Shown piece by piece: positions 1 through 55,155 of a stretch of 55,155 nucleotides of DNA (positions are counted from its first letter, which is position 1; each line of letters begins with the position of its first letter). The position numbers were made by a program, and so were the translations under genes. The DNA is from Candidatus Rokuibacteriota bacterium (GTDB lineage: Bacteria > Methylomirabilota > Methylomirabilia > Rokubacteriales > CSP1-6): assembly GCA_023248995.1 (NCBI GenBank), contig JAHFDN010000020.1, positions 1 through 55,155 on the forward strand, read 5' to 3'. The notes under the pieces were generated by a model. That model saw nothing but the letters and a program-made list of their open reading frames with translations. It had not been told where the DNA came from and did no database searches.

Positions 1-2
1 AA

Positions 3-668
3 CTTCCCACGGAGATGGAGCTCATGCGCCGTTTCCGCGTGAGCCGCACCACCATCCGGGAAGCGTTGGGCTCGCTCGAGCAGGATGGCCTGATCGTTCG
101 GCACCGGCGCCGGGGAACGTTCGTGCGCGGGTCCCGGGGGCCCGCTGACTCTCGCGCGACGATCACGAACCTGGTCCTGGGCTACGAGGCCGATGTCAGC
201 GTGATCAGGGCGGCGACGGTGCCGGCTCCGGCGCACGTCAGTCCGTTCCTGGCGGTGGCGCGCGGTCATCCCCTGCGGCAGTTCGTGCGGGTGGAGGCCG
301 TGGGCGGGGAGCCGCTGGCGGTCGTCGTCAACTACATGACGCTGGAAATCGGCCGGCGCATCCGGCCGAAGGACCTGAGCCGCTACTCGATGCTGGAGTT
401 CCTGCGCGACCACCTCACGATTCCCCTCGGCGTGATCCGCCAGTCGATCGAGGCGCGGATGCCTGACGATGAGGTGGCCTCACTCCTGGGAATTGACCTG
501 ACCCAACCAGTTCTGTTTATCCGGGTCATGGTGTCTGACAAGCAAGGAAAGCCGGTGGAGATAGCGGATACGTTCTATCGGGCCGATCGGTACCGCTACG
601 AGGTGGAGATGCCGCTGCTTCCGACCCGCCGGATTCGGAAGGGGGAGGTGCCCGCTCATGTCCGGTGA
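3..668 (+). CDS. GntR-family transcriptional regulator, 5' partial
   Basis: The frame is already open at base 3, reading L-P-T-E before the first Met at 15. This matches the LPSE-type segment inside a GntR winged helix, so the true start lies before the window. Residues after it (RRFRVSRTTIREAL, then a DGLIVRHRRRGTFV wing) are the HTH and wing of the HutC-like branch. The C-terminal ~150 residues look like a UTRA ligand-binding domain, ending with a strand pair around IADTFYRADRYRYEV. The stop overlaps the CoA-transferase start by 11 bp, so the regulator is probably co-transcribed with, and controls, the catabolic and transport genes downstream. The effector is unknown; an acyl-CoA or amino-acid-related ligand would fit the neighbours. 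Confidence 0.9.
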   Translation, partial: LPTEMELMRRFRVSRTTIREALGSLEQDGLIVRHRRRGTFVRGSRGPADSRATITNLVLGYEADVSVIRAATVPAPAHVSPFLAVARGHPLRQFVRVEAVGGEPLAVVVNYMTLEIGRRIRPKDLSRYSMLEFLRDHLTIPLGVIRQSIEARMPDDEVASLLGIDLTQPVLFIRVMVSDKQGKPVEIADTFYRADRYRYEVEMPLLPTRRIRKGEVPAHVR

Positions 669-1878
669 ACCCATGAGTAGCCTGAAGGGGCCGCTTGAGG
701 GCCTTCGGGTCGTCGACGCGGGCAATATGATCGCCGGCCCTCTGGCAGCGACCCTTCTGGCGGACTTTGGGGCCGACGTCATCAAGCTGGAGCAGCCCGG
801 CGTCGGTGACCCGATGCGACACTGGACACCCGTCAAAGAGGACCGCTCACTCTGGTGGAAGGTGATCGCCCGCAACAAGCGGCTGATCACGCTCAATCTC
901 TCCGCCTCGAAAGGGCAGGAGCTCCTCCGCCGCCTGATCGTCAACGCCGATATCCTCATCGAAAACTACCGGTCCGGCACCTTCGAGCGGTGGGGGCTCG
1001 GCTATGACGTCTTGTCGGCCATTAACCCGCGGCTGGTCTTCGTCCGAGTATCCGGGTACGGGCAAACCGGCCCGTATCGCCACCGGGGCGGCTACGGGAC
1101 GATCGCCGAGGCCTTCAGCGGGGTTCCATCCTTTACCGGCTTCCCCGACAAGCCTCCCACGTTGCCCGGGTTTCCCATGGCTGACTCGGTGGCCGCTACG
1201 TTTGCCGCCATGGCAGCCATGTTCGCCGTGTACGACCGGGACCATCACGAGCCCCACCGCGGCCAGGAGATCGACGTGAGCCTTTACGAGCCCCTCTTTC
1301 GGCTGGTGGAGGCGCAGGTGATCGGCTTCGACCAGATGCGGCTCGTCAAGCAGCGCCGGGGTAACCGGATGGAAGAGGACTCGCCCCGGAACACGTACCA
1401 GACCCGGGACGGGCGCTGGATGGCCATCTCGGCCAGCTCGCAGAAGACATTCGAGCGGCTGGTTCACGCCATGGGCCGGGACGACCTGGCCACGGACCAG
1501 CGCTTCAGGGACAACGTGCAGCGCGTGGCCAACGCCGACGTCCTGGACAAGATCATGGCCGACTGGTTCGTGACCCAGGATTCGGACGAGGTCATCGCCC
1601 TCTTCGACCGCGAGAACGTGGTGGCCGGGCTCATCTACGACATCAGCGATATTTTCAGGGATCCCCATTATGCGGCGCGGGGCAACATCGTGGAAGTGGA
1701 GGACCAGGATTTCGGCACAGTCCGGATGCAGGACGTCGTCCCGCGGTTCTTGCGGACGCCGGGAAGGGTACGGAACTCAGGGGGCCAGATCGGGCAGGAC
1801 AACGAAGCGGTCTATCTGGGCGAGCTGGGTCTCGTCGCCGACGAATTCGCCCGGTTGCAGGCAGAACGCGTGATCTGA
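658..1878 (+). CDS. CaiB/BaiF-type (family III) CoA-transferase
   Basis: 406 residues, the usual length for family III CoA-transferases, which move CoA between carboxylic acids in the cytoplasm. The N-terminus GLRVVDAGNMIAGPLAATLLADFGADVIKLEQPG is typical and is followed by GDPMRHW, NKRLITLNL and the ENYRSGTFERWGLGYD segment. The Asp expected to form the acyl anhydride lies near residues 175-180 (GFPMADSVAATFA). The start at 658 has GGGGGAGGTG about 8 nt upstream; an in-frame ATG at 673 is a less likely alternative. Its position between a GntR regulator and a thiolase suggests activation of a carboxylic acid for degradation. The substrate cannot be read from sequence. Confidence 0.92.
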   Translation: MSGEPMSSLKGPLEGLRVVDAGNMIAGPLAATLLADFGADVIKLEQPGVGDPMRHWTPVKEDRSLWWKVIARNKRLITLNLSASKGQELLRRLIVNADILIENYRSGTFERWGLGYDVLSAINPRLVFVRVSGYGQTGPYRHRGGYGTIAEAFSGVPSFTGFPDKPPTLPGFPMADSVAATFAAMAAMFAVYDRDHHEPHRGQEIDVSLYEPLFRLVEAQVIGFDQMRLVKQRRGNRMEEDSPRNTYQTRDGRWMAISASSQKTFERLVHAMGRDDLATDQRFRDNVQRVANADVLDKIMADWFVTQDSDEVIALFDRENVVAGLIYDISDIFRDPHYAARGNIVEVEDQDFGTVRMQDVVPRFLRTPGRVRNSGGQIGQDNEAVYLGELGLVADEFARLQAERVI

Positions 1879-1893
1879 CCCACGAGAGAGGCG

Positions 1894-3057
1894 ATGGCGA
1901 CAGGCGGGTATGAGGGCGTGGTCATCGCGGGGGTCGGGCAGACCCGCTACGAGAAGCGGACGGAGAAGACGGTCCAGCATCTGCTCTGGGAGGCGCTCGA
2001 CGCCGCTCTCGGCTCGGCGGGATTTCCGATGCGAAGGGTGGACGGGCTGGCCGTGACGGCTTTCGTCCTTCCCCCGGACAACGTGACGGTGGTGGCCGAG
2101 CACTTCGGGCTGGAGCCACGGTGGCTGTCCCAGGGCGCCTACGGTGGCGCCTCGGGCGTCATCGGGATGCTCCACGGGGCCCGGGCGATCCAGGCGGGCG
2201 ACGCGGACGTCGTCGCTTGCCTGACCGCCGATGTCTTTGACGTGGCCTCCCACATGGATCTGATGGACCGGTTCAACTCGTCCGTCCGGGACTACCTCGG
2301 ACCCTACGGGTTCGGCGGGCCCAACGGGATTTACGCGCTGCACACCCGGCTCTACATGGACCGCTACGGGGCGACGCGCGAAGACTTCGGAAAGCAGGCG
2401 ATCTCCCAGCGCCAGAACGCGTTGCTCAACCCCAACGCCCTGTTCAAGACGCCGCTGACCATGGAGGAGTATCTGAATGCCCGGCCCATCGCGGATCCCC
2501 TGCGGCTCTATGACTGCGTGCTCCCCTGTTCCGGAGGGGACTGCGTCATCCTCGCCCGGGAGGATCTCGTGGCGTCCCAGGGCGGGCGGCGGGTGCGTAT
2601 CCTCGGCGGGGGCGAGATCCATAACTTCCCCGTCGAGGACGTGTTTTCGCTCCGGGGGGGCTGGGAGCGGTTCAGGGATCGGATGTACGAGCAGGCTGGC
2701 CTTGGGCCGTCGGACATGGAGTTCGTCCAGCTCTACGACGACTACCCGGTGATGGAGTTCGTGCAGCTGGAGAGTCTGGGCTTCTGCCCTCCGGGCGGGG
2801 CCGCCGAGTTTCTTCGGAAGCGAGACACCACGGTCGGGGGCGATTTTCCCATCAACACCGGCGGCGGCCAGCTTTCTGCCGGGCAGGCCGGGGCGAGCGG
2901 CGGGATGATCGGAGTCGTGGAGGCGGTCCTCCAGCTCCGTGGGGAGGCCGGGGCCCGCCAGCTGCGGGCGCGCCGCGGGATGGTGTCCGGCTACGGGATG
3001 GTAGCTTACGGGCGCGGCCTGTCGTGCAGCGCCGCGATCCTTGCCCGAGAGGCCTAG
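1894..3057 (+). CDS. Thiolase-fold acyl-CoA acetyltransferase (SCP-x/lipid-transfer type)
   Basis: 387 residues of thiolase fold, of the SCP2-thiolase-like subgroup that pairs with DUF35 proteins. Recognisable pieces are the N-terminal VVIAGVGQTRYEKRT, the mid-region DRYGATREDFGKQAISQRQNALLNP, LYDCVLPCSGGDCVIL, and the C-terminal FPINTGGGQLSAGQAGASGG. The usual N-terminal nucleophile Cys is not obvious: the segment reads SQGAYGGASGVIGML where classical thiolases have a Cys-containing loop. The enzyme may therefore not be a classical acetyl-transferase. It starts 15 nt after the CoA-transferase and is followed directly by its probable partner. Likely role: Claisen or retro-Claisen step on an acyl-CoA; substrate unknown. 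Confidence 0.88.
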   Translation: MATGGYEGVVIAGVGQTRYEKRTEKTVQHLLWEALDAALGSAGFPMRRVDGLAVTAFVLPPDNVTVVAEHFGLEPRWLSQGAYGGASGVIGMLHGARAIQAGDADVVACLTADVFDVASHMDLMDRFNSSVRDYLGPYGFGGPNGIYALHTRLYMDRYGATREDFGKQAISQRQNALLNPNALFKTPLTMEEYLNARPIADPLRLYDCVLPCSGGDCVILAREDLVASQGGRRVRILGGGEIHNFPVEDVFSLRGGWERFRDRMYEQAGLGPSDMEFVQLYDDYPVMEFVQLESLGFCPPGGAAEFLRKRDTTVGGDFPINTGGGQLSAGQAGASGGMIGVVEAVLQLRGEAGARQLRARRGMVSGYGMVAYGRGLSCSAAILAREA

Positions 3058-3061
3058 GGCC

Positions 3062-3475
3062 GTGGAGCCGAAGCCCTCGCCGCGCCTGACCGCGATCAAC
3101 CAGCCGTTTCTGCGCGGCTCGAACCGGGACGAGCTCTGGCTCCAGCGGTGCGTGCAGCCCGCCTGCCGAAAGTTTGTCTTCTACCCTCGGGTCTGTTGCC
3201 CTCACTGTGGCGCGGGGGCCCTCACGTGGGAGCAGGCCACCGGTCGGGGACAGGTCGTGTCTTTTTCCCGAGTGTTTCGACCGCAGCACGAGTCGTTTTT
3301 CCCCGAGGCGCCGTACTACTTCATCGCGGTGCGGCTTTCCGAGGGGCCGCTGTTCTTTAGCCGGCTCGATCATCAGGGGCTGCCCGTGGAGACCAACCTG
3401 ATCGGTCGGCAGGTCCGCGCGGTGTTTGTCCAGCACACGCCGGAACAGCGCCTGCCGCTTTTTGAACTGTGTTGA
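3062..3475 (+). CDS. DUF35 OB-fold/zinc-ribbon protein, thiolase partner
   Basis: About 137 residues with the DUF35 arrangement: an N-terminal helix (FLRGSNRDELWLQRC), a rubredoxin-like zinc ribbon with Cys pairs (CVQPACRKFVFYPRVCCPHCG), then an OB-fold (GRGQVVSFSRVFRPQHESF). Proteins of this family form complexes with thiolase-like enzymes and may shield or bind the CoA substrate. I chose GTG at 3062, five bases after the thiolase stop and preceded by AGAGG. An in-frame TTG at 3041 would overlap the thiolase by 17 bp and has no visible ribosome binding site. A second thiolase/DUF35 pair lies at 48568-50092. Confidence 0.87.
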   Translation: MEPKPSPRLTAINQPFLRGSNRDELWLQRCVQPACRKFVFYPRVCCPHCGAGALTWEQATGRGQVVSFSRVFRPQHESFFPEAPYYFIAVRLSEGPLFFSRLDHQGLPVETNLIGRQVRAVFVQHTPEQRLPLFELC

Positions 3476-3491
3476 CCGGTCAAGGGAGCGT

Positions 3492-4655
3492 GTGACGTTG
3501 CCAGCCAAGGATTTTCCGGCGCCATATCTCACGGCGATCGTTGACCTCGATGCCCTGCGGCACAACCTGGCGCTCGTCCGGAGGTCAGTTCCCGCCGGGA
3601 CGGAGATCATCGCCTGTGTGAAGGCCAACGCCTATGGTCACGGGCTCCGGGCTGTGGCGCGCTGCTTCGAGGAACAGGGCGTCCGATGGCTCTCGCTGGG
3701 GAGCCCCGCCGAGGCCTTGGCGTTGCGCGAGTGGGGGGTGACGTGCCGGGTCCTGCTCTTCCCGACGATCGCGCGCCCCGACATGGGCCCGCTTGTGGAG
3801 GCGGGGATCACGATTGGGGTCCAGTCCGACCGGGAGGCGGAGGAGTTGGCGCGGGTCGCCCGCGGGCCGGTCTCGGTCTTTTTGAAGGTGGACACCGGCT
3901 TCGGCCGCGTGGGTGTCCCGGTGAGCGAGGCCGCTGCCGTGGCCCGACGGATCATCGCCGATCTCCCCTCCGTCACCGTGGAGGGAGTGTTCACTAACCT
4001 GCCCTTCGCCAGCCCCGAGAGCGTGCCGTGGGTTGAGGCGCGGCTGAAGGAATTCGGGCAAGCCGTGACGGCCATCCGCGAGCACGCGAAGCGGCCGCTG
4101 TTGGCCCAGGCCCTGGCCAGCTCGGGGGTCGTCTCTCGCCTCGAGGCCCCCGAGACCAATGCCGTCTGCCCCGGGCAATTGCTCTTCGGGATTGAGCCGG
4201 GGTGGACGAAGGCCTTTACGGGGAAGGACTCGTTCGGCACGAGACCGGTGCTCGCGAACGTCCAAACCGTCGTGGGGTCCCTCCGCGAGTTCGCCCCGGG
4301 CTCACGCTTCGGAGCGGGTGGAGTCAAGACCGCGTCCGGTCGGACTCGGCTCGGGGTGCTGCCCATCGGCTACTCCAACTCGATCCTGGTTCAGAAGCCG
4401 GGGCAGGTCGCCTGGCTGCTGGGGCATCCGGCGCCGATCATCTCTCTTTCGTTGGAGCACGCCGTCGTGGACGTGACGGGGATCCCGGGGGTAGAAGAGG
4501 GATGTCCGGCCTGCCTCGTGGCGCGGGACCCCGGGGTCGGGATCCCCCTCAACGAGCTTGCACGCGTCCAGGGGCGGTCGCCTCTGGAGGTGTTGGTCTC
4601 GCTCACCGACAGGGCGAGGTATGAGTACGTCAGAGCCGGCGTCGCCGCCCGGTAG
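3492..4655 (+). CDS. Alanine-racemase-like fold-III PLP enzyme
   Basis: About 387 residues with both alanine racemase domains. The PLP lysine is in KANAYGHG near residues 43-50, and the KVDTGFGRVGV segment is conserved. Other usual Alr positions differ. The barrel motif GxxTHFA reads GVFTNLPFA, so His is Asn. The C-terminal GYADG tyrosine motif reads IGYSNS, keeping the Tyr. The following VSMDQ-type motif reads LSLEH. It may therefore racemise an amino acid other than alanine, or have another PLP activity. GTG 3492 or TTG 3498 are possible starts after AAGGGAG at 3482-3488. It sits immediately upstream of an amino-acid ABC transporter, which suggests it acts on the imported amino acid. Confidence 0.82.
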   Translation: MTLPAKDFPAPYLTAIVDLDALRHNLALVRRSVPAGTEIIACVKANAYGHGLRAVARCFEEQGVRWLSLGSPAEALALREWGVTCRVLLFPTIARPDMGPLVEAGITIGVQSDREAEELARVARGPVSVFLKVDTGFGRVGVPVSEAAAVARRIIADLPSVTVEGVFTNLPFASPESVPWVEARLKEFGQAVTAIREHAKRPLLAQALASSGVVSRLEAPETNAVCPGQLLFGIEPGWTKAFTGKDSFGTRPVLANVQTVVGSLREFAPGSRFGAGGVKTASGRTRLGVLPIGYSNSILVQKPGQVAWLLGHPAPIISLSLEHAVVDVTGIPGVEEGCPACLVARDPGVGIPLNELARVQGRSPLEVLVSLTDRARYEYVRAGVAAR

Positions 4656-4723
4656 TCGGGTTCTCGGGCAGAGCCGGAGTTCCGCTATCATCTGAGCGCG
4701 TGAACGCGCGGGAGGTACACATC

Positions 4724-5563
4724 ATGGTCAGACGCGGAATCGCTCGAGCACTGCTTCTGGTCGCCGTGGCCGCCTTCCTTCACCTGACGGCCACCGCTGC
4801 CCTCACCCAGGAGAAGTCACGGCTTGACACCGTGCTTCAACGGGGGAAGCTCATCGTCGCGACCTTCAGCACGGCCCCCCCCTTCTGCTACACGGATGAC
4901 AAGGGACAACTGGTGGGCTTCGACATTGACGTCGCCCGGCTCCTCGGCAAAGCCCTGTTCAAGGACCCCAACAAGGTGGAGTTCGTGGTCGTGACGGCGG
5001 AGGGACGCTGGCCGGCCATTGAGAGCGGACGGGCGGATATGGGGATCGCCACCACCACAATCTACCCGGACCGAGCCGTGCGGGTCGCCTTCACCCGACC
5101 CTATGTGGATTCGGGGGTCTCGGTGCTCGTCAAGAAAGGGAGCGGGATCAAGTCTCTCGCCGACCTGAATCAGGAAAAGTACGCCATCGCGAACCTCAAC
5201 AACCCACAGCAGGCGGACCGCTCGAAGCGATTCATCCCGCGGACGAAGACGCTGACCTTCGATACCCCCGCGGCCCAGGCCCTCGCCGTGCGGAGCGGAC
5301 GCGCCCAGGGCGCCCAGCTGGACACCCCGGTCGCCGACTGGTATGCCGCCACGAGCAAGGATGAGTTCGAGGTGATCCCCGAGCTGATGGGGTATTCTCA
5401 GAACAACGCCATCTTCCTGAAGCACGGCGACTTCACGTGGTGGCACTGGCTCGACACGGCCGTCGGGGAGATGCGATCGGGGTCGTATTACGGGGACTAC
5501 TCGGAGATCTACCAGAAGTGGTTTGGGAAGAACCCGCCGCCTCAGAAGTTCTATCTGCGGTAG
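4724..5563 (+). CDS. Polar amino-acid ABC transporter, periplasmic binding protein (SBP family 3)
   Basis: 279 residues. A signal peptide (RRGIARALLLVAVAAFLH, cleavage near ATAA/LTQ) is followed by the family 3 solute-binding fold: RLDTVLQRGKLIVATFSTAPPF, GFDIDVARLLGKAL, EGRWPAIESGRADMGIATTTI and PDRAVRVAFTRPYVDSG. ATG 4724 is preferred because GGAGGT lies 7 nt before it; GTG 4700 is in frame but has no ribosome binding site. Family 3 proteins bind polar or charged amino acids. The protein is clearly a paralogue of the one at 26784-27623: both have a NNPQxAxRxKRF segment and end with a QKWFGKNPPPQxFYL tail. It feeds the two permeases and ATPase just downstream. Confidence 0.92.
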   Translation: MVRRGIARALLLVAVAAFLHLTATAALTQEKSRLDTVLQRGKLIVATFSTAPPFCYTDDKGQLVGFDIDVARLLGKALFKDPNKVEFVVVTAEGRWPAIESGRADMGIATTTIYPDRAVRVAFTRPYVDSGVSVLVKKGSGIKSLADLNQEKYAIANLNNPQQADRSKRFIPRTKTLTFDTPAAQALAVRSGRAQGAQLDTPVADWYAATSKDEFEVIPELMGYSQNNAIFLKHGDFTWWHWLDTAVGEMRSGSYYGDYSEIYQKWFGKNPPPQKFYLR

Positions 5564-5631
5564 GGAGGGCGCGGGATCTGGGGCTCACAGGTGATCGGCC
5601 GGCGGCGGGAGGTCGGCGCGAGGCGTAAGCC

Positions 5632-6300
5632 GTGAGATTCCTCAACTGGCTGGCCGCCTATGGGCCCAGCTACGGAAGCGGGCTCGGCTGGACGGCACTG
5701 ATCGCCCTCTGGGCCTCGGTGGGGGCGATCGTGTGGGGGAGCGTCCTCCTGCTGATCCGGCTCTCCGGGCGACGCTGGGTCAATCTCGCTGTGGAAGGCT
5801 ACGTCCAGCTCTTCCGGAACACGCCGGTGCTCCTGTCCATCTACCTCATCTACTTCGGGTTCCCGTTGATCGGGGTTGTCTGGCCGGCGGTCATCTGCGG
5901 GGGTCTGGCTCTCGTCCTCCAGAATGGCGCGTATATCTCCGAGATCCTCCGGGGGGGCGTCAAGGCGATTGACCTCGTGCAGTTCGACGCGGCAAAGAGC
6001 CTGGGGCTGTCGGGGTGGGGGACCTTCCGGAAGGTGGTGCTCCCGCAGGTGCTGGTGTACGCCCTTCCGTCCCTCGGAAACCAGGTGATCCTCCTCGTCA
6101 AGGACACATCCTTATTGTCGGCGATCTCCGTCGCGGAGCTGACCATGAACGCCAAGCTCCTGACCGAGCAGACCGGGGCGGCCTACGAGGCGTTCGTGGT
6201 GGTGGCCGTCCTCTACCTCCTGCTGGTGGTCGTCCTCGAGCTGGCCGCCCGGTCCGCGCTGCGGGCCGTCCGATGGCGGCCCCGGTATGATGCTCTCTAG
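5632..6300 (+). CDS. Polar amino-acid ABC transporter permease (HisM/HisQ type), first subunit
   Basis: 222 residues with about five hydrophobic helices and the family signature in order: QLFRNTPVLLSIYLIYFGFP, then LQNGAYISEILRGGVKAID, then QFDAAKSLGLSGW (EAA loop that docks on the ATPase), ending in LLVVVLELAARSAL. It starts at GTG 5632 after a 68-bp gap containing a modest GAGGCG. With the next gene it should form a heterodimeric inner-membrane channel for the binding protein at 4724-5563. Confidence 0.92.
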   Translation: MRFLNWLAAYGPSYGSGLGWTALIALWASVGAIVWGSVLLLIRLSGRRWVNLAVEGYVQLFRNTPVLLSIYLIYFGFPLIGVVWPAVICGGLALVLQNGAYISEILRGGVKAIDLVQFDAAKSLGLSGWGTFRKVVLPQVLVYALPSLGNQVILLVKDTSLLSAISVAELTMNAKLLTEQTGAAYEAFVVVAVLYLLLVVVLELAARSALRAVRWRPRYDAL

Positions 6301-6321
6301 CTGTCCCATCGAGGGGTGAGG

Positions 6322-6962
6322 ATGCTGCGACTTCTCCTGCAGGGGGCGTTCTACACCCTCGTCCTGGCCGTGGCCGGCATCGCGGGTGGCACGACCCTGG
6401 GCTTGCTCTTGACGCCACTCGGCTTCCTCCGGGCTCGGCCGCTCCGGGCCTTCTATCACGTGTTCATTTTCTTTACCCGCGGGACCCCGCTGCTCGTCCT
6501 GGCCCTCCTGATCTTTTACGGGCTGCCCGCCATGAATTTTTCCCAGGGGCCGTACGTGGCGGGCACCATTGTGCTGACGATCTATTCGTCCGCCTTCTTC
6601 GCCGAGGTCTTCCGCGGCGGGGTCCTGGCCATCCAGCGGACGCACCTGGAGTCCGGACGGAGCCTGGGGTTGGCGCCGTTGGCCTTCCTCCGCAGGATCA
6701 TCGCGCCCCTGGCGCTCCGGTACGCTCTGCCGCCCTACGTCAACGTCTGCGTGATGATGGTGAAGGCCTCGTCGATTCTCTCCATCATCAGCGTCTGGGA
6801 GCTGACCCTCGCCGCCCGCGAGATCATCGAGCGGACGCTCTTGGTGTTTACCGCCCTTGGAATCGCGGCCGGCCTCTACTTCATCATGTGCTTCGGCGTG
6901 GATCGCCTCGGCCGTCGGGTCGAGCGACACCTGATGCGCCGTGGGTTTGTGGGAGAGCGCGT

Positions 6963-6966
<4 letters not shown>
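6322..6966 (+). CDS. Polar amino-acid ABC transporter permease, second subunit
   Basis: About 214 residues, same HisM/HisQ family: FFTRGTPLLVLALLIFYGLP, SSAFFAEVFRGGVLAIQ, the EAA-like loop LESGRSLGLAPLAFLRRI, and KASSILSIISVWELTLAAREI. ATG 6322 has GAGGGG 5-10 nt upstream; an in-frame GTG at 6316 is also possible. The C-terminus ends with a basic tail and its stop overlaps the ATPase start by four bases, so translation is probably coupled. Partner of the permease at 5632-6300. Confidence 0.91.
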
Positions 6967-7721
<755 letters not shown>

Positions 7722-7774
7722 TCCGTGCGCCACCCGGCGCGGCGGCCTCTGCCCTGGTCCACACGAGGACGATC

Positions 7775-8956
7775 TTGGGAACAGCGCTGATCGTTCTCCT
7801 CTGCGTTCTGATCTTCGCCAATACGTTTTCGATCGGCGCTTTCCCTGTCCTCTTGCCGGAGCTTGGAAGATCGGCGGAGCTCTCCGACTGGCAGCTGGGG
7901 ACCGTGGCGGGCGCGTTCGGGTTTGCCCGGATGGTGTCTGACGTCCCGGCCGGGCTCTTCATCACCCACCATCTCGGCCGGGCCCTCCTCCTGGGTCCCC
8001 TTGTGCTGGCGGCGGGCGTCCTGTGTCTCGGGAGTGGCGGGCCATTCGCGGTGTTGGTCCTCGGGCGTGCCCTCATAGGCGTCGCTCACACCCTGGGCAT
8101 GATCGCTGGGCTGACCGCCATCCTCAGGTACCACGCCCCACGGACGCTGTCGTCTGCCCTCAACGCGTTCGAGTGTGCGGGAATGCTCGGGGTCCTCGGC
8201 GGGATGGTCCTGGTCGGGGCGTTGCCCGGGCGCTTGTCCTGGAACACCGCGCTCATTCTCACCTCCACACCCCTGCTGGTCGGTCTTGTGGTCCTGCCCT
8301 GGATCCTCACCTCGCTACCGGCGAGCAACCCGGTGCCGGCGACGCCGCTGTTCGCGCGGAGCGCGACGGGGCTTCGCGTGGGGCAGACCGCTGGCTTGTC
8401 GCCACTCGTGCCACTTGCCTTCGCGGCGGGCGGAGCTATCGCTATCGCGTGGTCAGCCACCGCGCAGTTCATTGTCCCGCTCCGCGGGAGCCGGGAGTTC
8501 GGGCTGGACCGCGTTGGGGTTGCGCAGCTTCTCATCATCCCGCAACTCTCCGATGTCCTCGTCCTGCTCCCCCTCGGTGCCTTGTCGGATCGGAGTCGGA
8601 CAACCAGAGTGCTGGGCCTCAGCTTGCTGGTGTTGGCGGCTGGCACCGCTCTCGTCTCGTTCGGCACCCTGCCGTTCGTGGTTGTTGGCTGCGTGCTGTT
8701 CGGTGTCGGGTTAGCTGGCTGGATGCTACCGCTCAGCGTCTTGCGTCGGGAGACTCCGCCTGACCGGGTCGCCTGGCGGACCGCGCTCTATCGCATCGGC
8801 GTGGATGGCGGGATTTTCCTGGGTCCCTTTGTCAGCGGTTTCCTTGAGGAGGGGTCGATTGGACTCCTCCCGGGGGTGATCGCGGGTCTTCTGGTGGTGA
8901 TCGGCCTGCTCTTTTTCCGGTTCGGGGCCTCGATTCCGGCGTCTTTGAACCACTGA
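7775..8956 (+). CDS. Major facilitator superfamily transporter
   Basis: 393 residues, almost entirely hydrophobic, with about 12 predicted membrane helices in two sets of six separated by a loop around TSLPASNPVPATP. The N-terminal half has a GRSAELSDWQLGTVAGAFGFARM cytoplasmic loop; the second half has GALSDRSRTTRVLGLSLL, the repeated A-like MFS motif after helix 8. The start is a TTG at 7775 with ACGAGGA just upstream. It follows the amino-acid transporter by 53 bp and is the last gene of this plus-strand run. It could export a metabolite or import a related acid; the substrate is unknown. Confidence 0.85.
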   Translation: MGTALIVLLCVLIFANTFSIGAFPVLLPELGRSAELSDWQLGTVAGAFGFARMVSDVPAGLFITHHLGRALLLGPLVLAAGVLCLGSGGPFAVLVLGRALIGVAHTLGMIAGLTAILRYHAPRTLSSALNAFECAGMLGVLGGMVLVGALPGRLSWNTALILTSTPLLVGLVVLPWILTSLPASNPVPATPLFARSATGLRVGQTAGLSPLVPLAFAAGGAIAIAWSATAQFIVPLRGSREFGLDRVGVAQLLIIPQLSDVLVLLPLGALSDRSRTTRVLGLSLLVLAAGTALVSFGTLPFVVVGCVLFGVGLAGWMLPLSVLRRETPPDRVAWRTALYRIGVDGGIFLGPFVSGFLEEGSIGLLPGVIAGLLVVIGLLFFRFGASIPASLNH

Positions 8957-8973
8957 TTCCGTCGGCGCGCCTC

Positions 8974-9312
8974 TCACATCTGAGCTTCGGCCTCTCCCCG
9001 AGCTGTCCTGTATATCGGCACGTCCTGCAGGAAATCACTGACCACGGGATTCGAATAGAGGCCGAAGGCGTCCACCAATGTCCCTCGCGTCCCGGTGTGA
9101 CTGTCGATCGCATACACGATTGACATATCGTCGGGATCCGATACGCCCTCGAAACGGTGGTACTCGCGGATCAGCAGCTCTTCGGCCTTGAACGTCTTCC
9201 CGCTCTCCAAGGCTCGAAGCGCACGGCCGACCACTTCAAAATGTTCTGTGAATCCCCGACGGGTCAGCTCCTCGATAGCCTCCACCAGCGTCGCGTATCC
9301 CGCGTGACTCAC
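8974..9312 (-). CDS. Conserved small protein, often labelled 'phosphoribosylpyrophosphate synthetase'-like
   Basis: 112 residues: a helical N-terminus (ATLVEAIEELTRRGFTEHFEV), then KAEELLIREYHRFEGVSDPDDMSIVYAI and TRGTLVDAFGLYS. I recognise this as a small family whose members carry a misleading PRPP-synthetase name; no PRPP-binding motif is present. The RFEGxSxPDDxSxVYAI and VDAxGxYS blocks are what define it. The start is GTG 9312 with only a weak GGGG upstream. It is convergent with the MFS gene, 17 bp from its stop. Function unknown. Confidence 0.72.
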   Translation of the reverse strand: MSHAGYATLVEAIEELTRRGFTEHFEVVGRALRALESGKTFKAEELLIREYHRFEGVSDPDDMSIVYAIDSHTGTRGTLVDAFGLYSNPVVSDFLQDVPIYRTARGEAEAQM

Positions 9313-9493
9313 GATGGCTTTTCCCCAAGCGCGGGAGTCCGGCCTTTGACGAGGTCACCCAGGGCGGCGGCGGGCTGGTCCATACCCCCCATCATCCACC
9401 ACCCCGAACCGATGCGCCAGATTCGTGTATCCTGGTGCACACCGGGGCTCGGGGCAGAAGAGTCTGAACGTGGACCATCAAGGAGATCCCGCA

Positions 9494-11086
9494 ATGACTG
9501 GAGCCGAGTTACTGGTTCGCTGCCTGGAGCAGGAGGGAGTCCGTTACGTGTTCGGGGTGCCCGGGGAGGAGACGCTGGACGTCAACGAGGCGCTCGCGGG
9601 ATCCTCTATCCAGTTCATTCCGGTCCGCCACGAACAGGCCGCTGCCTTCATGGCGGACGTTTGGGGCCGCTTGACCGGCCAAGCGGGCGTGTGCTTGGCC
9701 ACCCTCGGACCGGGAGCCACAAATCTCGCCACCGGTCTGGCGGATGCGAATCTCGATCGCGCCCCGGTTGTGGCCATTACGGGCCAGCTGCCTCGGCATC
9801 TGCTCCACAAGGAATCGCACCAGTACGTCGATATTGTGGAAGCCTTTCGCCCGTTTACGAAGTGGAATGCTCGCATAGAGACGGGTGCGGTCGTGGCCGA
9901 GGCCGTACGAAAGGCGTTCAAGCGAGCCCAGGAGGAGAAGCCCGGGGCGTGCCACCTGGAGCTGCCCGAAGATGTGGCGCACGAACCCGCCGAGGGGGAA
10001 CCCCTGCGAGCCGATCGCCCGCGCCGCCCCTCACCGGATCGACCATCGCTGGCACGCGCAGCCGACATCATCAACCGAGCCAAGCACCCCATCATCCTCG
10101 CGGGCAATGGGGTCATCCGCGGCCGGGCGTCCGAGGAATTGACGCATTTCGCCGAGCGAGCTCAGACGCCAGTCGTCATGACGTTCATGGCAAAGGGGGC
10201 CATTTCGGCCGACCACCCATTGGCGCTGACGACGGTCGGTCTTGCCTTAGAGAGCCCGGAGCGCGCGGGGTTCTCGGGCGCGGACGTGGTGATCGCGGTG
10301 GGGTATGACCCGGTGGAGTACGGCCCAGTGAGGTGGAATCCTGCGGATCACGTCCAGATTGTCCACATCGACTTCACCGCGGCCGAGGTCGACGCCCGCT
10401 ACCAGCCAGCGGTCGAGATCGTGGCCGACGTGCGTGAGGCTCTTGAGCTCCTCGCCCCGCTTGTCGCGGCTCGGCCTGACCGCGTCCCGCCCGAGCGCCC
10501 TCCGGACGACGTTCGACGCTTGGACGACCGGGTTCCGTTGCTCCCCCAGCGCATCATCGCGGACCTCGAATCGGTCCTGAAGCCGGAGGACCTGGTGATC
10601 TCAGATGTCGGAGCGCACAAGCTGTGGCTGGCGAAGCGTTATCGAGCACGCCTGCCGAATACGGTGATCATCTCGAACGGTTTTGCGGCCATGGGGATCG
10701 GCCTGCCCGGGGCCATCGCAGCGAAGCTGGCTCAGCCCGACCGCCGGGTCGTGGCCGTGACCGGCGACGGCGGGTTCTTGATGAATATCCAGGAACTTGA
10801 AACCGCTGTCCGGCTGGGGCTGGCCTTCGTGGTACTGATCTTCCGCGACAACGGGTATGGCTCGATTCGTTGGAAGCAGGAGCGGGAGTTTGGTCGCTCG
10901 GCGGGTGTTGACTTCGGAAATCCGGACTTCGTGACCTTGGCGCACGCGTTTGGCTGCGAAGGCGTACGGATCAAGGCAGCCGGCGAACTCCGACCGTCCC
11001 TTGAGGGGGCCCTAAAGGCATCGGTCCCGGTCCTGATTGATTGCCCGGTGGACTACTCCGAGAACGATCGGCTTATTGAGCAATAA
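9494..11086 (+). CDS. TPP-dependent enzyme, acetolactate synthase large-subunit type
   Basis: 530 residues with the three domains of TPP decarboxylase/synthases. The catalytic Glu is in VRHEQAAAFMA near residue 49. The central Rossmann-like domain includes HPIILAGNGVIRG. The C-terminal TPP site is GDGGFLMNIQELETAVR followed by FRDNGYGSI. The QELETAVR block and the YSENDRL end resemble catabolic acetolactate synthases (AlsS-like). No small regulatory subunit (IlvN) is nearby. ATG 9494 has AGGAGATC 6 nt upstream and gives a normal N-terminus (MTGAELLVRCLEQEGV). It is followed 27 bp later by NDH-2. Glyoxylate carboligase or another benzoylformate-type activity cannot be excluded. Confidence 0.87.
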   Translation: MTGAELLVRCLEQEGVRYVFGVPGEETLDVNEALAGSSIQFIPVRHEQAAAFMADVWGRLTGQAGVCLATLGPGATNLATGLADANLDRAPVVAITGQLPRHLLHKESHQYVDIVEAFRPFTKWNARIETGAVVAEAVRKAFKRAQEEKPGACHLELPEDVAHEPAEGEPLRADRPRRPSPDRPSLARAADIINRAKHPIILAGNGVIRGRASEELTHFAERAQTPVVMTFMAKGAISADHPLALTTVGLALESPERAGFSGADVVIAVGYDPVEYGPVRWNPADHVQIVHIDFTAAEVDARYQPAVEIVADVREALELLAPLVAARPDRVPPERPPDDVRRLDDRVPLLPQRIIADLESVLKPEDLVISDVGAHKLWLAKRYRARLPNTVIISNGFAAMGIGLPGAIAAKLAQPDRRVVAVTGDGGFLMNIQELETAVRLGLAFVVLIFRDNGYGSIRWKQEREFGRSAGVDFGNPDFVTLAHAFGCEGVRIKAAGELRPSLEGALKASVPVLIDCPVDYSENDRLIEQ

Positions 11087-11113
11087 GGCGCCGAGGGGCG
11101 CAAGCGGGCCCAT

Positions 11114-12400
11114 ATGATGCGCGTCGTTGTCCTGGGAGGCGGCTTCGGCGGGGTGGAGGCCATCCGAGTCCTCGAGCGCCGCCTTGGGCAGCGGGAGGAC
11201 ATAGATCTCCTGCTGGTCAGCGACCAGAACTATCTCCTCTTCACGCCGCTCCTCCCGCAGATCGCCTCCTCAAGGGTCGAGCCCCGCCACATCATCCAGC
11301 CGGTCCGCGACATCCGCGCCCGGCGCCGGTTCCGCTTCCTCCGTGATCGGGTCGTCGGGATAGATGTGAAGGAGCGCCGGATCCGCCTGGCTGAGGGAGA
11401 TGTCACGTACGACTTCCTTGTGGTGGCCCTGGGGGGAGTCACCCAGACATTCGGAGTCCCGGGCGTCGAGGAGCACGCGTTTTTCTTCAAGGCGCTGGAG
11501 GACGCGGTCATCCTCCGTGACCAGGTGATCGACTTGGCCGAGCACGCCGACCACGAACGCGACCCTCGCCGCCGCCGGGAGCTCCTGACCGTCTGCATCG
11601 TCGGCGGAGGCTACACGGGCGTGGAGCTTATCGCTGAGCTTCACGACTTCTTCGGTCGCTATGTCATCCCGCGCTACCGGGGCATCGAGTCGGGCGACCC
11701 GCATTTCCTGCTGCTCGAGGCGGGCGGTGAGATCCTGCGCGGGGTGCACCCAATCCTGGCGCGCCGAGCGAGGGCCAAGCTTCAGCGGGATGGAATCGAG
11801 GTCAGGCTTGAGGCGAAAGTGACAGGGGTCGAGGCCACGGGCGTGGAGATCGACGGGAGGAACTTTGAGCGGGTGGGTCTGGTCGTCTGGGTGGCGGGGG
11901 TAAGGGGGCATCCCGCCCTAGAAGGTCTCGGCCTGCCCGTGGATCAGGTGGGACGCATCATCGTGAATCCCTTCCTCCAGTTTCCCGATCTCCCCGACGT
12001 TTTGGGCGTCGGCGACACTGTGGCCGTTGCGGGCCATCCCGAAGCATCGGTGGCGATCATCCCTGTTGCCGTCGCGCATGGGAGACTCGCGGCCCAGAAT
12101 ATCGTCAATCGCCTCGCGGGCCGACCCCTCGTCCCCATCGATTTTTCGCCTAAGGGGATGCTTGTGTCCCTGGGGATGAACGATGCCGTGGTGGACTTGA
12201 TGGGGGTCAAATTCTCCGGCTACTTCGCCTGGCTCTTCTGGAACGCCGTCCATCTGTATAAGCTCGTGGGGTTCAGGAAACAGCTCCAGGTGGCGCTCGA
12301 CTGGGCACTGACCCAGGTCTTTCCGCGGGACTCGGCCATTATCCGGCGTCCGCCGCGCTGCTCGATCTGCGCGGGGACGAAGGCAGCGAGCCGCTCCTAG
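11114..12400 (+). CDS. ndh: NADH dehydrogenase type II (FAD-dependent NAD(P)H:quinone oxidoreductase)
   Basis: 428 residues. There is an N-terminal FAD-binding GGGFGGVEA dinucleotide motif, a second NADH-binding GGGYTGVELIAELHDF motif near residue 160, and the flavin-proximal ATG-like GVGDTVAVAG near 300. The C-terminal region has SLGMNDAVVDLMGVKFSG, then a hydrophobic amphipathic segment (YFAWLFWNAVHLYKLVGF), which is how NDH-2 enzymes associate with the membrane. It would pass electrons from NADH to quinone without pumping protons. An ATGATG gives two possible starts at 11114 and 11117. The last residues include CSIC, which could bind metal or be incidental. Its stop overlaps the end of the convergent gene at 12397. 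Confidence 0.9.
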   Translation: MMRVVVLGGGFGGVEAIRVLERRLGQREDIDLLLVSDQNYLLFTPLLPQIASSRVEPRHIIQPVRDIRARRRFRFLRDRVVGIDVKERRIRLAEGDVTYDFLVVALGGVTQTFGVPGVEEHAFFFKALEDAVILRDQVIDLAEHADHERDPRRRRELLTVCIVGGGYTGVELIAELHDFFGRYVIPRYRGIESGDPHFLLLEAGGEILRGVHPILARRARAKLQRDGIEVRLEAKVTGVEATGVEIDGRNFERVGLVVWVAGVRGHPALEGLGLPVDQVGRIIVNPFLQFPDLPDVLGVGDTVAVAGHPEASVAIIPVAVAHGRLAAQNIVNRLAGRPLVPIDFSPKGMLVSLGMNDAVVDLMGVKFSGYFAWLFWNAVHLYKLVGFRKQLQVALDWALTQVFPRDSAIIRRPPRCSICAGTKAASRS

Positions 12401-12738
12401 GCGCTCCGAACAAGGCGGGTACGAACGCTCTGGGGCGCGACCCCTAGCCGTCCCGCCCTCACCCTTACGGACACCACCGGTCTGCCGAGCTGAGCGGCGA
12501 TCTCCCTGGCCGGCACCCCCTCGCGCCAGGCCGCCCCGAGGGTTGAATCCTCTATGGGTGACCACGGTCGCCGAAGGCCCTTATACTTTCGATGAACGAC
12601 ACAGTAGAGCGTGCCCCCCGCAGTAGGACGGGAGCAGTTGACGCAAAGCCCCAGCTTCCGGTGACGTTCCTGGTAGCGGCGGGCAGCGCGCCGGTGGGCC
12701 TCGGGATACTTGCTTGAATTCACCCTGATATGGAGCAT
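12397..12738 (-). CDS. Small cysteine-motif plus HTH-like protein of unknown function
   Basis: 113 residues, strongly basic. The N-terminal third is helical and Arg/Lys-rich (RRAARRYQERHRKLG), followed by a probable zinc site C-x2-C...C-x2-H (LCVNCSRP...YCVVHRKYKG). The C-terminal part (RPWSPIEDSTLGAAWREG then VPAREIAAQLGRPVVSVRVRAG) looks like a SANT/Myb-like or sigma-type helix-turn-helix. ATG 12738 is preferred because AGGGGAGGTGA lies directly upstream; GTG 12744 lies inside that ribosome binding site. It could be a DNA-binding regulator, but no family is recognised with confidence. Confidence 0.65.
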   Translation of the reverse strand: MLHIRVNSSKYPEAHRRAARRYQERHRKLGLCVNCSRPTAGGTLYCVVHRKYKGLRRPWSPIEDSTLGAAWREGVPAREIAAQLGRPVVSVRVRAGRLGVAPQSVRTRLVRSA

Positions 12739-12837
12739 ATTCACCTCCCCTTCACTGGCACGCGAGCACTTGGTGGCCTGCCGTTAAGGGCATGTCACAC
12801 GGGGTATCGCCCGTGCGCACGCTAGGCCAGAATGGGC

Positions 12838-13212
12838 TCAGGGGATGGGGGGAGAGCGAAACCGGAACGCCCGGAGGGTGGCGACAGCGGGGGCCGCGGT
12901 GGCTATAGCCGGAAGACGCCCCACGACGACCACGAAGGGTTTGAGGTCTTGAGGCCGCGCGCCCGCTAGTACCCTGCCCGGCCAGAAGAGTGACAGGACA
13001 ACGTCATCGTCGTCGCCCCCGTTGTAAACGCCTCCGACCCATATCGGATCGGGTGGGCTCGCATCAGCGATGGCGGCCAGCGCGAGTAGGCCGCTCAGGA
13101 GGATCAGCACGAGGGGAGATCGGCACAGCATGAACCACGAACGCCTCCGTCGACCAGGACCCTGATCGACGGTGACGTGGAAAGGCTGTCCAGGAACCCG
13201 ATCCAGAGGCAT
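12838..13212 (-). CDS. Secreted or membrane-anchored small protein, unknown
   Basis: About 124 residues. A basic stretch (GRRRRSWF) precedes a hydrophobic segment (LVLILLSGLLALAAIADA) with a likely signal-peptidase site before SPPDPIW. The mature part begins with DPIWVGGVYNGGDDDDVVLSL, a short acidic motif I associate with small exported proteins of soil bacteria without known function. ATG 13212 is chosen because GGGGAG lies 6 nt upstream and a good promoter lies at 13248-13276. An internal ATG at 13131, preceded by GGAGG, would give a more ordinary 24-residue signal peptide. Confidence 0.6.
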   Translation of the reverse strand: MPLDRVPGQPFHVTVDQGPGRRRRSWFMLCRSPLVLILLSGLLALAAIADASPPDPIWVGGVYNGGDDDDVVLSLFWPGRVLAGARPQDLKPFVVVVGRLPAIATAAPAVATLRAFRFRSPPIP

Positions 13213-13241
13213 GACTGTCTCCCCTGAGGGTCGGACGGTCA

Positions 13242-13276
13242 AGGTGCAGTCTAGGTGCAGTCAGGACGCCTGTCAA
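13242..13276 (-). promoter_or_regulatory. Sigma70-type promoter with an 11-bp-period direct repeat
   Basis: On the minus strand TTGACA (13276-13271), a 17-bp spacer and TAGACT (13253-13248) form a near-consensus promoter for the gene at 12838-13212. The plus strand shows AGGTGCAGTC twice (13242-13251 and 13253-13262), a perfect 10-bp direct repeat with an 11-bp period, covering the -10 box and the end of the spacer. That position suits a regulator binding one face of the helix and blocking polymerase, although chance repetition cannot be excluded. Confidence 0.6.
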
Positions 13277-13468
13277 GGCGTGCGCCCCTGTAAGATGCTG
13301 CACAGTAGGTGAGGGCTGATTTCGCCGATACTGGGCTCCGCGAATCTTCGACGGAGGAGATGGCGTTTCGGGTATAAGAGGGCAGAGTCTGCCCGGCCGT
13401 ATGAGAGCCGGGAGGAGACGGTGATCGTCCGGGTTGGCCTGTAGAAGGGCCCCGGGAGGATTTGAGCC

Positions 13469-13960
13469 ATGCACTGGCTCGTGGACGGCTACAACGTGAT
13501 CCGCTGCACGCCAGAGCTATCCGCCCGCGAACGCGAGAGCCTCGACGCCGGCCGGCAGGCTTTGTGCCGGCTCCTCAGCACCGTGGCGCGTTCCTCGGGC
13601 GAGCGCTTCACCGTGGTCTTCGATGGCGATCGAGGAGGCGGCAGCATGGCGGGAGGCTTGGGGGTCCGCGTGATGTTCTCGAGCGCCCGCGAGACGGCCG
13701 ACCGCGTCCTGGCGCGGCTCGCCGGGGCGGGCACGGCCGTGGTCTCCAACGACCGCGAGGTGCGCGACGCCGCCACGCGTGCTGGCGCGACCGCGATCGG
13801 GGCCGACGAGTTCATGGGCCGCGTCGGGCGGCTAGGCGGGCGGCGCGAGGGCGACAAGAGTGAGAGCGATGAGGAGCCACTCAGGCAGAAGAAGGGCAAC
13901 CCTCGCCGCCTCCCGAAGAAAGTCCGCCGGACCAAACGTGCGCTTGGACGTCTGGGCTAG
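13469..13960 (+). CDS. NYN-domain RNase-like protein (YacP/Rae1 family)
   Basis: 163 residues. The NYN (PIN-like) fold is shown by the N-terminal WLVDGYNVIR with a catalytic-type Asp, the central FTVVFDGDRG, and TAVVSNDREVRDAA with further acidic residues near 93-98. YacP/Rae1 proteins cleave RNA, in some bacteria on the ribosome. The C-terminal ~45 residues are a Lys/Arg-rich, probably disordered tail (KKGNPRRLPKKVRRTKRALGR) that could bind RNA. The start has GGGAGGA about 10 nt upstream. It is a monocistronic-looking gene. Confidence 0.85.
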   Translation: MHWLVDGYNVIRCTPELSARERESLDAGRQALCRLLSTVARSSGERFTVVFDGDRGGGSMAGGLGVRVMFSSARETADRVLARLAGAGTAVVSNDREVRDAATRAGATAIGADEFMGRVGRLGGRREGDKSESDEEPLRQKKGNPRRLPKKVRRTKRALGRLG

Positions 13961-14064
13961 ATCGCGACTGTGAGGGCGGGGGCGGCGGTAGTTTCTGGAA
14001 GCGGGGAGGCGTCGAGTTTCTGAAGGTCCAGTGATTCCGAGGCCTGGGGAAGGCCGTGGAAGTT

Positions 14065-14346
14065 TTAAATGATGCCAATCCCGGGCACGCGAACTTGCCC
14101 CTGCTCCGTGGGCCTGCTTGTGCATTGGGTTAGAGTGGATATCCTCGTGACCACGACCCTGAGAATGCGAAAGCCCAGCAGCGCCGTCATCAGAGTTAAG
14201 CCGAGGGTGACCTGGTCCTCGAGTCCCTGCAGGCCGTTCAACCGAAGAAGGGTATAGGCGAACGTCAGCAGCGGAAACATCCCGGTCAGCGCAAATGACA
14301 GGGAGGCCGCGCGCACCAGCCTCTGGCTTTTATCGTTAGTCATCAT
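14065..14346 (-). CDS. Small two-helix membrane protein, unknown
   Basis: About 93 residues. After a short basic start (NDKSQRLVRAASL) come two hydrophobic helices (FALTGMFPLLTFAYTLL and VTLGLTLMTALLGFRILRVVV) and a short polar tail. An ATGATG gives starts at 14346 or 14343, with AGGAGGAG just upstream. No family recognised. It has its own promoter at 14440-14468 and is transcribed away from the pnt genes. Confidence 0.6.
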   Translation of the reverse strand: MMTNDKSQRLVRAASLSFALTGMFPLLTFAYTLLRLNGLQGLEDQVTLGLTLMTALLGFRILRVVVTRISTLTQCTSRPTEQGQVRVPGIGII

Positions 14347-14439
14347 GGCTCCTCCTGGAGGCTTCGAGATATTGCTGCTCCCGAACGAACTAGCGGCAAA
14401 AGACATGCCAGGCGCGGCGATCGGTAACTTATTGAAAGT

Positions 14440-14468
14440 ATTATCCCCGAGTGTCCCGGCCGTGTCAT
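14440..14468 (-). promoter_or_regulatory. Sigma70-type promoter for the small membrane protein
   Basis: Minus strand: ATGACA (14468-14463), a 17-bp spacer, GATAAT (14445-14440). Each box is one base from consensus. The predicted transcript starts near 14433, giving an ~87-nt leader before the ATG at 14346. Confidence 0.55.
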
Positions 14469-14557
14469 CTGTCTCGTGATTGTGTCAGTCCGTCCTTCAG
14501 TGAATGTCAGAAGTTACATGAGATACGGGCATGAAGACCGGGGATCGCGGTTACGTT

Positions 14558-14586
14558 TTGACGCCCCCCGGACTTGAGTGTACCTT
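14558..14586 (+). promoter_or_regulatory. Sigma70-type promoter for the pnt operon
   Basis: TTGACG (14558-14563), a 17-bp spacer, TACCTT (14581-14586). The predicted start of transcription, about 14593, is only ~8 nt before the ATG of the short ORF at 14601, and about 97 nt before pntAA. There is no visible ribosome binding site between the -10 box and 14601. Confidence 0.55.
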
Positions 14587-14600
14587 GGCCGCTGACGGCC

Positions 14601-14693
14601 ATGGCCCGACGACTGACACCCGACGAGGCGGAGGCGCTCACGCTCCTCGAGCTCGAGCGCCAGCGCCTCCTCTATGCCGCGAAGACGCCATGA
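14601..14693 (+). CDS. 30-codon small ORF overlapping pntAA start
   Basis: ATG 14601 opens a 30-residue frame (MARRLTPDEAEALTLLELER, then QRLLYAAKTP) whose TGA at 14691-14693 overlaps the pntAA ATG (ATGA). The peptide is an acidic/basic helix with Leu at regular spacing and no signal peptide. It begins just downstream of the pnt promoter with almost no leader. The overlap would let ribosomes finishing it reinitiate at pntAA, so it may set pntAA translation, or it may be a real small protein. Conservation in relatives is the deciding test. Confidence 0.45.
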   Translation: MARRLTPDEAEALTLLELERQRLLYAAKTP

Positions 14694-15874
14694 TCATCGG
14701 CGTGGTCAAGGAAAGCTTCCCTGGGGAGCGGCGCGTCGCCCTCGTGCCCGCCGTCATCCCCGCCCTTGTTAAGGCCGGCGGCGAGGTCCTCGTGGAGTCC
14801 GGCGCCGGCGCGGCCGCGCTCTACCCCGACGCCGTCTACGTCGAGAAAGGGGCGAGAATCGCCGCCTCGCGCGCCGAGGTCTTCGCCGAGGCGGAGGTGG
14901 TCTTTCAAGTCCTGGGCTACGGCGCCAACGACCGGACCGCCCGCGCCGACCTGGCGCTCCTGCGTCCCGGCCAGGCTCTCATCGCGTTCCTCCGGCCGTT
15001 GGGGGATCCCGAGACCGTCAAAGAGATCGCGGCCACCGGCGCCACGGCCTTTTCCATCGAGCTCATGCCCCGGATCACCCGCGCCCAGAGTATGGACGCG
15101 CTCTCTTCCATGAGCACCGTGGCCGGGTTCAAGGCGGTGCTGCTGGCTGCTCTCACCCTGCCCCGGATGTTCCCGATGCTGACGACCGCCGCCGGGACCA
15201 TCCCGCCGGCGCGGGTGCTGGTGGTCGGCGCCGGGGTGGCGGGGCTCCAGGCCATCGCCACCGCCCGGAGGCTCGGCGGCGCGGTGTCGGCCTATGATGT
15301 CCGGCCGGCGGTCAAGGAGCATGTCCAGAGCCTCGGCGCCAGGTTCGTGGAACTGCCGCTCGAGACGGCCAGCGCCGAGGACGCGCGCGGCTACGCGCGG
15401 GCGCAGGACGAGGCGTTCTACCGGCGGCAACGCGAGCTGATGGCCCGCGTGGTGGCCGAGAGCGACGTTGTGATCACCACCGCCGTCGTCCCCGGCAGGA
15501 AGGCGCCGGTGCTCATCACGGCCGAGATGGTCCGCGGCATGGTGCCGGGGTCGGTGATCGTGGACCTGGCCGCCGAGCGGGGAGGCAACTGTGAGCTGAC
15601 GCGGGCCGAGGAGACCGTGGTGGAACACGGCGTGACCATCATCGGCGCCGTGAACCTGGCCAGCACGGTGCCCTACCACGCAAGCCAGATGTACGCCAAG
15701 AACATCACCGCCTTCTTCCTCCACCTCGCGAAGGCGGGCGCCCTGGAGCCGAATCTGGAGGACGAGATCACGCGGGAGACCCTCCTGACCCGGGGCGGGG
15801 AGGTGGTCCACCCGCGGGTGCGCGAGGCCCTGGGGCTACCGGCCATGACAAAGGCCGGCGCAAGCGCGACATGA
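14690..15874 (+). CDS. pntAA: Proton-translocating NAD(P) transhydrogenase, alpha subunit part 1 (dI, NAD-binding)
   Basis: 394 residues. The N-terminus (IIGVVKESFPGERRVALVPAVI) matches PntA/alanine dehydrogenase-type enzymes. A central Rossmann motif VLVVGAGVAGLQAIATARRLGG and the AYDVRPAVKEHVQSLGARFVE segment form the NAD(H)-binding domain I. ATG 14690 fits this N-terminus; an in-frame ATG much further upstream would add an unrelated 53-residue extension. In the three-polypeptide form found here the alpha subunit is split, with the membrane segment encoded next door. The complex uses proton flow to reduce NADP with NADH. Confidence 0.93.
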   Translation: MIIGVVKESFPGERRVALVPAVIPALVKAGGEVLVESGAGAAALYPDAVYVEKGARIAASRAEVFAEAEVVFQVLGYGANDRTARADLALLRPGQALIAFLRPLGDPETVKEIAATGATAFSIELMPRITRAQSMDALSSMSTVAGFKAVLLAALTLPRMFPMLTTAAGTIPPARVLVVGAGVAGLQAIATARRLGGAVSAYDVRPAVKEHVQSLGARFVELPLETASAEDARGYARAQDEAFYRRQRELMARVVAESDVVITTAVVPGRKAPVLITAEMVRGMVPGSVIVDLAAERGGNCELTRAEETVVEHGVTIIGAVNLASTVPYHASQMYAKNITAFFLHLAKAGALEPNLEDEITRETLLTRGGEVVHPRVREALGLPAMTKAGASAT

Positions 15875-16164
15875 GCGCGAACCTCGAGAGCGAGCTGTTC
15901 GTCTTCGTGCTGGCCACCTTTGTGGGCTTCGAGGTCATCCGCCGGGTGAGCCCGCTCCTGCACACGCCGCTCATGTCGCTCACCAACGCCATCTCGGCCA
16001 TCTCGCTCGTGGGCTCGATCGTCATCGCGGGCGCGGAGAAGAGCCAGCTCAGCACGATCCTGGGGACCATTGCCGTCGTCTGCTCCATGGCGAACGTCGT
16101 GGGCGGCTTCGTCATCACGGACCGCATGCTCAAGATGTTCAAGAAGCGGGGGCCCGGCAAGTGA
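15871..16164 (+). CDS. pntAB: NAD(P) transhydrogenase, alpha subunit part 2 (membrane)
   Basis: 97 residues, three to four hydrophobic helices (LFVFVLATFVGFEVI, LMSLTNAISAISLVGSIVIAG, ILGTIAVVCSMANVVGGFVITDRML), the standard small membrane subunit of split transhydrogenases. The HTPLMSLTNAISAI and GGFVITDRML blocks are conserved in the family. ATG overlaps the pntAA TGA, and its own TGA overlaps the pntB GTG, so all three are translationally coupled. Confidence 0.93.
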   Translation: MSANLESELFVFVLATFVGFEVIRRVSPLLHTPLMSLTNAISAISLVGSIVIAGAEKSQLSTILGTIAVVCSMANVVGGFVITDRMLKMFKKRGPGK

Positions 16165-17549
16165 TCGAGACCTACTTCATCCAGGTCACCTACATCACTG
16201 CCGCGGCGGCCTTTATCCTCTCGCTCAAGTGGCTGAGCCATCCCACCACGGCCCGGCGCGGCGTGCGGGTCGGCGAGCTCGGCATGGTCCTGGCCATCGT
16301 CGGCACGCTCGTGCACCACGAGATCGTGAGCTACCAGTGGATTCTCGTCGGCTTCGTCCTGGGCTCGGCCATCGGGCTCCCCATGGCCGTGTGGATGCCG
16401 ATGACCCACGTCCCTCAGCGGACGGCTCTGTCGCATGCGTTCGGGGCGCTCGCCGCCGCCCTGGTCGGCACGGCCGAGTACTACCTGCACACGGAGGAGC
16501 TCTCGACGTTCACGATGACCGCCCTGAGCCTCGAAGTGGTCCTGGGGTTCCTGACCTTCACGGGGAGCCTCATGGCGTTCGGGAAGCTCCAGGATCTGGT
16601 GCCGAGCCGGCCGGTCGTCTACAAGGGCCAGAACGTCGTCAACCTCTCGCTCCTTGCTGTTGCCGTGGGTATCGCGGTCTATCTGGTGCTGAACCCGGGC
16701 CGCACCGAGCTCTTCCCGGCGGTCGCGGCGCTGTCGCTCCTGTTCGGGGTGCTGCTCATCATCCCCATCGGCGGCGCCGACATGCCGACGGTGATCTCGC
16801 TGCTCAACTCCTACGCGGGGCTCTCCGCCGCGGCCATGGGCTTCGTGCTCGACAACAAGCTCCTGATCGTGGCCGGGGCGCTCGACGGCTCATCCGGGTT
16901 CATCCTCTCGGTCATCATGTGCCGGGCCATGAACCGCTCGTTCACCAACGTGCTCTTCGGGGGATTCGGCCAGGTGAGAGTGGCGGCGGGGCAGGTCGAG
17001 CAGCGGAGCGTTCGGAACGCCACGCCGGAGGAGGCGGCCCAAATCCTCGAGGCCGCGGGTTCCGTGATCGTCGTGCCCGGCTACGGCATGGCCGTGGCGC
17101 AGGCCCAGCACAAGGTCCGGGAGCTCTACGACGCGCTGACCCGGCGCGGGGTGGACGTGAGGTTCGCCATCCACCCCGTGGCGGGCCGCATGCCCGGCCA
17201 CATGAACGTGCTCCTGGCCGAGGCGGATATCCCCTACGACCGGCTCGTCGAGATGGAGGAGATCAACCCTGACTTCGCGCGGGCCGACGTGGCGCTCGTG
17301 ATCGGCGCCAACGACGTCACCAACCCGGCGGCCCGGCACGACACGACGAGCCCCATCTACGGCATGCCGATCCTGGACGTGGACAAGGCGCGGACGGTCA
17401 TGGTGATCAAGCGGAGCATGAGTCCGGGCTTCGCCGGCATCGACAACGAGCTGTACTACATGGACAAGACGATGATGCTCTTCGGCGACGCCAAGAGCTT
17501 CGTCGGGGAGCTGCTCAAGGAGCTGTCCGGGACCCGCGTCGGCGCCTGA
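16161..17549 (+). CDS. pntB: NAD(P) transhydrogenase, beta subunit
   Basis: 462 residues. The N-terminal ~270 residues hold about eight to nine membrane helices of domain II, including the IPIGGADMPTVISLLNSYAG segment. The C-terminal ~180 residues are the NADP-binding domain III, with VIVVPGYGMAVAQAQHKV, HPVAGRMPGHMNVLLAEA, and ALVIGANDVTNPAA. GTG 16161 overlaps the pntAB stop. With PntAA and PntAB it completes a proton-translocating transhydrogenase supplying NADPH. Confidence 0.94.
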   Translation: MIETYFIQVTYITAAAAFILSLKWLSHPTTARRGVRVGELGMVLAIVGTLVHHEIVSYQWILVGFVLGSAIGLPMAVWMPMTHVPQRTALSHAFGALAAALVGTAEYYLHTEELSTFTMTALSLEVVLGFLTFTGSLMAFGKLQDLVPSRPVVYKGQNVVNLSLLAVAVGIAVYLVLNPGRTELFPAVAALSLLFGVLLIIPIGGADMPTVISLLNSYAGLSAAAMGFVLDNKLLIVAGALDGSSGFILSVIMCRAMNRSFTNVLFGGFGQVRVAAGQVEQRSVRNATPEEAAQILEAAGSVIVVPGYGMAVAQAQHKVRELYDALTRRGVDVRFAIHPVAGRMPGHMNVLLAEADIPYDRLVEMEEINPDFARADVALVIGANDVTNPAARHDTTSPIYGMPILDVDKARTVMVIKRSMSPGFAGIDNELYYMDKTMMLFGDAKSFVGELLKELSGTRVGA

Positions 17550-17588
17550 CGGCCGGCGCGACGGCCACCGAACTCAAGACGCTCCTCT

Positions 17589-18683
17589 CTACTGAACCAG
17601 GAAACGCCGGATAGCCTTCTCTTCCCAGATGATGCCGACTCCTGAGACGTTGGAAACGAGCGCGTGGCCACCCTCGACCTTCAGCGGTTCGCACAGAATG
17701 GGGTTCGCCCAGTCGACATACTCCAACCAGTGACAGGTTGGAGTCACGGCCAAAAGATGGGCACTCATCTCAGGGAACAGATGGCTTGACATCGGCACTC
17801 CGGCAGACTCGGCGAGCGCTGCGGCACGTAGCCAACCTGTGACGCCGCCGATCTTCATCACATCGGGCATGACGAAGTCCGAGGCGCTAGCGGCTAGCGA
17901 CTTGGCCATGTCATGGGGACCCCACCAGTTTTCACCAATCTGGATCGGGGTCTTTGCCTCGCGGCTGATGTGTGCATGGCCGACATCGTCATCCGCCAGA
18001 GTGGGTTCTTCGACCCAGACGAGGTGTTCCTCGTCCAGGGCATGGATGCGCCGTATCGCTTCCGGCACGGAAAGGGACTGGTTGTAGTCCGCCATGAGCA
18101 AGACGCCTTTCCCGACGGACTGCCTGACGGCCTGAACGACGGCAATATCGGTCTCCAAATCCGGATACCCCAACCTGACCTTTATCGCGTGAAAGCCGGG
18201 CGCGACCAACTCCTGCGCTTCGGCCCCTGCACGTTCACTCCCGATGATCCCGAGGCCGCAACTATTGTAGGCGGGGATCGGGCGCGGTTCCCCACCGAGG
18301 AGCCGCACCAGCGGCATCTCGCTCGCCTTGGCGAGGGCATCCCAGACGGCCATGTCGATGCCGGCGAGCGCCATTCCCGTAAAGCCCTGCGGGCCGAGCA
18401 AGCGAAAACGCCGCTGCAGTTTCCGCTCGATCGCGAACGGAGCAAGACCATCACCTTTGATGAGCTCTTCAAGATTGGTGAGAAGCTGCGTCATGGGCTG
18501 GAGCGCAAGCGGCGTGTAGCAAAAGATGTAGCTAGAGCCTGTCACTCCTTCCTCAGTCCGGATATCTATCAGGACCAACGGGGCCGTGCCAACCAGACCG
18601 CCACTTGTCTGAAGCGGCCGCTGCATTGGCACGTTCACGGCGCGCGCCTGTAAGGCCCGAATGGTCAGTGTGTGTTGCGCCAT
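17589..18683 (-). CDS. Mandelate-racemase-type enolase-superfamily enzyme with K166R-equivalent change
   Basis: 364 residues, closely resembling Pseudomonas mandelate racemase, with a constant offset of +4. Metal ligands are D199, E225 and E251. N201, the His-Asp dyad H301/D274 (SSHLFPE, MPDVMKIGG) and E321 are all present. K168 corresponds to Lys164. Residue 170, the S-specific acid/base Lys166 of the model enzyme, is Arg (codon AGG at 18174-18176). Local matches such as GVTGW, SAHLLA and GVGIIWEEKAI are strong. The change argues against simple mandelate racemisation and for a dehydratase-like or one-handed reaction on a 2-hydroxy or 2-amino acid. It lies 5 bp after a VOC gene in one operon. 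Confidence 0.88.
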   Translation of the reverse strand: MAQHTLTIRALQARAVNVPMQRPLQTSGGLVGTAPLVLIDIRTEEGVTGSSYIFCYTPLALQPMTQLLTNLEELIKGDGLAPFAIERKLQRRFRLLGPQGFTGMALAGIDMAVWDALAKASEMPLVRLLGGEPRPIPAYNSCGLGIIGSERAGAEAQELVAPGFHAIKVRLGYPDLETDIAVVQAVRQSVGKGVLLMADYNQSLSVPEAIRRIHALDEEHLVWVEEPTLADDDVGHAHISREAKTPIQIGENWWGPHDMAKSLAASASDFVMPDVMKIGGVTGWLRAAALAESAGVPMSSHLFPEMSAHLLAVTPTCHWLEYVDWANPILCEPLKVEGGHALVSNVSGVGIIWEEKAIRRFLVQ

Positions 18684-18688
18684 GAGTC

Positions 18689-19084
18689 TTACCCGCGCCC
18701 CTCCTCCTTCTTCGGCTCCTGAACCAACTCGACGAGGAGCCCCCCGAGGGGTTTGAGAAAATTTACCAGGAGCCCCCGGATGGCGGGAGCCGGCTCATCG
18801 AATATGAAATCACCTGCTGAAAAAGGAGTAGGGCGGCGGATGTTCTCGACGGCAAATGCGATATGGTGGAGGACAGACTTGCCCCCGAGGAACTTGACAA
18901 GCCTCGACTCCTCCTCAGGGACGACAAATTCAATCATTGGAAACTTGGTCGAGAAGGCGCAGAAACACTGAAACGCCGGCACCGGCCCCCAGACCAACGG
19001 GGTGTTGTCTCTGAGCCGCTCCTGGCAAAGCTCATTGGCAATGTTGACCGACCGAACCACCATGCCGACATGGTGAAACTTCAT
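18689..19084 (-). CDS. VOC-superfamily (glyoxalase/methylmalonyl-CoA-epimerase-like) protein
   Basis: 131 residues, one VOC module pair. Candidate metal ligands are His in KFHHVGMVV, Glu in PMIEFVVP, His in LHHIAFAVEN and Glu in GLLVELVQEP, the usual H-E-H-E spread. VOC enzymes isomerise, epimerise or cleave small acids through a bound metal. The context, directly upstream of a mandelate-racemase homologue, suggests a second step on the same acid. The start ATG 19084 has GGGGG 5 nt upstream. A weak minus-strand promoter, TTGACG (19124-19119) with GAAAGT 17 bp on, may serve both genes. Confidence 0.78.
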   Translation of the reverse strand: MKFHHVGMVVRSVNIANELCQERLRDNTPLVWGPVPAFQCFCAFSTKFPMIEFVVPEEESRLVKFLGGKSVLHHIAFAVENIRRPTPFSAGDFIFDEPAPAIRGLLVNFLKPLGGLLVELVQEPKKEEGRG

Positions 19085-19177
19085 GATGGCCCCCTACTTT
19101 CCCCGGTTTTATTGAACCCGTCAAGGGGTCTTTAGTCGCACCCCCGATCGAAGGGTATCGCCACATCGGCCTGAGGT

Positions 19178-19217
19178 CTGTCAAGATCCCTTGACAGGTT
19201 ACCAGCCCTGGTATAGA
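19178..19217 (+). promoter_or_regulatory. livH promoter inside an inverted repeat
   Basis: TTGACA at 19191-19196 with TATAGA at 19212-19217 (15-bp spacer), or TAGAAA at 19214-19219 (17-bp spacer), precedes livH. The -35 box is the right arm of a perfect inverted repeat, CTGTCAAG (19178-19185), four bases, CTTGACAG (19190-19197). The left arm is also a minus-strand TTGACA, so the repeat could be an operator or two back-to-back -35 boxes for divergent genes. The predicted leader before ATG 19233 is only ~8 nt and lacks a ribosome binding site. Confidence 0.55.
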
Positions 19218-19232
19218 AAGTCTTACCCGTCC

Positions 19233-20096
19233 ATGACCCCTGAAGCCCAATTCATTCTCTTCGGTCTCAACGGTTTGGTCTGGGGGCTGATCATCGCCCT
19301 GATCGCGCTCGGCCTGTCGCTCGTCTTCGGCCTCATCGAGATCATCAACATCGCCCATGGCGACCTCTTCATGCTCGGGGCGGTGCTCGCCTGGTATATG
19401 ATCCAGTGGACCGGGAATTTCTGGGTGGCGCTCGCCGCGGCCCCTCTCGCCGTCGGTCTCCTCGGCATGCTGATCGAGCGCGGCGTGCTCCGCCCCATCG
19501 AGCACAAGCCGATCATCACGATCCTGGCGACCTTCGGTCTCTCGTTGATCTTCCAGCAGTCGGTCCTCGCGACCTTCGGCGGGGCGCCCCAGCGGATCGA
19601 GGAGCCGATCGGTGGTCTGATCCCGCTCGTGGGCACGTTCTACCCTGTGTACCGCGTGTTCGTGGCCGGCTGCGCCCTCGTGGCGCTCGCCGGCCTCTGG
19701 CTCCTGCTCTACAAGACGCGGTACGGCATGTGGATGCGCGCGGTGCGGCAGGATCGGGAGATGGCCGTGGCGCTCGGGATCGCGAGCGATCAGGTCTACA
19801 TGCTGACCTTCGGGCTCGGCGCGGCCCTCGCCGCCCTCGGCGGGGTGCTCGCGGCGCCCGTGACCTCGCTCGAGTTCCAGATGGGCCTCGACGTCCTCCC
19901 GACCGCCTTCATCGTGGTCATCATCGGCGGGCTCGGGAGTCTCCAAGGCACCCTGGTCGCGGCGGTCCTGCTGGGGGTCCTCGAGGGCCTGGCGAACGTG
20001 TTCGTGACGCCGACGACCGCCCGCATCTTCTCCCTGCTCTTCATGGCGGTCGTGCTGCTGGTTCGGCCCCAGGGGATTTTCGGCAAGCGGCCGTGA
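19233..20096 (+). CDS. Branched-chain amino-acid/amide ABC transporter permease (LivH type)
   Basis: 287 residues with about eight membrane helices. Family blocks: GLNGLVWGLIIALIALGLSLVFGLIEIINIAHGD, then the EAA-like cytoplasmic loop ALGIASDQVYMLTFGLGAALA, and the C-terminal FIVVIIGGLGSLQGTLVAAVLLGVLEGLA. ATG 19233 is chosen because an in-frame TTG at 19191 is the -35 box of the promoter. It opens a six-gene HAAT-family importer cluster. The nearby nitrilase suggests the substrate may be a nitrile, amide or ureide rather than a branched-chain amino acid. Confidence 0.92.
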   Translation: MTPEAQFILFGLNGLVWGLIIALIALGLSLVFGLIEIINIAHGDLFMLGAVLAWYMIQWTGNFWVALAAAPLAVGLLGMLIERGVLRPIEHKPIITILATFGLSLIFQQSVLATFGGAPQRIEEPIGGLIPLVGTFYPVYRVFVAGCALVALAGLWLLLYKTRYGMWMRAVRQDREMAVALGIASDQVYMLTFGLGAALAALGGVLAAPVTSLEFQMGLDVLPTAFIVVIIGGLGSLQGTLVAAVLLGVLEGLANVFVTPTTARIFSLLFMAVVLLVRPQGIFGKRP

Positions 20097-20100
20097 GCGG

Positions 20101-21066
20101 ATGAGTCCTCGCCTGCGGCAGGCCCCGCTGGTGCTCGTGGCGACGCTCGCGGCCCTTTTCCTCGCGCCGGCGGTCGTCTTGCCATACTACCGGATCGTCC
20201 TGGCGGAGATCCTGGTCTGGGGCCTCTTCGGGATGGCGTTCGATCTGCTGTTCGGGTACACGGGGATGCTTTCCTTCGGGCAGGCGCTCTTCTTCGGAGC
20301 CGGGGCCTACGGGGCGGCCTACGCGGTCTTCAAGCTGGGGGCCGGCCTCTGGGGCGCGCTGGCCGTCGCGGTGGTGGTGGCGACCGTCTTCGCGGTGGCG
20401 GTCGGCTTTTTCGCGGTGCGGGTCAGCGGCCACTACTTTCTGGTCCTCACGATCACCTTCTCGGTGGTGATCTTTCTGGTCCTCGAGTCGGGCCACTGGC
20501 GGTGGATCACGGGCGGGTACAGCGGCCGTCCCTTTCCTGCGCCGCCCATCACCCTCGGGCCTTTGAGCCTGCCGCTGACGAACTCGCTCGCCGGCTACTA
20601 CTTCGTCGTCGCCGCCGTGGCGGGCGCCTACGCCCTCTGCTACCTGCTCCTGGCCTCGGGCCTCGGGTGGGTGTTCCTCTCCATCCGCGAGAACGAGCCG
20701 CGGGCGCGGCTGCTCGGCTACAACGTGGAGGGCTACAAGCTGCTCGCCTTCTCGATCTCGGGGTTCTTCGCCGGGCTCTCCGGGGCGCTCTACGCCCTCA
20801 CCTCCCAGTACACGAACCTGTCGTTCTTCCACTGGACGATCTCGACCAACGCGGTGGTGTGGACCGTGATCGGCGGGACGGGCACCCTGCTGGGGCCGTT
20901 CCTGGGGAGCGGGCTCTTCATCGCGGGGGGCGATTTCCTGAGCGCGCAGGTGCCGAACTTCCCCATCGCCATCGGGGTGCTGCTGCTCGTCTTCGTCCTC
21001 TTCGCCCCCGAGGGGCTCCTCGGCCTGCTCCGGCGGCTGGCACGCCGGCCCACGGCCCCGGTCTAG
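20101..21066 (+). CDS. LivM-type ABC transporter permease, copy 1
   Basis: 321 residues. Typical LivM segments are ILVWGLFGMAFDLLFGYTGMLSFGQALFFGAGAY, GYFAV-like VGFFAVRVSGHYFLVLTITFS, and the cytoplasmic RENEPRARLLGYNVEGYKLLAFSISGFFAGL loop that contacts the ATPase. It starts four bases after livH. A second, closely similar LivM follows immediately, so the cluster has one LivH and two LivM, one more than the usual pair. Confidence 0.92.
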   Translation: MSPRLRQAPLVLVATLAALFLAPAVVLPYYRIVLAEILVWGLFGMAFDLLFGYTGMLSFGQALFFGAGAYGAAYAVFKLGAGLWGALAVAVVVATVFAVAVGFFAVRVSGHYFLVLTITFSVVIFLVLESGHWRWITGGYSGRPFPAPPITLGPLSLPLTNSLAGYYFVVAAVAGAYALCYLLLASGLGWVFLSIRENEPRARLLGYNVEGYKLLAFSISGFFAGLSGALYALTSQYTNLSFFHWTISTNAVVWTVIGGTGTLLGPFLGSGLFIAGGDFLSAQVPNFPIAIGVLLLVFVLFAPEGLLGLLRRLARRPTAPV

Positions 21067-21077
21067 GCGCGGAAGCC

Positions 21078-22058
21078 ATGGCGCGGCCAGCTCCCGGCGG
21101 CAGGCTCCGGGCGATCCAGATCGCGGGGGGAGTCGTCCTCCTCTTCCTCTGCGCGGCACCCTACCTTCTTGGGACCTACTTCCGGGTCTTCGTCACGGAG
21201 ATGCTGATCTGGGGCCTGTTCGCCATGGCCTTCGACATCATCTACGGCTACACGGGCATGCTGAGCTTCGGCCAGTCCACGTTCTTCGGGGCCGGGGCGT
21301 ACGCGGTGGGACTCACACTGGTCCACGCCGGCTCGGGCGTGTGGCTGGCCCTCGGCGCGGCGCTGCTGGTGAGCCTCGTCCTGGCCGCCGTGATCGGCTA
21401 CTTCGCCGTCAAGGTCAGCGGCCACTACTTTGTCATCATCACGGTGGTCTTTTCGCTCGTGTTCTTCCGGCTCACCCTCCAGTACAAGGCGGTGACCGGC
21501 GGAGACGACGGCCTTTCTTTCCAGATCCCGGCGCTCAACGTGGGCCCGCTGGCGCTTTCCTTCTACAACCCGGTGGTGAACTACTACTTCGTCTTCGCGG
21601 TGGTGCTGCTCTCCTTCCTCGTTTGCTTCTTGGTCATGCAGTCCCCGTGGGGCCGCATCTTCGTCTCGATCCGCGAGAACGAGCACCGGGCCCGGTTGAT
21701 CGGGTACAACGTCGAGCGCTACAAGCTCCTGGCTTTCATGCTCTCCGGCCTCTTCGCGGGGGTCGCCGGCGCCCTCTACGCGCTCACCTTCCGGTACTCG
21801 AACGCGGCGCTCCTGCACTGGACCGTCTCGGGTCAGGGCGTGCTCTGGGCTATCGTCGGCGGGGCGGGGACGCTCGTGGGCCCCTTTCTGGGGACCGGAC
21901 TCATGGTGAGCTTCACGGACTACATCGGGTTCTGGTTCGAAAACTACCAGATCCTCGTGGGCGCGGTGATCATCCTCATGGTCATCGTGGCGCCGCGCGG
22001 GATCCTCGGCGTCCTGATGGGCGAGGGCGGCAAAGGAGGGACGTCCGGTGGCCGCTGA
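21078..22058 (+). CDS. LivM-type ABC transporter permease, copy 2
   Basis: 326 residues, paralogous to the preceding gene: ILWGLF appears as MLIWGLFAMAFDIIYGYTGMLSFGQSTFFGAGAY, then KVSGHYFVIITVVFS and RENEHRARLIGYNVERYKLLAFMLSGLFAG. ATG 21078 begins a basic stretch (ARPAPGGRLRAIQ) before the first helix. Its stop overlaps the start of the ATPase by 11 bp. The two LivM copies may give alternative channels, each pairing with LivH, or may be a recent tandem duplication. Confidence 0.91.
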   Translation: MARPAPGGRLRAIQIAGGVVLLFLCAAPYLLGTYFRVFVTEMLIWGLFAMAFDIIYGYTGMLSFGQSTFFGAGAYAVGLTLVHAGSGVWLALGAALLVSLVLAAVIGYFAVKVSGHYFVIITVVFSLVFFRLTLQYKAVTGGDDGLSFQIPALNVGPLALSFYNPVVNYYFVFAVVLLSFLVCFLVMQSPWGRIFVSIRENEHRARLIGYNVERYKLLAFMLSGLFAGVAGALYALTFRYSNAALLHWTVSGQGVLWAIVGGAGTLVGPFLGTGLMVSFTDYIGFWFENYQILVGAVIILMVIVAPRGILGVLMGEGGKGGTSGGR

Positions 22059-22809
22059 CCTCCTGCTCGAGACCCGGGGGCTCAGCAAAGCGTTCGGCGG
22101 CCTCATGGCCGTGGACCGAGTGGACTTCGCCCTCGCGCGTGAGGAGCTCCGCGCGGTCATTGGCCCGAATGGCGCGGGCAAGACCACTTTCTTCAACCTC
22201 ATCAGCGGGCTCTTGCGCCCGACCGCGGGGCACATCCTCTTCCGCGGGGAGGACATCACCGGTCTCCCCAGTCACCGGGTCGCCCGCACCGGCATTGCGC
22301 GGACCCTTCAGATGACGAGCATCTTTGCCGGCATGACTGTGCGCGAGAACATCTGGATGGCCGCGCAGCGACGTCGCCGCTTTTACAACCCGCTGATGCC
22401 CGCCTCTCGCATGGCGGACGTGCGGCAGCGGGTGGATGAGGTCCTGGGGTTGCTCCGGCTCGTGGACATTGCCGACGAGGTCGCGGCGAACCTCTCCCAC
22501 GGGCACCAGCGCCTCATCGAGATCGGCATCGCCATCAGCACGAACCCTCAGCTCTTGCTCCTCGACGAGCCGACCTCGGGGCTCAGCGCCGAGGAGAGCG
22601 CCGAGGTGGCGGCCCTCGTCAAGCACCTGAGGCGCCTCTGCACCATCATCCTGGTGGAGCACAAGATGGACGTGGTCATGGGGATCGCCGACCGCGTCAC
22701 GGTGTTCGCCGAGGGGCGGGTGTTCGCCGAGGGGTCGCCGGAAGAGATCAGCAACCACCGGGGCGTTCAGGAGATCTACCTGGGGGCGCGGGATGCTTCA
22801 GGTCGCTGA
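22048..22809 (+). CDS. LivG-type ABC transporter ATP-binding protein
   Basis: 253 residues. Walker A GPNGAGKTT near residue 38, a LivG-type long insert before the signature (TLQMTSIFAGMTVRENIWMAAQ), signature LSHGHQR, Walker B LLLLDEPTSGLSAEE, and switch His in ILVEHKMDVVM. The C-terminal QEIYLGA is characteristic of the family. The signature LSHGHQR replaces the more common LSYGEQR. GTG 22048 has AAAGGAGGG about 7 nt upstream. Works with the next gene as a heterodimer. Confidence 0.93.
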   Translation: MAADLLLETRGLSKAFGGLMAVDRVDFALAREELRAVIGPNGAGKTTFFNLISGLLRPTAGHILFRGEDITGLPSHRVARTGIARTLQMTSIFAGMTVRENIWMAAQRRRRFYNPLMPASRMADVRQRVDEVLGLLRLVDIADEVAANLSHGHQRLIEIGIAISTNPQLLLLDEPTSGLSAEESAEVAALVKHLRRLCTIILVEHKMDVVMGIADRVTVFAEGRVFAEGSPEEISNHRGVQEIYLGARDASGR

Positions 22810-23494
22810 CATCCACACCTACTACGGCAAGAGCTACGTCCTCCATGGGGTCTCACTCGAGGTGCAGCCCGGCGAGATCGTCGCGCTCCTCGGTCGGAAC
22901 GGGGTGGGGAAGACCACGACGCTCAAGAGCATCATGGGCCTGGTCCCGCCGCGCCGGGGCCGGATCTCCTTCAACGGGCAGGAGCTGATGGCGCTGTCTG
23001 CCCACCGCGTGGGCCGGCTCCCCCTCGGTTACGTGCCCCAGGGGCGGCGGATCTTTCCGGAGCTGACCGTGAACGAGAACCTGCTGATGGGCGTCGGGCC
23101 GGGCGTGGCAACGCCCGATGCCCTGGAGCGTGTCTTCCGGTACTTCCCGATCCTGCACCAGCGGAGCCGGCAGCGCGGGGGGACGCTGAGCGGCGGCGAG
23201 CAGCAGATGCTCGCGATCGCCCGGGCCCTCGTCAAGCAGCCGACGATGCTCCTGATGGACGAGCCCTCCGAGGGGCTCGCACCGCTCGTGGTCCGGAGCG
23301 TCAAGCAGACGATCCGCGCCCTGAACCAGGAAGGGCTCGCGATCTTGCTGGCCGAGCAGCAGGTGGCGATGGCCCTTGACCTCGCTGCCCGGGCTTATAT
23401 CATGGAGAACGGTCTCATCGTCTACGCGGGGCGCGGCGAGGAGCTGCGCCGGAACCCGGAGATCATGAAGCGGCACCTCGGCGTGGTCGTCTGA
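22793..23494 (+). CDS. LivF-type ABC transporter ATP-binding protein
   Basis: 233 residues. YYGKSYVLHGVSLEV, Walker A GRNGVGKTT, LGYVPQGRRIFPELTV, signature LSGGEQQM, Walker B LLMDEPSEGLAPLVV, and LLAEQQVAMALDLA with the usual Gln in place of the switch-region His environment. ATG 22793 overlaps the livG stop by 17 bp. Second ATPase of the importer. Confidence 0.93.
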   Translation: MLQVADIHTYYGKSYVLHGVSLEVQPGEIVALLGRNGVGKTTTLKSIMGLVPPRRGRISFNGQELMALSAHRVGRLPLGYVPQGRRIFPELTVNENLLMGVGPGVATPDALERVFRYFPILHQRSRQRGGTLSGGEQQMLAIARALVKQPTMLLMDEPSEGLAPLVVRSVKQTIRALNQEGLAILLAEQQVAMALDLAARAYIMENGLIVYAGRGEELRRNPEIMKRHLGVVV

Positions 23495-23523
23495 CGGCCG
23501 TGGGAGCCGAAAGGGGGAAGACC

Positions 23524-24804
23524 ATGGACAAGGATCTGGAATCGACGTCCCGGCGCGACTTTCTCAAGGTGTCAGGGGCCGCCGCCATTGCCACCGCGGG
23601 CTGGATCTCGCCCCGGGCCGCGAAGGGGGCCACGAGCGCGCCGATCATCATCGGCCACCAGTGCGATCTGACCGGCGGGATCTCCTCCTGGGGCTACTGG
23701 CACGACAAGGCGGCCAAGGCCGCCGTCGAGGAGATCAACAAGGCCGGCGGCATCGCCGGACGCGAGGTGAAGCTCGTCACCGAGGATGACGAGACCAACC
23801 CGACGGTGGGGGCGCGGAAGTTCCGCCGCCTGATCCAGTTCCACAGCGCGGACTTCGTCATCGGCTCGGTGCACTCAGGGGTCAACATCGCGAGCACCCC
23901 CGTTGCCAAGGAGCTCCGGACGGTGTACATCCCCCAGGGGATGGCCGCCGAGATGACCGAGGACAAGGGTAACCGCTACGTGTTCCGGGTCGGCTCCGAC
24001 ACCTACTCGCAGGCGGCCGCGGGGGCGCCGTGGGTGTCCGCCAACATCGGCAAGAAGTGGACGTTCATCTTCGCCGACTACGCCTGGGGCTGGTCCCACT
24101 TCAACGAGCACAAGAAGGTCATCGAGCAGGTCGGCGGCCAAGTGCTGGCGGACATCCCGGTGCCGCAGGGGTCCAAGGACTTCATCCCGTATCTCGCGAA
24201 GGTCCCGGCGGAAACCACCGAGCTCTACAGCATCTTCTTCGGCGCCGACTCGGTCGCCTACTTCACCCAGTCCAAGCAGCTCGGCTTCGACAAGCGGATG
24301 GCCCGCTACACCATGCTCTGCACCCACGAGTCCATCTCGCCCAAGGACATCCAGGGGGCCTCGGAAGGCATCTACCTCCTCGAGTACCTGCCGCGCCAGC
24401 TCAAGTACAAGGACACGCCCCACAACCGCAAGCTGCGGAGCCTGGTGCATATCGACCCCGTGGACGGTCGCGAGGAAGGCGGCAACCGCGTGGTCGCCAG
24501 CTCCCACTACTGGGCGGTGTGGGAGTCGGTGTGGCTGATCAAGGCGGGGATCGAGAAGTCCGGGTGGAAGTCGAAGAAGGACACGCCCGACTGGATCAGG
24601 GCGGTCGAGGGGATGGAGCTGAAGGAGAGCTTCGCTCATCCCCAGGGCGACAAGGTTGTCCGCGCCCAGGACCACAAGGCCGTGATCGACTTCTGGATGT
24701 CCCGCGTCGAGAACGGCGAGATCAACGTAAAGTTCAAGATCCCCAAGGAGGAGGTCGCCAAGAAGTTTCCGCCCCGCGTGGACTTGACGAAGGAGACCTT
24801 CTAG
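23524..24804 (+). CDS. Tat-exported amide/amino-acid binding protein (type I periplasmic binding fold)
   Basis: 426 residues. The N-terminus has a twin-arginine motif (SRRDFLKVSGAAAIATAGW), so it should be exported folded by Tat; a TatA/B gene lies at 35950-36420. The mature part is a LivK/AmiC/UrtA-like type I binding protein: HQCDLTGGISSWGYW, AVEEINKAGGIAGREVKLV, DDETNPTVGARKFRRLI. The UrtA/AmiC-like opening and the linked nitrilase suggest a short-chain amide or nitrile ligand. ATG 23524 follows AAGGGGGAAG. It lies 29 bp after livF. Confidence 0.9.
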   Translation: MDKDLESTSRRDFLKVSGAAAIATAGWISPRAAKGATSAPIIIGHQCDLTGGISSWGYWHDKAAKAAVEEINKAGGIAGREVKLVTEDDETNPTVGARKFRRLIQFHSADFVIGSVHSGVNIASTPVAKELRTVYIPQGMAAEMTEDKGNRYVFRVGSDTYSQAAAGAPWVSANIGKKWTFIFADYAWGWSHFNEHKKVIEQVGGQVLADIPVPQGSKDFIPYLAKVPAETTELYSIFFGADSVAYFTQSKQLGFDKRMARYTMLCTHESISPKDIQGASEGIYLLEYLPRQLKYKDTPHNRKLRSLVHIDPVDGREEGGNRVVASSHYWAVWESVWLIKAGIEKSGWKSKKDTPDWIRAVEGMELKESFAHPQGDKVVRAQDHKAVIDFWMSRVENGEINVKFKIPKEEVAKKFPPRVDLTKETF

Positions 24805-24821
24805 GCCGAGAAGGCCGGGCG

Positions 24822-25517
24822 ATGACCCCCAGCGCGGCGAACTGGTTCGGAGGCGCCTTCCGGGCACTCCGTGTCGTCACCTCCGAGGGGCGGCGGCGTC
24901 TCTTCCTCCTCTCCCTCGCGGGGGTCATTGCCTACCAGCTCTTCGTTCTCTCGCCCTTCCTGGCCGCCGGCTCGCTCCCCAACTACTTCGAGGTGCACGA
25001 CGCCGGCGGGGCGATCCTCGAAACGCTGCGGCTCCGGCCGCCGCTCGCCGACCTCTGGGCCCTCGTCACCGACCAGCCGGTGTACGAGCTCGGGGTGCAG
25101 GACCGGTTCGGCTTCATCTCGCTCCAGTTCGTCGCGACCCCCCATTCGCTCTTCACGATGCTTTTCCTGCCGCCGCTGGTGGCGCTCTCGCTCCTCCTCC
25201 TGGCGCGGACCTGGACGGTCCTGCGGCGGGGCTCCAGCATGGCGGTGGGGGTCGCCGGGTTTTCCGCGTCCACCGTGGCGAGCCTCTTCGGGGCAAGCAC
25301 CTCGGCCGTGGCCTGTTGCGGGGCGTCGAGCGGCCCGGTCTTTCTCTCGCTGCTCGGCTTCGGCTTCGGCTCGGCCGCCGTCATCGTGGATCACGCTGAG
25401 GTGCTGGAGCTGTCCGGGTACGCGCTCCTTCTGGCGAACATCCTGGGCCTTGCCGGCTGGCTCGGCCGGGGGGCGAATCTTCACGCCACGGCCGGACCGG
25501 GGAAAGTGTGCCGATGA
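24822..25517 (+). CDS. Unknown integral membrane protein with a Cys-Cys motif
   Basis: 231 residues. A cytoplasmic start (FRALRVVTSEGRRR) leads to a first helix (LFLLSLAGVIAYQLFVLS), a soluble ~60-residue loop (ETLRLRPPLADLWALVTDQP), then three further helices, the third carrying STSAVACCGASSGPVFLSLLGFGFG. The CCG motif in a Gly/Ser-rich helix resembles thiol or metal-handling membrane proteins but I cannot assign a family. It lies between the binding protein and the nitrilase and overlaps the latter by ATGA, so it is probably part of the same pathway, for instance a product or substrate channel. Confidence 0.65.
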   Translation: MTPSAANWFGGAFRALRVVTSEGRRRLFLLSLAGVIAYQLFVLSPFLAAGSLPNYFEVHDAGGAILETLRLRPPLADLWALVTDQPVYELGVQDRFGFISLQFVATPHSLFTMLFLPPLVALSLLLLARTWTVLRRGSSMAVGVAGFSASTVASLFGASTSAVACCGASSGPVFLSLLGFGFGSAAVIVDHAEVLELSGYALLLANILGLAGWLGRGANLHATAGPGKVCR

Positions 25518-26548
25518 GCAGCTACCCCGCCTATAAGGTTGCCGCGGCGCACGTGTCGCCGGTCTTCCTCGACCGCGCCGCCACCGTGGACAAGACGTGC
25601 GCCGTCATCGAGGAAGCGGCACGCCATGGCGCCCAGCTCATCGCCTTTCCGGAGACGTACATCCCCGCGTTCCCGGTCTGGTGCTCGGTGCGGGCGCCGA
25701 TCTACAACCACGATTTCTTCCGGCGGCTCGCCGCCGACGCGATGCTGGTCCCCGGGCCCGAGCTCGCGCGCATCGGCGTGACCGGGCGCCGATGCGGCGT
25801 CGTCGTCTCTCTCGGCTTCAACGAGGGGACGAAGGCGAGCGTGGGCTGCCTCTGGAACGCCAACGTGCTGATCGGCGACGACGGGACCATCCTGAACCAC
25901 CATCGCAAGCTCGTGCCGACGTTCTACGAGAAGCTCGTCTGGGCCAACGGCGACGGCGCGGGGCTCAGGGTCTGCGAGACCCGCCTCGGGCGGATCGGCA
26001 TGCTGATCTGCGGCGAGAATACCAACCCGCTTGCCCGCTACACGCTCATGGCGCAGGGCGAGCAGGTCCACATCTCAACGTACCCGCCGGTCTGGCCGAC
26101 GAAGGATCCCAAGGGCGGCGGGAACTACAACTTGGCGAACGCGATCCGTATCCGCGCCGGCGCGCATTCGTTCGAGGCGAAGGCCTTCAACATCGTCGTC
26201 TCGGGCTTCATGGACGCGGCCATGCACGATGCGCTGGCCGACGGCGACCCGGAGGTGGCGCGCATCCTCGAGGCGAGCCCCCGCGGGGTGTCCATGGTCA
26301 TCGGGCCGACCGGGGATTCTATCGGTGGCACGCTGTCGGATTCGGAGGGCATCCTCTACGCTGACATCGACTTGGCCGCGTGCGTGGAGCCCAAGCAGTT
26401 CCACGACGTGGTCGGCTATTACAACCGCTTCGACATCTTCAAGCTCACGGTGAACCGGTCGGCCAACCGGCCGATCACCTTCGAGTTCGAATCGCCCGCG
26501 GACGAGCCGCCGGCGCCCCCCGCGGAGCCCGGGGTCCCCACCCCCTAG
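25514..26548 (+). CDS. Nitrilase (carbon-nitrogen hydrolase superfamily)
   Basis: 344 residues with the Glu-Lys-Cys triad: E in FPETYIPAFP near residue 46, K in NHHRKLVPTFYEKL near 131, C in LICGENTNPLARY near 165. The CGENTNPLAR block marks true nitrilases of the aliphatic/arylaliphatic type, which hydrolyse nitriles to acids and ammonia. The tail is Pro-rich (PADEPPAPPAEPGVP). ATG 25514 overlaps the preceding stop; GTG 25508 is in frame but less likely. Together with the upstream importer this looks like a nitrile or cyano-acid uptake and hydrolysis unit. Confidence 0.92.
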   Translation: MSSYPAYKVAAAHVSPVFLDRAATVDKTCAVIEEAARHGAQLIAFPETYIPAFPVWCSVRAPIYNHDFFRRLAADAMLVPGPELARIGVTGRRCGVVVSLGFNEGTKASVGCLWNANVLIGDDGTILNHHRKLVPTFYEKLVWANGDGAGLRVCETRLGRIGMLICGENTNPLARYTLMAQGEQVHISTYPPVWPTKDPKGGGNYNLANAIRIRAGAHSFEAKAFNIVVSGFMDAAMHDALADGDPEVARILEASPRGVSMVIGPTGDSIGGTLSDSEGILYADIDLAACVEPKQFHDVVGYYNRFDIFKLTVNRSANRPITFEFESPADEPPAPPAEPGVPTP

Positions 26549-26559
26549 TCCTCAAAGAA

Positions 26560-26585
26560 GGGACAGCCTTTATAAGAAATGTCCC
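26560..26585. repeat. Inverted repeat GGGACA-N14-TGTCCC between nitrilase and the second amino-acid cassette
   Basis: GGGACA (26560-26565) and TGTCCC (26580-26585) flank an A/T-rich 14-bp centre containing TTTATAAG. It lies 12 bp after the nitrilase stop. It may be a weak transcript-end hairpin or an operator over a -10-like TATAAG (26571-26576). The rest of the 235-bp gap up to 26784 shows no other gene, only GGGAGG before the next start. Confidence 0.35.
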
Positions 26586-26783
26586 ACTGAGCACAAAAGG
26601 AAGGCGGCACTGATCGGTTTCTTCTTTGCGAAAGGAGGCAATAGACTTGGGAGGTGTCCACGACGCTGCGTGGCCGATGGAACGGGACATGGCAGTGCAC
26701 TGCTAAACGAGGGGACGCCGAGGCGGCAAAGGCGAGCCAGATGGGGCGAGACCTGCGGCCGGATTCCTTCGCGGGAGGGTGTG

Positions 26784-27623
26784 ATGACAGTTGGTCGACT
26801 ACTGGCGCATCTATTGACGATAGCCGTGTTATTCGCGTCCGGAGCGAGCGCATGGGCGGAAGAGTCGAGACTCGACGTGGTCGTCAAACGCGACAAGCTG
26901 ATAGTAGGCACTTACAGCACAGCCCCGCCACTGGCATTTAGAGACAAACAAGGCGAGCTCGTCGGCTTTGAGATTGATATCGCCCGCCTCATTGCCAAGG
27001 AGCTACTGGGTGACGCGAATAAGATCGAGTTCGTCATCGTTCAGTCTGAAGGACGATTCCCTGCCGTGCTGTCGGGCAAGGTTGATTTTGCGATTGCCGC
27101 GACGACCATCTATCCACAGCGAGCCAGCAAGGTGGCATTCACCCATCCCTATATGGATAGCGGAACGGCTGTACTCGTCCGGAAGGACGCGAACGTTCGT
27201 TCGCTCGATGACCTGAATAACCCCAAGTTCACCATCACCGGCCAAAACAATCCGCAGAATGCAGAGCGGGCCAAACGCTTCGTGCCGAAGGCAAAGACGG
27301 TCTGGTTCGACTCGCCGAGCGAGTTGTTTCTCGCCGTAAAGTCAGGTCGTGCGACGGCTATGCAGACGGACACACCGATTGCGGATTATTATGCTCTTCA
27401 GAACAAGGATATGGTGGTCCTGCCGGACATGTTGGTGAAGCTAGGGGTCTCGAACAACGCCATCTTCATGAAGCCTGGAGACTTTACGTGGTGGCTGTAT
27501 CTCGACACCGTCGTGAGGGAGATCCGGTACGGGTCTCGGTACGCTGAATATACGGACCTGTTTCAGAAGTGGTTTGGGAAGAATCCACCTCCTCAACGAT
27601 TTTATCTTGGCGGCAGCAAGTAA
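26784..27623 (+). CDS. Polar amino-acid ABC transporter binding protein (SBP family 3), second cassette
   Basis: 279 residues, the same length as its paralogue at 4724-5563. Signal peptide RLLAHLLTIAVLFASGASA, then ESRLDVVVKRDKLIVGTYSTAPPL, GFEIDIARLIAKELL, EGRFPAVLSGKVDFAIAATT, and SGRATAMQTDTPIADYYA. ATG 26784 has GGGAGG 5 nt upstream. Codon use is less GC-rich than in the first cassette. It binds a polar amino acid for the permeases and ATPase that follow. Confidence 0.9.
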   Translation: MTVGRLLAHLLTIAVLFASGASAWAEESRLDVVVKRDKLIVGTYSTAPPLAFRDKQGELVGFEIDIARLIAKELLGDANKIEFVIVQSEGRFPAVLSGKVDFAIAATTIYPQRASKVAFTHPYMDSGTAVLVRKDANVRSLDDLNNPKFTITGQNNPQNAERAKRFVPKAKTVWFDSPSELFLAVKSGRATAMQTDTPIADYYALQNKDMVVLPDMLVKLGVSNNAIFMKPGDFTWWLYLDTVVREIRYGSRYAEYTDLFQKWFGKNPPPQRFYLGGSK

Positions 27624-27694
27624 CAGTGGGAACCGGCGCGCCAGCGGGCCCGCGCATCGTGCGGGTCGCTGGCGCGGCGCACCGTAAAAGGCTG

Positions 27695-28351
27695 ATGCCC
27701 ATTAATGTGTCCTTCTTAGTGCGCAACCTGCCTCTGTTTTACGAAGGGGCCGTCGTGACTATCGAACTGTCTGTGTTGACCATTGTGATCGTTATGGTGT
27801 GGGGCCTGGTGATTGTCACCGGGCGCGTGTCTCGCCTGCGACTATGGCGTCTTCTCGCCGGCGGCTATATTCAGCTCGTGCGAAACACCCCCGTCCTGGT
27901 GCAGATGTATTTCATATATTTTGGCCTGGCCATGGCGGGGTTTGGCTTGTCCGGATTCGCCTCGGGACTACTAGCGCTATCGCTGCAAAATGGCGGCTAT
28001 GTGGCCGAAATCTATCGAGCCGGTTTCGAGTCAATCAGCATGAAGCAGATCGAGGGGGCGAAGGCTCTGGGCATGACCCGGTGGTCGTTGTTGTGGCTCG
28101 TAGTGCTACCGCAGGCATTCGTGCGTGTGATTCCTCCCCTCGGCAACCAGCTCATCCTGATCATCAAGGATACGTCGCTCGTCTCCGCGATCGCGGTTGG
28201 AGAGCTCACGCAGACGGGAAAGTTGTTGAGCGAGCGGACGGCGGCGACGTACGAAATCTTTTTTACCCTGGCCGTGTTCTATCTCGTCATGACCTCGATC
28301 GTAGGCGGGATGGTCCGCCTCTACGAACGCCGATTCGCCATCGCTCACTGA
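27695..28351 (+). CDS. Polar amino-acid ABC transporter permease, second cassette, subunit 1
   Basis: About 218 residues: QLVRNTPVLVQMYFIYFGLA, LQNGGYVAEIYRAGFESI, EAA-like QIEGAKALGMTRWSLLWLVVLP, and a conserved IKDTSLVSAIAVGELTQTGK. ATG 27695 is the first Met giving a normal N-terminus (PINVSFLVRNLPLFYEG); no clear ribosome binding site is seen, so the exact start is uncertain. The 71-bp gap before it is filled by a GC-rich stretch without features. Confidence 0.88.
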   Translation: MPINVSFLVRNLPLFYEGAVVTIELSVLTIVIVMVWGLVIVTGRVSRLRLWRLLAGGYIQLVRNTPVLVQMYFIYFGLAMAGFGLSGFASGLLALSLQNGGYVAEIYRAGFESISMKQIEGAKALGMTRWSLLWLVVLPQAFVRVIPPLGNQLILIIKDTSLVSAIAVGELTQTGKLLSERTAATYEIFFTLAVFYLVMTSIVGGMVRLYERRFAIAH

Positions 28352-28361
28352 GGGGCAGTCA

Positions 28362-29012
28362 GTGTTACCCACGGTGTTAATCGATAATATCGGGTATCTC
28401 TCGAGGGCTGCGGGTATGACGATACTGCTGTCGATCGCAAGTGTCGTCCCGAGCGCCGTGATCGGCATGATCGTCGCGCTGCTGAAGATATTCGGCAGTG
28501 TTCCCATTCGTGTGTTGATGGATGTGTATCTCTATGTGGTTCGAGGGGTGCCGCTTCTCGTGCTCTTGTTTTTCATGTATTTCGTGCTGCCTTACTCCGG
28601 GCTAAACCTGCCGCCGACGCTTGGCGGAGTCCTGGTAATGTCCATCTATTTCGGGGCCTTCATGAGTGAAGTATTCCGGGCGGCGATCATCTCGCTTCCA
28701 AGGGGGCAGTGGGATGCTGCGCGGAGTCTGGGTATGCGGCGGGCACGGACGCTCGGCATTGTCATTTTCCCGCAGGCCTTTCGCCTTGCCGCTCCACCGT
28801 TTGTCAACACCTGCATCCTGCTCATAAAGAGCACATCCTTGGTGTCGATCATCAGTCTGTGGGAGCTCACGATGGCGGGCCGCGAAGTGGCGGAGCGAAC
28901 GTTTGCTCCCATGGAGATCTTCGGAGGAATCGCGCTCATCTACTTCGGCATCTGCTATTCCCTATCCCGCTACGGCCAGTACCTCGAGGGGCGGATGCGC
29001 TTTGGCCACTGA
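28362..29012 (+). CDS. Polar amino-acid ABC transporter permease, second cassette, subunit 2
   Basis: 216 residues: [42 protein letters not shown]-like [21 protein letters not shown], and [29 protein letters not shown] 28362 has GAGGGGC 6 nt upstream. It starts 10 bp after subunit 1 and ends 1 base before the ATPase start, so the three genes are one unit. Confidence 0.9.
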
Positions 29013-29013
29013 A

Positions 29014-29808
29014 ATGGGTGTCGACAGTGGGCATCCGACGGTCCAGCTTCGGAACGTGAGCGTGCGGTTCGGGCGGATGCAAGTCCTGAAACATGTGTCG
29101 CTGTCGATCGACCGACGCGAAGTTGTGGTGATCATTGGCCGAAGCGGGTCAGGCAAGACGACGCTGCTGCGGTGTATCAATTTCCTTGAGGAGTACGACG
29201 AAGGGGAGATCGTGGTAGATGGGGAGCTCATTGGCTACCGGACGGGACCGGATGGGCAACGGATCCGGAAGTCCGAGCGTGAGATCGCTGCCGCGCGTTC
29301 CAATATCGGAATGGTGTTCCAGAGCTACAACCTGTTTCCTCACATGACCGTCCTACGCAACATCATGGCCGGACCCATCCACGTAAGGAGGATGTCCCGC
29401 CAGGAGGCGGACGCGGGCGCCCGTGAATTGCTGGCGCGGGTTGGTCTGTCCGATAAGGTGGACGAATACCCCATAAAACTCTCGGGTGGGCAGCAGCAGC
29501 GCGTCGCGATCGCTCGCGCGTTGGCCATGCAGCCGAAGGTAATGCTTTTCGACGAGGTTACTTCGGCGCTAGATCCGGAACTCGTGGGAGAGGTTCTGGC
29601 GGTCATAAAGCAACTGGCGCGAGATGGGATGACCATGGTCGTAGTGACGCACGAAATGCAGTTTGCGCGCGATATCGCGAACAGAGTCGTCTTCATAGAT
29701 GAGGGGGTCATCGTTGAACAAGGCCAGCCAAGAGACCTGTTTTCTAACCCGTCCAGCGAACGACTCCGGGCGTTTCTCAAGCGGTACCGCGAGGGCTATC
29801 TGTTGTGA
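29014..29808 (+). CDS. Polar amino-acid ABC transporter ATP-binding protein, second cassette
   Basis: 264 residues. Walker [11 protein letters not shown]-loop in [15 protein letters not shown], signature LSGGQQQR, Walker [15 protein letters not shown], switch His in [12 protein letters not shown]. Both this protein and the ATPase at 6963-7721 have a ~14-residue insert between strands (a [13 protein letters not shown]-type segment here, YRAATGGARTRMP there), which supports descent of the two cassettes from one ancestor. ATG 29014 is 1 base after the permease stop. Confidence 0.92.
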
Positions 29809-29867
29809 GCGTTGTGCTGCTCGCGCCTTGAGACGTTCGCGGCTAATGAACTGAAGGGGACCTGTGA

Positions 29868-30971
29868 ATGAGTGCACAGCCGGGTGTGATCGGAATGCCC
29901 AAGGGGATGCTGGATACTCCGGTCCTTCTCGTAGATCTCGACATCATGGAGGAAAACATAGCCCGAATAGCGCGGGCGTGCCGAGAGAAGGGCATCAACT
30001 GGCGGCCGCACACGAAGGGGCAGAAGATACCCGCCATCGCGCATAAGCTGCTCGGCGCAGGTGCGATTGGTGTGAGCTGCGCCAAGCTAAGCGAAGCGGA
30101 GGTGATGGCGGCGGCAGGCATTCGGGACATTCTGATCGCCAACCAGGTTGCGGGCGAGCAAAAGATTGCCCGTCTGGTAAATCTGTTACGGCACGCGGAC
30201 ATCATCGTGGCCGTGGACAACGAGGAAAACGTGGCGGCGCTCGATGAGGCGGCCCGTGACAAGGGGGTGCGTCTGCGCGTCGTCGTCGAAGTGAATACTG
30301 GCAGTAATCGAGCCGGGGTGGAGCCGGGCGATGCGACGGTGGCCATGGCCCGCTTGGTCACTCGGCACGGCGGCTTGCACTTTGTGGGCCTGATGGCATG
30401 GGAAGGTCACACGGTTGAAATTGCCGATCAGACCGCCAAAGAGCAGGCGGTGGCCGCCGCCGTCAAGTTACTGACGGCTAGCGCTGACGCGTGCCGGGCT
30501 GTGGGACTGCCTGTCGAAATCGTCAGTTGTGGGGGAACTGGCACATACCGATTCACTGCCGCTCAGCCTGGTATCACCGAGATCCAAGCGGGCGGAGGCA
30601 TTTTTTCCGACATACGATACCGCACGAAGATGATGGTCGATCACCCGTATGCTCTCACGATTATGACCACTGTCTCGAGCCGGCCCAACCCCTACCGTAT
30701 CATCTGCGACGCGGGCAAAAAGGCTATGAGTAGTGATGCCGCGACGCCCGCGCCCATAGGGCTACACGGGGTCAAGTCGGTCAGTCTCTCCGCGGAGCAC
30801 GGGAGGGTCGACCTTGCTGAGCCAAATGATACCCTCCACGTGGGTGACAGGCTCGAGTTTGTCGTGGGTTATTCGGATACCACGGTTCACCTTTACGACG
30901 AGATGTACGGCGTCCGGAAGGGCAAGGTAGAAATTGTCTGGCCAATTCTTGGCAGAGGCAGGCTGAGCTGA
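29868..30971 (+). CDS. Fold-III PLP enzyme, D-threonine aldolase / D-serine dehydratase (DSD1) family
   Basis: 367 residues. The alanine-racemase-type barrel starts TPVLLVDLDIMEENIARIA; the PLP lysine is in RPHTKGQK near residue 51. The second domain (DSD1-like) includes GGGIFSDIRY and ends with GYSDTTVHLYDEMYGVRKG, where H and D replace the usual PNHxC metal pair in part. Family members act on D-threonine, D-serine or D-3-hydroxyaspartate. It lies 59 bp after the transporter ATPase, as the alanine-racemase-like gene does before the first transporter, so the imported compound is probably a D- or beta-hydroxy amino acid. Confidence 0.82.
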   Translation: MSAQPGVIGMPKGMLDTPVLLVDLDIMEENIARIARACREKGINWRPHTKGQKIPAIAHKLLGAGAIGVSCAKLSEAEVMAAAGIRDILIANQVAGEQKIARLVNLLRHADIIVAVDNEENVAALDEAARDKGVRLRVVVEVNTGSNRAGVEPGDATVAMARLVTRHGGLHFVGLMAWEGHTVEIADQTAKEQAVAAAVKLLTASADACRAVGLPVEIVSCGGTGTYRFTAAQPGITEIQAGGGIFSDIRYRTKMMVDHPYALTIMTTVSSRPNPYRIICDAGKKAMSSDAATPAPIGLHGVKSVSLSAEHGRVDLAEPNDTLHVGDRLEFVVGYSDTTVHLYDEMYGVRKGKVEIVWPILGRGRLS

Positions 30972-31008
30972 ACCCCAACTCGTTTGGGTACTTCAGGACG
31001 GGCGCTGA

Positions 31009-31941
31009 TCAGCTCGATGGAGGCCGCCAACCTGTCAGGACGCTGCCCACCCCCGTCCGCTTCGCGAAGTACGCGGCGCCAGCAGCACCCACGAGGCCAA
31101 GGAAGAGCGCCCAGAAGGGGAGGGCGGTCAAGTCCGCGTCGACGCGGCTCGGAGGTATGGCCGCCGGCCGCGCGATCTCCGCAGCATCCGGCGTCAGGGG
31201 CGGCACACGGCGTGGAGCGACCGGCATGGAGGCTAGCTCGACCTTCTCTCGCCGCGGCGCTGCGATTCTGACTTCCAGCATGGCGGCCGGGACGCGCGGC
31301 TCCGCGCGCGCGAAGAGGAGCGACTCCTCGCCGAGCTTGGCCCGGAGCCGCGACACGAGCTCGGGGTAGGACCCCTGCTGCAGCAGGCGTTTGAACTGGG
31401 CGTGGTAGTTCTGCAGGATGCTGACGCCGTCCAGCACGACGTCCCCGACGAGCCAGCGCCCGTAGCGATGCGCCATGCGGTACTCGATGGCCACGTCACG
31501 GCCCTGCCTGGCGCCGAGCGCGGTCGCCACCGTCGCCGCGTCGCCGGCAAGGATCTCGTGGAGGTACAGGACCTGCACGCCGTCGCTCAAGCGTGCGGTA
31601 CCCGCCAGGCGTCCGACGTAGGCGCGCTCGAGGAGCTCGGCGAAGAGATCGGTGAACTCCTCCCGCTCCGCGAGGGTCCGGGCCTGCCAGGGAGGGCCCA
31701 GGGCGGCGGCGGCCGCCGCGCTGACATCCGAGAGCTCGGTGACGAGCTGTCGGATGCGCGGCACCCCCTCGAGGGGACGTTCCTGGACCGCCGGGTCGGC
31801 GAGGACTCCGTTGACCTCGGCGAAGAAGTCGCGCAGTCGTTCGGTCGGCGGCCCGGCCAAGACGTCGGGGCAGGCGAGGAGCACCAGAGTGATACCGAGG
31901 ACGAACCCGGTCAGGACCTGCCTGCGCCTGAAGCGGACCAC
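31009..31941 (-). CDS. MlaC/Ttg2D-like phospholipid-binding protein with C-terminal membrane helix
   Basis: 310 residues. An N-terminal signal (RRRQVLTGFVLGITLVLLACPDVLAG) precedes an MlaC domain: TERLRDFFAEVNGVLADP, EREEFTDLFAELLERAYVGRL, IEYRMAHRYGRWLVGDVVLDGVSILQNYHAQF. MlaC normally ends near residue 210. Here a Pro/Arg-rich linker and a hydrophobic helix (LPFWALFLGLVGAAGAAYFAKR) are added, so the protein may stay bound to the inner membrane at both ends. No mlaFEDB genes lie nearby. GTG 31941 is preceded by TATAGT six bases upstream, suggesting a leaderless transcript. Confidence 0.78.
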   Translation of the reverse strand: MVRFRRRQVLTGFVLGITLVLLACPDVLAGPPTERLRDFFAEVNGVLADPAVQERPLEGVPRIRQLVTELSDVSAAAAAALGPPWQARTLAEREEFTDLFAELLERAYVGRLAGTARLSDGVQVLYLHEILAGDAATVATALGARQGRDVAIEYRMAHRYGRWLVGDVVLDGVSILQNYHAQFKRLLQQGSYPELVSRLRAKLGEESLLFARAEPRVPAAMLEVRIAAPRREKVELASMPVAPRRVPPLTPDAAEIARPAAIPPSRVDADLTALPFWALFLGLVGAAGAAYFAKRTGVGSVLTGWRPPSS

Positions 31942-31947
31942 CCCCGA

Positions 31948-31953
31948 ACTATA
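31948..31953 (-). promoter_or_regulatory. -10 box placed for a leaderless transcript
   Basis: Minus strand TATAGT (31953-31948), six bases, then the GTG start at 31941. A weak TGGCAA lies 17 bp further upstream. There is no ribosome binding site. Transcription would begin at or within a base or two of the start codon. Confidence 0.45.
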
Positions 31954-32087
31954 CTCTAGCTCCGCCGTGTTTGCCAGGGGTGACTACACCCCGGTCTTGG
32001 CAGCGATCTGTCGGCCGCGGGGCTCGGGTCCGAGGAGCAGGGGGACGCGGCGAGTAATTGCCACGAATGAGGAGTAAAAAAATGGAC

Positions 32088-32475
32088 TTGACAAAAATTG
32101 CAACAAACTTCATGTTTAAAGGCACCTCAGTTCATAGTTCACCCGGGGACTACCCCCGAAGGGGAGTCTTCCGACACCTGGAAGATTCCCGGCCCTTGAC
32201 CCCAAAGGAGCTTCCCTCATTTCATTGCCAGCAGTCCTGGCGTGTCAGGACAAGCTTGCCAGCCTGGCAAGGGAATTCCCGATTCTGGAGGGTAAAGCAG
32301 GGGTCGCGACGAGGCCAGCTCACTAGGTACGCCGGGGGCTCCCGCCAGGGCATTCGAGGTGGGCGTCCCCGAGGGGAGTCCTCCCAGAGATGGGAGGCCT
32401 CCGGGATTTCTTCGAGAAGGAGTTCCCCCCTTTTCCCGCATTCTCCCGAAGCTCGCCTTTCCTAGAGAGCGTGTG
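32088..32475. other. Hairpin-rich intergenic region upstream of the FecR-domain gene
   Basis: The 534-bp gap 31942-32475 holds no convincing gene. From a TTGACA at 32088 it contains a string of inverted repeats: 32148-32168 (GACT-a-CCCC, loop CGAA, GGGG-AGTC), 32168-32184 (CTTCC/GGAAG), 32234-32251 (GTCCTG/CAGGAC), 32255-32271 (CTTGCCAG-c-CTGGCAAG) and 32380-32397 (CCTCCC/GGGAGG). GCCAG at 32227-32231 can also pair with CTGGC at 32237-32241, competing with the third hairpin. This could be a structured leader RNA, a small RNA or several protein sites. No known riboswitch was recognised. Confidence 0.4.
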
Positions 32476-33210
32476 ATGGCGCCCTGGCGCATTCTCCTGG
32501 GGCTGGCGTGCCCGCTCGTGATGGGACACCTGAGCGTCGGGGCGGCCGCCGCCGAAACGGCTCAGGTCATCGGTCGCGCGACCTTTGTCGCCGGGCCGGT
32601 CACGGTGGGCGGGGCCAGTGACGTCCCGCGGCCTCTGAGGGTGGGGGATCCTCTGCGCTGGGGCGACGTCGTCGAGGCGCGGAAGGACGCGATGGCGCGG
32701 GTACTGCTAGGGGGCGCGACGACGGTGATGGTCCGGGAGCTCTCGCGGCTGGCCTTGCGGGAGGAGGCCGTAGCGACGGGGATGCGGTACGTGGTGGAAC
32801 TGCTGGCAGGGAAGGTTCGGACATCGGTGAACCGAGCGCTGATGCGCCCGGGAGATGAGGTGGAAGTCCGGTCGCGGAATGCGGTGGCGTCCGTCCGCGG
32901 AACGGACTTCGTCGTCCAGACTGTCGCGGCGCCGGCGAGACCGAGCCTTGGGCTTCTCGACGTACCTGGCCCCACGACTCGTCAGAGGCTAGGGCATCCA
33001 ACGGAGACGATGGTCCACACGTTGTCGGGGGTGGTGCAGGTAGCCAGCCGGCTGCTGATGCCCCACCGCTTGGAACAGATCGGCGCCCGCGAGACGGTAC
33101 GCGTGAGCGGGGAGCACGATCCGGCACGCGTCCGCTTCAGCCCGGGCGATCTCAAGCAGATCCTGGAGGGGCTGACCCTGCCCGGGCCAGACCCCACGCG
33201 AACGCCCTAG
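32476..33210 (+). CDS. FecR-domain periplasmic protein
   Basis: 244 residues. Signal peptide WRILLGLACPLVMGHLSVGAAAA, then a FecR domain: GDPLRWGDVVEARKDAMARVLL, LSRLALREEAV, GMRYVVELLAGKVRTSV, and VEVRSRNAVASVRGTDFVVQT, the AxVRGTxF hallmark near residue 137. The C-terminal part ends PGDLKQILEGLTLPGP. FecR domains in the periplasm act in signalling or in binding cell-wall or secreted components; without a FecI sigma factor nearby, a structural role is as likely. ATG 32476 gives a proper signal peptide; upstream in-frame starts would not. Confidence 0.8.
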   Translation: MAPWRILLGLACPLVMGHLSVGAAAAETAQVIGRATFVAGPVTVGGASDVPRPLRVGDPLRWGDVVEARKDAMARVLLGGATTVMVRELSRLALREEAVATGMRYVVELLAGKVRTSVNRALMRPGDEVEVRSRNAVASVRGTDFVVQTVAAPARPSLGLLDVPGPTTRQRLGHPTETMVHTLSGVVQVASRLLMPHRLEQIGARETVRVSGEHDPARVRFSPGDLKQILEGLTLPGPDPTRTP

Positions 33211-33246
33211 TCCGCTTCAGGTAGGCGAAACGCCGGGGAAAACAGG

Positions 33247-33513
33247 GTGACGGACACAGAGACTAGAAGGGGTAGGGGTCGGTTCCTCATCATCGTAGCC
33301 CGGGACCAGTCTGCCCTGTGCGACTATCTGACGCGGGATTTCGTCGGGGATCAAGAAGTCCAGGTCATCTTGGACCGGCGGCGGGAGGAGCGGCACCAGG
33401 GCGCCCAAGCGCATGAGCCGGCACGGCCAGAGCCCGAGCGCCGCCGCCAGCCAGGGATCGAGCAGGATCTCCGCTCCCGGTCGGTCGTGATCGTCCGCTG
33501 TCAACGTCAATAG
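33247..33513 (+). CDS. Stand-alone 'VILDRRxxER' small domain protein
   Basis: 88 residues: FLIIVARDQSALCDYLTRDF, EVQVILDRRREERHQGAQ, then Arg/Glu-rich EPERRRQPGIEQDLRSRSVVIVR. It is homologous along its whole length to residues 1-75 of the response regulator at 33638-34234, so one is a duplicate of the other's N-terminal domain. Start GTG 33247 with CGGGG upstream. Function unknown; the strand-helix-strand start suggests a small alpha/beta domain. Confidence 0.65.
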   Translation: MTDTETRRGRGRFLIIVARDQSALCDYLTRDFVGDQEVQVILDRRREERHQGAQAHEPARPEPERRRQPGIEQDLRSRSVVIVRCQRQ

Positions 33514-33521
33514 GGGACCGC

Positions 33522-33550
33522 TTGACAGCCGCTGGTCCCGGGCATAAAGT
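33522..33550 (+). promoter_or_regulatory. Sigma70-type promoter for the response regulator
   Basis: TTGACA (33522-33527), 17-bp spacer, TAAAGT (33545-33550). Perfect -35 and good -10. The predicted transcript has an ~80-nt leader before GTG 33638 and begins after the small-domain gene, so the two homologues may be regulated apart. Confidence 0.6.
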
Positions 33551-33637
33551 CCTGGTCAGAACCTGCCGTCCAACTCCGCGGGGAAGGCGTGCCGGCAAGC
33601 AGAAACGGGCCGGCTGACGGCGGGAGCGAGAGGGACC

Positions 33638-34234
33638 GTGGTCAGCTACCTCTTCGTCATTGCGAGAAACCGGCTTGACCTTCGGGACTATTGGACGCGG
33701 TGGTTTGCGCGCGCCCGGGAAGTTCAGGTCACGGTGGACCGGCGGGAGGGGGAGCGCCGCCAGCAGGTTGAGCCACACGAGCCGGAACGCCGGCGCTCGG
33801 ACCGGCGGTACCGGCCGGCTATCGAGCGAGACCTTCGCGCCACCGGGTTTGCGATCATCCACCAGGGGCGACGCGTCCTCGTAGTAGAGGACAGCGAGAT
33901 CGTCCGGGACGCGGTGGCCATGATGCTGTACTTGGACGGTTATGAGGTGGATACCGCCCGCAATCGAGCAGAGGCAGTCGAGTTGCTGGAGCAAGGCTCC
34001 TACGATGTCATCCTCAGCGACCTTGGAGATCCCGACGTCGAGGGCCCCATCTTCTACCAGGAATTAAAGCAGCGCCGACCAGATACCCTACGGCACCTGA
34101 TTTTTATGACTGGGCATGCGTATTCGCCGGGGGACGCGGGCTTTCTGCAGGAAGTCGGTGTGCCGGTACTGACAAAGCCATTCACGCCGGAGGATCTTCA
34201 AGAAGCCGTTCAGCGAGCGCTGGCGACCCGGTGA
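33638..34234 (+). CDS. Response-regulator protein with N-terminal VxxDRRxxER domain
   Basis: 198 residues in two parts. Residues 1-75 (YLFVIARNRLDLRDYWTRWF, EVQVTVDRREGERRQQ, ERDLRATGFAIIHQ) match the small protein just upstream. Residues 78-198 are a receiver domain: acidic pocket VVEDSEIVRDA, phospho-acceptor Asp in VILSDLGDPDV near residue 131, Thr in FMTGHAY, Lys in LTKPFTPEDL. There is no output domain, so it may act by protein contacts like CheY or pass phosphate on. No histidine kinase is adjacent. Confidence 0.82.
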   Translation: MVSYLFVIARNRLDLRDYWTRWFARAREVQVTVDRREGERRQQVEPHEPERRRSDRRYRPAIERDLRATGFAIIHQGRRVLVVEDSEIVRDAVAMMLYLDGYEVDTARNRAEAVELLEQGSYDVILSDLGDPDVEGPIFYQELKQRRPDTLRHLIFMTGHAYSPGDAGFLQEVGVPVLTKPFTPEDLQEAVQRALATR

Positions 34235-34326
34235 GAACCCGCCGCCTCACGAAGTAGCTCCGCCGTCACGCACCCCCGCCGCAGGAGTCCGGGCCGGCTC
34301 CCGGGAGGAGGCAGGCTCAGAGCCTG

Positions 34327-35325
34327 CTAGGGAAGTTGTGGGGGGCTGCTCACCTTCGGGTCGATCTCGCCGCTCAGCGCCCGCAGGAAGGCCACCAGGT
34401 CTGCCTGATCCGAAGGCGTCAGGCTGAGCGGGCGGATCTCCGCCGAGAGCCAGGGGTTCTTGATGCCGCCTCTGTTGTAGAAGGCGACCACGCCTTCCAG
34501 GGTCTTTTCGCCTCCGTCGTGCATGTAGGGGCCCCGCTGGGCCACATCCCGAAGGGTGGGCGTCTTGAACGCTCCCTTGTCCGCGTCGTTCTTTGTGACG
34601 GTGTAGCGGCCCAGGTCGGGGTTCTCTTTGTTCATCCCGACCCCGATGTTGTGGTACCCCTCGTCGGCGAAGTTGAAGCCCGTATGGCAGCGGACGCACC
34701 GGGCCTTCCCGCCAAAGAGAGCGAAGCCGCGCTGGGCGGCCGGCGAAAGCGCGCTCTTATCGCCGGCGACGAAGCGGTCGTAGGGGGCGTTTCCCGAGAG
34801 GATCGTCCTCACGTAGGCGGAAATGGCCTTGGCGACCCCGTCCGGCTCCAGGTCTCTCCCGAAGACCTTGCGGAACTGTTCCTGGTACGCCGGGATCGCT
34901 CCGAAGCGCTCCACTATCTTCTCGTCGGTCCGGTTGGAGTCTTTGACCGCCTGCTCCTCGAGCGACGCGCGGAGCCCGGTCCAGAGCTGTCGATCGCTGA
35001 ACAATCGGTTCACGATCGTCGGCGAGTGGCGGAGGGTCGGCTTTCCGTTGGCATGCGTGGAAAACTGTTGAGGGTCGCTCCACCCGTGATCGGGCGGGTG
35101 GCAGCTTACGCACGCCACGCTTCCGCTGAAGGACCAGCGCTTGTCCCAGAAAAACTGTTTGCCCAGGGCGATCTTCTCCGGCGTGAGGGGATTGTCGTCC
35201 GGGATGTACGCAGCCTGTTGCTGGAGGCCCAGGGGCAGCTTTGGCTGGTACTCGGCGCCCTGCGTGCTCATGGCGGCGAGGCTCAGAACGGACAAAATGA
35301 CGAGGGGGGACGACCATCTCCGCAT
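34327..35325 (-). CDS. Di-haem cytochrome c peroxidase (MauG/CcpA family)
   Basis: 332 residues. Signal peptide SPLVILSVLSLAAMSTQGA, two haem c motifs CVSCH (near 92) and CVRCH (near 237), the LRHSPTIVNRLFSDRQLWTG segment, and the GPYMHDGGEKTLEGVVAFYNRGG block supplying a haem ligand Met. Periplasmic enzyme that reduces hydrogen peroxide, or in MauG-type members oxidises protein residues. The start ATG 35325 has GGAGGTG upstream. Its promoter at 35365-35394 carries an inverted repeat that may be a binding site for a peroxide- or redox-responsive regulator. Confidence 0.92.
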   Translation of the reverse strand: MRRWSSPLVILSVLSLAAMSTQGAEYQPKLPLGLQQQAAYIPDDNPLTPEKIALGKQFFWDKRWSFSGSVACVSCHPPDHGWSDPQQFSTHANGKPTLRHSPTIVNRLFSDRQLWTGLRASLEEQAVKDSNRTDEKIVERFGAIPAYQEQFRKVFGRDLEPDGVAKAISAYVRTILSGNAPYDRFVAGDKSALSPAAQRGFALFGGKARCVRCHTGFNFADEGYHNIGVGMNKENPDLGRYTVTKNDADKGAFKTPTLRDVAQRGPYMHDGGEKTLEGVVAFYNRGGIKNPWLSAEIRPLSLTPSDQADLVAFLRALSGEIDPKVSSPPQLP

Positions 35326-35364
35326 GGAGCACCTCCGCGCAGGGTCTGGCTCTTCGACGCGAGG

Positions 35365-35407
35365 ACTCTATGCCACCGCCTGGGCAGGTGTCAAGCGGGT
35401 GCTTGAC
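35365..35407 (-). promoter_or_regulatory. Promoter of the peroxidase gene with inverted repeat
   Basis: Minus strand TTGACA (35394-35389), 18-bp spacer, TAGAGT (35370-35365). On the plus strand GTCAAGC (35390-35396), GGGT, GCTTGAC (35401-35407) is a perfect 7-bp inverted repeat covering the -35 box, a position suited to repression or activation. Confidence 0.6.
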
Positions 35408-35459
35408 CCCGGGTCAGTCACATCCTGGCAGACGACCCCCCGGGGTGACCGCGGGCGAG

Positions 35460-35780
35460 CTAGCCGCCGGGGACGGCCCAGTGCTCCGGCACCCACAGCC
35501 ACTGAAAGCCGTCCCACCACCAGAAGCCCGGGACCCACACCGGCTGCACCGCCGGGTTGACCACGATCACGGTCGCTCTCGGGAAGGGGACGAGACCCTG
35601 GTGGATGAAGAAGCGGGGATGACCGCGGAACCCGTGAATGCCGAAGGAATGGCCGGGAGCGATGAAGACGCAACACGCGGCGTGGACGCCGTGGGACCGG
35701 TGGTGGGCCCCGGCGTCTTTGGGTGTGAGCGCCAGGCCGACGACCAGGGAAAGCGCGAGCACGAGAACCATCCGCTTCAT
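35460..35780 (-). CDS. Small exported Trp-rich protein
   Basis: 106 residues. Signal peptide KRMVLVLALSLVVGLALTPKDAGA, a His-rich start of the mature protein (HHRSHGVHAACC), and a C-terminal half with aromatic repeats VWVPGFWWWDGFQWLWVPEHW, like the WxPGxW...GxxWVPxHW repeats of small envelope proteins. ATG 35780 follows GAGGAGGGC; an upstream start at 35822 lacks one. Function unknown; envelope association is likely. Confidence 0.7.
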   Translation of the reverse strand: MKRMVLVLALSLVVGLALTPKDAGAHHRSHGVHAACCVFIAPGHSFGIHGFRGHPRFFIHQGLVPFPRATVIVVNPAVQPVWVPGFWWWDGFQWLWVPEHWAVPGG

Positions 35781-35917
35781 GGGTGTGCCCTCCTCTGCCG
35801 ACCGCTTGCCCGGAGTGTACACTACCTTTTAGCTCCTCCGCGCAAGTGGGCTTCGGCGTCTCGGCGGAACTCCTCGGGGAGCGCCGCGCCCATCGGGAGG
35901 CTCGCCGCCGGCACGGG

Positions 35918-35926
35918 TGGTATGAT
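35918..35926 (+). promoter_or_regulatory. Extended -10 promoter of the tat gene
   Basis: TGGTATGAT: a TGn extension directly before TATGAT (35921-35926), with no -35 box. The transcript would begin near 35933, ~17 nt before ATG 35950. Confidence 0.4.
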
Positions 35927-35949
35927 GAGGACCGTGACGGGGCTTGTCA

Positions 35950-36420
35950 ATGTTTGACATCGGCTTCCAAGAACTCATCCTGATCCTCATCATCGCGCTC
36001 CTGGTCTTCGGGCCGACGCGGCTTCCTGAGCTGGGGCGGTCCTTGGGCCGCGCGATGCGGGAGTTCCGCCGGGCCAGCGAGGAGTTCCGCTCGACCGTGG
36101 AGACGAATCTCCACCTCAATGAGCCGGATCCGGTGATCGCCGCGCCCGAGCCCGCGGCGGTCGCCCCCGCGCCGGCGCCGACCGCTCCCGTGACGGAGCC
36201 GCTACCCGAGTCGGTTCTGAACCCCTACGGGGAGGGCAGTGAGCCCTCACCCGGGGAGGCGTATTACGCCCAGCGCGGCTCCCGGCTTTTCCACGCGCGG
36301 ACGTGCGGGTGGGCCGGGCGGATTCCGGAGCTGGAGCGGGTCTACTTCAAGCGCGTGGCCGAGGCCAAGGAGCAGGGATTCACGACGTGCCCCGTCTGTG
36401 AGCCCTGGGAACCGGCCTAA
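35950..36420 (+). CDS. TatA/TatB-type translocase protein with C-terminal cysteine module
   Basis: 156 residues. Residues 1-60 are a Tat A/B protein: membrane helix [23 protein letters not shown], then the amphipathic helix [20 protein letters not shown] Pro/Ala linker (~70-110) follows. The last ~45 residues ([37 protein letters not shown]) have the C...C-x2-C arrangement with the EAKEQGF/CPVC pattern found in Ada-like metal-binding domains and in tails of some surface nucleases. This tail is not part of normal TatA/B, which end in a disordered region. No tatC is in the window. Start ATG 35950. Confidence 0.8.
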
Positions 36421-36430
36421 ATTTTTTTGC

Positions 36431-36460
36431 TTGACAGACTCAACACGTGTTGACTAATCT
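36431..36460 (+). promoter_or_regulatory. lexA promoter with palindromic LexA operator
   Basis: TTGACA (36431-36436), 18-bp spacer, TAATCT (36455-36460). The spacer contains the perfect palindrome TCAACACGTGTTGA (36440-36453), which should be the LexA autoregulatory site. It resembles the Gram-positive GAAC-N4-GTTC box with the outer G/C changed (CAAC-N4-GTTG). AGGAGG (36468-36473) lies 7 nt before the lexA ATG. Confidence 0.75.
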
Positions 36461-36480
36461 TGTGTAGAGGAGGAACGAGC

Positions 36481-37098
36481 ATGCGCGAGCTGACCCGGCG
36501 GCAGCGTGAAATCCTGGCCTTCATCCGCGTGTTCACGCACCGACACGGCGTGCCGCCCACGGTGCGCGAGATCGGCGAGCGCTTTGGGGTCACGCCGCGC
36601 GCGGCGTTCGACCACCTCCGGGCGCTGGAGCGGAAGGGCATGCTCAAGCGGCGCTTGACCGCGGGCCGGACGTCGCGCGCCCTGACCCTGGCGGATCGCG
36701 CTCCCGCGATGCGCGAGATCCCGGTGCTCGGCCGGATTGCCGCGGGGGCGCCGCTCTTGGCGGAGGAAAACCGCGAGGGGAGCCTGCCCGTCGGGGTGGA
36801 GTGGCTGGCCGGCAAGGGCGAGGAGATCTTCGCGCTCCGGGTGCGTGGGGAGAGCATGGTCAACGCCCATATCGTCGAGGGCGACCTCGTGCTGGTGCGT
36901 CGGCAGGAGAGCGCCGAGCCCGGCGACATCGTGGTGGCGCTTCTGGACAACGAGGCCACCGTGAAGCGGTTCGGGCGTCAGGGTGACGCCGTCGTGCTGA
37001 AGCCGGAGCATCCGACCATGTCCCCGATCCTTGTGCGTCCGGGCCAGGCGGCGTTCAAGATTCTCGGCAAGGTCGTGGGGCTGGTTCGCGGGTTTTAA
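36481..37098 (+). CDS. lexA: LexA repressor (SOS regulator)
   Basis: 205 residues. N-terminal winged helix: RELTRRQREILAFIRVFTHR, VREIGERFGVTPRAAFDHLRALERKGML. The S24 peptidase half has the Ala-Gly cleavage site in GRIAAGAPLLAEE, the catalytic Ser in RVRGESMVNAHI, and the Lys in LLDNEATVKRF. It represses SOS genes until RecA filaments trigger self-cleavage. ATG 36481 is fixed by AGGAGG; the operator-bearing promoter just upstream implies autoregulation. Its TAA overlaps the next ATG by one base (TAATG), so the downstream gene is SOS-coupled. Confidence 0.95.
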   Translation: MRELTRRQREILAFIRVFTHRHGVPPTVREIGERFGVTPRAAFDHLRALERKGMLKRRLTAGRTSRALTLADRAPAMREIPVLGRIAAGAPLLAEENREGSLPVGVEWLAGKGEEIFALRVRGESMVNAHIVEGDLVLVRRQESAEPGDIVVALLDNEATVKRFGRQGDAVVLKPEHPTMSPILVRPGQAAFKILGKVVGLVRGF

Positions 37099-37694
37099 TG
37101 GCCGGGCTGATTCTTCTTCAGGGGGTGCCGTTCGTCATGCGGCTGGGGCTCACCATCGCGGTTCGCTCGCTCCTGGCCGGGGACCGGCTCTGCTGGGTGG
37201 ACGGGGTCAACGCCTTCGATCCCTACGCCCTCGCGCGGCTCGCGAAGCGGGCGGGGCGGAGCCCGAAAGAGCTACTCGCGCGGGTATACGTCTCCCGGGC
37301 CTTCACCTGTCACCAACTGCACGCGCTGGTGGTCGGTCGGCTTCCCCGAGCCGTGAGGGAGCTGCCCGCCGACGGCGTGGTGGCGGTCGGGCTCGGGGCC
37401 ACCTTCCACGATCACGAGGTGGCCGCGTCCGAGGCCGCCGCGCTCTTTGGCGAGGTGGTGCGGGGGCTCGGGCAGCTGACGGCCGCGGGCGTGCCGGTTC
37501 TCGTCGTCAACCCCTATGTTCCCCAGGACTACCGGGATCCGCGGTTCATCCGGGCGCTCGTACGCGCCGCCGATGTCGTGCTCGCCGTGGACCAGGCCGA
37601 AGACGGTCTGGCCCTCAGCGTGGTGACGACCCAGCCGCAAGGGCTGCCTAAGGTACGCGCGAGTCGGGTCGCGCTCCGCTCGCAGCTTGCGTGA
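37098..37694 (+). CDS. RecA/RadA-fold protein lacking Walker A and B (pseudo-ATPase)
   Basis: 198 residues shaped like a RadA/Rad51 core: GDRLCWVDGVNAFDPYALARL, then LARVYVSRAFTCHQLHALV, then VPVLVVNPYVPQDYRDPRFI and ADVVLAVDQAEDG. The P-loop position reads LLQGVPFVMRLGLT, with no GxxGxGKT, and the Walker B strand reads VVAVGLGATF, without the Asp. It should not hydrolyse ATP. Such degenerate RecA-like proteins occur as ImuA/SulA-type partners of error-prone polymerases and beside archaeal PolB2. It is translationally coupled to lexA. Confidence 0.72.
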   Translation: MAGLILLQGVPFVMRLGLTIAVRSLLAGDRLCWVDGVNAFDPYALARLAKRAGRSPKELLARVYVSRAFTCHQLHALVVGRLPRAVRELPADGVVAVGLGATFHDHEVAASEAAALFGEVVRGLGQLTAAGVPVLVVNPYVPQDYRDPRFIRALVRAADVVLAVDQAEDGLALSVVTTQPQGLPKVRASRVALRSQLA

Positions 37695-37709
37695 AGGGGC
37701 GGCACACCG

Positions 37710-37979
37710 ATGGGACGGACGGTACTCCCGATCACCCAGGCCATCCACGAGGAGGTGGCATCCTGGGCCAAGTTCAGGCGGGCGCTCAGAAAGGAAGATC
37801 AGGAAGCGCTGGACGACTGTTTTCAAGCGGCGCTCATGCACGCTGCCGAGGGCGCCTACGCGACCCGCACGGATCCCTACGAGGTGGTCGTCATGGCAAT
37901 TTTGGTGGAGCAGCAGAAGGCGATCCGAGCCTTGGCGAGCCGGGTGGCCCAGCTGTCCGAAGAAGGAGGTTGCACATGA
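37710..37979 (+). CDS. Small MGRT-type conserved protein
   Basis: 89 residues, helical: MGRTVLPITQAIHEEVASW, FRRALRKEDQEALDDCFQAA, then YEVVVMAILVEQQKAIRALASR. From memory, small proteins starting MGRT with this FRRALR pattern are common in haloarchaea and some bacteria, with no known function (DUF8156-like); I cannot confirm the family here. GAAGGGG lies before the ATG. It is the third gene of the lexA operon, 15 bp after the pseudo-RecA gene, and its TGA overlaps the next ATG. Confidence 0.65.
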   Translation: MGRTVLPITQAIHEEVASWAKFRRALRKEDQEALDDCFQAALMHAAEGAYATRTDPYEVVVMAILVEQQKAIRALASRVAQLSEEGGCT

Positions 37980-38218
37980 TCACGCGCGCGTTGAACCGTT
38001 GCCGATCAGGAAGCCGTCGGCCGCGGCCCTCCCGGTTTCCCAAGCCGGGCTTCCCGCGGGGCGCGCACGCCGCTCGCCGTGCTTTCGTGTCGGCCCGTTG
38101 TCCGAATGCCGGTTCGAGCGGGAGCGTTGGCCGTGTAACCCGCGATCTCCTGGCGGCGGTCGCGATGGTGGGAGGGATTTTCCTCTGGGGAGGACTCTTC
38201 GTCCTCCTCGCCGGCTGA
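37976..38218 (+). CDS. Small membrane protein, last gene of the lexA operon
   Basis: 80 residues. A basic, Pro/Arg-rich N-terminal half (RCRSGSRRPRPSRFPKPG) is followed by one C-terminal membrane helix (DLLAAVAMVGGIFLWGGLFVLLAG). ATG 37976 overlaps the previous TGA and has a near-perfect AGAAGGAGGT 5 nt upstream, which supports real translation. One-helix SOS peptides are known in other bacteria (cell-division inhibitors or toxins); that is only an analogy here. It ends 5 bp from the convergent HD-GYP gene. Confidence 0.6.
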   Translation: MITRALNRCRSGSRRPRPSRFPKPGFPRGAHAARRAFVSARCPNAGSSGSVGRVTRDLLAAVAMVGGIFLWGGLFVLLAG

Positions 38219-38223
38219 GACGT

Positions 38224-40152
38224 TCAAGTGCCGGCCGTCACGCGCCGATAGACCTTCCCGTCGATGAACAGGTCCAGGAGTGCGCCGTCGATGGTGCCGG
38301 TCTTCTTCTCGTAATGAAGGATGTCCAGGGCCCGGTCGAGGGGCACCGCCTTCTTGTAGGGCCGGTCGGCGGCGGTCAATGCGTCGAAGATGTCCGAGAT
38401 CGTCATGATCTTCGACTGGAGGGGAATTTCGTCTGCTCTGAGCCCGTAGGGATACCCCGAGCCGTTGAGCTTCTCGTGGTGCGCCCGGGCGATGTCGGGA
38501 ACGCGCTTGAGCTCCCGCGTCCAAGGGATCTGCGCCAGAAACTGAAAGGTATGGACGACATGGGACTCAATCTCCACGCGCTCTTCTTCCGTCAGGCTCC
38601 CCCTCGGGATCGAGAGGATCCGGGCCTCCCCAGGGGTGATGAGGTGGCGGGTGTTGTCCAGATGATCGGCGAAGTTCCGGAGCGCGATCTGCTGGATGGC
38701 GGATGCCATGTTCTCGGCGATCACGGGCGGCTCGTTCGCCATGACCACGGCTTTCAGATAGTCGTCAATCTCCTGCATCAGGGTGGCGAGCTCCGCATCG
38801 TGGGCCGCGAACTGCTCGGCGAAGCGCTCCTGGCCCCGTTCCAGGAGGTGCGCGATCTTTCTCTTGCTGTACTTGAGCTCGAGCCCCTGTTTGATGATCT
38901 CCGCCCGCTGCTTGATCAGCTCGAGGTGAGTCGGGTAGAGCTTCTTCGCCTTGACGAGCACCTCTTCCCGGACCCCGATTTTGCCGAAGTCGTGGAGGAT
39001 GGCGGCGTAGCGGATCTCCTGCATTTCCTCGGGCGTGAACCTGATGCTCCGGAACGGTCCGGTGTCCACGCGGTCCACGACCTCGGCCAGTCCCCCGGTC
39101 AGGTCCGCCACGCGGAACGAATGGCCGGCGGTGGAGGGGTCTCGCGCCTCGATGGCGGTGACTGACGCTTTGACGAACCCCTCGAAGAGGACCCGGATGT
39201 TCTTGTAGAGCCGGCTGTTCTCGAGCGCCACGGCCGCCTGGGAGGCCAGCGAGGCCGCGAGATCCTGGTGGCGGGCGGAGAACGGGATGACTGTCCGCTC
39301 GATCTCGGCCGGCGAGGCGAGGATCCGGGCCGGGTCCGGCTTCCCGTTGATCAGCTGCAGCACGCCGATGACCTCGTCCTTCTGGGTCTTCAGCGGGATG
39401 ACCAGCATGGATTTGGTCCGGTACCCCACCTGCCGGTCGAACGCCAGGTTGATCTGAAACGGCGAACCCGGAGGTGGCGTGTACGCGTCCTCCAGGTTCT
39501 GGATCTCGCCGGTGAGGGCTACGTGGCCGGCGACGCTCTGGTGGCTGATGGGGAGCGTGAACTCCTTGAACGGGACGCTCAGGCTGTCGTTCTGGGCCAG
39601 CTTGAACCGGAGGCGGGGATTGCCGTCCTCGTCTTGCTCGACCAGGTACAAGGAGCCGGCGTCGCTCCGGGTGATCTCCCGGGCCTTGGTGAGGATCAGC
39701 TCCAGGAGGAGGTCGGTGTCGCGCTCGGCCGAGAGCCTGACGCCGATCGTGTTGAGCTCCTTGAGCTCCTGCGCGAGCTCGCTCAGGTCCGCCTGGGCCC
39801 GTTCTTGCTCGTGGAGGAGCTGGATGTGGGCGGCGGCGTTGGCGAGGGTCTTGGCGAGGATGGGCTCGGCGATGGGCTTGGGCAGATAGGCGTACACCTG
39901 GTCCGAGGGGAACGCGGGGAGGTTGTCGGAGTCCGCCAGCACGACGAGTCGCACGTTCGACCGGGTGGCCATAAAGCGGCTGGCCTGCTCCAGATTCTTG
40001 TCCGACCCGTCCACCACGAGCACCCCGGGCCCGGCCATCTCGGGGTCGTCCACGCCGGCGGGGCCGAGCGGCACCACCTCGTAGGTCCCTCCGAGCCCCG
40101 TGACGAGGCGGGCCACCGGCGAGCCCACGAAATAGAAGAGCCGCTGGGTCAT
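38224..40152 (-). CDS. Receiver-like/GAF/HD-GYP protein, cyclic-di-GMP phosphodiesterase type
   Basis: 642 residues. Residues 1-110 are receiver-like but degenerate (VLVVDGSDKNLEQ with one Asp, Lys in YLPKPIAEP, no acidic pair). Residues ~130-330 are a GAF domain (TDLLLELILTKAREITRSDAGSLYL, SMLVIPLKTQKDEVIGVLQLING). The C-terminal ~300 residues are HD-GYP: LHDFGKIGVREEV, then HHEKLNGSGYPYGLRADEIP and SDIFDALTAADRPY. The usual HHE..DGSGYP has Asn for Asp. An insert of ~120 residues separates the HD and GYP halves. ATG 40152 has TACGGT six bases upstream. Confidence 0.87.
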   Translation of the reverse strand: MTQRLFYFVGSPVARLVTGLGGTYEVVPLGPAGVDDPEMAGPGVLVVDGSDKNLEQASRFMATRSNVRLVVLADSDNLPAFPSDQVYAYLPKPIAEPILAKTLANAAAHIQLLHEQERAQADLSELAQELKELNTIGVRLSAERDTDLLLELILTKAREITRSDAGSLYLVEQDEDGNPRLRFKLAQNDSLSVPFKEFTLPISHQSVAGHVALTGEIQNLEDAYTPPPGSPFQINLAFDRQVGYRTKSMLVIPLKTQKDEVIGVLQLINGKPDPARILASPAEIERTVIPFSARHQDLAASLASQAAVALENSRLYKNIRVLFEGFVKASVTAIEARDPSTAGHSFRVADLTGGLAEVVDRVDTGPFRSIRFTPEEMQEIRYAAILHDFGKIGVREEVLVKAKKLYPTHLELIKQRAEIIKQGLELKYSKRKIAHLLERGQERFAEQFAAHDAELATLMQEIDDYLKAVVMANEPPVIAENMASAIQQIALRNFADHLDNTRHLITPGEARILSIPRGSLTEEERVEIESHVVHTFQFLAQIPWTRELKRVPDIARAHHEKLNGSGYPYGLRADEIPLQSKIMTISDIFDALTAADRPYKKAVPLDRALDILHYEKKTGTIDGALLDLFIDGKVYRRVTAGT

Positions 40153-40158
40153 GGCTCT

Positions 40159-40188
40159 ACCGTATGGTGCTGACAGGCATCCTGTCAA
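40159..40188 (-). promoter_or_regulatory. Promoter/palindrome between the HD-GYP and PolB genes
   Basis: Minus strand TTGACA (40188-40183), 18-bp spacer, TACGGT (40164-40159), then six bases to the HD-GYP ATG at 40152, a leaderless arrangement. The perfect palindrome TGACAGG-CAT-CCTGTCA (40171-40187) lies between this -10 and the PolB ATG at 40199, and could control both divergent genes. It differs from the lexA operator. Confidence 0.55.
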
Positions 40189-40198
40189 GGCAGGATAA

Positions 40199-42430
40199 AT
40201 GCGCTTCGAGGCGTGGTTTTTTGACGTCTATCCCACCCCCGGGGGGATGGCGACGTGGTGGATCGGGCGAGACGGCGGCCGGGTGCGCCTGGTGGATCCG
40301 TGGCGTCCGGCGCTCTATGTGGCCGGGGCGCCGCCAGAGCTTGAGGCGATCAGGGGGCGACTCGCCGGCGATCGCCGGATCGCCCGCATCGTGTCAGAGC
40401 GCCGCCGGGAGTTCTGGAGCCCGGCGCCCGCTCCCGTGCTCCGCCTCGAGGTCGTCTCGCCCCGGGCCTGGGATCCACTGGTCCGGGAGCTCGGTCGCGC
40501 CCTGGGCCCCGCCCGGCTCTTCAACGCTGACCTGCCGTTGGGTCAGCGCTATTGCTACGAGCGCGCGCTCTTTCCCCTGGCGCGCTGCCGCGTGGAGGCC
40601 GACGGGCCGCTGCTCCGCGCGGTGGAGAGCCTCGACTCGCCGTGGGCGCTCCGGCCTTCGCTCCCGCCGCTCCGCGTGCTGGAGCTGGCGCCCACCGACG
40701 GGGTCCCGTACCGCCTGCCGGGCGCGGCGCTCGACCTCCTCGTCCGGAGCGCCGCCGGTGAAGAGCGGCTCGACGGGCGTGAGCCGCTGGGGCTTCTCCG
40801 GCGCCTGGCCCGCCGGCTCGAGGCGGAAGATCCCGACCTCGTGCTCACCGACTGGGGAGACCAGCTGCTGATCCCCGCTCTCGTCGCCCTCGCCGGTGCT
40901 CACGGCGTCGAGTTGCCGCTGGACCGCGAGGCCGCGCTGCCTCGCCCACGAGGGGCGGGCGCCGCGGTCGTGGCCAAATCCGGGCGCCAGGCGGTGGGCG
41001 GGGCGGGGCGCTCCTACCTCTCCTACGGTCGCGTCCTCTATCGGGGGCCGGCCTGGCCGCTCTACGGGCGCTGGCACGTGGACCGCCGCGCTTCCTTCTT
41101 TTACGGAGAGACGGGTCTCGAGGGGCTCCTGGAGGCGGCGCGGCTCGCGCGCGTCCCCGTCCAGCGGATGGCGCGGACCACGCCCGGCACGGCCATCACC
41201 TCCATGCAGCTCGACCTGGTGGTGGGCGAGGGCGTGCTCGTGCCGTGGAAGAAGCGCGAGCCCGAGGCCTTCAAGTCCGGCCTGGCGCTGCTCACGGCCG
41301 ACAAGGGCGGGCTCGTCTATCGCCCCCGCCCGGGCCTCTACGCGCGGGTCGGCGAGCTGGACTTCGCCTCGATGTACCCGGCCATCATGGTCCACCATAA
41401 CGTCTCGCCGGAAACGGTGAACTGCGCCTGCTGCGGCGGCGTCCTCGTGCCGGAGGACGGGTATCGCGTCTGCTGGCAGCGCGACGGGCTGATGCGGCGC
41501 GTCCTCGGCCCGCTGGTGGAGTTGCGGCGGCAACTCAAGCACGCGATGAGGGCTAGCGCAGGTTCTGAGCGCGAGGCGCTGGACCGCCGGCAGACCGCCC
41601 TCAAGTGGATCGGCGTCGTCTCCTTCGGGTATCTCGGCTACCACAACGCGCGGTTCGGGAGGATCGAGGCGCACGAAGCCATCACCGCCTTCGGGCGCGA
41701 GGCGCTCCTCCGCGCCAAGGAATTGGCCGAGGCGTCCGGCTTCAGGATGCTCCACGGGCTGACCGATTGCCTCTGGCTCGAGCGGCGGGGCGCCGGGGAG
41801 GCGGACTATCGAGCCCTGGCGGCGGCCATCGGGAAGGCCACCGGGATTCCGGTGGGCGTGGAGGGTGTCTACCGCTGGATCGTCTTCTGCTCAGCCCGGA
41901 TCCTCCCGAAAACCACCGTGCCCAACCGGTTCTTCGGAGTTTTCGAGGACGGCCGGATCAAAGCGCGCGGCATCGAGTTCAGGCGCGACGACACCCCGCC
42001 GCTGGTGTGCGCCATGCAGGAGCGGATGCTGACGGTCCTCGCCGCAGCCGAGGACCTGGCCGGGCTTCGCGCCCTGGCGCCCCGGGCGCGCCGGATCGCC
42101 GAGGCCGAGGTCCGGCGGATCCTCGCCGGCCAGGCGCCGCCACCGGGCCTGGTCATCACCCGCCGCCTCTCGATGGCTCCGGAGGAGTACGTCAAGGACG
42201 ACTTCCAGGTGCTGGCGGCGCGCCAGCTCCTGGCCCGCGGGCTCAGGCTCGAGCCCGGCCAGTCGGTCCAGTACCTGGTGATCGACGCCCGGGCCAGGCG
42301 ACGGGAGGCGCGGGTGCTAGCGGTTCCACTGGTCGAGGACCGAAGCCCGTACGACCGGGCGTTTTACGCGGCGCTCTGTCGCCAGGCCGCAGCCACGCTG
42401 CTCGATCCCTTGGGCGACCCGCTCGCTTGA
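40199..42430 (+). CDS. Family B DNA polymerase, PolB2-like, with degenerate exonuclease
   Basis: 743 residues. Motif A is LDFASMYPAIM with catalytic Asp388. Motif B is ALKWIGVVSFGYLG: the usual NSxYG is replaced, leaving Lys469. Motif C is LHGLTDCLWL: the second Asp of DTD remains (Asp523), the first is Leu521. A KxY-like block follows (ARGIEFRRDDTPP). In the exonuclease half, ExoI reads RVLELAPTDG instead of FDIE, ExoII reads TDWGDQLLIPAL, and ExoIII has lost its Asp, so proofreading is probably absent. Cysteines 409, 411, 412 and 425 may bind zinc. Archaeal PolB2 shows the same type of losses and is linked to error-prone damage tolerance. First gene of a long run. Confidence 0.82.
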   Translation: MRFEAWFFDVYPTPGGMATWWIGRDGGRVRLVDPWRPALYVAGAPPELEAIRGRLAGDRRIARIVSERRREFWSPAPAPVLRLEVVSPRAWDPLVRELGRALGPARLFNADLPLGQRYCYERALFPLARCRVEADGPLLRAVESLDSPWALRPSLPPLRVLELAPTDGVPYRLPGAALDLLVRSAAGEERLDGREPLGLLRRLARRLEAEDPDLVLTDWGDQLLIPALVALAGAHGVELPLDREAALPRPRGAGAAVVAKSGRQAVGGAGRSYLSYGRVLYRGPAWPLYGRWHVDRRASFFYGETGLEGLLEAARLARVPVQRMARTTPGTAITSMQLDLVVGEGVLVPWKKREPEAFKSGLALLTADKGGLVYRPRPGLYARVGELDFASMYPAIMVHHNVSPETVNCACCGGVLVPEDGYRVCWQRDGLMRRVLGPLVELRRQLKHAMRASAGSEREALDRRQTALKWIGVVSFGYLGYHNARFGRIEAHEAITAFGREALLRAKELAEASGFRMLHGLTDCLWLERRGAGEADYRALAAAIGKATGIPVGVEGVYRWIVFCSARILPKTTVPNRFFGVFEDGRIKARGIEFRRDDTPPLVCAMQERMLTVLAAAEDLAGLRALAPRARRIAEAEVRRILAGQAPPPGLVITRRLSMAPEEYVKDDFQVLAARQLLARGLRLEPGQSVQYLVIDARARRREARVLAVPLVEDRSPYDRAFYAALCRQAAATLLDPLGDPLA

Positions 42431-42456
42431 CCGCCTCAACCGCGCTCCCGTACAAT
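42427..42456 (+). promoter_or_regulatory. Internal promoter before the RecA-like ATPase gene
   Basis: TTGACC (42427-42432, overlapping the PolB stop codon), 18-bp spacer, TACAAT (42451-42456), then seven bases to GTG 42464. No ribosome binding site is present, so a leaderless transcript is likely, in addition to read-through from PolB. Confidence 0.55.
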
Positions 42457-42463
42457 CGCGTTC

Positions 42464-43348
42464 GTGACCTCGCGCGTCTCGACGTCAATGCCGCGCCTCG
42501 ACGAGATGCTGGGCGGTGGGCTCCTCCCCGGCACGCTCGCCGTCGTCTACGGCGCGACGGGCATCGGGAAGACGCACCTCGGGCTGACCTTCGCCCATCA
42601 AGGCCTGAAGGCGGAGGGCGCCCCGGGCCTCGTCTTCGACATGAACGGCCGCGGGGATTCGCAGCAGCACCACGCGTACGCCGAGCGGCTCTTCGGCTGG
42701 TCGCTCGGGCGCTGGACGCATGCCGTGACGCCCATGGCGGACCCGCACCCGCCGGACGGCCAGATGCAGGCCTTCTACTGCGATGCCTTCCCCTGGGTCG
42801 GGAGGTTGCGCGACTATCAGGTGGTGACTCCCGACGGACCCGACTACGACTGGAACTGGAAGGCCCAGTACAACCGCGCGCTCTACACCGTCCGCCCGTT
42901 CTTCTACTTTCACTTCGGCGCTGGCTCCCGCCGGGTCGTGGTGGACGGCGTCGAGCCCATGCAGGCCCCGGCTGAGGCCGTCCAGTTCTTCCTCTTCGAC
43001 GAGCTCTACCGGAAGGTGATCCATCGGGACGCGGAGACGTTCGGGATGGAGATGTGCCTGCCGGTCTGGAAGTACCGCGAGTTCATCGAGGCCCGCCGCT
43101 ACGATCATCGGTCCATCACGACGCTCCTGCTCGTGACGACCGAGGAGACGCGGATCGAGGACCTCCTCGGGAGGAAGACGGAAGCCGGCGATCTCGGGGC
43201 GGTCGCCAATACCATCCTCGTCATGGGCAGCGAGCGGGTGGGCAGCCGGGTCGGCCGCTTTCTCTCGGTGGTGAAGCATCGCGGCAGCGCCATGTCGGAT
43301 CAGATCGTGGAGTACCGGATCGGTCCGCGGGGGATCGAGTTCGTATGA
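42464..43348 (+). CDS. RecA/KaiC-superfamily ATPase linked to PolB
   Basis: 294 residues. Opening STSMPRLDEMLGGGLLPGTLAVVYG is the KaiC/RadA start. Walker A GATGIGKTH is at residues 30-38, with an Asp-rich strand RRVVVDGVEPM as candidate Walker B near 165. The C-terminal part (ITTLLLVTTEETRIEDLLGR, ANTILVMGSERV, VVKHRGSAMSDQIVEYRI) matches KaiC-like domains, including the KxRGS-type loop. It should be the active RecA-fold partner of the polymerase, in contrast to the pseudo-ATPase beside lexA. GTG 42464. Confidence 0.82.
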   Translation: MTSRVSTSMPRLDEMLGGGLLPGTLAVVYGATGIGKTHLGLTFAHQGLKAEGAPGLVFDMNGRGDSQQHHAYAERLFGWSLGRWTHAVTPMADPHPPDGQMQAFYCDAFPWVGRLRDYQVVTPDGPDYDWNWKAQYNRALYTVRPFFYFHFGAGSRRVVVDGVEPMQAPAEAVQFFLFDELYRKVIHRDAETFGMEMCLPVWKYREFIEARRYDHRSITTLLLVTTEETRIEDLLGRKTEAGDLGAVANTILVMGSERVGSRVGRFLSVVKHRGSAMSDQIVEYRIGPRGIEFV

Positions 43349-44661
43349 AGGTTCTGCCGTTCCGTGCCTACCGGTATAACCCTGCGAAGGTGCCGGACCT
43401 CTCGCGGGTGGTGGCGCCCCCCTACGATCAGATTGACGCGGAAGCGCGGGAGACTCTCCACGCGCTCCACCCCGGGAACTTCGTGCGGGTCACGCTGGGA
43501 CGCCCGGAGCCCGGCGAGAGCGGCGAGGCGGAGCGCCACCGCCGGGCGCGGCAGCACCTCGACCGATGGGTGGCCGAGCAGATCCTGATCCGCGATGCGG
43601 CGCCGGCCCTCTATCCGTACTGGACGACCTATCGGGTCGGAGGCGAGACCCTGACGCGCCGGGGCCTGATCGTCCTGGGCGAGCTCGCCGAGTACGGGGA
43701 GGGCATCGTCCTGCCTCACGAACGCACGCACGCGGGCCCCAAGATCGAGCGGCTCGCACATCTCGAGGCGACCGGAGCCGACACCGGCTTGATCTTCATG
43801 CTGACCGGCGATCCGACCGGCGAACTCGCTCACGCCACGGCCCCCCCCGGGACGTCGCCGCTCGCGGAGGCGTACGACGGCCGGGGGGAGCTCCATCGCA
43901 TCTGGGCGATCACCGACCCCGGGGCCATCGCCCGGATCCAGGCCCTCATGGCCGGAAGGCGCCTGATCATCGCCGACGGCCATCACCGCTATGAGACGGC
44001 CCTCGAATACCGCCGGGGCCATCCGGGGGCCGGCCTGAAGCTGATGGCGATCTTCCCGCTCGAAGGCCCCGGGATCACCATTCTGCCGACCCATCGTCTC
44101 CTGCATCGCGTGGAGGGATTCGACCTCCGGGCACTCTTGGCTCGAGCCGAGGCGTGGTTCGAGATCGAGCGAGTTCCCTCGCCTCCTGATCCGTCAGCCG
44201 AGGCCGGCCTGCTCACGGGCGCCCTCGACGACCGGATCCGGGCCGGTCGCATCGCGATCGCCGTGGTGGCCGGCACCGAGGGGCCGGGGTGGCTCCTGGC
44301 TCTTCGCCCTTCTGCCTTCGACGTCATCCCGTGGCCCCCCGGCACCGGGGCGGCCTGGCGACGGCTGGCGGTGTCGGTCCTGCACGAGGGGCTCCTGAAG
44401 CCGCTCGTCGGGCTCACGGAGGAGATCCTCCGCCAGCAGAGCCGCGTGGACTATACCGCGGACGCCGCCGAGGCCGTCACGCTGGTCAGGAAGGGCAGCT
44501 ATCAGGCCGGCTTCCTGATTCCTCCCACGACCCCCGAGGAGATTGACGCGGTCGTGAGGGCGGGGGAGACGTTGCCGCAGAAATCCACCTTCTTTTACCC
44601 CAAGCTGCTGGACGGCCTGGTCTTTTTCCGTTTCGCCGAGGAGGCGGGAGGCCGTCCGTGA
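43345..44661 (+). CDS. DUF1015-family protein
   Basis: 438 residues. Family blocks are LPFRAYRYNPAKV, VVAPPYDQIDAEARE, FVRVTLGRPEPGE, and the highly conserved RRLIIADGHHRYETALEYR near residue 215, followed by AIFPLEGPGITILPTHRLLH. The end has DYTADAAEAVTLV and TLPQKSTFFYPKLLDGLVF. The His-His-Arg-Tyr motif suggests a nucleotide or sugar-phosphate enzyme, but the reaction is not established to my knowledge. ATG overlaps the preceding TGA, and its stop overlaps the peroxiredoxin start. Confidence 0.88.
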   Translation: MKVLPFRAYRYNPAKVPDLSRVVAPPYDQIDAEARETLHALHPGNFVRVTLGRPEPGESGEAERHRRARQHLDRWVAEQILIRDAAPALYPYWTTYRVGGETLTRRGLIVLGELAEYGEGIVLPHERTHAGPKIERLAHLEATGADTGLIFMLTGDPTGELAHATAPPGTSPLAEAYDGRGELHRIWAITDPGAIARIQALMAGRRLIIADGHHRYETALEYRRGHPGAGLKLMAIFPLEGPGITILPTHRLLHRVEGFDLRALLARAEAWFEIERVPSPPDPSAEAGLLTGALDDRIRAGRIAIAVVAGTEGPGWLLALRPSAFDVIPWPPGTGAAWRRLAVSVLHEGLLKPLVGLTEEILRQQSRVDYTADAAEAVTLVRKGSYQAGFLIPPTTPEEIDAVVRAGETLPQKSTFFYPKLLDGLVFFRFAEEAGGRP

Positions 44662-45170
44662 TCCGCGTCGGCGCGCCGGCCCCCGACTTTTCGCTCCCCG
44701 GCGTCCACGGCGACCGCCTGATCACCTGCCGCCTGCTGGATGTGAAGGGCCGCTGGGTGGTCCTCTTCTTCTATCCGGCCGATTTCTCCTTCATCTGCCC
44801 GACGGAGGTGAAGGGCTTTCACGCGCAGTACGCGGCGTTTCAGCAGGAAGGCGCGGAAGTGCTGGGCGTCAGCGTGGACCCGCCCGGGCTCCACCTCGAG
44901 TGGGTGAAGGAGCTCGGGGGGGTCGCGTATCCGCTGCTCTCCGACGAGCGGCGGGCGGTGTCGCAGCTCTACGACGTCCTGGACCCAGAGAGGAACCGCT
45001 GTCAGCGTGCGACGTACATCCTCTCGCCCGAGGGGCGGGTGGAGTACGCGGTGCAGAGCGCCCAGAACGTCGGGCGGAGCGTGAGCGAGACGGCGCGCGT
45101 CGTCGCCGCACTCCGGTCGGGACGCCAGTGCCCCGCCGACTGGCATCCCGGCGACCCGACGGCCGGGTGA
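44658..45170 (+). CDS. Peroxiredoxin (AhpC/Prx1 type)
   Basis: 170 residues. Peroxidatic Cys in FYPADFSFICPTEV near residue 50; Prx1-type resolving Cys in RQCPADWHPGD near residue 158. The fold is thioredoxin-like, as shown by APDFSLPGVHG and VVLFFYPADFSFI. It reduces hydrogen and organic peroxides in the cytoplasm; the reductant is not visible here. GTG overlaps the DUF1015 stop. Its place in the PolB run suggests protection against oxidative damage. Confidence 0.92.
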   Translation: MIRVGAPAPDFSLPGVHGDRLITCRLLDVKGRWVVLFFYPADFSFICPTEVKGFHAQYAAFQQEGAEVLGVSVDPPGLHLEWVKELGGVAYPLLSDERRAVSQLYDVLDPERNRCQRATYILSPEGRVEYAVQSAQNVGRSVSETARVVAALRSGRQCPADWHPGDPTAG

Positions 45171-45173
45171 CCG

Positions 45174-45881
45174 GTGGCGGTGGCGGCGGAGAAGCGTCGG
45201 GAAATCCGCTGGCTCAGCCAGATCCGTGAAGTTGTGTTCGGCATGCAGGACGGGCTCATGACCACGGTGGGGTTCGTGGCGGGGGTTCACAGCGCCACGG
45301 CCGATACGCGGCTCGTGCTCCTGGCCGGCGTCGTTCAGATGATCGCCGGCGCGTTCTCCATGGCGGCCGGCGCGTATCTCTCGACGAAGGCGGAGCACGA
45401 AGTGGTCCAAGGCCAAATCCGCGGCGAGCAGGCGCGCTACACCGAGGAGCCGTACATTGCCCAGGAGGAGCTGCTCAAGGCGCTCGAAGCCGAGGGCCTG
45501 GTCCGGGACAAGGCCTATCGCGTGGTCCAGCTGATGTCGGCCGAGCGGAACGCCTTTCTTCGGACGTTCCGGGAAAAAGTGCTCGGCGTGGGGACTGCCC
45601 AGGAGCGGGTTCCACTGCCAGCGGCAATCCTGATGGGGGCCTCGTTCGCGCTGGGCGCGATCATCGTGCTGCTTCCGTACTTCGCGCTGAGCGGCTACTG
45701 GGCCCTCGGCGCGGCCATCGGGCTGACCGCGCTCGTGCTCTTCGGGATCGGAGTGGCCAAGGCTCTCCTGGCGGGAACGCGGCTTCTGGTTTCGGGCCTC
45801 GAGTTCCTGCTGATTGCCGCCGCGGCCGCGGGGGTGGGGTACGGCTTGGGGCTGCTGCTGCCCCCGGGGCTGGCCGGCTAG
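45174..45881 (+). CDS. VIT1/CCC1-family iron/manganese transporter
   Basis: 235 residues. N-terminal membrane helices with REVVFGMQDGLMTTVGFVAGV and MIAGAFSMAAGAYLSTKAE, a cytosolic metal-binding domain rich in Glu (KAEHEVVQGQIRGEQARYTEE, VQLMSAERNAFLRTF), then three more helices (AAILMGASFALGAIIVLLPYF and onward). Members export Fe2+ or Mn2+ from the cytosol, lowering Fenton chemistry. GTG 45174 is three bases after the peroxiredoxin stop. Confidence 0.9.
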   Translation: MAVAAEKRREIRWLSQIREVVFGMQDGLMTTVGFVAGVHSATADTRLVLLAGVVQMIAGAFSMAAGAYLSTKAEHEVVQGQIRGEQARYTEEPYIAQEELLKALEAEGLVRDKAYRVVQLMSAERNAFLRTFREKVLGVGTAQERVPLPAAILMGASFALGAIIVLLPYFALSGYWALGAAIGLTALVLFGIGVAKALLAGTRLLVSGLEFLLIAAAAAGVGYGLGLLLPPGLAG

Positions 45882-45890
45882 GACCGATGC

Positions 45891-46784
45891 ATGGCCGTCG
45901 CGCTCCGGTCCGGCCTCCTGGCCCCCGCGACGCTCCTGCGCTTTCGGGACGCGCGGTTTCGTCGAAGACGGGATCGCCGTGTCAGGACCGCAGAGGCGGC
46001 GCTGGCGTTCGTCAACTCCGTCGGCCTCTGCTCCACCTTTCACCGATTTCCCGAGGGTCTCCCGTGTCTGTGGGAGGCGGTGGCGGGGCGCCGGGATCCG
46101 AAGTGGCCCCGCCGCTCCCACCATGATTCGGGAATCGGCCTGACGTGGGACCTGAAGGACACCCTGCCGGCTCGCCGGCGCGTGTACTACGGAAAGCTGC
46201 TCAAAGGCCGCCCGGTTCTGGTCGCGCTGGACCTCTTCCCGGCTTTTTACGCTCTCGTGCGGGGCCGCCAGCGGGCTCGCGACTATCGCGTCGAGTACGA
46301 GGCCGGCCGCCTGTCGCTCGCCGCCAGGCGGATCATGGACGGCCTCGTGCGCGAGCGCCCGCAGTACACGCGGCAGATCCGCGCGAACTGCTTTATGCTC
46401 GAGCCGTCCAAGACGCGGAAGTTCGAGCGGGCGATGGCGGAGCTTCAGCAGGGGCTCTGGGTGGTGAAGACCGAGGAGCGATACGAGCCGACCTTTTCCT
46501 ATCGGTGGGATCTGCTCGAGGCGTGGCTGCCGCGGCAGGTGGCCGAAGGGCGTCGGCTCGGCCGGCATCTGGCCGTCGAGCGAGTGGTGGTGCGGTACGC
46601 GCGGGCGGCCGTCTTCACCACGGTCCCGCTCATCTCGCGCCTCTTCGGGGTGCCACGTCCGGAGGTATCTTCCGCGGTGCGCCGGCTCGTGAGCGCCGGA
46701 ACTCTCAGGGCTGACTGCGTCGTCCCAGGATGGCCGGGGCGCTGGCTGATCCACGCCGAGGCGCTGCGCGCGGAGCGCGGCTGA
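45891..46784 (+). CDS. AlkZ-like winged-helix protein (possible DNA glycosylase)
   Basis: 297 residues: RRRDRRVRTAEAALAFVNSVGLCSTFH, GLTWDLKDTLPARRRVYYGKLLKGRPVLVALDLFPAFYAL, RQIRANCF, KFERAMAELQQGLWVVKTEE, and a winged helix at the end (FTTVPLISRLFGVPRPEVSSAVRRLVSAGTL). I associate this pattern with winged-helix proteins related to AlkZ/YcaQ, which unhook DNA crosslinks, but the QxQ catalytic motif of AlkZ is not obvious, so activity is unproven. The repair-type neighbours support a DNA role. Confidence 0.6.
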   Translation: MAVALRSGLLAPATLLRFRDARFRRRRDRRVRTAEAALAFVNSVGLCSTFHRFPEGLPCLWEAVAGRRDPKWPRRSHHDSGIGLTWDLKDTLPARRRVYYGKLLKGRPVLVALDLFPAFYALVRGRQRARDYRVEYEAGRLSLAARRIMDGLVRERPQYTRQIRANCFMLEPSKTRKFERAMAELQQGLWVVKTEERYEPTFSYRWDLLEAWLPRQVAEGRRLGRHLAVERVVVRYARAAVFTTVPLISRLFGVPRPEVSSAVRRLVSAGTLRADCVVPGWPGRWLIHAEALRAERG

Positions 46785-46797
46785 GCCCGGGCCGCCG

Positions 46798-48405
46798 ATG
46801 CCTGGTCACAAGGGGTTCAGAAATCTCCCGAAGCTCGAGCGGATGAAGCGCGGGCATCCGGCTCCTGCTGCTCCACCCACGCCGCGCCGCGCGCCCCGCC
46901 CGCCGCGCCCGCGCCCGGCGCCCCGGCCACGCCCCGTGGTGCTCGGCGACTTCCCTCCGGCTCACCGGATGCTGCTCCTCGCCCTGGCCGAGCTTCTGGG
47001 GCCCTCCGGCGAGGCGTTCGTCGTCGGCGGCGCGGTGCGCGACCTCCTGCTGTCGCGCGAAGTCGTGGAGGACCTCGACCTGACCGTTCCGTCGGGGGCG
47101 CTGGCGACGGGCCGATCCCTGGCCAGCCGCTTGGGCGGCGCCTTCGTGGCGCTGGACGAGAGGCGCGGCGCCGCGCGGGTCGTCGTCAGGGTGGGGACCG
47201 AAGACCGACGGGTGGACCTGACCGACTTTCGAGCCCCCACCCTCGAGGCGGACCTCCAGGCGCGGGACTTCAGCGTGAACGCGATCGCGGTCCCTCTCGT
47301 GCCGCTGGTCCGTGCCGGGAAGGCCCAACCGGTGGACCCGACAGGCGGCCTCGACGATCTCGCCCGGCGCCGCCTTCGTCTCGCCGGGCCGCGCGCCCTG
47401 GAGGAGGATCCGCTGCGGGCGCTCCGGGGAGTGAGGCTGGCGATCGAGCTCGGGCTCGCCCTGGACGCCCCAGCCCGGAGCGCGGCCAGACGCGTGGCGC
47501 CGCAGATCGCGTCGATCTCGGCCGAGAGGATCCGGGACGAGGTGGCCCGGCTCCTCGCGCTCCCGCGGGCGTCACACGGGCTCGGGGAACTGGATCGTCT
47601 GGGCTTGCTCGAGGCGATCCTGCCCGAGATCGCCCCGATGAAGGCGACCCCCCAGCCCAAGCCCCATCGCTTCTCCGTGTGGGAGCACTCCCTCAAGACC
47701 GTGGAGGCCGTCGAGCGCCTCCTGGGTCACCTGGGTTCGCTGGCTCCGTACGGCGACGAGCTGGCCGCGCACGTGGCCGAGCCCTTGGGCGATGGGCTCA
47801 CACGTGGCCACCTGCTGAAGTTGGCGGCCTTGCTCCACGACGTCGCCAAGCCCCAGACGCGCCGCGTGTTCGAGGGGCGCGTCCGGTTCATCGGCCACGA
47901 CCTCGAGGGTGCCCAGGTGGTCCGTGCGATCGGACGGCGTCTACGGCTCTCGGGCAGGGCGATCGACGCGCTGGAGCGTTTGGTCCGTCACCACCTCCGC
48001 CCGATGCACCTCGGGCAGGTCGGCGAGATCTCGCGTCGGGCACGCTACCGCTTCTTCAGGGATCTCGGCGCCGAGGCGCGCGACCTCTTGCTCCTCACGC
48101 TGGCCGACTCGGCCGCCGTGCGCGGGAATTCGCCGCTCGCCGTCTGGCGTGGCCCCGGCGGACGCCTCGTCGCGGACCTGATGCGGGGCTGGGCGGAGGA
48201 TCGGAGTCGAGTCATGGTCCCGCCACTCCTGACGGGAGACGACGTGATGGCGGCGTTCGGTCTTCGGCCGGGTCCGGCGGTAGGGCGGTTACTCCGGCTG
48301 GCGCGCGAGGCCCAGGACCTGGGAATCGTCGGGACCCGCGAGCAGGCGCTGGCCTATCTGCGGCGCGCCCACGAAAGGCTTGACACGCCGGAGGCCCCCA
48401 ACTAA
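46798..48405 (+). CDS. CCA-adding enzyme / poly(A) polymerase-family nucleotidyltransferase with HD domain
   Basis: 535 residues. A Pro/Arg-rich ~45-residue extension comes first, then the nucleotidyltransferase core FVVGGAVRDLLLSREVVEDLDLTV (GGxxRD and the DxD), RDFSVNAIAV, DPTGGLDDLARRRLRL, and EDPLRALRGVRLAIELGL. The C-terminal half holds an HD domain (LLKLAALLHDVAKPQTRR). Class II tRNA nucleotidyltransferases add or repair the 3' CCA end; some HD members also hydrolyse phosphates. The tRNA-Gly gene that follows 13 bp later already encodes its CCA, so repair or tagging may be its main task. Confidence 0.9.
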   Translation: MPGHKGFRNLPKLERMKRGHPAPAAPPTPRRAPRPPRPRPAPRPRPVVLGDFPPAHRMLLLALAELLGPSGEAFVVGGAVRDLLLSREVVEDLDLTVPSGALATGRSLASRLGGAFVALDERRGAARVVVRVGTEDRRVDLTDFRAPTLEADLQARDFSVNAIAVPLVPLVRAGKAQPVDPTGGLDDLARRRLRLAGPRALEEDPLRALRGVRLAIELGLALDAPARSAARRVAPQIASISAERIRDEVARLLALPRASHGLGELDRLGLLEAILPEIAPMKATPQPKPHRFSVWEHSLKTVEAVERLLGHLGSLAPYGDELAAHVAEPLGDGLTRGHLLKLAALLHDVAKPQTRRVFEGRVRFIGHDLEGAQVVRAIGRRLRLSGRAIDALERLVRHHLRPMHLGQVGEISRRARYRFFRDLGAEARDLLLLTLADSAAVRGNSPLAVWRGPGGRLVADLMRGWAEDRSRVMVPPLLTGDDVMAAFGLRPGPAVGRLLRLAREAQDLGIVGTREQALAYLRRAHERLDTPEAPN

Positions 48406-48418
48406 GGTAGGCTCACGA

Positions 48419-48493
48419 GCGGGCGTAATTCAGTGGCAGAATGCCAGCTTCCCAAGCTGGACGTCGCCGGTTCGAATCCGGTCGCCCGCTCCA
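48419..48493 (+). tRNA. tRNA-Gly (anticodon CCC), CCA encoded
   Basis: Cloverleaf: acceptor GCGGGCG (48419-48425) pairs with CGCCCGC (48483-48489); the anticodon arm CCAGC-TTCCCAA-GCTGG (48444-48460) puts CCC at 48451-48453; the T arm has GGTTCGAATCC. Discriminator T at 48490 is followed by CCA (48491-48493). It reads GGG codons. It lies 13 bp after the CCA-adding-enzyme gene and 8 bp before a strong terminator. Confidence 0.95.
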
Positions 48494-48500
48494 GAATCCA

Positions 48501-48533
48501 AACCCGCGACGCTCTTCGGCGTCGCGGGTTTTT
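48501..48533 (+). terminator. Rho-independent terminator after tRNA-Gly
   Basis: AACCCGCGACGC (48501-48512), loop TCTTCG, GCGTCGCGGGTT (48519-48530), a perfect 12-bp stem running into five T residues (48529-48533). It should end the transcript of the PolB-to-tRNA run. Confidence 0.93.
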
Positions 48534-48567
48534 ACTTCCCTTCTCGAGGCCGGGGGAGTCTGTCTTA

Positions 48568-48945
48568 CTAGGCGGGGCCGAAGCCGACCACGGTCTGGTC
48601 CTGTTGAAGCAGGGGACGAAAGCGGACTGGAAGTCCGACCTTCAGCGCGTCGAGCGGGATATCAACGATCCGCCCGAGCAGCGAAACGCCCTCGTCCAGC
48701 CGGACGAGGGCGACCGCATAGGGCGAGTCTGCGGCGCGGCCGCGGGGCGGGATGCGGATCACGGTGAAGCTTGCGATCGCTCCGTGCCCGACGAGGGGCA
48801 CGGGCTCCCACGCCCGCTCGTGACAGGCCGGGCAGAACTCCTTCGGCGGGATCGCCAGTTCGCCGCACCGTCCACAGCGGATGCCGGTCAGGCGACCGGC
48901 CCGGGCCTCCTCGAAGAAGGCCTTCAGCGTGATCACCTTACTCAC
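48568..48945 (-). CDS. DUF35 OB-fold/zinc-ribbon protein, second thiolase partner
   Basis: 125 residues. Zinc ribbon CGRCGELAIPPKEFCPAC near residues 24-41, then an OB-fold (GHGAIASFTVIRIPPRG, GVSLLGRIVDIPLDALKVG). GTG 48945 overlaps the stop of the thiolase gene, so the pair is co-translated. Same family as 3062-3475 but closer to the standard C-x2-C, C-x2-C spacing. Confidence 0.9.
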   Translation of the reverse strand: MSKVITLKAFFEEARAGRLTGIRCGRCGELAIPPKEFCPACHERAWEPVPLVGHGAIASFTVIRIPPRGRAADSPYAVALVRLDEGVSLLGRIVDIPLDALKVGLPVRFRPLLQQDQTVVGFGPA

Positions 48946-50092
48946 TGCCGAAGAGACTCACCAAGACGGTGGCGGCGTTGCCGCCGAGGGTGTGCGCGAG
49001 TCCCACTCTGGCGCCGTCCACCTGGCGCGGGTCGGCCTCGCCACGGAGCTGGGTGACGATCTCGGCGATCTGGGCGGCGCCCGTCGCCCCGATGGGATGG
49101 CCCTTTGCCTTCAGCCCTCCTGACGGGTTGACGGGCAGCTTCCCTCCGAGGCTGGTCCAACCCTTCTCCGCGGCGATTCCCCCGGTGCCCGGCTCGAAGA
49201 AGCCGAGCCCTTCGGTCGCAACGATCTCGGCGATCGTGAAGCAGTCGTGGAGTTCCACGACGTCCACGTCCTCTGGACCGCGCCCGGCCTGCCGGTAGGC
49301 GGCCTGAGCGGCGCGCTCGGTGGCCAGCGCGCGGCTCAAATCTTTCTTGTCGTGGAGGCACATGGAATCGGAGGCCGCGGCCGAGCTCAGGACCCAGATC
49401 GGGTTTCGACTCTTGCGGGCCACGTCGACGGCGGCGACGACGAGCGCGGCGGCGCCGTCGGTGAAGGGGCAGCAGTCGTAGAGCTTCAAGGGATCGGCGA
49501 CCTTGGCGCTGGCCAGCACATCTTCGATCGTGATCTCCTTCTGGAACTGCGCCTTGGGATTCAAGGCACCGTGCCGGTGGTTCTTCACGGCCACGTGGGC
49601 CATCTGCTCTTCGGTCGTCCCGTGCTTGGTCATGTGGGCCCGCGCGATGAGGGCGAAGACGCCGGGAAACGTGATCCCCGTGGACTGCTCGAACACGGCG
49701 TCGGACGCGAAGGCGAAGTACTCGGTGGCCACGTCGGTGGGCAGGTTGAGCACCCGCTCGGCGCCCCCCACGAGCACCACGTCCGAGATCCCCGCGCCGA
49801 CCTCCATCACGGCGTGGCGGAAGGCCGAGTGGCTCGTGGCGCAGGCGGTCTCGAAGCGGGTCGTGGGCACCGCCGGGAGCCCGAGGACCGAGCCGGCCTG
49901 TGGGCCCATGTGGAGCTGCCGCTCTCCCTCGCCCCCCACGACGTTCCCGAAGTAAATGGCCTGGATGGTACGGGGCGACACCCCGGCGTCCTGGATCGCG
50001 TCGGCGGCGGCCTCGGCGAAGAGTTCCGCACACGTCCGTTCGTGCTTGCCGAACTTGGTGACGCCGACTCCGATCACCGCCACCCGTCTCAT
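48938..50092 (-). CDS. Thiolase-fold acyl-CoA acetyltransferase (SCP-x-like), second copy
   Basis: 384 residues: RRVAVIGVGVTKFGKHER, AIQDAGVSPRTIQAIYFGNVVGGEG. The nucleophile Cys is in FETACATSHSAFRHAVMEV near residue 90. Further blocks are LYDCCPFTDGAAALVVA, VDVVELHDCFTIAEI, and VNPSGGLKAKGHPIGATGAAQ, where His in GHPIGAT is catalytic. Unlike the copy at 1894-3057 it has the clear active-site Cys and His. ATG 50092 has AAGGAGG 8 nt upstream. With the DUF35 protein it probably acts on a branched or long acyl-CoA. Confidence 0.92.
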   Translation of the reverse strand: MRRVAVIGVGVTKFGKHERTCAELFAEAAADAIQDAGVSPRTIQAIYFGNVVGGEGERQLHMGPQAGSVLGLPAVPTTRFETACATSHSAFRHAVMEVGAGISDVVLVGGAERVLNLPTDVATEYFAFASDAVFEQSTGITFPGVFALIARAHMTKHGTTEEQMAHVAVKNHRHGALNPKAQFQKEITIEDVLASAKVADPLKLYDCCPFTDGAAALVVAAVDVARKSRNPIWVLSSAAASDSMCLHDKKDLSRALATERAAQAAYRQAGRGPEDVDVVELHDCFTIAEIVATEGLGFFEPGTGGIAAEKGWTSLGGKLPVNPSGGLKAKGHPIGATGAAQIAEIVTQLRGEADPRQVDGARVGLAHTLGGNAATVLVSLFGSE

Positions 50093-50220
50093 GCGATTTC
50101 CTCCTTGCGAGGCTCGGCGACAAGCTGCCGACGATTGTCATGATACTGGATGTGTCCAGGGAACTCAAAAGGATATGCTAGCATGGTGGATACTGCGGAA
50201 CGCGCGGAGGGCGAGCGAAG

Positions 50221-51732
50221 ATGGTCCAGGACTTGATTCTGGCCGCGGTGGGAGCTGGCGCTGCGGTGCTCCTGGTTGCGGGGCTGGCTCAGGTCTTCTC
50301 CGTTCCTCGGCCCCGACGCCGGCGCCGAGTGCGCCGACGCGTGCGCGTCTCTCCGGAAGGGCGCCTGCGCGAACGGGTGCCGGGTGCCCGGTCACGATCT
50401 CGTCCGGGAGAGCGAACGGTGGCCGGTTCCGCGGCGGCTCGTGAGACCAGGCCCGCCGCGAGCGTCGAGCCGTCGGCTTCGCCCTCCCGGCGGTCGTCGG
50501 TTCCCGTCTTCACGCCGCGCTCCAAGCCCGCGGCTCCCGAGGCGGCTCCGCCCGTTGCTGCCCCGTCGCCGGCGGAACCGGCGCCGTCCGCTGCCGTGGC
50601 CGCTCGCGCGGCTCCTCCGACCGAGGCCGAGCTTCCGCTCGATCGCTGCAGCGCCCTCTATGGGCAGAGCCAGTACCGGGAGGTCATCCAAACGGCGGAG
50701 CCGGCGCTCCAACGCGCCCTCGGCGAGGCGTCCGGCACGGCGCCTCGCGCGTCGGACATCGCCGGGCTCTGGAGCCTCCTCGGGCTTTCCCGGCAGGCGC
50801 TCGCCGACGAAGAAGGCGCGCGGTCGGCGCTCGAGGAAGCGATTCACGCGGCTCCCGAAGCCGACCGGCCCCAGTACCGGCAGCAGCTGGGAGCCCTGGC
50901 TCTCGACGTGAGTCGCAGTCTCCTCGGGCGGGTGGAGCAGCTCGGCGAAGGCCCCGGGGAAGCGCGGATCGCGACGCTCAAGCAGGCGGTGCTCTGGCTC
51001 CGTCAGGGCTTGGCGGAAGTGTCGGGGGACATGGAGCTCTCTTCCGCTCTCGATCGCGCCCGGGGCGGCCTTTGGACCGCCTACGAGCAGAGCGTCACCG
51101 GGCTCATCGAGCGCCAGGAGTTTCACCGGGCGCGCCGGCTCATCGGCGACGCGCTTGCGGACACGGAATTCCCCGTTGACCCGCGGGAGAAGTTCGGGAA
51201 GTTGCTGGCGTCGACGTTCACGGGCGAGATCGGACAGCTGACCGCCAGCGCCATTCGGGCGCTGGAGGACGAGCGCGGGCGCGAAGCGCTGACGTTTCTC
51301 CAGCGCGCCGAGGAGGTCCTGAGCTGCGTCCCGGTGGATGGCCTTTCGTCCAAGCGCCGGGAGGAGGCGAACCGTCGCCTCTGGTGGGGTTACACCAAGC
51401 TCGGGATGCGGCGCGTGGAGGCGAAGGAGTACGAGGATGCCGTCGAGCCGCTCTTCCACGCGCTTAAGATGGCAGAGGCCAGCCCCGAGCGTCAGCAGGA
51501 GACGCGGGAGGCGATCGTGCGGGCTTTCGTGGGCGTCGCCGAAGCCCGGGCCGCGGCCATCACCCAGCTGCTCCGGGATCGCAAGCGGAGCGCCGCGCGT
51601 GAGGTCGGTGAGCGGCTCAGGGCGTTGATGCGAGAGGGCCTGGAGCGAGGGCTGACCCAGCAGGAGCTGTCACCGGCCTTCGCGAAGGCGCGGCTGGCGC
51701 TCGAGTCGATCGACCAGGGGACGGGGAGCTGA
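50221..51732 (+). CDS. Membrane-anchored helical-repeat protein, unknown
   Basis: 503 residues. One N-terminal membrane helix (DLILAAVGAGAAVLLVAGLAQVF) is followed by an Arg-rich, then Pro/Ala/Ser-rich linker to residue ~140, and a long all-helical region (140-500) with TPR-like stretches (CSALYGQSQYREVIQTAEPALQ, GLSRQALADEEGARSALEEAI). No catalytic motif is visible. It is likely an assembly or scaffold protein on the cytoplasmic side. It runs divergent from the thiolase gene and convergent with the GGDEF gene. Confidence 0.7.
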   Translation: MVQDLILAAVGAGAAVLLVAGLAQVFSVPRPRRRRRVRRRVRVSPEGRLRERVPGARSRSRPGERTVAGSAAARETRPAASVEPSASPSRRSSVPVFTPRSKPAAPEAAPPVAAPSPAEPAPSAAVAARAAPPTEAELPLDRCSALYGQSQYREVIQTAEPALQRALGEASGTAPRASDIAGLWSLLGLSRQALADEEGARSALEEAIHAAPEADRPQYRQQLGALALDVSRSLLGRVEQLGEGPGEARIATLKQAVLWLRQGLAEVSGDMELSSALDRARGGLWTAYEQSVTGLIERQEFHRARRLIGDALADTEFPVDPREKFGKLLASTFTGEIGQLTASAIRALEDERGREALTFLQRAEEVLSCVPVDGLSSKRREEANRRLWWGYTKLGMRRVEAKEYEDAVEPLFHALKMAEASPERQQETREAIVRAFVGVAEARAAAITQLLRDRKRSAAREVGERLRALMREGLERGLTQQELSPAFAKARLALESIDQGTGS

Positions 51733-51808
51733 CGATTAAGGATTCCCCGGTCTCCTTGTCGGCCCGAACATCCGTGCCCGGCTGAGTTTCTCCTTCATCC
51801 GTTTCGAT

Positions 51809-53281
51809 CTATGACTGCTTCGCCTGGTAGACAACGACGCGGTCGCGCCCGGCCTGCTTGGCGTCATACAGGGCATTGTCGGCCGCGCGCAGTAATTCAT
51901 GCGAGGTGGAGCCGTGTTCAGGCGCCCCCGCGACGCCGGCCGAGGCGGCGATCGCGCCAAATAGTCGGTCGCCGTGGCGAATCTTCAGTTCCTTGATCAG
52001 CCCGCGGATCTGTTCCACACGTTGCTGGGTGTCCGCCAGCGATGAATCAGGCAGAATGAGCACAAACTCCTCGCCGCCATAGCGGCACGAGATATCGCTC
52101 TTACGCAGCTTGTCACGCAGCAGCTGCCCCAATTCGCGTAACAGCGAGTCGCCGGCATGGTGCCCAAAGGAATCGTTGAACTGCTTGAAGTGATCGAGGT
52201 CGAGCATCGCGACCCCAAGTGGGGAATTCCGGCGGTGGGCACGATGCAGCTCGCGCCCCAGAGTGTCTTCCAAGTAGCGCCGGTTGAAGAGCCCGGTCAG
52301 GGGATCATGGGTGGCCTGTGCGTGCAGTTTCTTGCGCAGCTTCAAGTTGGACAAACATAGCTTGATCGATTCGCCCGCCATCACGGCCAGTTGTTGCTGG
52401 CTGACCTGATGTGGCCCTCTCCTCGTGGCAGCACCGACGAGAGACAACAGCCCCAATATTTCGCCTTGCACCATCAACGGCACACACAAGTAGTCAGTCT
52501 CTATTTGCTGGACAAAATGACGGCACAGCCAACGAGCCCGGGGATCTATGACTTCATGAGGAGTACCGCGTCGCAGCGCCCAGCAATCTTCCAATGGGAA
52601 ACTGGGCCCCACTGGCGCCTGATCGCCCCAGCGGGCGACCGTCTCGAGATGCTGACCCGACGGGTGCAAGATCGCTACACAGCCGTTGTGCGCGGCAAAT
52701 AGTTCACCCGCCTGCAGGGCAATCACCTTATAGGCCTCCTCCTGGGTATTGCAGGTCTGAAGCAGATCAGTCATGCGGTTGAGCAACTGCATTTCACTCT
52801 CACGCCTCTGCAATTCAGCCACGAAAACCATCAACTCGTCATTGGCCTTGCGTACGAGTTCCTCTGCATGTCTGCGTTCGCTGATGTCGCGAATGTTGCA
52901 TTGGATGACTTGATGGCCGTCTTCCTCATAGACGTTGCTGACAAACTCTACTTCTCGGCTCTTTCCCTCTTTGGTGTGGAGCGGTAAGTGGTCGTAACGG
53001 ATATAGCCTGTCTGCTCCAATTCTCGAAAAGCGTCCCGACTGGCTTGCGCATCCTTGAGTAAGCCGATTTGCCAGAGCTCCTTCCCCAGGAGTTCGGCGT
53101 GCGAGAAGCCCAACAACTCGACCATGTATGGATTCAGGTCTCTGATTTCTCGAGTGCCGGCATCGAGAATAAGTATCCCGTCTCGTGCGGCTTCAAAAAG
53201 CCGCCGGTAACGAATTTCGGAGGCCCGCAGCCTCTCGCGCGCTGGCTTGTGCTTGGTGGGTGTGTTGGTCTTGTCGGTCAT
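51809..53281 (-). CDS. PAS-GAF-GGDEF diguanylate cyclase
   Basis: 490 residues. PAS domain (RYRRLFEAARDGILILDAGTRE, residues ~20-140), GAF domain (LLQTCNTQEEAYKVIALQAGELF, ~170-310) and GGDEF domain (DPLTGLFNRRYLEDTL, CRYGGEEFVLILPDSS). The active-site GGEEF and the product-inhibition RxxD (RKSD) are intact, so it should make cyclic di-GMP under feedback control. ATG 53281 has GGGAGG 8 nt upstream. Its codons are clearly less GC-rich than those of both neighbours, a hint of transfer. Confidence 0.9.
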   Translation of the reverse strand: MTDKTNTPTKHKPARERLRASEIRYRRLFEAARDGILILDAGTREIRDLNPYMVELLGFSHAELLGKELWQIGLLKDAQASRDAFRELEQTGYIRYDHLPLHTKEGKSREVEFVSNVYEEDGHQVIQCNIRDISERRHAEELVRKANDELMVFVAELQRRESEMQLLNRMTDLLQTCNTQEEAYKVIALQAGELFAAHNGCVAILHPSGQHLETVARWGDQAPVGPSFPLEDCWALRRGTPHEVIDPRARWLCRHFVQQIETDYLCVPLMVQGEILGLLSLVGAATRRGPHQVSQQQLAVMAGESIKLCLSNLKLRKKLHAQATHDPLTGLFNRRYLEDTLGRELHRAHRRNSPLGVAMLDLDHFKQFNDSFGHHAGDSLLRELGQLLRDKLRKSDISCRYGGEEFVLILPDSSLADTQQRVEQIRGLIKELKIRHGDRLFGAIAASAGVAGAPEHGSTSHELLRAADNALYDAKQAGRDRVVVYQAKQS

Positions 53282-53392
53282 TTGAGGAACCTCCCTTCCT
53301 GCAGGCGTCCTGTACGACGAGACGACGCCAACGGACCCAGATTCCGGGGAACGCGAGATCGGGACGGGCGAACTTCTTGCCACGGCGCCCTC

Positions 53393-54451
53393 CTAGGGTT
53401 CGAGGCTTCGCCGGCGGATCTCTTCGAGGATCGTGTCCGGCATGGACAAGAAGGTTCTGACGACGTCCGGGTCGAAGTGGGTTCCAGCGCACCGCTCGAT
53501 CTCCCTCCGGGCTGCTTCGTAGGAAATGGCTCTTGAGTAGGGGCGGTCGAACGTCATCGCGTCGAAGGCGTCGGCGACGGCGAAGATCCGGGCACCCAGC
53601 GGGATCGCTTCCCCCCGGAGCCCGAGGGGATATCCCGTACCATCCCATTTTTCGTGGTGGTGGTAGACGATCGGCACGGCGGCGCGCAGGAAGGGGATCC
53701 GCTCGATCAGGCGCCGGCCCACCTCGGGGTGGGTGCGCATGACGATCCACTCCTCCGGCGTCAGCGGGCCGGGCTTGAGCAGGATCGCGTCGGGGATGCC
53801 GATCTTCCCGATGTCGTGGAGCAGGACGCCGTGCTCGATATCCTTGACGTCGCGCTCGGGGAGGCCGTGGATACGCGCGATGGTCTGCACGTACCCGTGG
53901 ACGCGGCGGGAATGGGCTTCGGTGCCCACGTCCCGAGTGTCGAGCGCGGATCCCAGCGCCTCCAGGGTCGCCCGGTAGGTGTCCTGCAGTTCCCGCAGCG
54001 TGAGCGCGAGGTCGCGCGTGGCCTCCTCGACGCGCCGCTCCAGCGTCGCCTGATACTCGCGCCGCTCGATGAGGAGCTGGCGGCGCTCCACGGCGCGCTC
54101 GGCCGCGATCAGCAGCTCGTCCACGTTGACGGGCTTGATGATGAAATCGTGCGCGCCGACCTTGAGGCTTTCGATGGCGATCTTGACGTCCCCCACGCCC
54201 GTCAGCATGATCACGGCGGCGTCGGGATCGATGTCGCGGATCGCCTTGAGGAACTCGAGGCCGTCCATGACCGGCATCTTGACGTCGGTGACGGTCAACG
54301 GTGGCCGCGTCAGCTGGAACGTCTCGAGGCCTTCCCGACCATCCGTCGCGATCTCGCATTTGAAGCCGTTGGACAGGAATATCTCGTGCAGCACCTCGCG
54401 GACCTGGCGGTCGTCGTCAACGATCAGGACGTGCTTGGCGCCGTTTGCCAT
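53393..54451 (-). CDS. Response regulator with HD-GYP output
   Basis: 352 residues. Receiver: acidic pocket VLIVDDDRQVREV, phospho-acceptor Asp in LTVTDVKMPVMDG, Thr in VIMLTGVGD, Lys in FIIKPVNVDE. A coiled linker (ERREYQATLERRVEEATRDL) leads to HD-GYP: HSRRVHGYVQTIARIHG, LLHDIGKIGIPDAIL, HHHEKWDGTGYPLGLRGEAIP, and FDAMTFDRPY. All key residues look intact, so it should hydrolyse cyclic di-GMP when phosphorylated. It starts two bases after the stop of the GGDEF gene upstream, so the two are co-transcribed and of opposite activity. Confidence 0.92.
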   Translation of the reverse strand: MANGAKHVLIVDDDRQVREVLHEIFLSNGFKCEIATDGREGLETFQLTRPPLTVTDVKMPVMDGLEFLKAIRDIDPDAAVIMLTGVGDVKIAIESLKVGAHDFIIKPVNVDELLIAAERAVERRQLLIERREYQATLERRVEEATRDLALTLRELQDTYRATLEALGSALDTRDVGTEAHSRRVHGYVQTIARIHGLPERDVKDIEHGVLLHDIGKIGIPDAILLKPGPLTPEEWIVMRTHPEVGRRLIERIPFLRAAVPIVYHHHEKWDGTGYPLGLRGEAIPLGARIFAVADAFDAMTFDRPYSRAISYEAARREIERCAGTHFDPDVVRTFLSMPDTILEEIRRRSLEP

Positions 54452-54453
54452 GG

Positions 54454-55155
54454 CTAGTGGACCCGTTGGCGGGATTCCGGGGTCCTGGAGTCCGAGCTCG
54501 CCTCGTATCCTTCCACGCGGTTCTTCCCCCCGCGCTTGGCGGCGTAGAGGGCCTCGTCGGCCGCGCGGATCAGGTCTTCCGTCGTGGGGGCGACATCCTC
54601 GGGTAGAGCGGCGACGCCGAAGCTGGCCGTCACGCGGCGGCCGTGCGAGAAGGGATGCGTGGCGAGTACCTGGCGGATCCGGTCGGCGTACAGGAGCGCG
54701 CCTCCCTTGGAGGTCTCCACGAGGAGGACCGCGAACTCGTCGCCGCCGTACCGGCAGAGGACGTTGATGCCCCGGGAGTGTTTGAGCAGGATGGCGGCCA
54801 CCTCGCGCAGGGTGTCGTCCCCGACGGCGTGGCCCAGCTCGTCGTTGATGACCTTGTACTCGTCCAGGTCCATGAGCACCACGGAGACGGGGTGATTGAA
54901 CCGCCGGCACCGGCTGACCTCCTCCTCCAACCGGACCGAGAAGAAGCGCCGGTTGTACAGCCCCGTCACCTCATCCTTGAAGGAGAACTCCTTGAGCCGG
55001 GAGTTGGTCGCGTCCAGCTCCTTGTAGGCGCTGTCCAGGCGCGCGGCGAAGGTGTTGATCTCGGTGGACTGCGCCTCGATGGTATTCAGCATCCGCGAGA
55101 AGGACCCCACCAGGAGGCCGACCTCGTCCCGGCGGCCGTCCATTTTTTCGAATTG
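54454..55155 (-). CDS. HAMP-GGDEF protein, N-terminus outside the window
   Basis: The frame stays open to base 55155 (Q-F-E-K before the Met at 55143), and the visible start reads DGRRDEVGLLVGSFSRML, the second helix of a HAMP domain. The real start and probably a membrane sensor domain are therefore beyond the window. A coiled coil (TEINTFAARLDSAYKELDATNSRL) joins it to GGDEF (DEVTGLYNRRFFSVRL, CRYGGDEFAVLLVET). The catalytic motif is intact; the inhibitory RxxD reads RGIN, so product inhibition is probably lost. Probable input side of the HD-GYP regulator downstream. Confidence 0.9.
   Translation of the reverse strand, partial: QFEKMDGRRDEVGLLVGSFSRMLNTIEAQSTEINTFAARLDSAYKELDATNSRLKEFSFKDEVTGLYNRRFFSVRLEEEVSRCRRFNHPVSVVLMDLDEYKVINDELGHAVGDDTLREVAAILLKHSRGINVLCRYGGDEFAVLLVETSKGGALLYADRIRQVLATHPFSHGRRVTASFGVAALPEDVAPTTEDLIRAADEALYAAKRGGKNRVEGYEASSDSRTPESRQRVH

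Follow-up and report, generated by a model that had tools for sequence, protein, structure and literature searches.

A conserved bacterial subfamily of mandelate-racemase-like enzymes with arginine in place of Lys166

Mandelate racemase (MR) is a model for the enzymatic removal of a weakly acidic proton, and Lys166 provides one half of its two-base mechanism. PMC9835602 gives Lys166 as the (S)-specific acid/base catalyst of MR and likewise states the role of His297, names Val22, Val26, Val29, Thr24 and Ala25 as pocket residues, and cites the K166R mutant for isotope effects. According to its PDB title, the engineered K166R enzyme was also crystallised with (R)-mandelate (1MDL).

Here we describe a gene on a 55,155-nucleotide stretch of contig JAHFDN010000020.1 from a Candidatus Rokuibacteriota bacterium (the window), whose product closely resembles MR but carries arginine at the Lys166 position. 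As judged from its sequence, this gene is a member of an old and widespread subfamily within the MR subgroup of the enolase superfamily. We call this the KxR type (Lys and Arg at MR positions 164 and 166), as opposed to the KxK type of MR. The preliminary description of the locus had viewed the arginine as a natural Lys-to-Arg change in an MR homologue, whereas the relationships presented below favor the opposite direction.

An MR-like active site with one exchanged residue

The gene, its upstream neighbor and the active-site positions assigned by alignment are located as follows.

17589..18683, minus strand: MR-like enolase-superfamily gene, 364 aa, KxR type (ORF, Pfam, PDB sequence matches, model)
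18689..19084, minus strand: VOC/glyoxalase-like gene, 131 aa, 5 bases upstream of the MR-like gene (ORF, weak Glyoxalase_4 match)
18240..18269, minus strand: residues 139-148 (YNSCGLGIIG), with Ser141 (MR Ser139) and a two-residue insert
18180..18182, minus strand: Lys168, at the MR Lys164 position
18174..18176, minus strand: AGG codon of Arg170, at the MR Lys166 position, end of barrel strand 2 (alignment; strand 166-170 of the model)
18087..18089, minus strand: Asp199, metal ligand position (MR Asp195)
18081..18083, minus strand: Asn201 (MR Asn197)
18009..18011, minus strand: Glu225, metal ligand position (MR Glu221)
17931..17933, minus strand: Glu251, metal ligand position (MR Glu247)
17862..17864, minus strand: Asp274 of the His-Asp dyad (MR Asp270)
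17781..17783, minus strand: His301, presumed acid/base catalyst (MR His297)
17721..17723, minus strand: Glu321 (MR Glu317)

The reading frame is intact, with no internal stops, and its product scores above the Pfam cut-offs for both MR_MLE_N (79.8 bits) and MR_MLE_C (183.2 bits). The protein combines the capping domain and barrel of the MR subgroup with three acidic metal ligands and a His-Asp dyad. Among PDB sequences searched with phmmer, MR is the best match, and the top-scoring chain is 1MDL, the engineered K166R mutant. An AlphaFold2 model (mean pLDDT 95.0) superposes on MR with Z scores of 54.1-54.7, the value for 1MDL being 54.7, and on 3UGV with Z 54.1.

The phmmer alignment places Arg170 opposite Lys166, and minus-strand codon 170 is indeed the AGG at 18174-18176 that the preliminary description had read as arginine at this position. 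Its statement that the His297/Asp270 pair is kept holds as well (His301/Asp274), and the metal site is also intact. Counterparts of Glu317, Lys164 and Asn197 are all present, but the (S)-specific catalyst of MR is replaced. The constant +4 offset to MR numbering that had been reported applies from Lys164 to Glu317, but Ser139, Val22, Phe52 and Leu93 align at +2; the step results from the two-residue insert after Ser139.

The pocket is similar to that of MR without being identical. Specifically, Val22, Thr24, Ala25, Val26 and Val29 of the MR phenyl pocket correspond to Leu, Thr, Ser, Gly and Val. When further MR positions that we take to line the pocket (e.g. 52, 54 and 298) are included, the window residues are Leu24, Thr26, Ser27, Gly28, Val31, Phe54, Tyr56, Leu302 and Val323, which are still mostly non-polar.

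Arginine and lysine among relatives and the direction of change

Relatives were taken from two sources: 148 genomes, 28 of which (the window's own genome included) contain a match at E 1e-60 or better, and a scan across genome contigs of bacteria and archaea, from which the best 80 of 382 were used. The genome sets for the class and for the phylum of the source genome are the same 95 genomes, and the sample is uneven, with many near-copies from Bradyrhizobium. Position 166 is Arg in 79 and Lys in 30 of the 109 aligned rows that include the window protein and MR. With these two set aside, Arg occurs in 78 of 107 homologues, which is far from the uniform lysine that the preliminary description would have taken as a sign of sequencing error or gene decay. 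That description had also suggested aligning close homologues to see whether Arg is conserved, and it is present in all 10 relatives with at least 64% identity to the window protein (L003, L030-L035, L037, L039, L041); the next-closest relatives include two Lys rows, L036 (62%) and L038 (61%). Addition of eight plasmid-borne relatives yields 117 sequences, window and MR again included, with 81 Arg and 36 Lys at this position. Lys164, Asp195, Asn197, Glu221, Glu247, Asp270, His297 and Glu317 are conserved in all 117. By these alignments, Arg at MR position 166 is the usual state of a large group of bacterial enzymes and no local change.

The codons agree with this reading. Among the 116 loci for which the codon was read, 74 of the 81 Arg codons are CGN and seven are AGA or AGG, and thus the AGG in the window is no sign of a recent step from AAG, even though a single transition separates the two. 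Furthermore, Ka/Ks values against four relatives are 0.091, 0.099, 0.138 and 0.102, although these are only rough given that Ks (1.7-2.3) is near saturation. A recent mutation, a sequencing error or a decaying mandelate racemase would have only the AGG-AAG similarity in its favor; against it stand the Arg residues and mostly CGN codons of the relatives, the Ka/Ks values, the intact frame, the kept active-site residues, the confident model and the topology test given below. We reject this explanation as having almost no chance of being correct.

Arginine is accompanied by a second trait. The spacing between Ser139 and Lys164 is 25-31 residues in 81 of 81 Arg enzymes and exactly 24 in every one of the 36 Lys enzymes, such that an insert after Ser139 like that of the window protein is the companion of Arg throughout the aligned family and is absent from the aligned KxK enzymes. 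Similarly, Asn occupies MR position 138 in 68 of 81 Arg sequences versus 3 of 36 Lys sequences. The association of Arg with the longer spacing comes down to one to four changes on the tree, and common descent by itself could therefore account for it.

A tree of 108 rows, from which the columns of both traits were left out, was rooted on four more distant paralogues. It comes from a quick search with SH-aLRT values and no bootstrap, contains several long branches, and has 31 weak inner branches out of 105. The MR-like clade comprises 90 rows (53 Arg, 37 Lys), and its successive basal branches are all Arg: a branch of 12 rows, then L017, then six rows with 3UGV, followed by further groups. The Lys groups, P. 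putida MR among them, are nested inside these Arg lineages, and the first splits have SH-aLRT values of 95 to 100. In this arrangement, Lys166 of MR looks derived. Reconstruction under an equal-rates two-state model gives probabilities of Arg of 0.90, 0.98, 0.999, 1.00 and 0.93 from the clade base onward and 0.82 at the last ancestor shared by MR and the window protein, and an unequal-rates model gives 1.00 at all six nodes. Apparently, then, Arg is the older state in the MR-like group as these sequences depict it and Lys166 of MR is the change, and the direction assumed in the preliminary description is probably to be reversed.

Could that direction nevertheless be right, with a single but old origin of Arg from Lys within the MR group? 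The 18 rows outside the MR-like clade (10 Lys, 5 Arg, 3 Gln) offer some encouragement, because with Lys in 10 of them the wider subgroup may still have lysine as its state. However, forcing the 53 Arg rows into one clade lowers lnL by 116 and is rejected by the AU test (p 0.000199), which makes a single old Lys-to-Arg origin very improbable. Forcing the 37 Lys rows into one clade is not rejected (AU p 0.584) and even yields a tree 4.3 lnL units better than the free search, so Lys may have arisen once. We give about even odds to an ancestral Arg, with two-base MR emerging from one-base KxR enzymes through Arg-to-Lys replacement at position 166 and deletion of two residues behind Ser139, perhaps as a single event.

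The KxR subfamily thus seems to precede the model enzyme. If Arg came first, KxR enzymes show how this active site worked before the racemase state, and residue 166 together with two loop residues offers a direct test of the addition of a second base. An ancestral Arg would also make the KxR enzymes a large uncharacterised class in which a conserved Arg takes the place of a textbook catalytic Lys. Searches of the openly licensed literature turned up no publication dealing with 3UGV or with any KxR member, and as far as these searches reach the conserved subfamily is uncharacterised; we know of no activity for any KxR member found here. A warning for annotation follows from the counts: the KxK type is in the minority among the genes of the sample that resemble mandelate racemase.

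Beyond the KxR and KxK types, three paralogues in related genomes (L112, L116 and L121) carry Gln (KMQ) where MR has Lys166 and retain the metal-ligand and His-Asp positions, a further replacement of the catalytic Lys. Enolase-superfamily paralogues are expanded in five related genomes (G016, G018, G051, G055 and G059), which hold 10 to 16 matches each to the window protein at E 1e-12, compared with one match over the MR_MLE_C cut-off in the window's own genome.

Gene neighborhoods and the mandelate pathway

Neighboring genes for FMN-dependent 2-hydroxy-acid dehydrogenases are a mark of mandelate pathways. A relative of this enzyme is encoded within 8 kb at 9 of 35 Lys loci, including L139, the source of the query, and at none of 73 Arg loci; the other 26 Lys loci likewise have no such neighbor. 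A close relative of benzoylformate decarboxylase (at least 65% identity) is found near seven Lys loci, again including L139, whereas identity is 23-27% for the three matches near Arg loci. The gene for the Lys enzyme of Rhizobium rhizogenes K84 stands in a run of genes annotated as benzoylformate decarboxylase, the FMN dehydrogenase and two nitrilases. These neighbors indicate that mandelate metabolism goes with some of the Lys enzymes.

The window lacks this signature. No full FMN 2-hydroxy-acid dehydrogenase was found in the genome (97% complete), where one partial FMN_dh match covers 114 of 350 positions. Nor was a benzoylformate decarboxylase found near the gene, so that the mandelate-pathway partners of MR, (S)-mandelate dehydrogenase and benzoylformate decarboxylase, are missing when the former is judged genome-wide and the latter by proximity. 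Two other genes were considered as candidates. A ThDP gene at 9497-11086, 6.5 kb from the MR-like gene, is an acetolactate synthase (713.6 bits versus a cut-off of 509), and a nitrilase at 25508-26548 falls under the Nit6803 cut-off (224.9 versus 502.6 bits). Given these scores, we do not read the pair as a mandelonitrile pathway.

Neighbors of KxR genes vary among loci, and no shared pathway was found from them. On plasmid 1 of Polaromonas sp. JS666 (L137:6081-8095), the KxR gene overlaps a gene of the ketopantoate reductase family by four bases, and at L095 a relative of the latter with 57% identity is found 244 bp away from the KxR gene; a link to 2-keto or 2-hydroxy acids is suggested for that branch. 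A Rieske oxygenase is present near a KxR gene in a single case (L147), and ORFs named by eye as acyl-CoA-ligase-like (L058, L065, L103) or CoA-transferase-like (L072) occur near others.

The preliminary description had envisioned that the enzyme might act together with the VOC protein encoded upstream, but adjacency is all that speaks for this partnership. The best curated matches of the VOC gene are weak (Glyoxalase_4, 21.4 bits, under the 27-bit cut-off), and no relative of it was found within 8 kb at 108 homologous loci, many of which are shorter than 8 kb. At one Arg locus (L148), an ORF 149 bp away looks by eye like a different VOC protein. The two window genes share a low GC3 (0.720 for the VOC gene, 0.726 for the MR-like gene) between the high values of the flanking genes pntB (0.948) and livH (0.911), and joint acquisition of the pair is therefore possible. 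A second low-GC stretch at 26500-31000 (1-kb windows down to 0.56; GC3 of 0.70 in the gene at 29868-30971) holds what appears by eye to be a polar amino-acid ABC transporter, along with one gene whose nearest curated family, under cut-off, is 3-hydroxy-D-aspartate aldolase.

Possible chemistry and comparison with known enzymes

How might such an enzyme function with Arg at the end of barrel strand 2? The window enzyme would bind a 2-hydroxy acid on Mg2+. Most of the non-polar pocket is kept (MR positions 22, 24, 25, 29, 52, 54 and 298), which points to a non-polar side chain on the substrate. His301, backed by Asp274, would remove the alpha proton from a single face, and Glu321 and Lys168 would stabilize the enolate. 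Arg170, located at the end of the neighboring strand, would remain charged and hold a leaving group, the enolate or the carboxylate, instead of taking the part of a free second base. With such one-sided chemistry the protein would lack fast two-base racemisation; it would instead be a lyase that works by dehydration or another beta-elimination, or would be confined to a single enantiomer. A point against dehydration is that it requires a beta leaving group, and non-polar pockets are unusual in sugar-acid dehydratases. As the preliminary description had proposed, the window enzyme may act on a single enantiomer, or as a dehydratase or epimerase. We regard an old KxR subfamily with one-sided His301-Asp274 chemistry and Arg170 as a charged holder as the best explanation of the sequence data, with a probability of roughly 0.5.

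Alternatively, Arg170 could be a working second acid/base, its pKa lowered by Lys168 and the changed loop, in a racemase or epimerase of a 2-hydroxy acid other than mandelate. The rest of the active site is MR-like, and likeness of the pocket to that of MR could equally mean a racemase; MR is the best sequence match, Arg acts as a base in some other enzymes, and here it might serve as a slow second acid/base. However, Arg is a poor base by established chemistry, and the mandelate-pathway neighbors sit with the Lys lineages rather than the Arg lineages. We consider catalysis by Arg170 somewhat unlikely.

An acid-sugar dehydratase, similar to talarate/galactarate or fuconate dehydratase, is a more doubtful proposal. 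After MR, these families are among those with the nearest solved structures, and L-talarate/galactarate dehydratase is the best NCBIfam family. In addition, the KxR gene of L140 is followed by an FAA-hydrolase-family gene, a relative of which lies 162 bp from the KxR gene at L037, and this family is frequent in sugar-acid pathways. Yet the NF047820 score is 199.1 bits against a cut-off of 500, identity to solved dehydratases is 24-28%, and the pocket positions are non-polar as in MR, which is unusual in sugar-acid dehydratases.

The window protein most resembles the following solved enzymes. P. putida MR (1MNS and others; K166R mutant 1MDL) shares its fold (rmsd 1.1-1.2 over 357-358 residues, 52% identity), metal ligands, Lys164, Asn197, His297-Asp270, Glu317 and much of the hydrophobic pocket, but differs in the residue at position 166, in the two-residue insert after Ser139 that the window protein has, and in the mandelate-pathway neighbors that the window gene is without. 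The Mg-containing 'enolase' 3UGV from alpha proteobacterium BAL199 (EFI-501650) is likewise of the KxR type (KLR) with the long stretch (rmsd 1.2, Z 54.1, 44% identity), but belongs to another KxR branch of the tree and has a different pocket, with Glu in place of Phe52 in its five closest relatives. Bradyrhizobium ORS278 BRADO_4202 (EFI-501651; 3TOY, and 3TTE with mandelic acid) has the MR-like fold (Z 52.6-52.9) but is KxK (KSK in 3TOY) with the short stretch. Finally, L-talarate/galactarate dehydratase (2PP0, 3CB3) has the MR-subgroup fold in common (Z 46-47), but at 26-27% identity, and the window protein misses its NCBIfam equivalog cut-off.

Follow-up and report, generated by a model that had tools for sequence, protein, structure and literature searches.

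The window analysed here, a 55,155-nucleotide stretch of a Candidatus Rokuibacteriota genome, carries a lexA gene followed by genes for an inactive RadA (iRadA), for the small protein PPB2 and, beyond a GAF-HD-GYP gene on the opposite strand, for the family B DNA polymerase PolB2 (Table 1). A palindrome that may serve as a LexA operator precedes lexA, and a gene for a KaiC-like ATPase (42464-43348) lies downstream of PolB2.

Table 1. Features of the lexA-PolB2 region (window coordinates)
Feature	Position	Strand	Remarks
Candidate LexA operator TCAACACGTGTTGA, before lexA	36440..36453	.	palindrome TCAAC-N4-GTTGA; putative LexA binding
lexA	36481..37098	+	ATG start, 27 bases past palindrome; ORF finder alternative TTG at 36460; TIGR00498 202.6 bits (cut-off 110.95)
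iRadA (inactive RadA), RadA/Rad51-like without Walker A, 198 aa	37098..37694	+	profile and absent P-loop
PPB2 (arCOG07300-like), begins MGRT, 89 aa	37710..37979	+	invariant G2-R3-T4
GAF-HD-GYP gene, between PPB2 and PolB2	38224..40188	-	PF13487, PF01590; ATG start at 40152 equally possible
PolB2, family B DNA polymerase, 743 aa	40199..42430	+	exact ORF
D295, first residue of D(K/R) motif, at ExoIII Asp position	41081..41083	+	single-sequence and profile alignments
Motif A LDFASMYP (D388)	41357..41380	+	D388 in 39/39 core PolB2 rows
Motif B VVSFGYLG (residues 473-480)	41615..41638	+	F476, G477 and Y478 each in 39/39 core PolB2 rows
Motif C HGLTDC (residues 519-524; H519, D523)	41753..41770	+	H519 and D523 in 39/39, first Asp in 0/39 core PolB2 rows

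The original prediction of a family B polymerase was borne out, because the interval corresponds exactly to an ORF, PF00136 was matched with an E-value of 9.8e-27 and the AlphaFold2 model (pLDDT 86.4, pTM 0.85) showed a full-length family B fold. The best match in the PDB was the P. abyssi PolB (4e-46). Structural matches along the full length were obtained with the KOD, 9N and P. calidifontis polymerases (TM about 0.7), indicating that, in the model, the exonuclease domain persists as a fold. Asp388, VVSFGYLG, HGLTDC and Asp523 were found exactly as described in that prediction.

The motif substitutions are not an oddity of the window gene but a family-wide signature. In all 39 core PolB2 rows of the alignment, motif C corresponded to H-x-[IL]-x-D and motif B contained FGY, and since D388, H519 and D523 were each present in 39 of 39 rows, the substitutions are not due to chance. 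Within motif C, the window protein has LTDC and most of its relatives IVDS. In ten related DxD-type rows from archaea, position 519 was a Tyr (10/10) and position 521 an Asp (9/10). Loss of the first Asp accompanied a change from Tyr to His, as would be expected if the His compensates for it, which has been suggested for the motif C His of Dpo2 (PMC8764526), and both changes may represent one single evolutionary event. Four cysteines (C409, C411, C412 and C425; window 41423-41473) were invariant in 21 sequences, present in 32-39 of the 39 core rows and mostly missing from the DxD-type rows, suggesting that the palm may contain a zinc site specific to core PolB2.

In a tree of 48 rows, with one bacterial phylum sampled, all the bacterial rows formed one clade (SH-aLRT 99). 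This clade, which includes the window PolB2, was placed inside the PolB2 branch, beside the Bathyarchaeota-type PolB2 and apart from the other family B groups. The ORF is therefore a bacterial PolB2 (G2 in bacteria). The tree agrees with the single transfer of PolB2 proposed previously (PMC11791011); a separate transfer from Bathyarchaeota to Rokubacteria was discarded on the same grouping, within the one bacterial phylum sampled. The original prediction had missed the PolB2 family, as well as the partner genes at 36481-37979, and took hallmarks of the whole family for losses of a single protein. A family B polymerase of the ordinary kind, degenerating in this lineage after the loss of proofreading and synthesising DNA with low fidelity, would also lack the acidic residues of ExoI and ExoII as well as the first Asp of motif C. 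However, the motif state is fixed in bacteria and archaea alike, the motifs are strongly conserved and PolB2 identity among close relatives is 81-84%, which indicates that PolB2 is maintained and not decaying; moreover, the characterised homologue Dpo2 is accurate on undamaged DNA. Degeneration is thus highly improbable.

All three Exo motifs had been predicted to lack their acidic residues, and this was correct for ExoI and ExoII but not for ExoIII. In the profile alignment, the ExoI sequence FDIE of the P. calidifontis PolB (5mdn) was paired with L163-A164-P165-T166 of PolB2, and the ExoII Asp with L224; the exonuclease active site of PolB2 is lost, as the acids of both motifs are absent. 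D295, in contrast, occupies the ExoIII Asp position, being aligned with residue 315 of Pfu PolB in the single-sequence alignment and, with a one-residue gap, with the ExoIII Asp of 5mdn in the profile alignment. This residue was an Asp in 36 of the 39 core PolB2 rows and invariant in a separate set of 21 sequences. Together with R296 it forms the D(K/R) motif that precedes the polymerase domain and has been assigned to the contact with PPB2 in published models (PMC11791011), and the alignments suggest that it may be a re-used ExoIII Asp. A lone Asp at the ExoIII position cannot by itself form an exonuclease site. One single-sequence alignment placed E143 at the position of the second ExoI acid; this candidate was rejected because the profile alignment moves ExoI to residues 163-166 and E143 is not conserved.

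With respect to the partner genes, no P-loop was found in any of the 15 rows of the iRadA family, yet the profile of these 15 relatives retrieved RadA structures at 4.4e-16, identifying the RadA-like protein as iRadA. The small protein was recognised as PPB2 because G2-R3-T4 was invariant over 15 rows, in agreement with the published MGRT arm (PMC11791011). The stop codon of lexA overlaps the start of iRadA (TAATG). The lexA-iRadA-PPB2-PolB2 order recurs elsewhere in the phylum (L053, L055 and L062, as well as L056 with additional genes); archaeal loci show the iRadA-PPB2-PolB2 order, which the window keeps with one antisense gene interposed. The set of lexA, iRadA, PPB2 and PolB2 has already been described for Leptospirillum (PMC4104785). 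Other interruptions of the operon were observed: in L005 (2364-4298), iRadA and PPB2 are separated by a DNA methylase-like gene plus another ORF, and in family f5 (L057 and L140; G001 contig C56) iRadA-PPB2 is located about 17 kb from PolB2 on the same contig, an independent operon split. Upstream of lexA, a TatA-like protein (window 35944-36420) has a C-terminal Cys-containing stretch weakly resembling the Ada metal-binding domain (E 0.006).

The palindrome TCAACACGTGTTGA is located just past a -35-like TTGACA before lexA, and it was the sole perfect copy of TCAAC-N4-GTTGA in the 2.34 Mb genome. It was kept in G088 and G043 and degenerate in L005 and L006, and G008 and G014 had ATAAC-N4-GTTAT at the equivalent position. 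Because 0.7 matches with up to one mismatch are expected by chance in the window alone, the argument for an operator rests on position and conservation. On these grounds, TCAAC-N4-GTTGA is a good candidate LexA operator for lexA-iRadA-PPB2. Nothing resembling an operator was detected ahead of PolB2; TGACAGG-CAT-CCTGTCA, located upstream of this gene, was rejected as a LexA site since it was not kept in L004 or L006. SOS control of PolB2 itself is unproven, the antisense gene separating it from the lexA-iRadA-PPB2 unit.

The GAF-HD-GYP gene was found at the matching position in L005, L006 and L004 (in the latter on the polB2 side). G043 and G088, relatives without PolB2, have lexA and the HD-GYP and KaiC-like genes in unchanged order, and a tblastn search of those relatives in the window's family that lack PolB2 detected no remnants of iRadA, PPB2 or PolB2. 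This is most simply explained by insertion of the HD-GYP gene into the operon and a later loss, in most of this family, of the flanking mutasome genes; the mutasome genes beside it could also represent separate gains. The GAF-HD-GYP gene is a bystander with no part in the mutasome.

The KaiC-like gene begins 34 bases past PolB2, adjoins it in L004, L007 and L061 and encodes an intact Walker A, as might be expected of a further dedicated mutasome subunit. However, matches to it (66-100% identity) occurred in almost every genome of the family (54/57) and of the order, with or without PolB2; it was far from PolB2 in G008 and G014 and stayed beside the HD-GYP gene in PolB2-free genomes. Because this near-universal gene of the order occurs independently of PolB2, it was rejected as a fourth mutasome subunit and considered a neighbour; a dedicated role would be very surprising. 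Other genes were noticed in its surroundings. A gene for an ATP-dependent DNA ligase adjoins it in L006 (10364-11916, between PolB2 and the KaiC-like gene) and in L081 (7013-8613, where PolB2 is missing), and an AlkZ-related gene (PF24741; window 45891-46784), possibly another DNA repair neighbour, is conserved near it across the order.

The distribution of the mutasome was surveyed in 95 genomes of the phylum. PolB2, counted after excluding weak matches (27-31% identity) to other polymerases, was present in 18 of them, and DnaE2, which is commoner in bacteria as a mutagenesis polymerase and was called at 47% identity or more to the DnaE2 query (replicative DnaE1 reached at most 38%), in 54. 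The profile search detected iRadA in 21 genomes. PolB2 was not found in six of these whose iRadA was intact or contig-cut; four of these six had PPB2, and in two iRadA followed lexA at a contig end. No genome had both PolB2 and DnaE2 (18 versus 54; Fisher 1.8e-8, family-stratified 1.1e-5) or both the PolB2 mutasome and DnaE2 (24 versus 54; Fisher 8e-12, family-stratified 1.1e-6), these p-values being indicative, given related genomes and incomplete assemblies. The exclusion of the PolB2 mutasome and DnaE2 held inside all three families having both kinds (f1, f5 and f10). The Y-family scan gave weaker support for it than DnaE2 did, and PolB2-bearing G030 showed one weak, short Y-family match that may be an ImuB fragment.

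The ImuA-ImuB-DnaE2 mutasome is likewise a LexA-linked mutagenic polymerase system, although its polymerases belong to families C and Y and that of the window to family B. In G025, ImuB-DnaE2 was located beside lexA, and in G022 lexA was followed by iRadA and then by PPB2 and PolB2. In G034 and G035, which carry DnaE2 sequence, the iRadA after lexA shares 78% identity with the G022 copy but is interrupted early by an internal stop and is disrupted at its C-terminus, and no PPB2 or PolB2 was found alongside it. This locus resembles a mutasome on its way to being lost from a DnaE2-bearing genome. We lean, with some reserve, towards the view that the PolB2 and ImuB-DnaE2 mutasomes of the phylum are interchangeable cassettes for one LexA-controlled mutagenesis role, one replacing the other, sometimes at lexA, and that the iRadA copies of G034 and G035 are fossils of it. 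The exclusion and the decaying intermediate suggest that, within the SOS response of bacteria, a family C mutasome can take the place of an archaeal-type family B one.

The family, motifs, partners, synteny, candidate operator and DnaE2 absence observed here, together with the tree, the modelled fold, the iRadA and PPB2 genes upstream and the published operon and biochemistry, argue that PolB2, iRadA and PPB2 very probably form a LexA-linked translesion mutasome in which PolB2 is the polymerase subunit. Polymerase activity, absence of exonuclease, the extender role and the complex (modelled) are taken from published homologues, and we infer damage induction and translesion function in the window organism. 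Dpo2 of S. islandicus, with the motif C loss seen in PolB2, is active and distributive as a polymerase and has no 3'-5' exonuclease (PMC8764526). By analogy, the original expectations that polymerisation may survive and that proofreading is absent are probably both right. The original expectation of low fidelity is not supported by Dpo2, whose misincorporation frequencies on undamaged DNA are 1e-4 to 1e-5, a level that the authors of that study call high fidelity; Dpo2 specialises in efficiently extending mismatches and primer ends opposite lesions (PMC8764526). It is damage-inducible (PMC7390963) and required for targeted mutagenesis (PMC11791011); its in vivo mutagenic effect comes via the mismatch- and lesion-extender role. 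The window PolB2 should lack proofreading, by this analogy, and low intrinsic fidelity is not to be assumed.

According to the original view of 2008-2014, PolB2 would be a catalytically inactive polymerase and a purely structural or regulatory subunit. The first Asp of DxD is lost in all core PolB2 rows and the family was for long called inactivated (PMC4104785), but Dpo2 is a robust polymerase with the same first-Asp loss and both D388 and D523 are invariant, making inactivity unlikely by a wide measure. By analogy with Dpo2, the most fitting role for the window PolB2 is that of extender in a mutasome induced by damage. In such a mutasome, D388 and D523 would hold the metals, with H519 or another nearby group substituting for the missing first Asp, and the exonuclease domain would be a catalytically dead scaffold. 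DNA damage would lead to LexA cleavage and derepression of lexA-iRadA-PPB2; PolB2 would then join PPB2 and iRadA, in a complex so far published for other organisms by modelling only (PMC11791011), and this complex would extend mispaired or lesion-opposed primer ends without proofreading. A polymerase that looked broken thus becomes a predicted damage-bypass enzyme, a warning against inferring fidelity from missing motifs.

The PolB2 family, its operon and the lexA linkage are already published. The bacterial PolB2/G2 mutasome (PMC11791011) and the Leptospirillum ferriphilum locus LFML04_0990-0993 (PMC4104785) share with the window the polymerase family, the iRadA-PPB2-PolB2 order, the MGRT arm, the adjacent lexA and the loss of the first DxD Asp and of the exonuclease site. 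They differ in that PPB2 and PolB2 of the window are split by the antisense GAF-HD-GYP gene and in motif C, HGLTDC in the window and more commonly H(A/G)IVDS. S. islandicus Dpo2 (PMC8764526 and PMC7390963) shares the motif B/C signature, the lost exonuclease site and the iRadA and PPB2 partners; however, the Sulfolobales-type forms are shorter (about 550-650 aa), belong to another branch of the tree and are not controlled by LexA. Apparent additions are the operon split, the candidate operator and the DnaE2 exclusion with its decaying intermediate: among the papers searched, none combined Rokubacteria with LexA and DNA polymerase, and the main text of the PolB2 mutasome paper (PMC11791011) mentions neither DnaE2, ImuB nor HD-GYP.

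E. coli Pol II (PolB, G1) is likewise a bacterial family B polymerase linked to SOS, but it has an intact exonuclease and a DTD motif C, whereas the window PolB2 has HGLTDC and lost ExoI and ExoII; the NCBIfam Pol II models scored 39-48 bits on it, against cut-offs of 570-1435. The window's own genome encodes a second family B polymerase of 763 aa (L002, contig C39, 1390-3681, minus strand), with the exonuclease domain PF03104, an intact DTD motif C and scores far under the Pol II model cut-offs.
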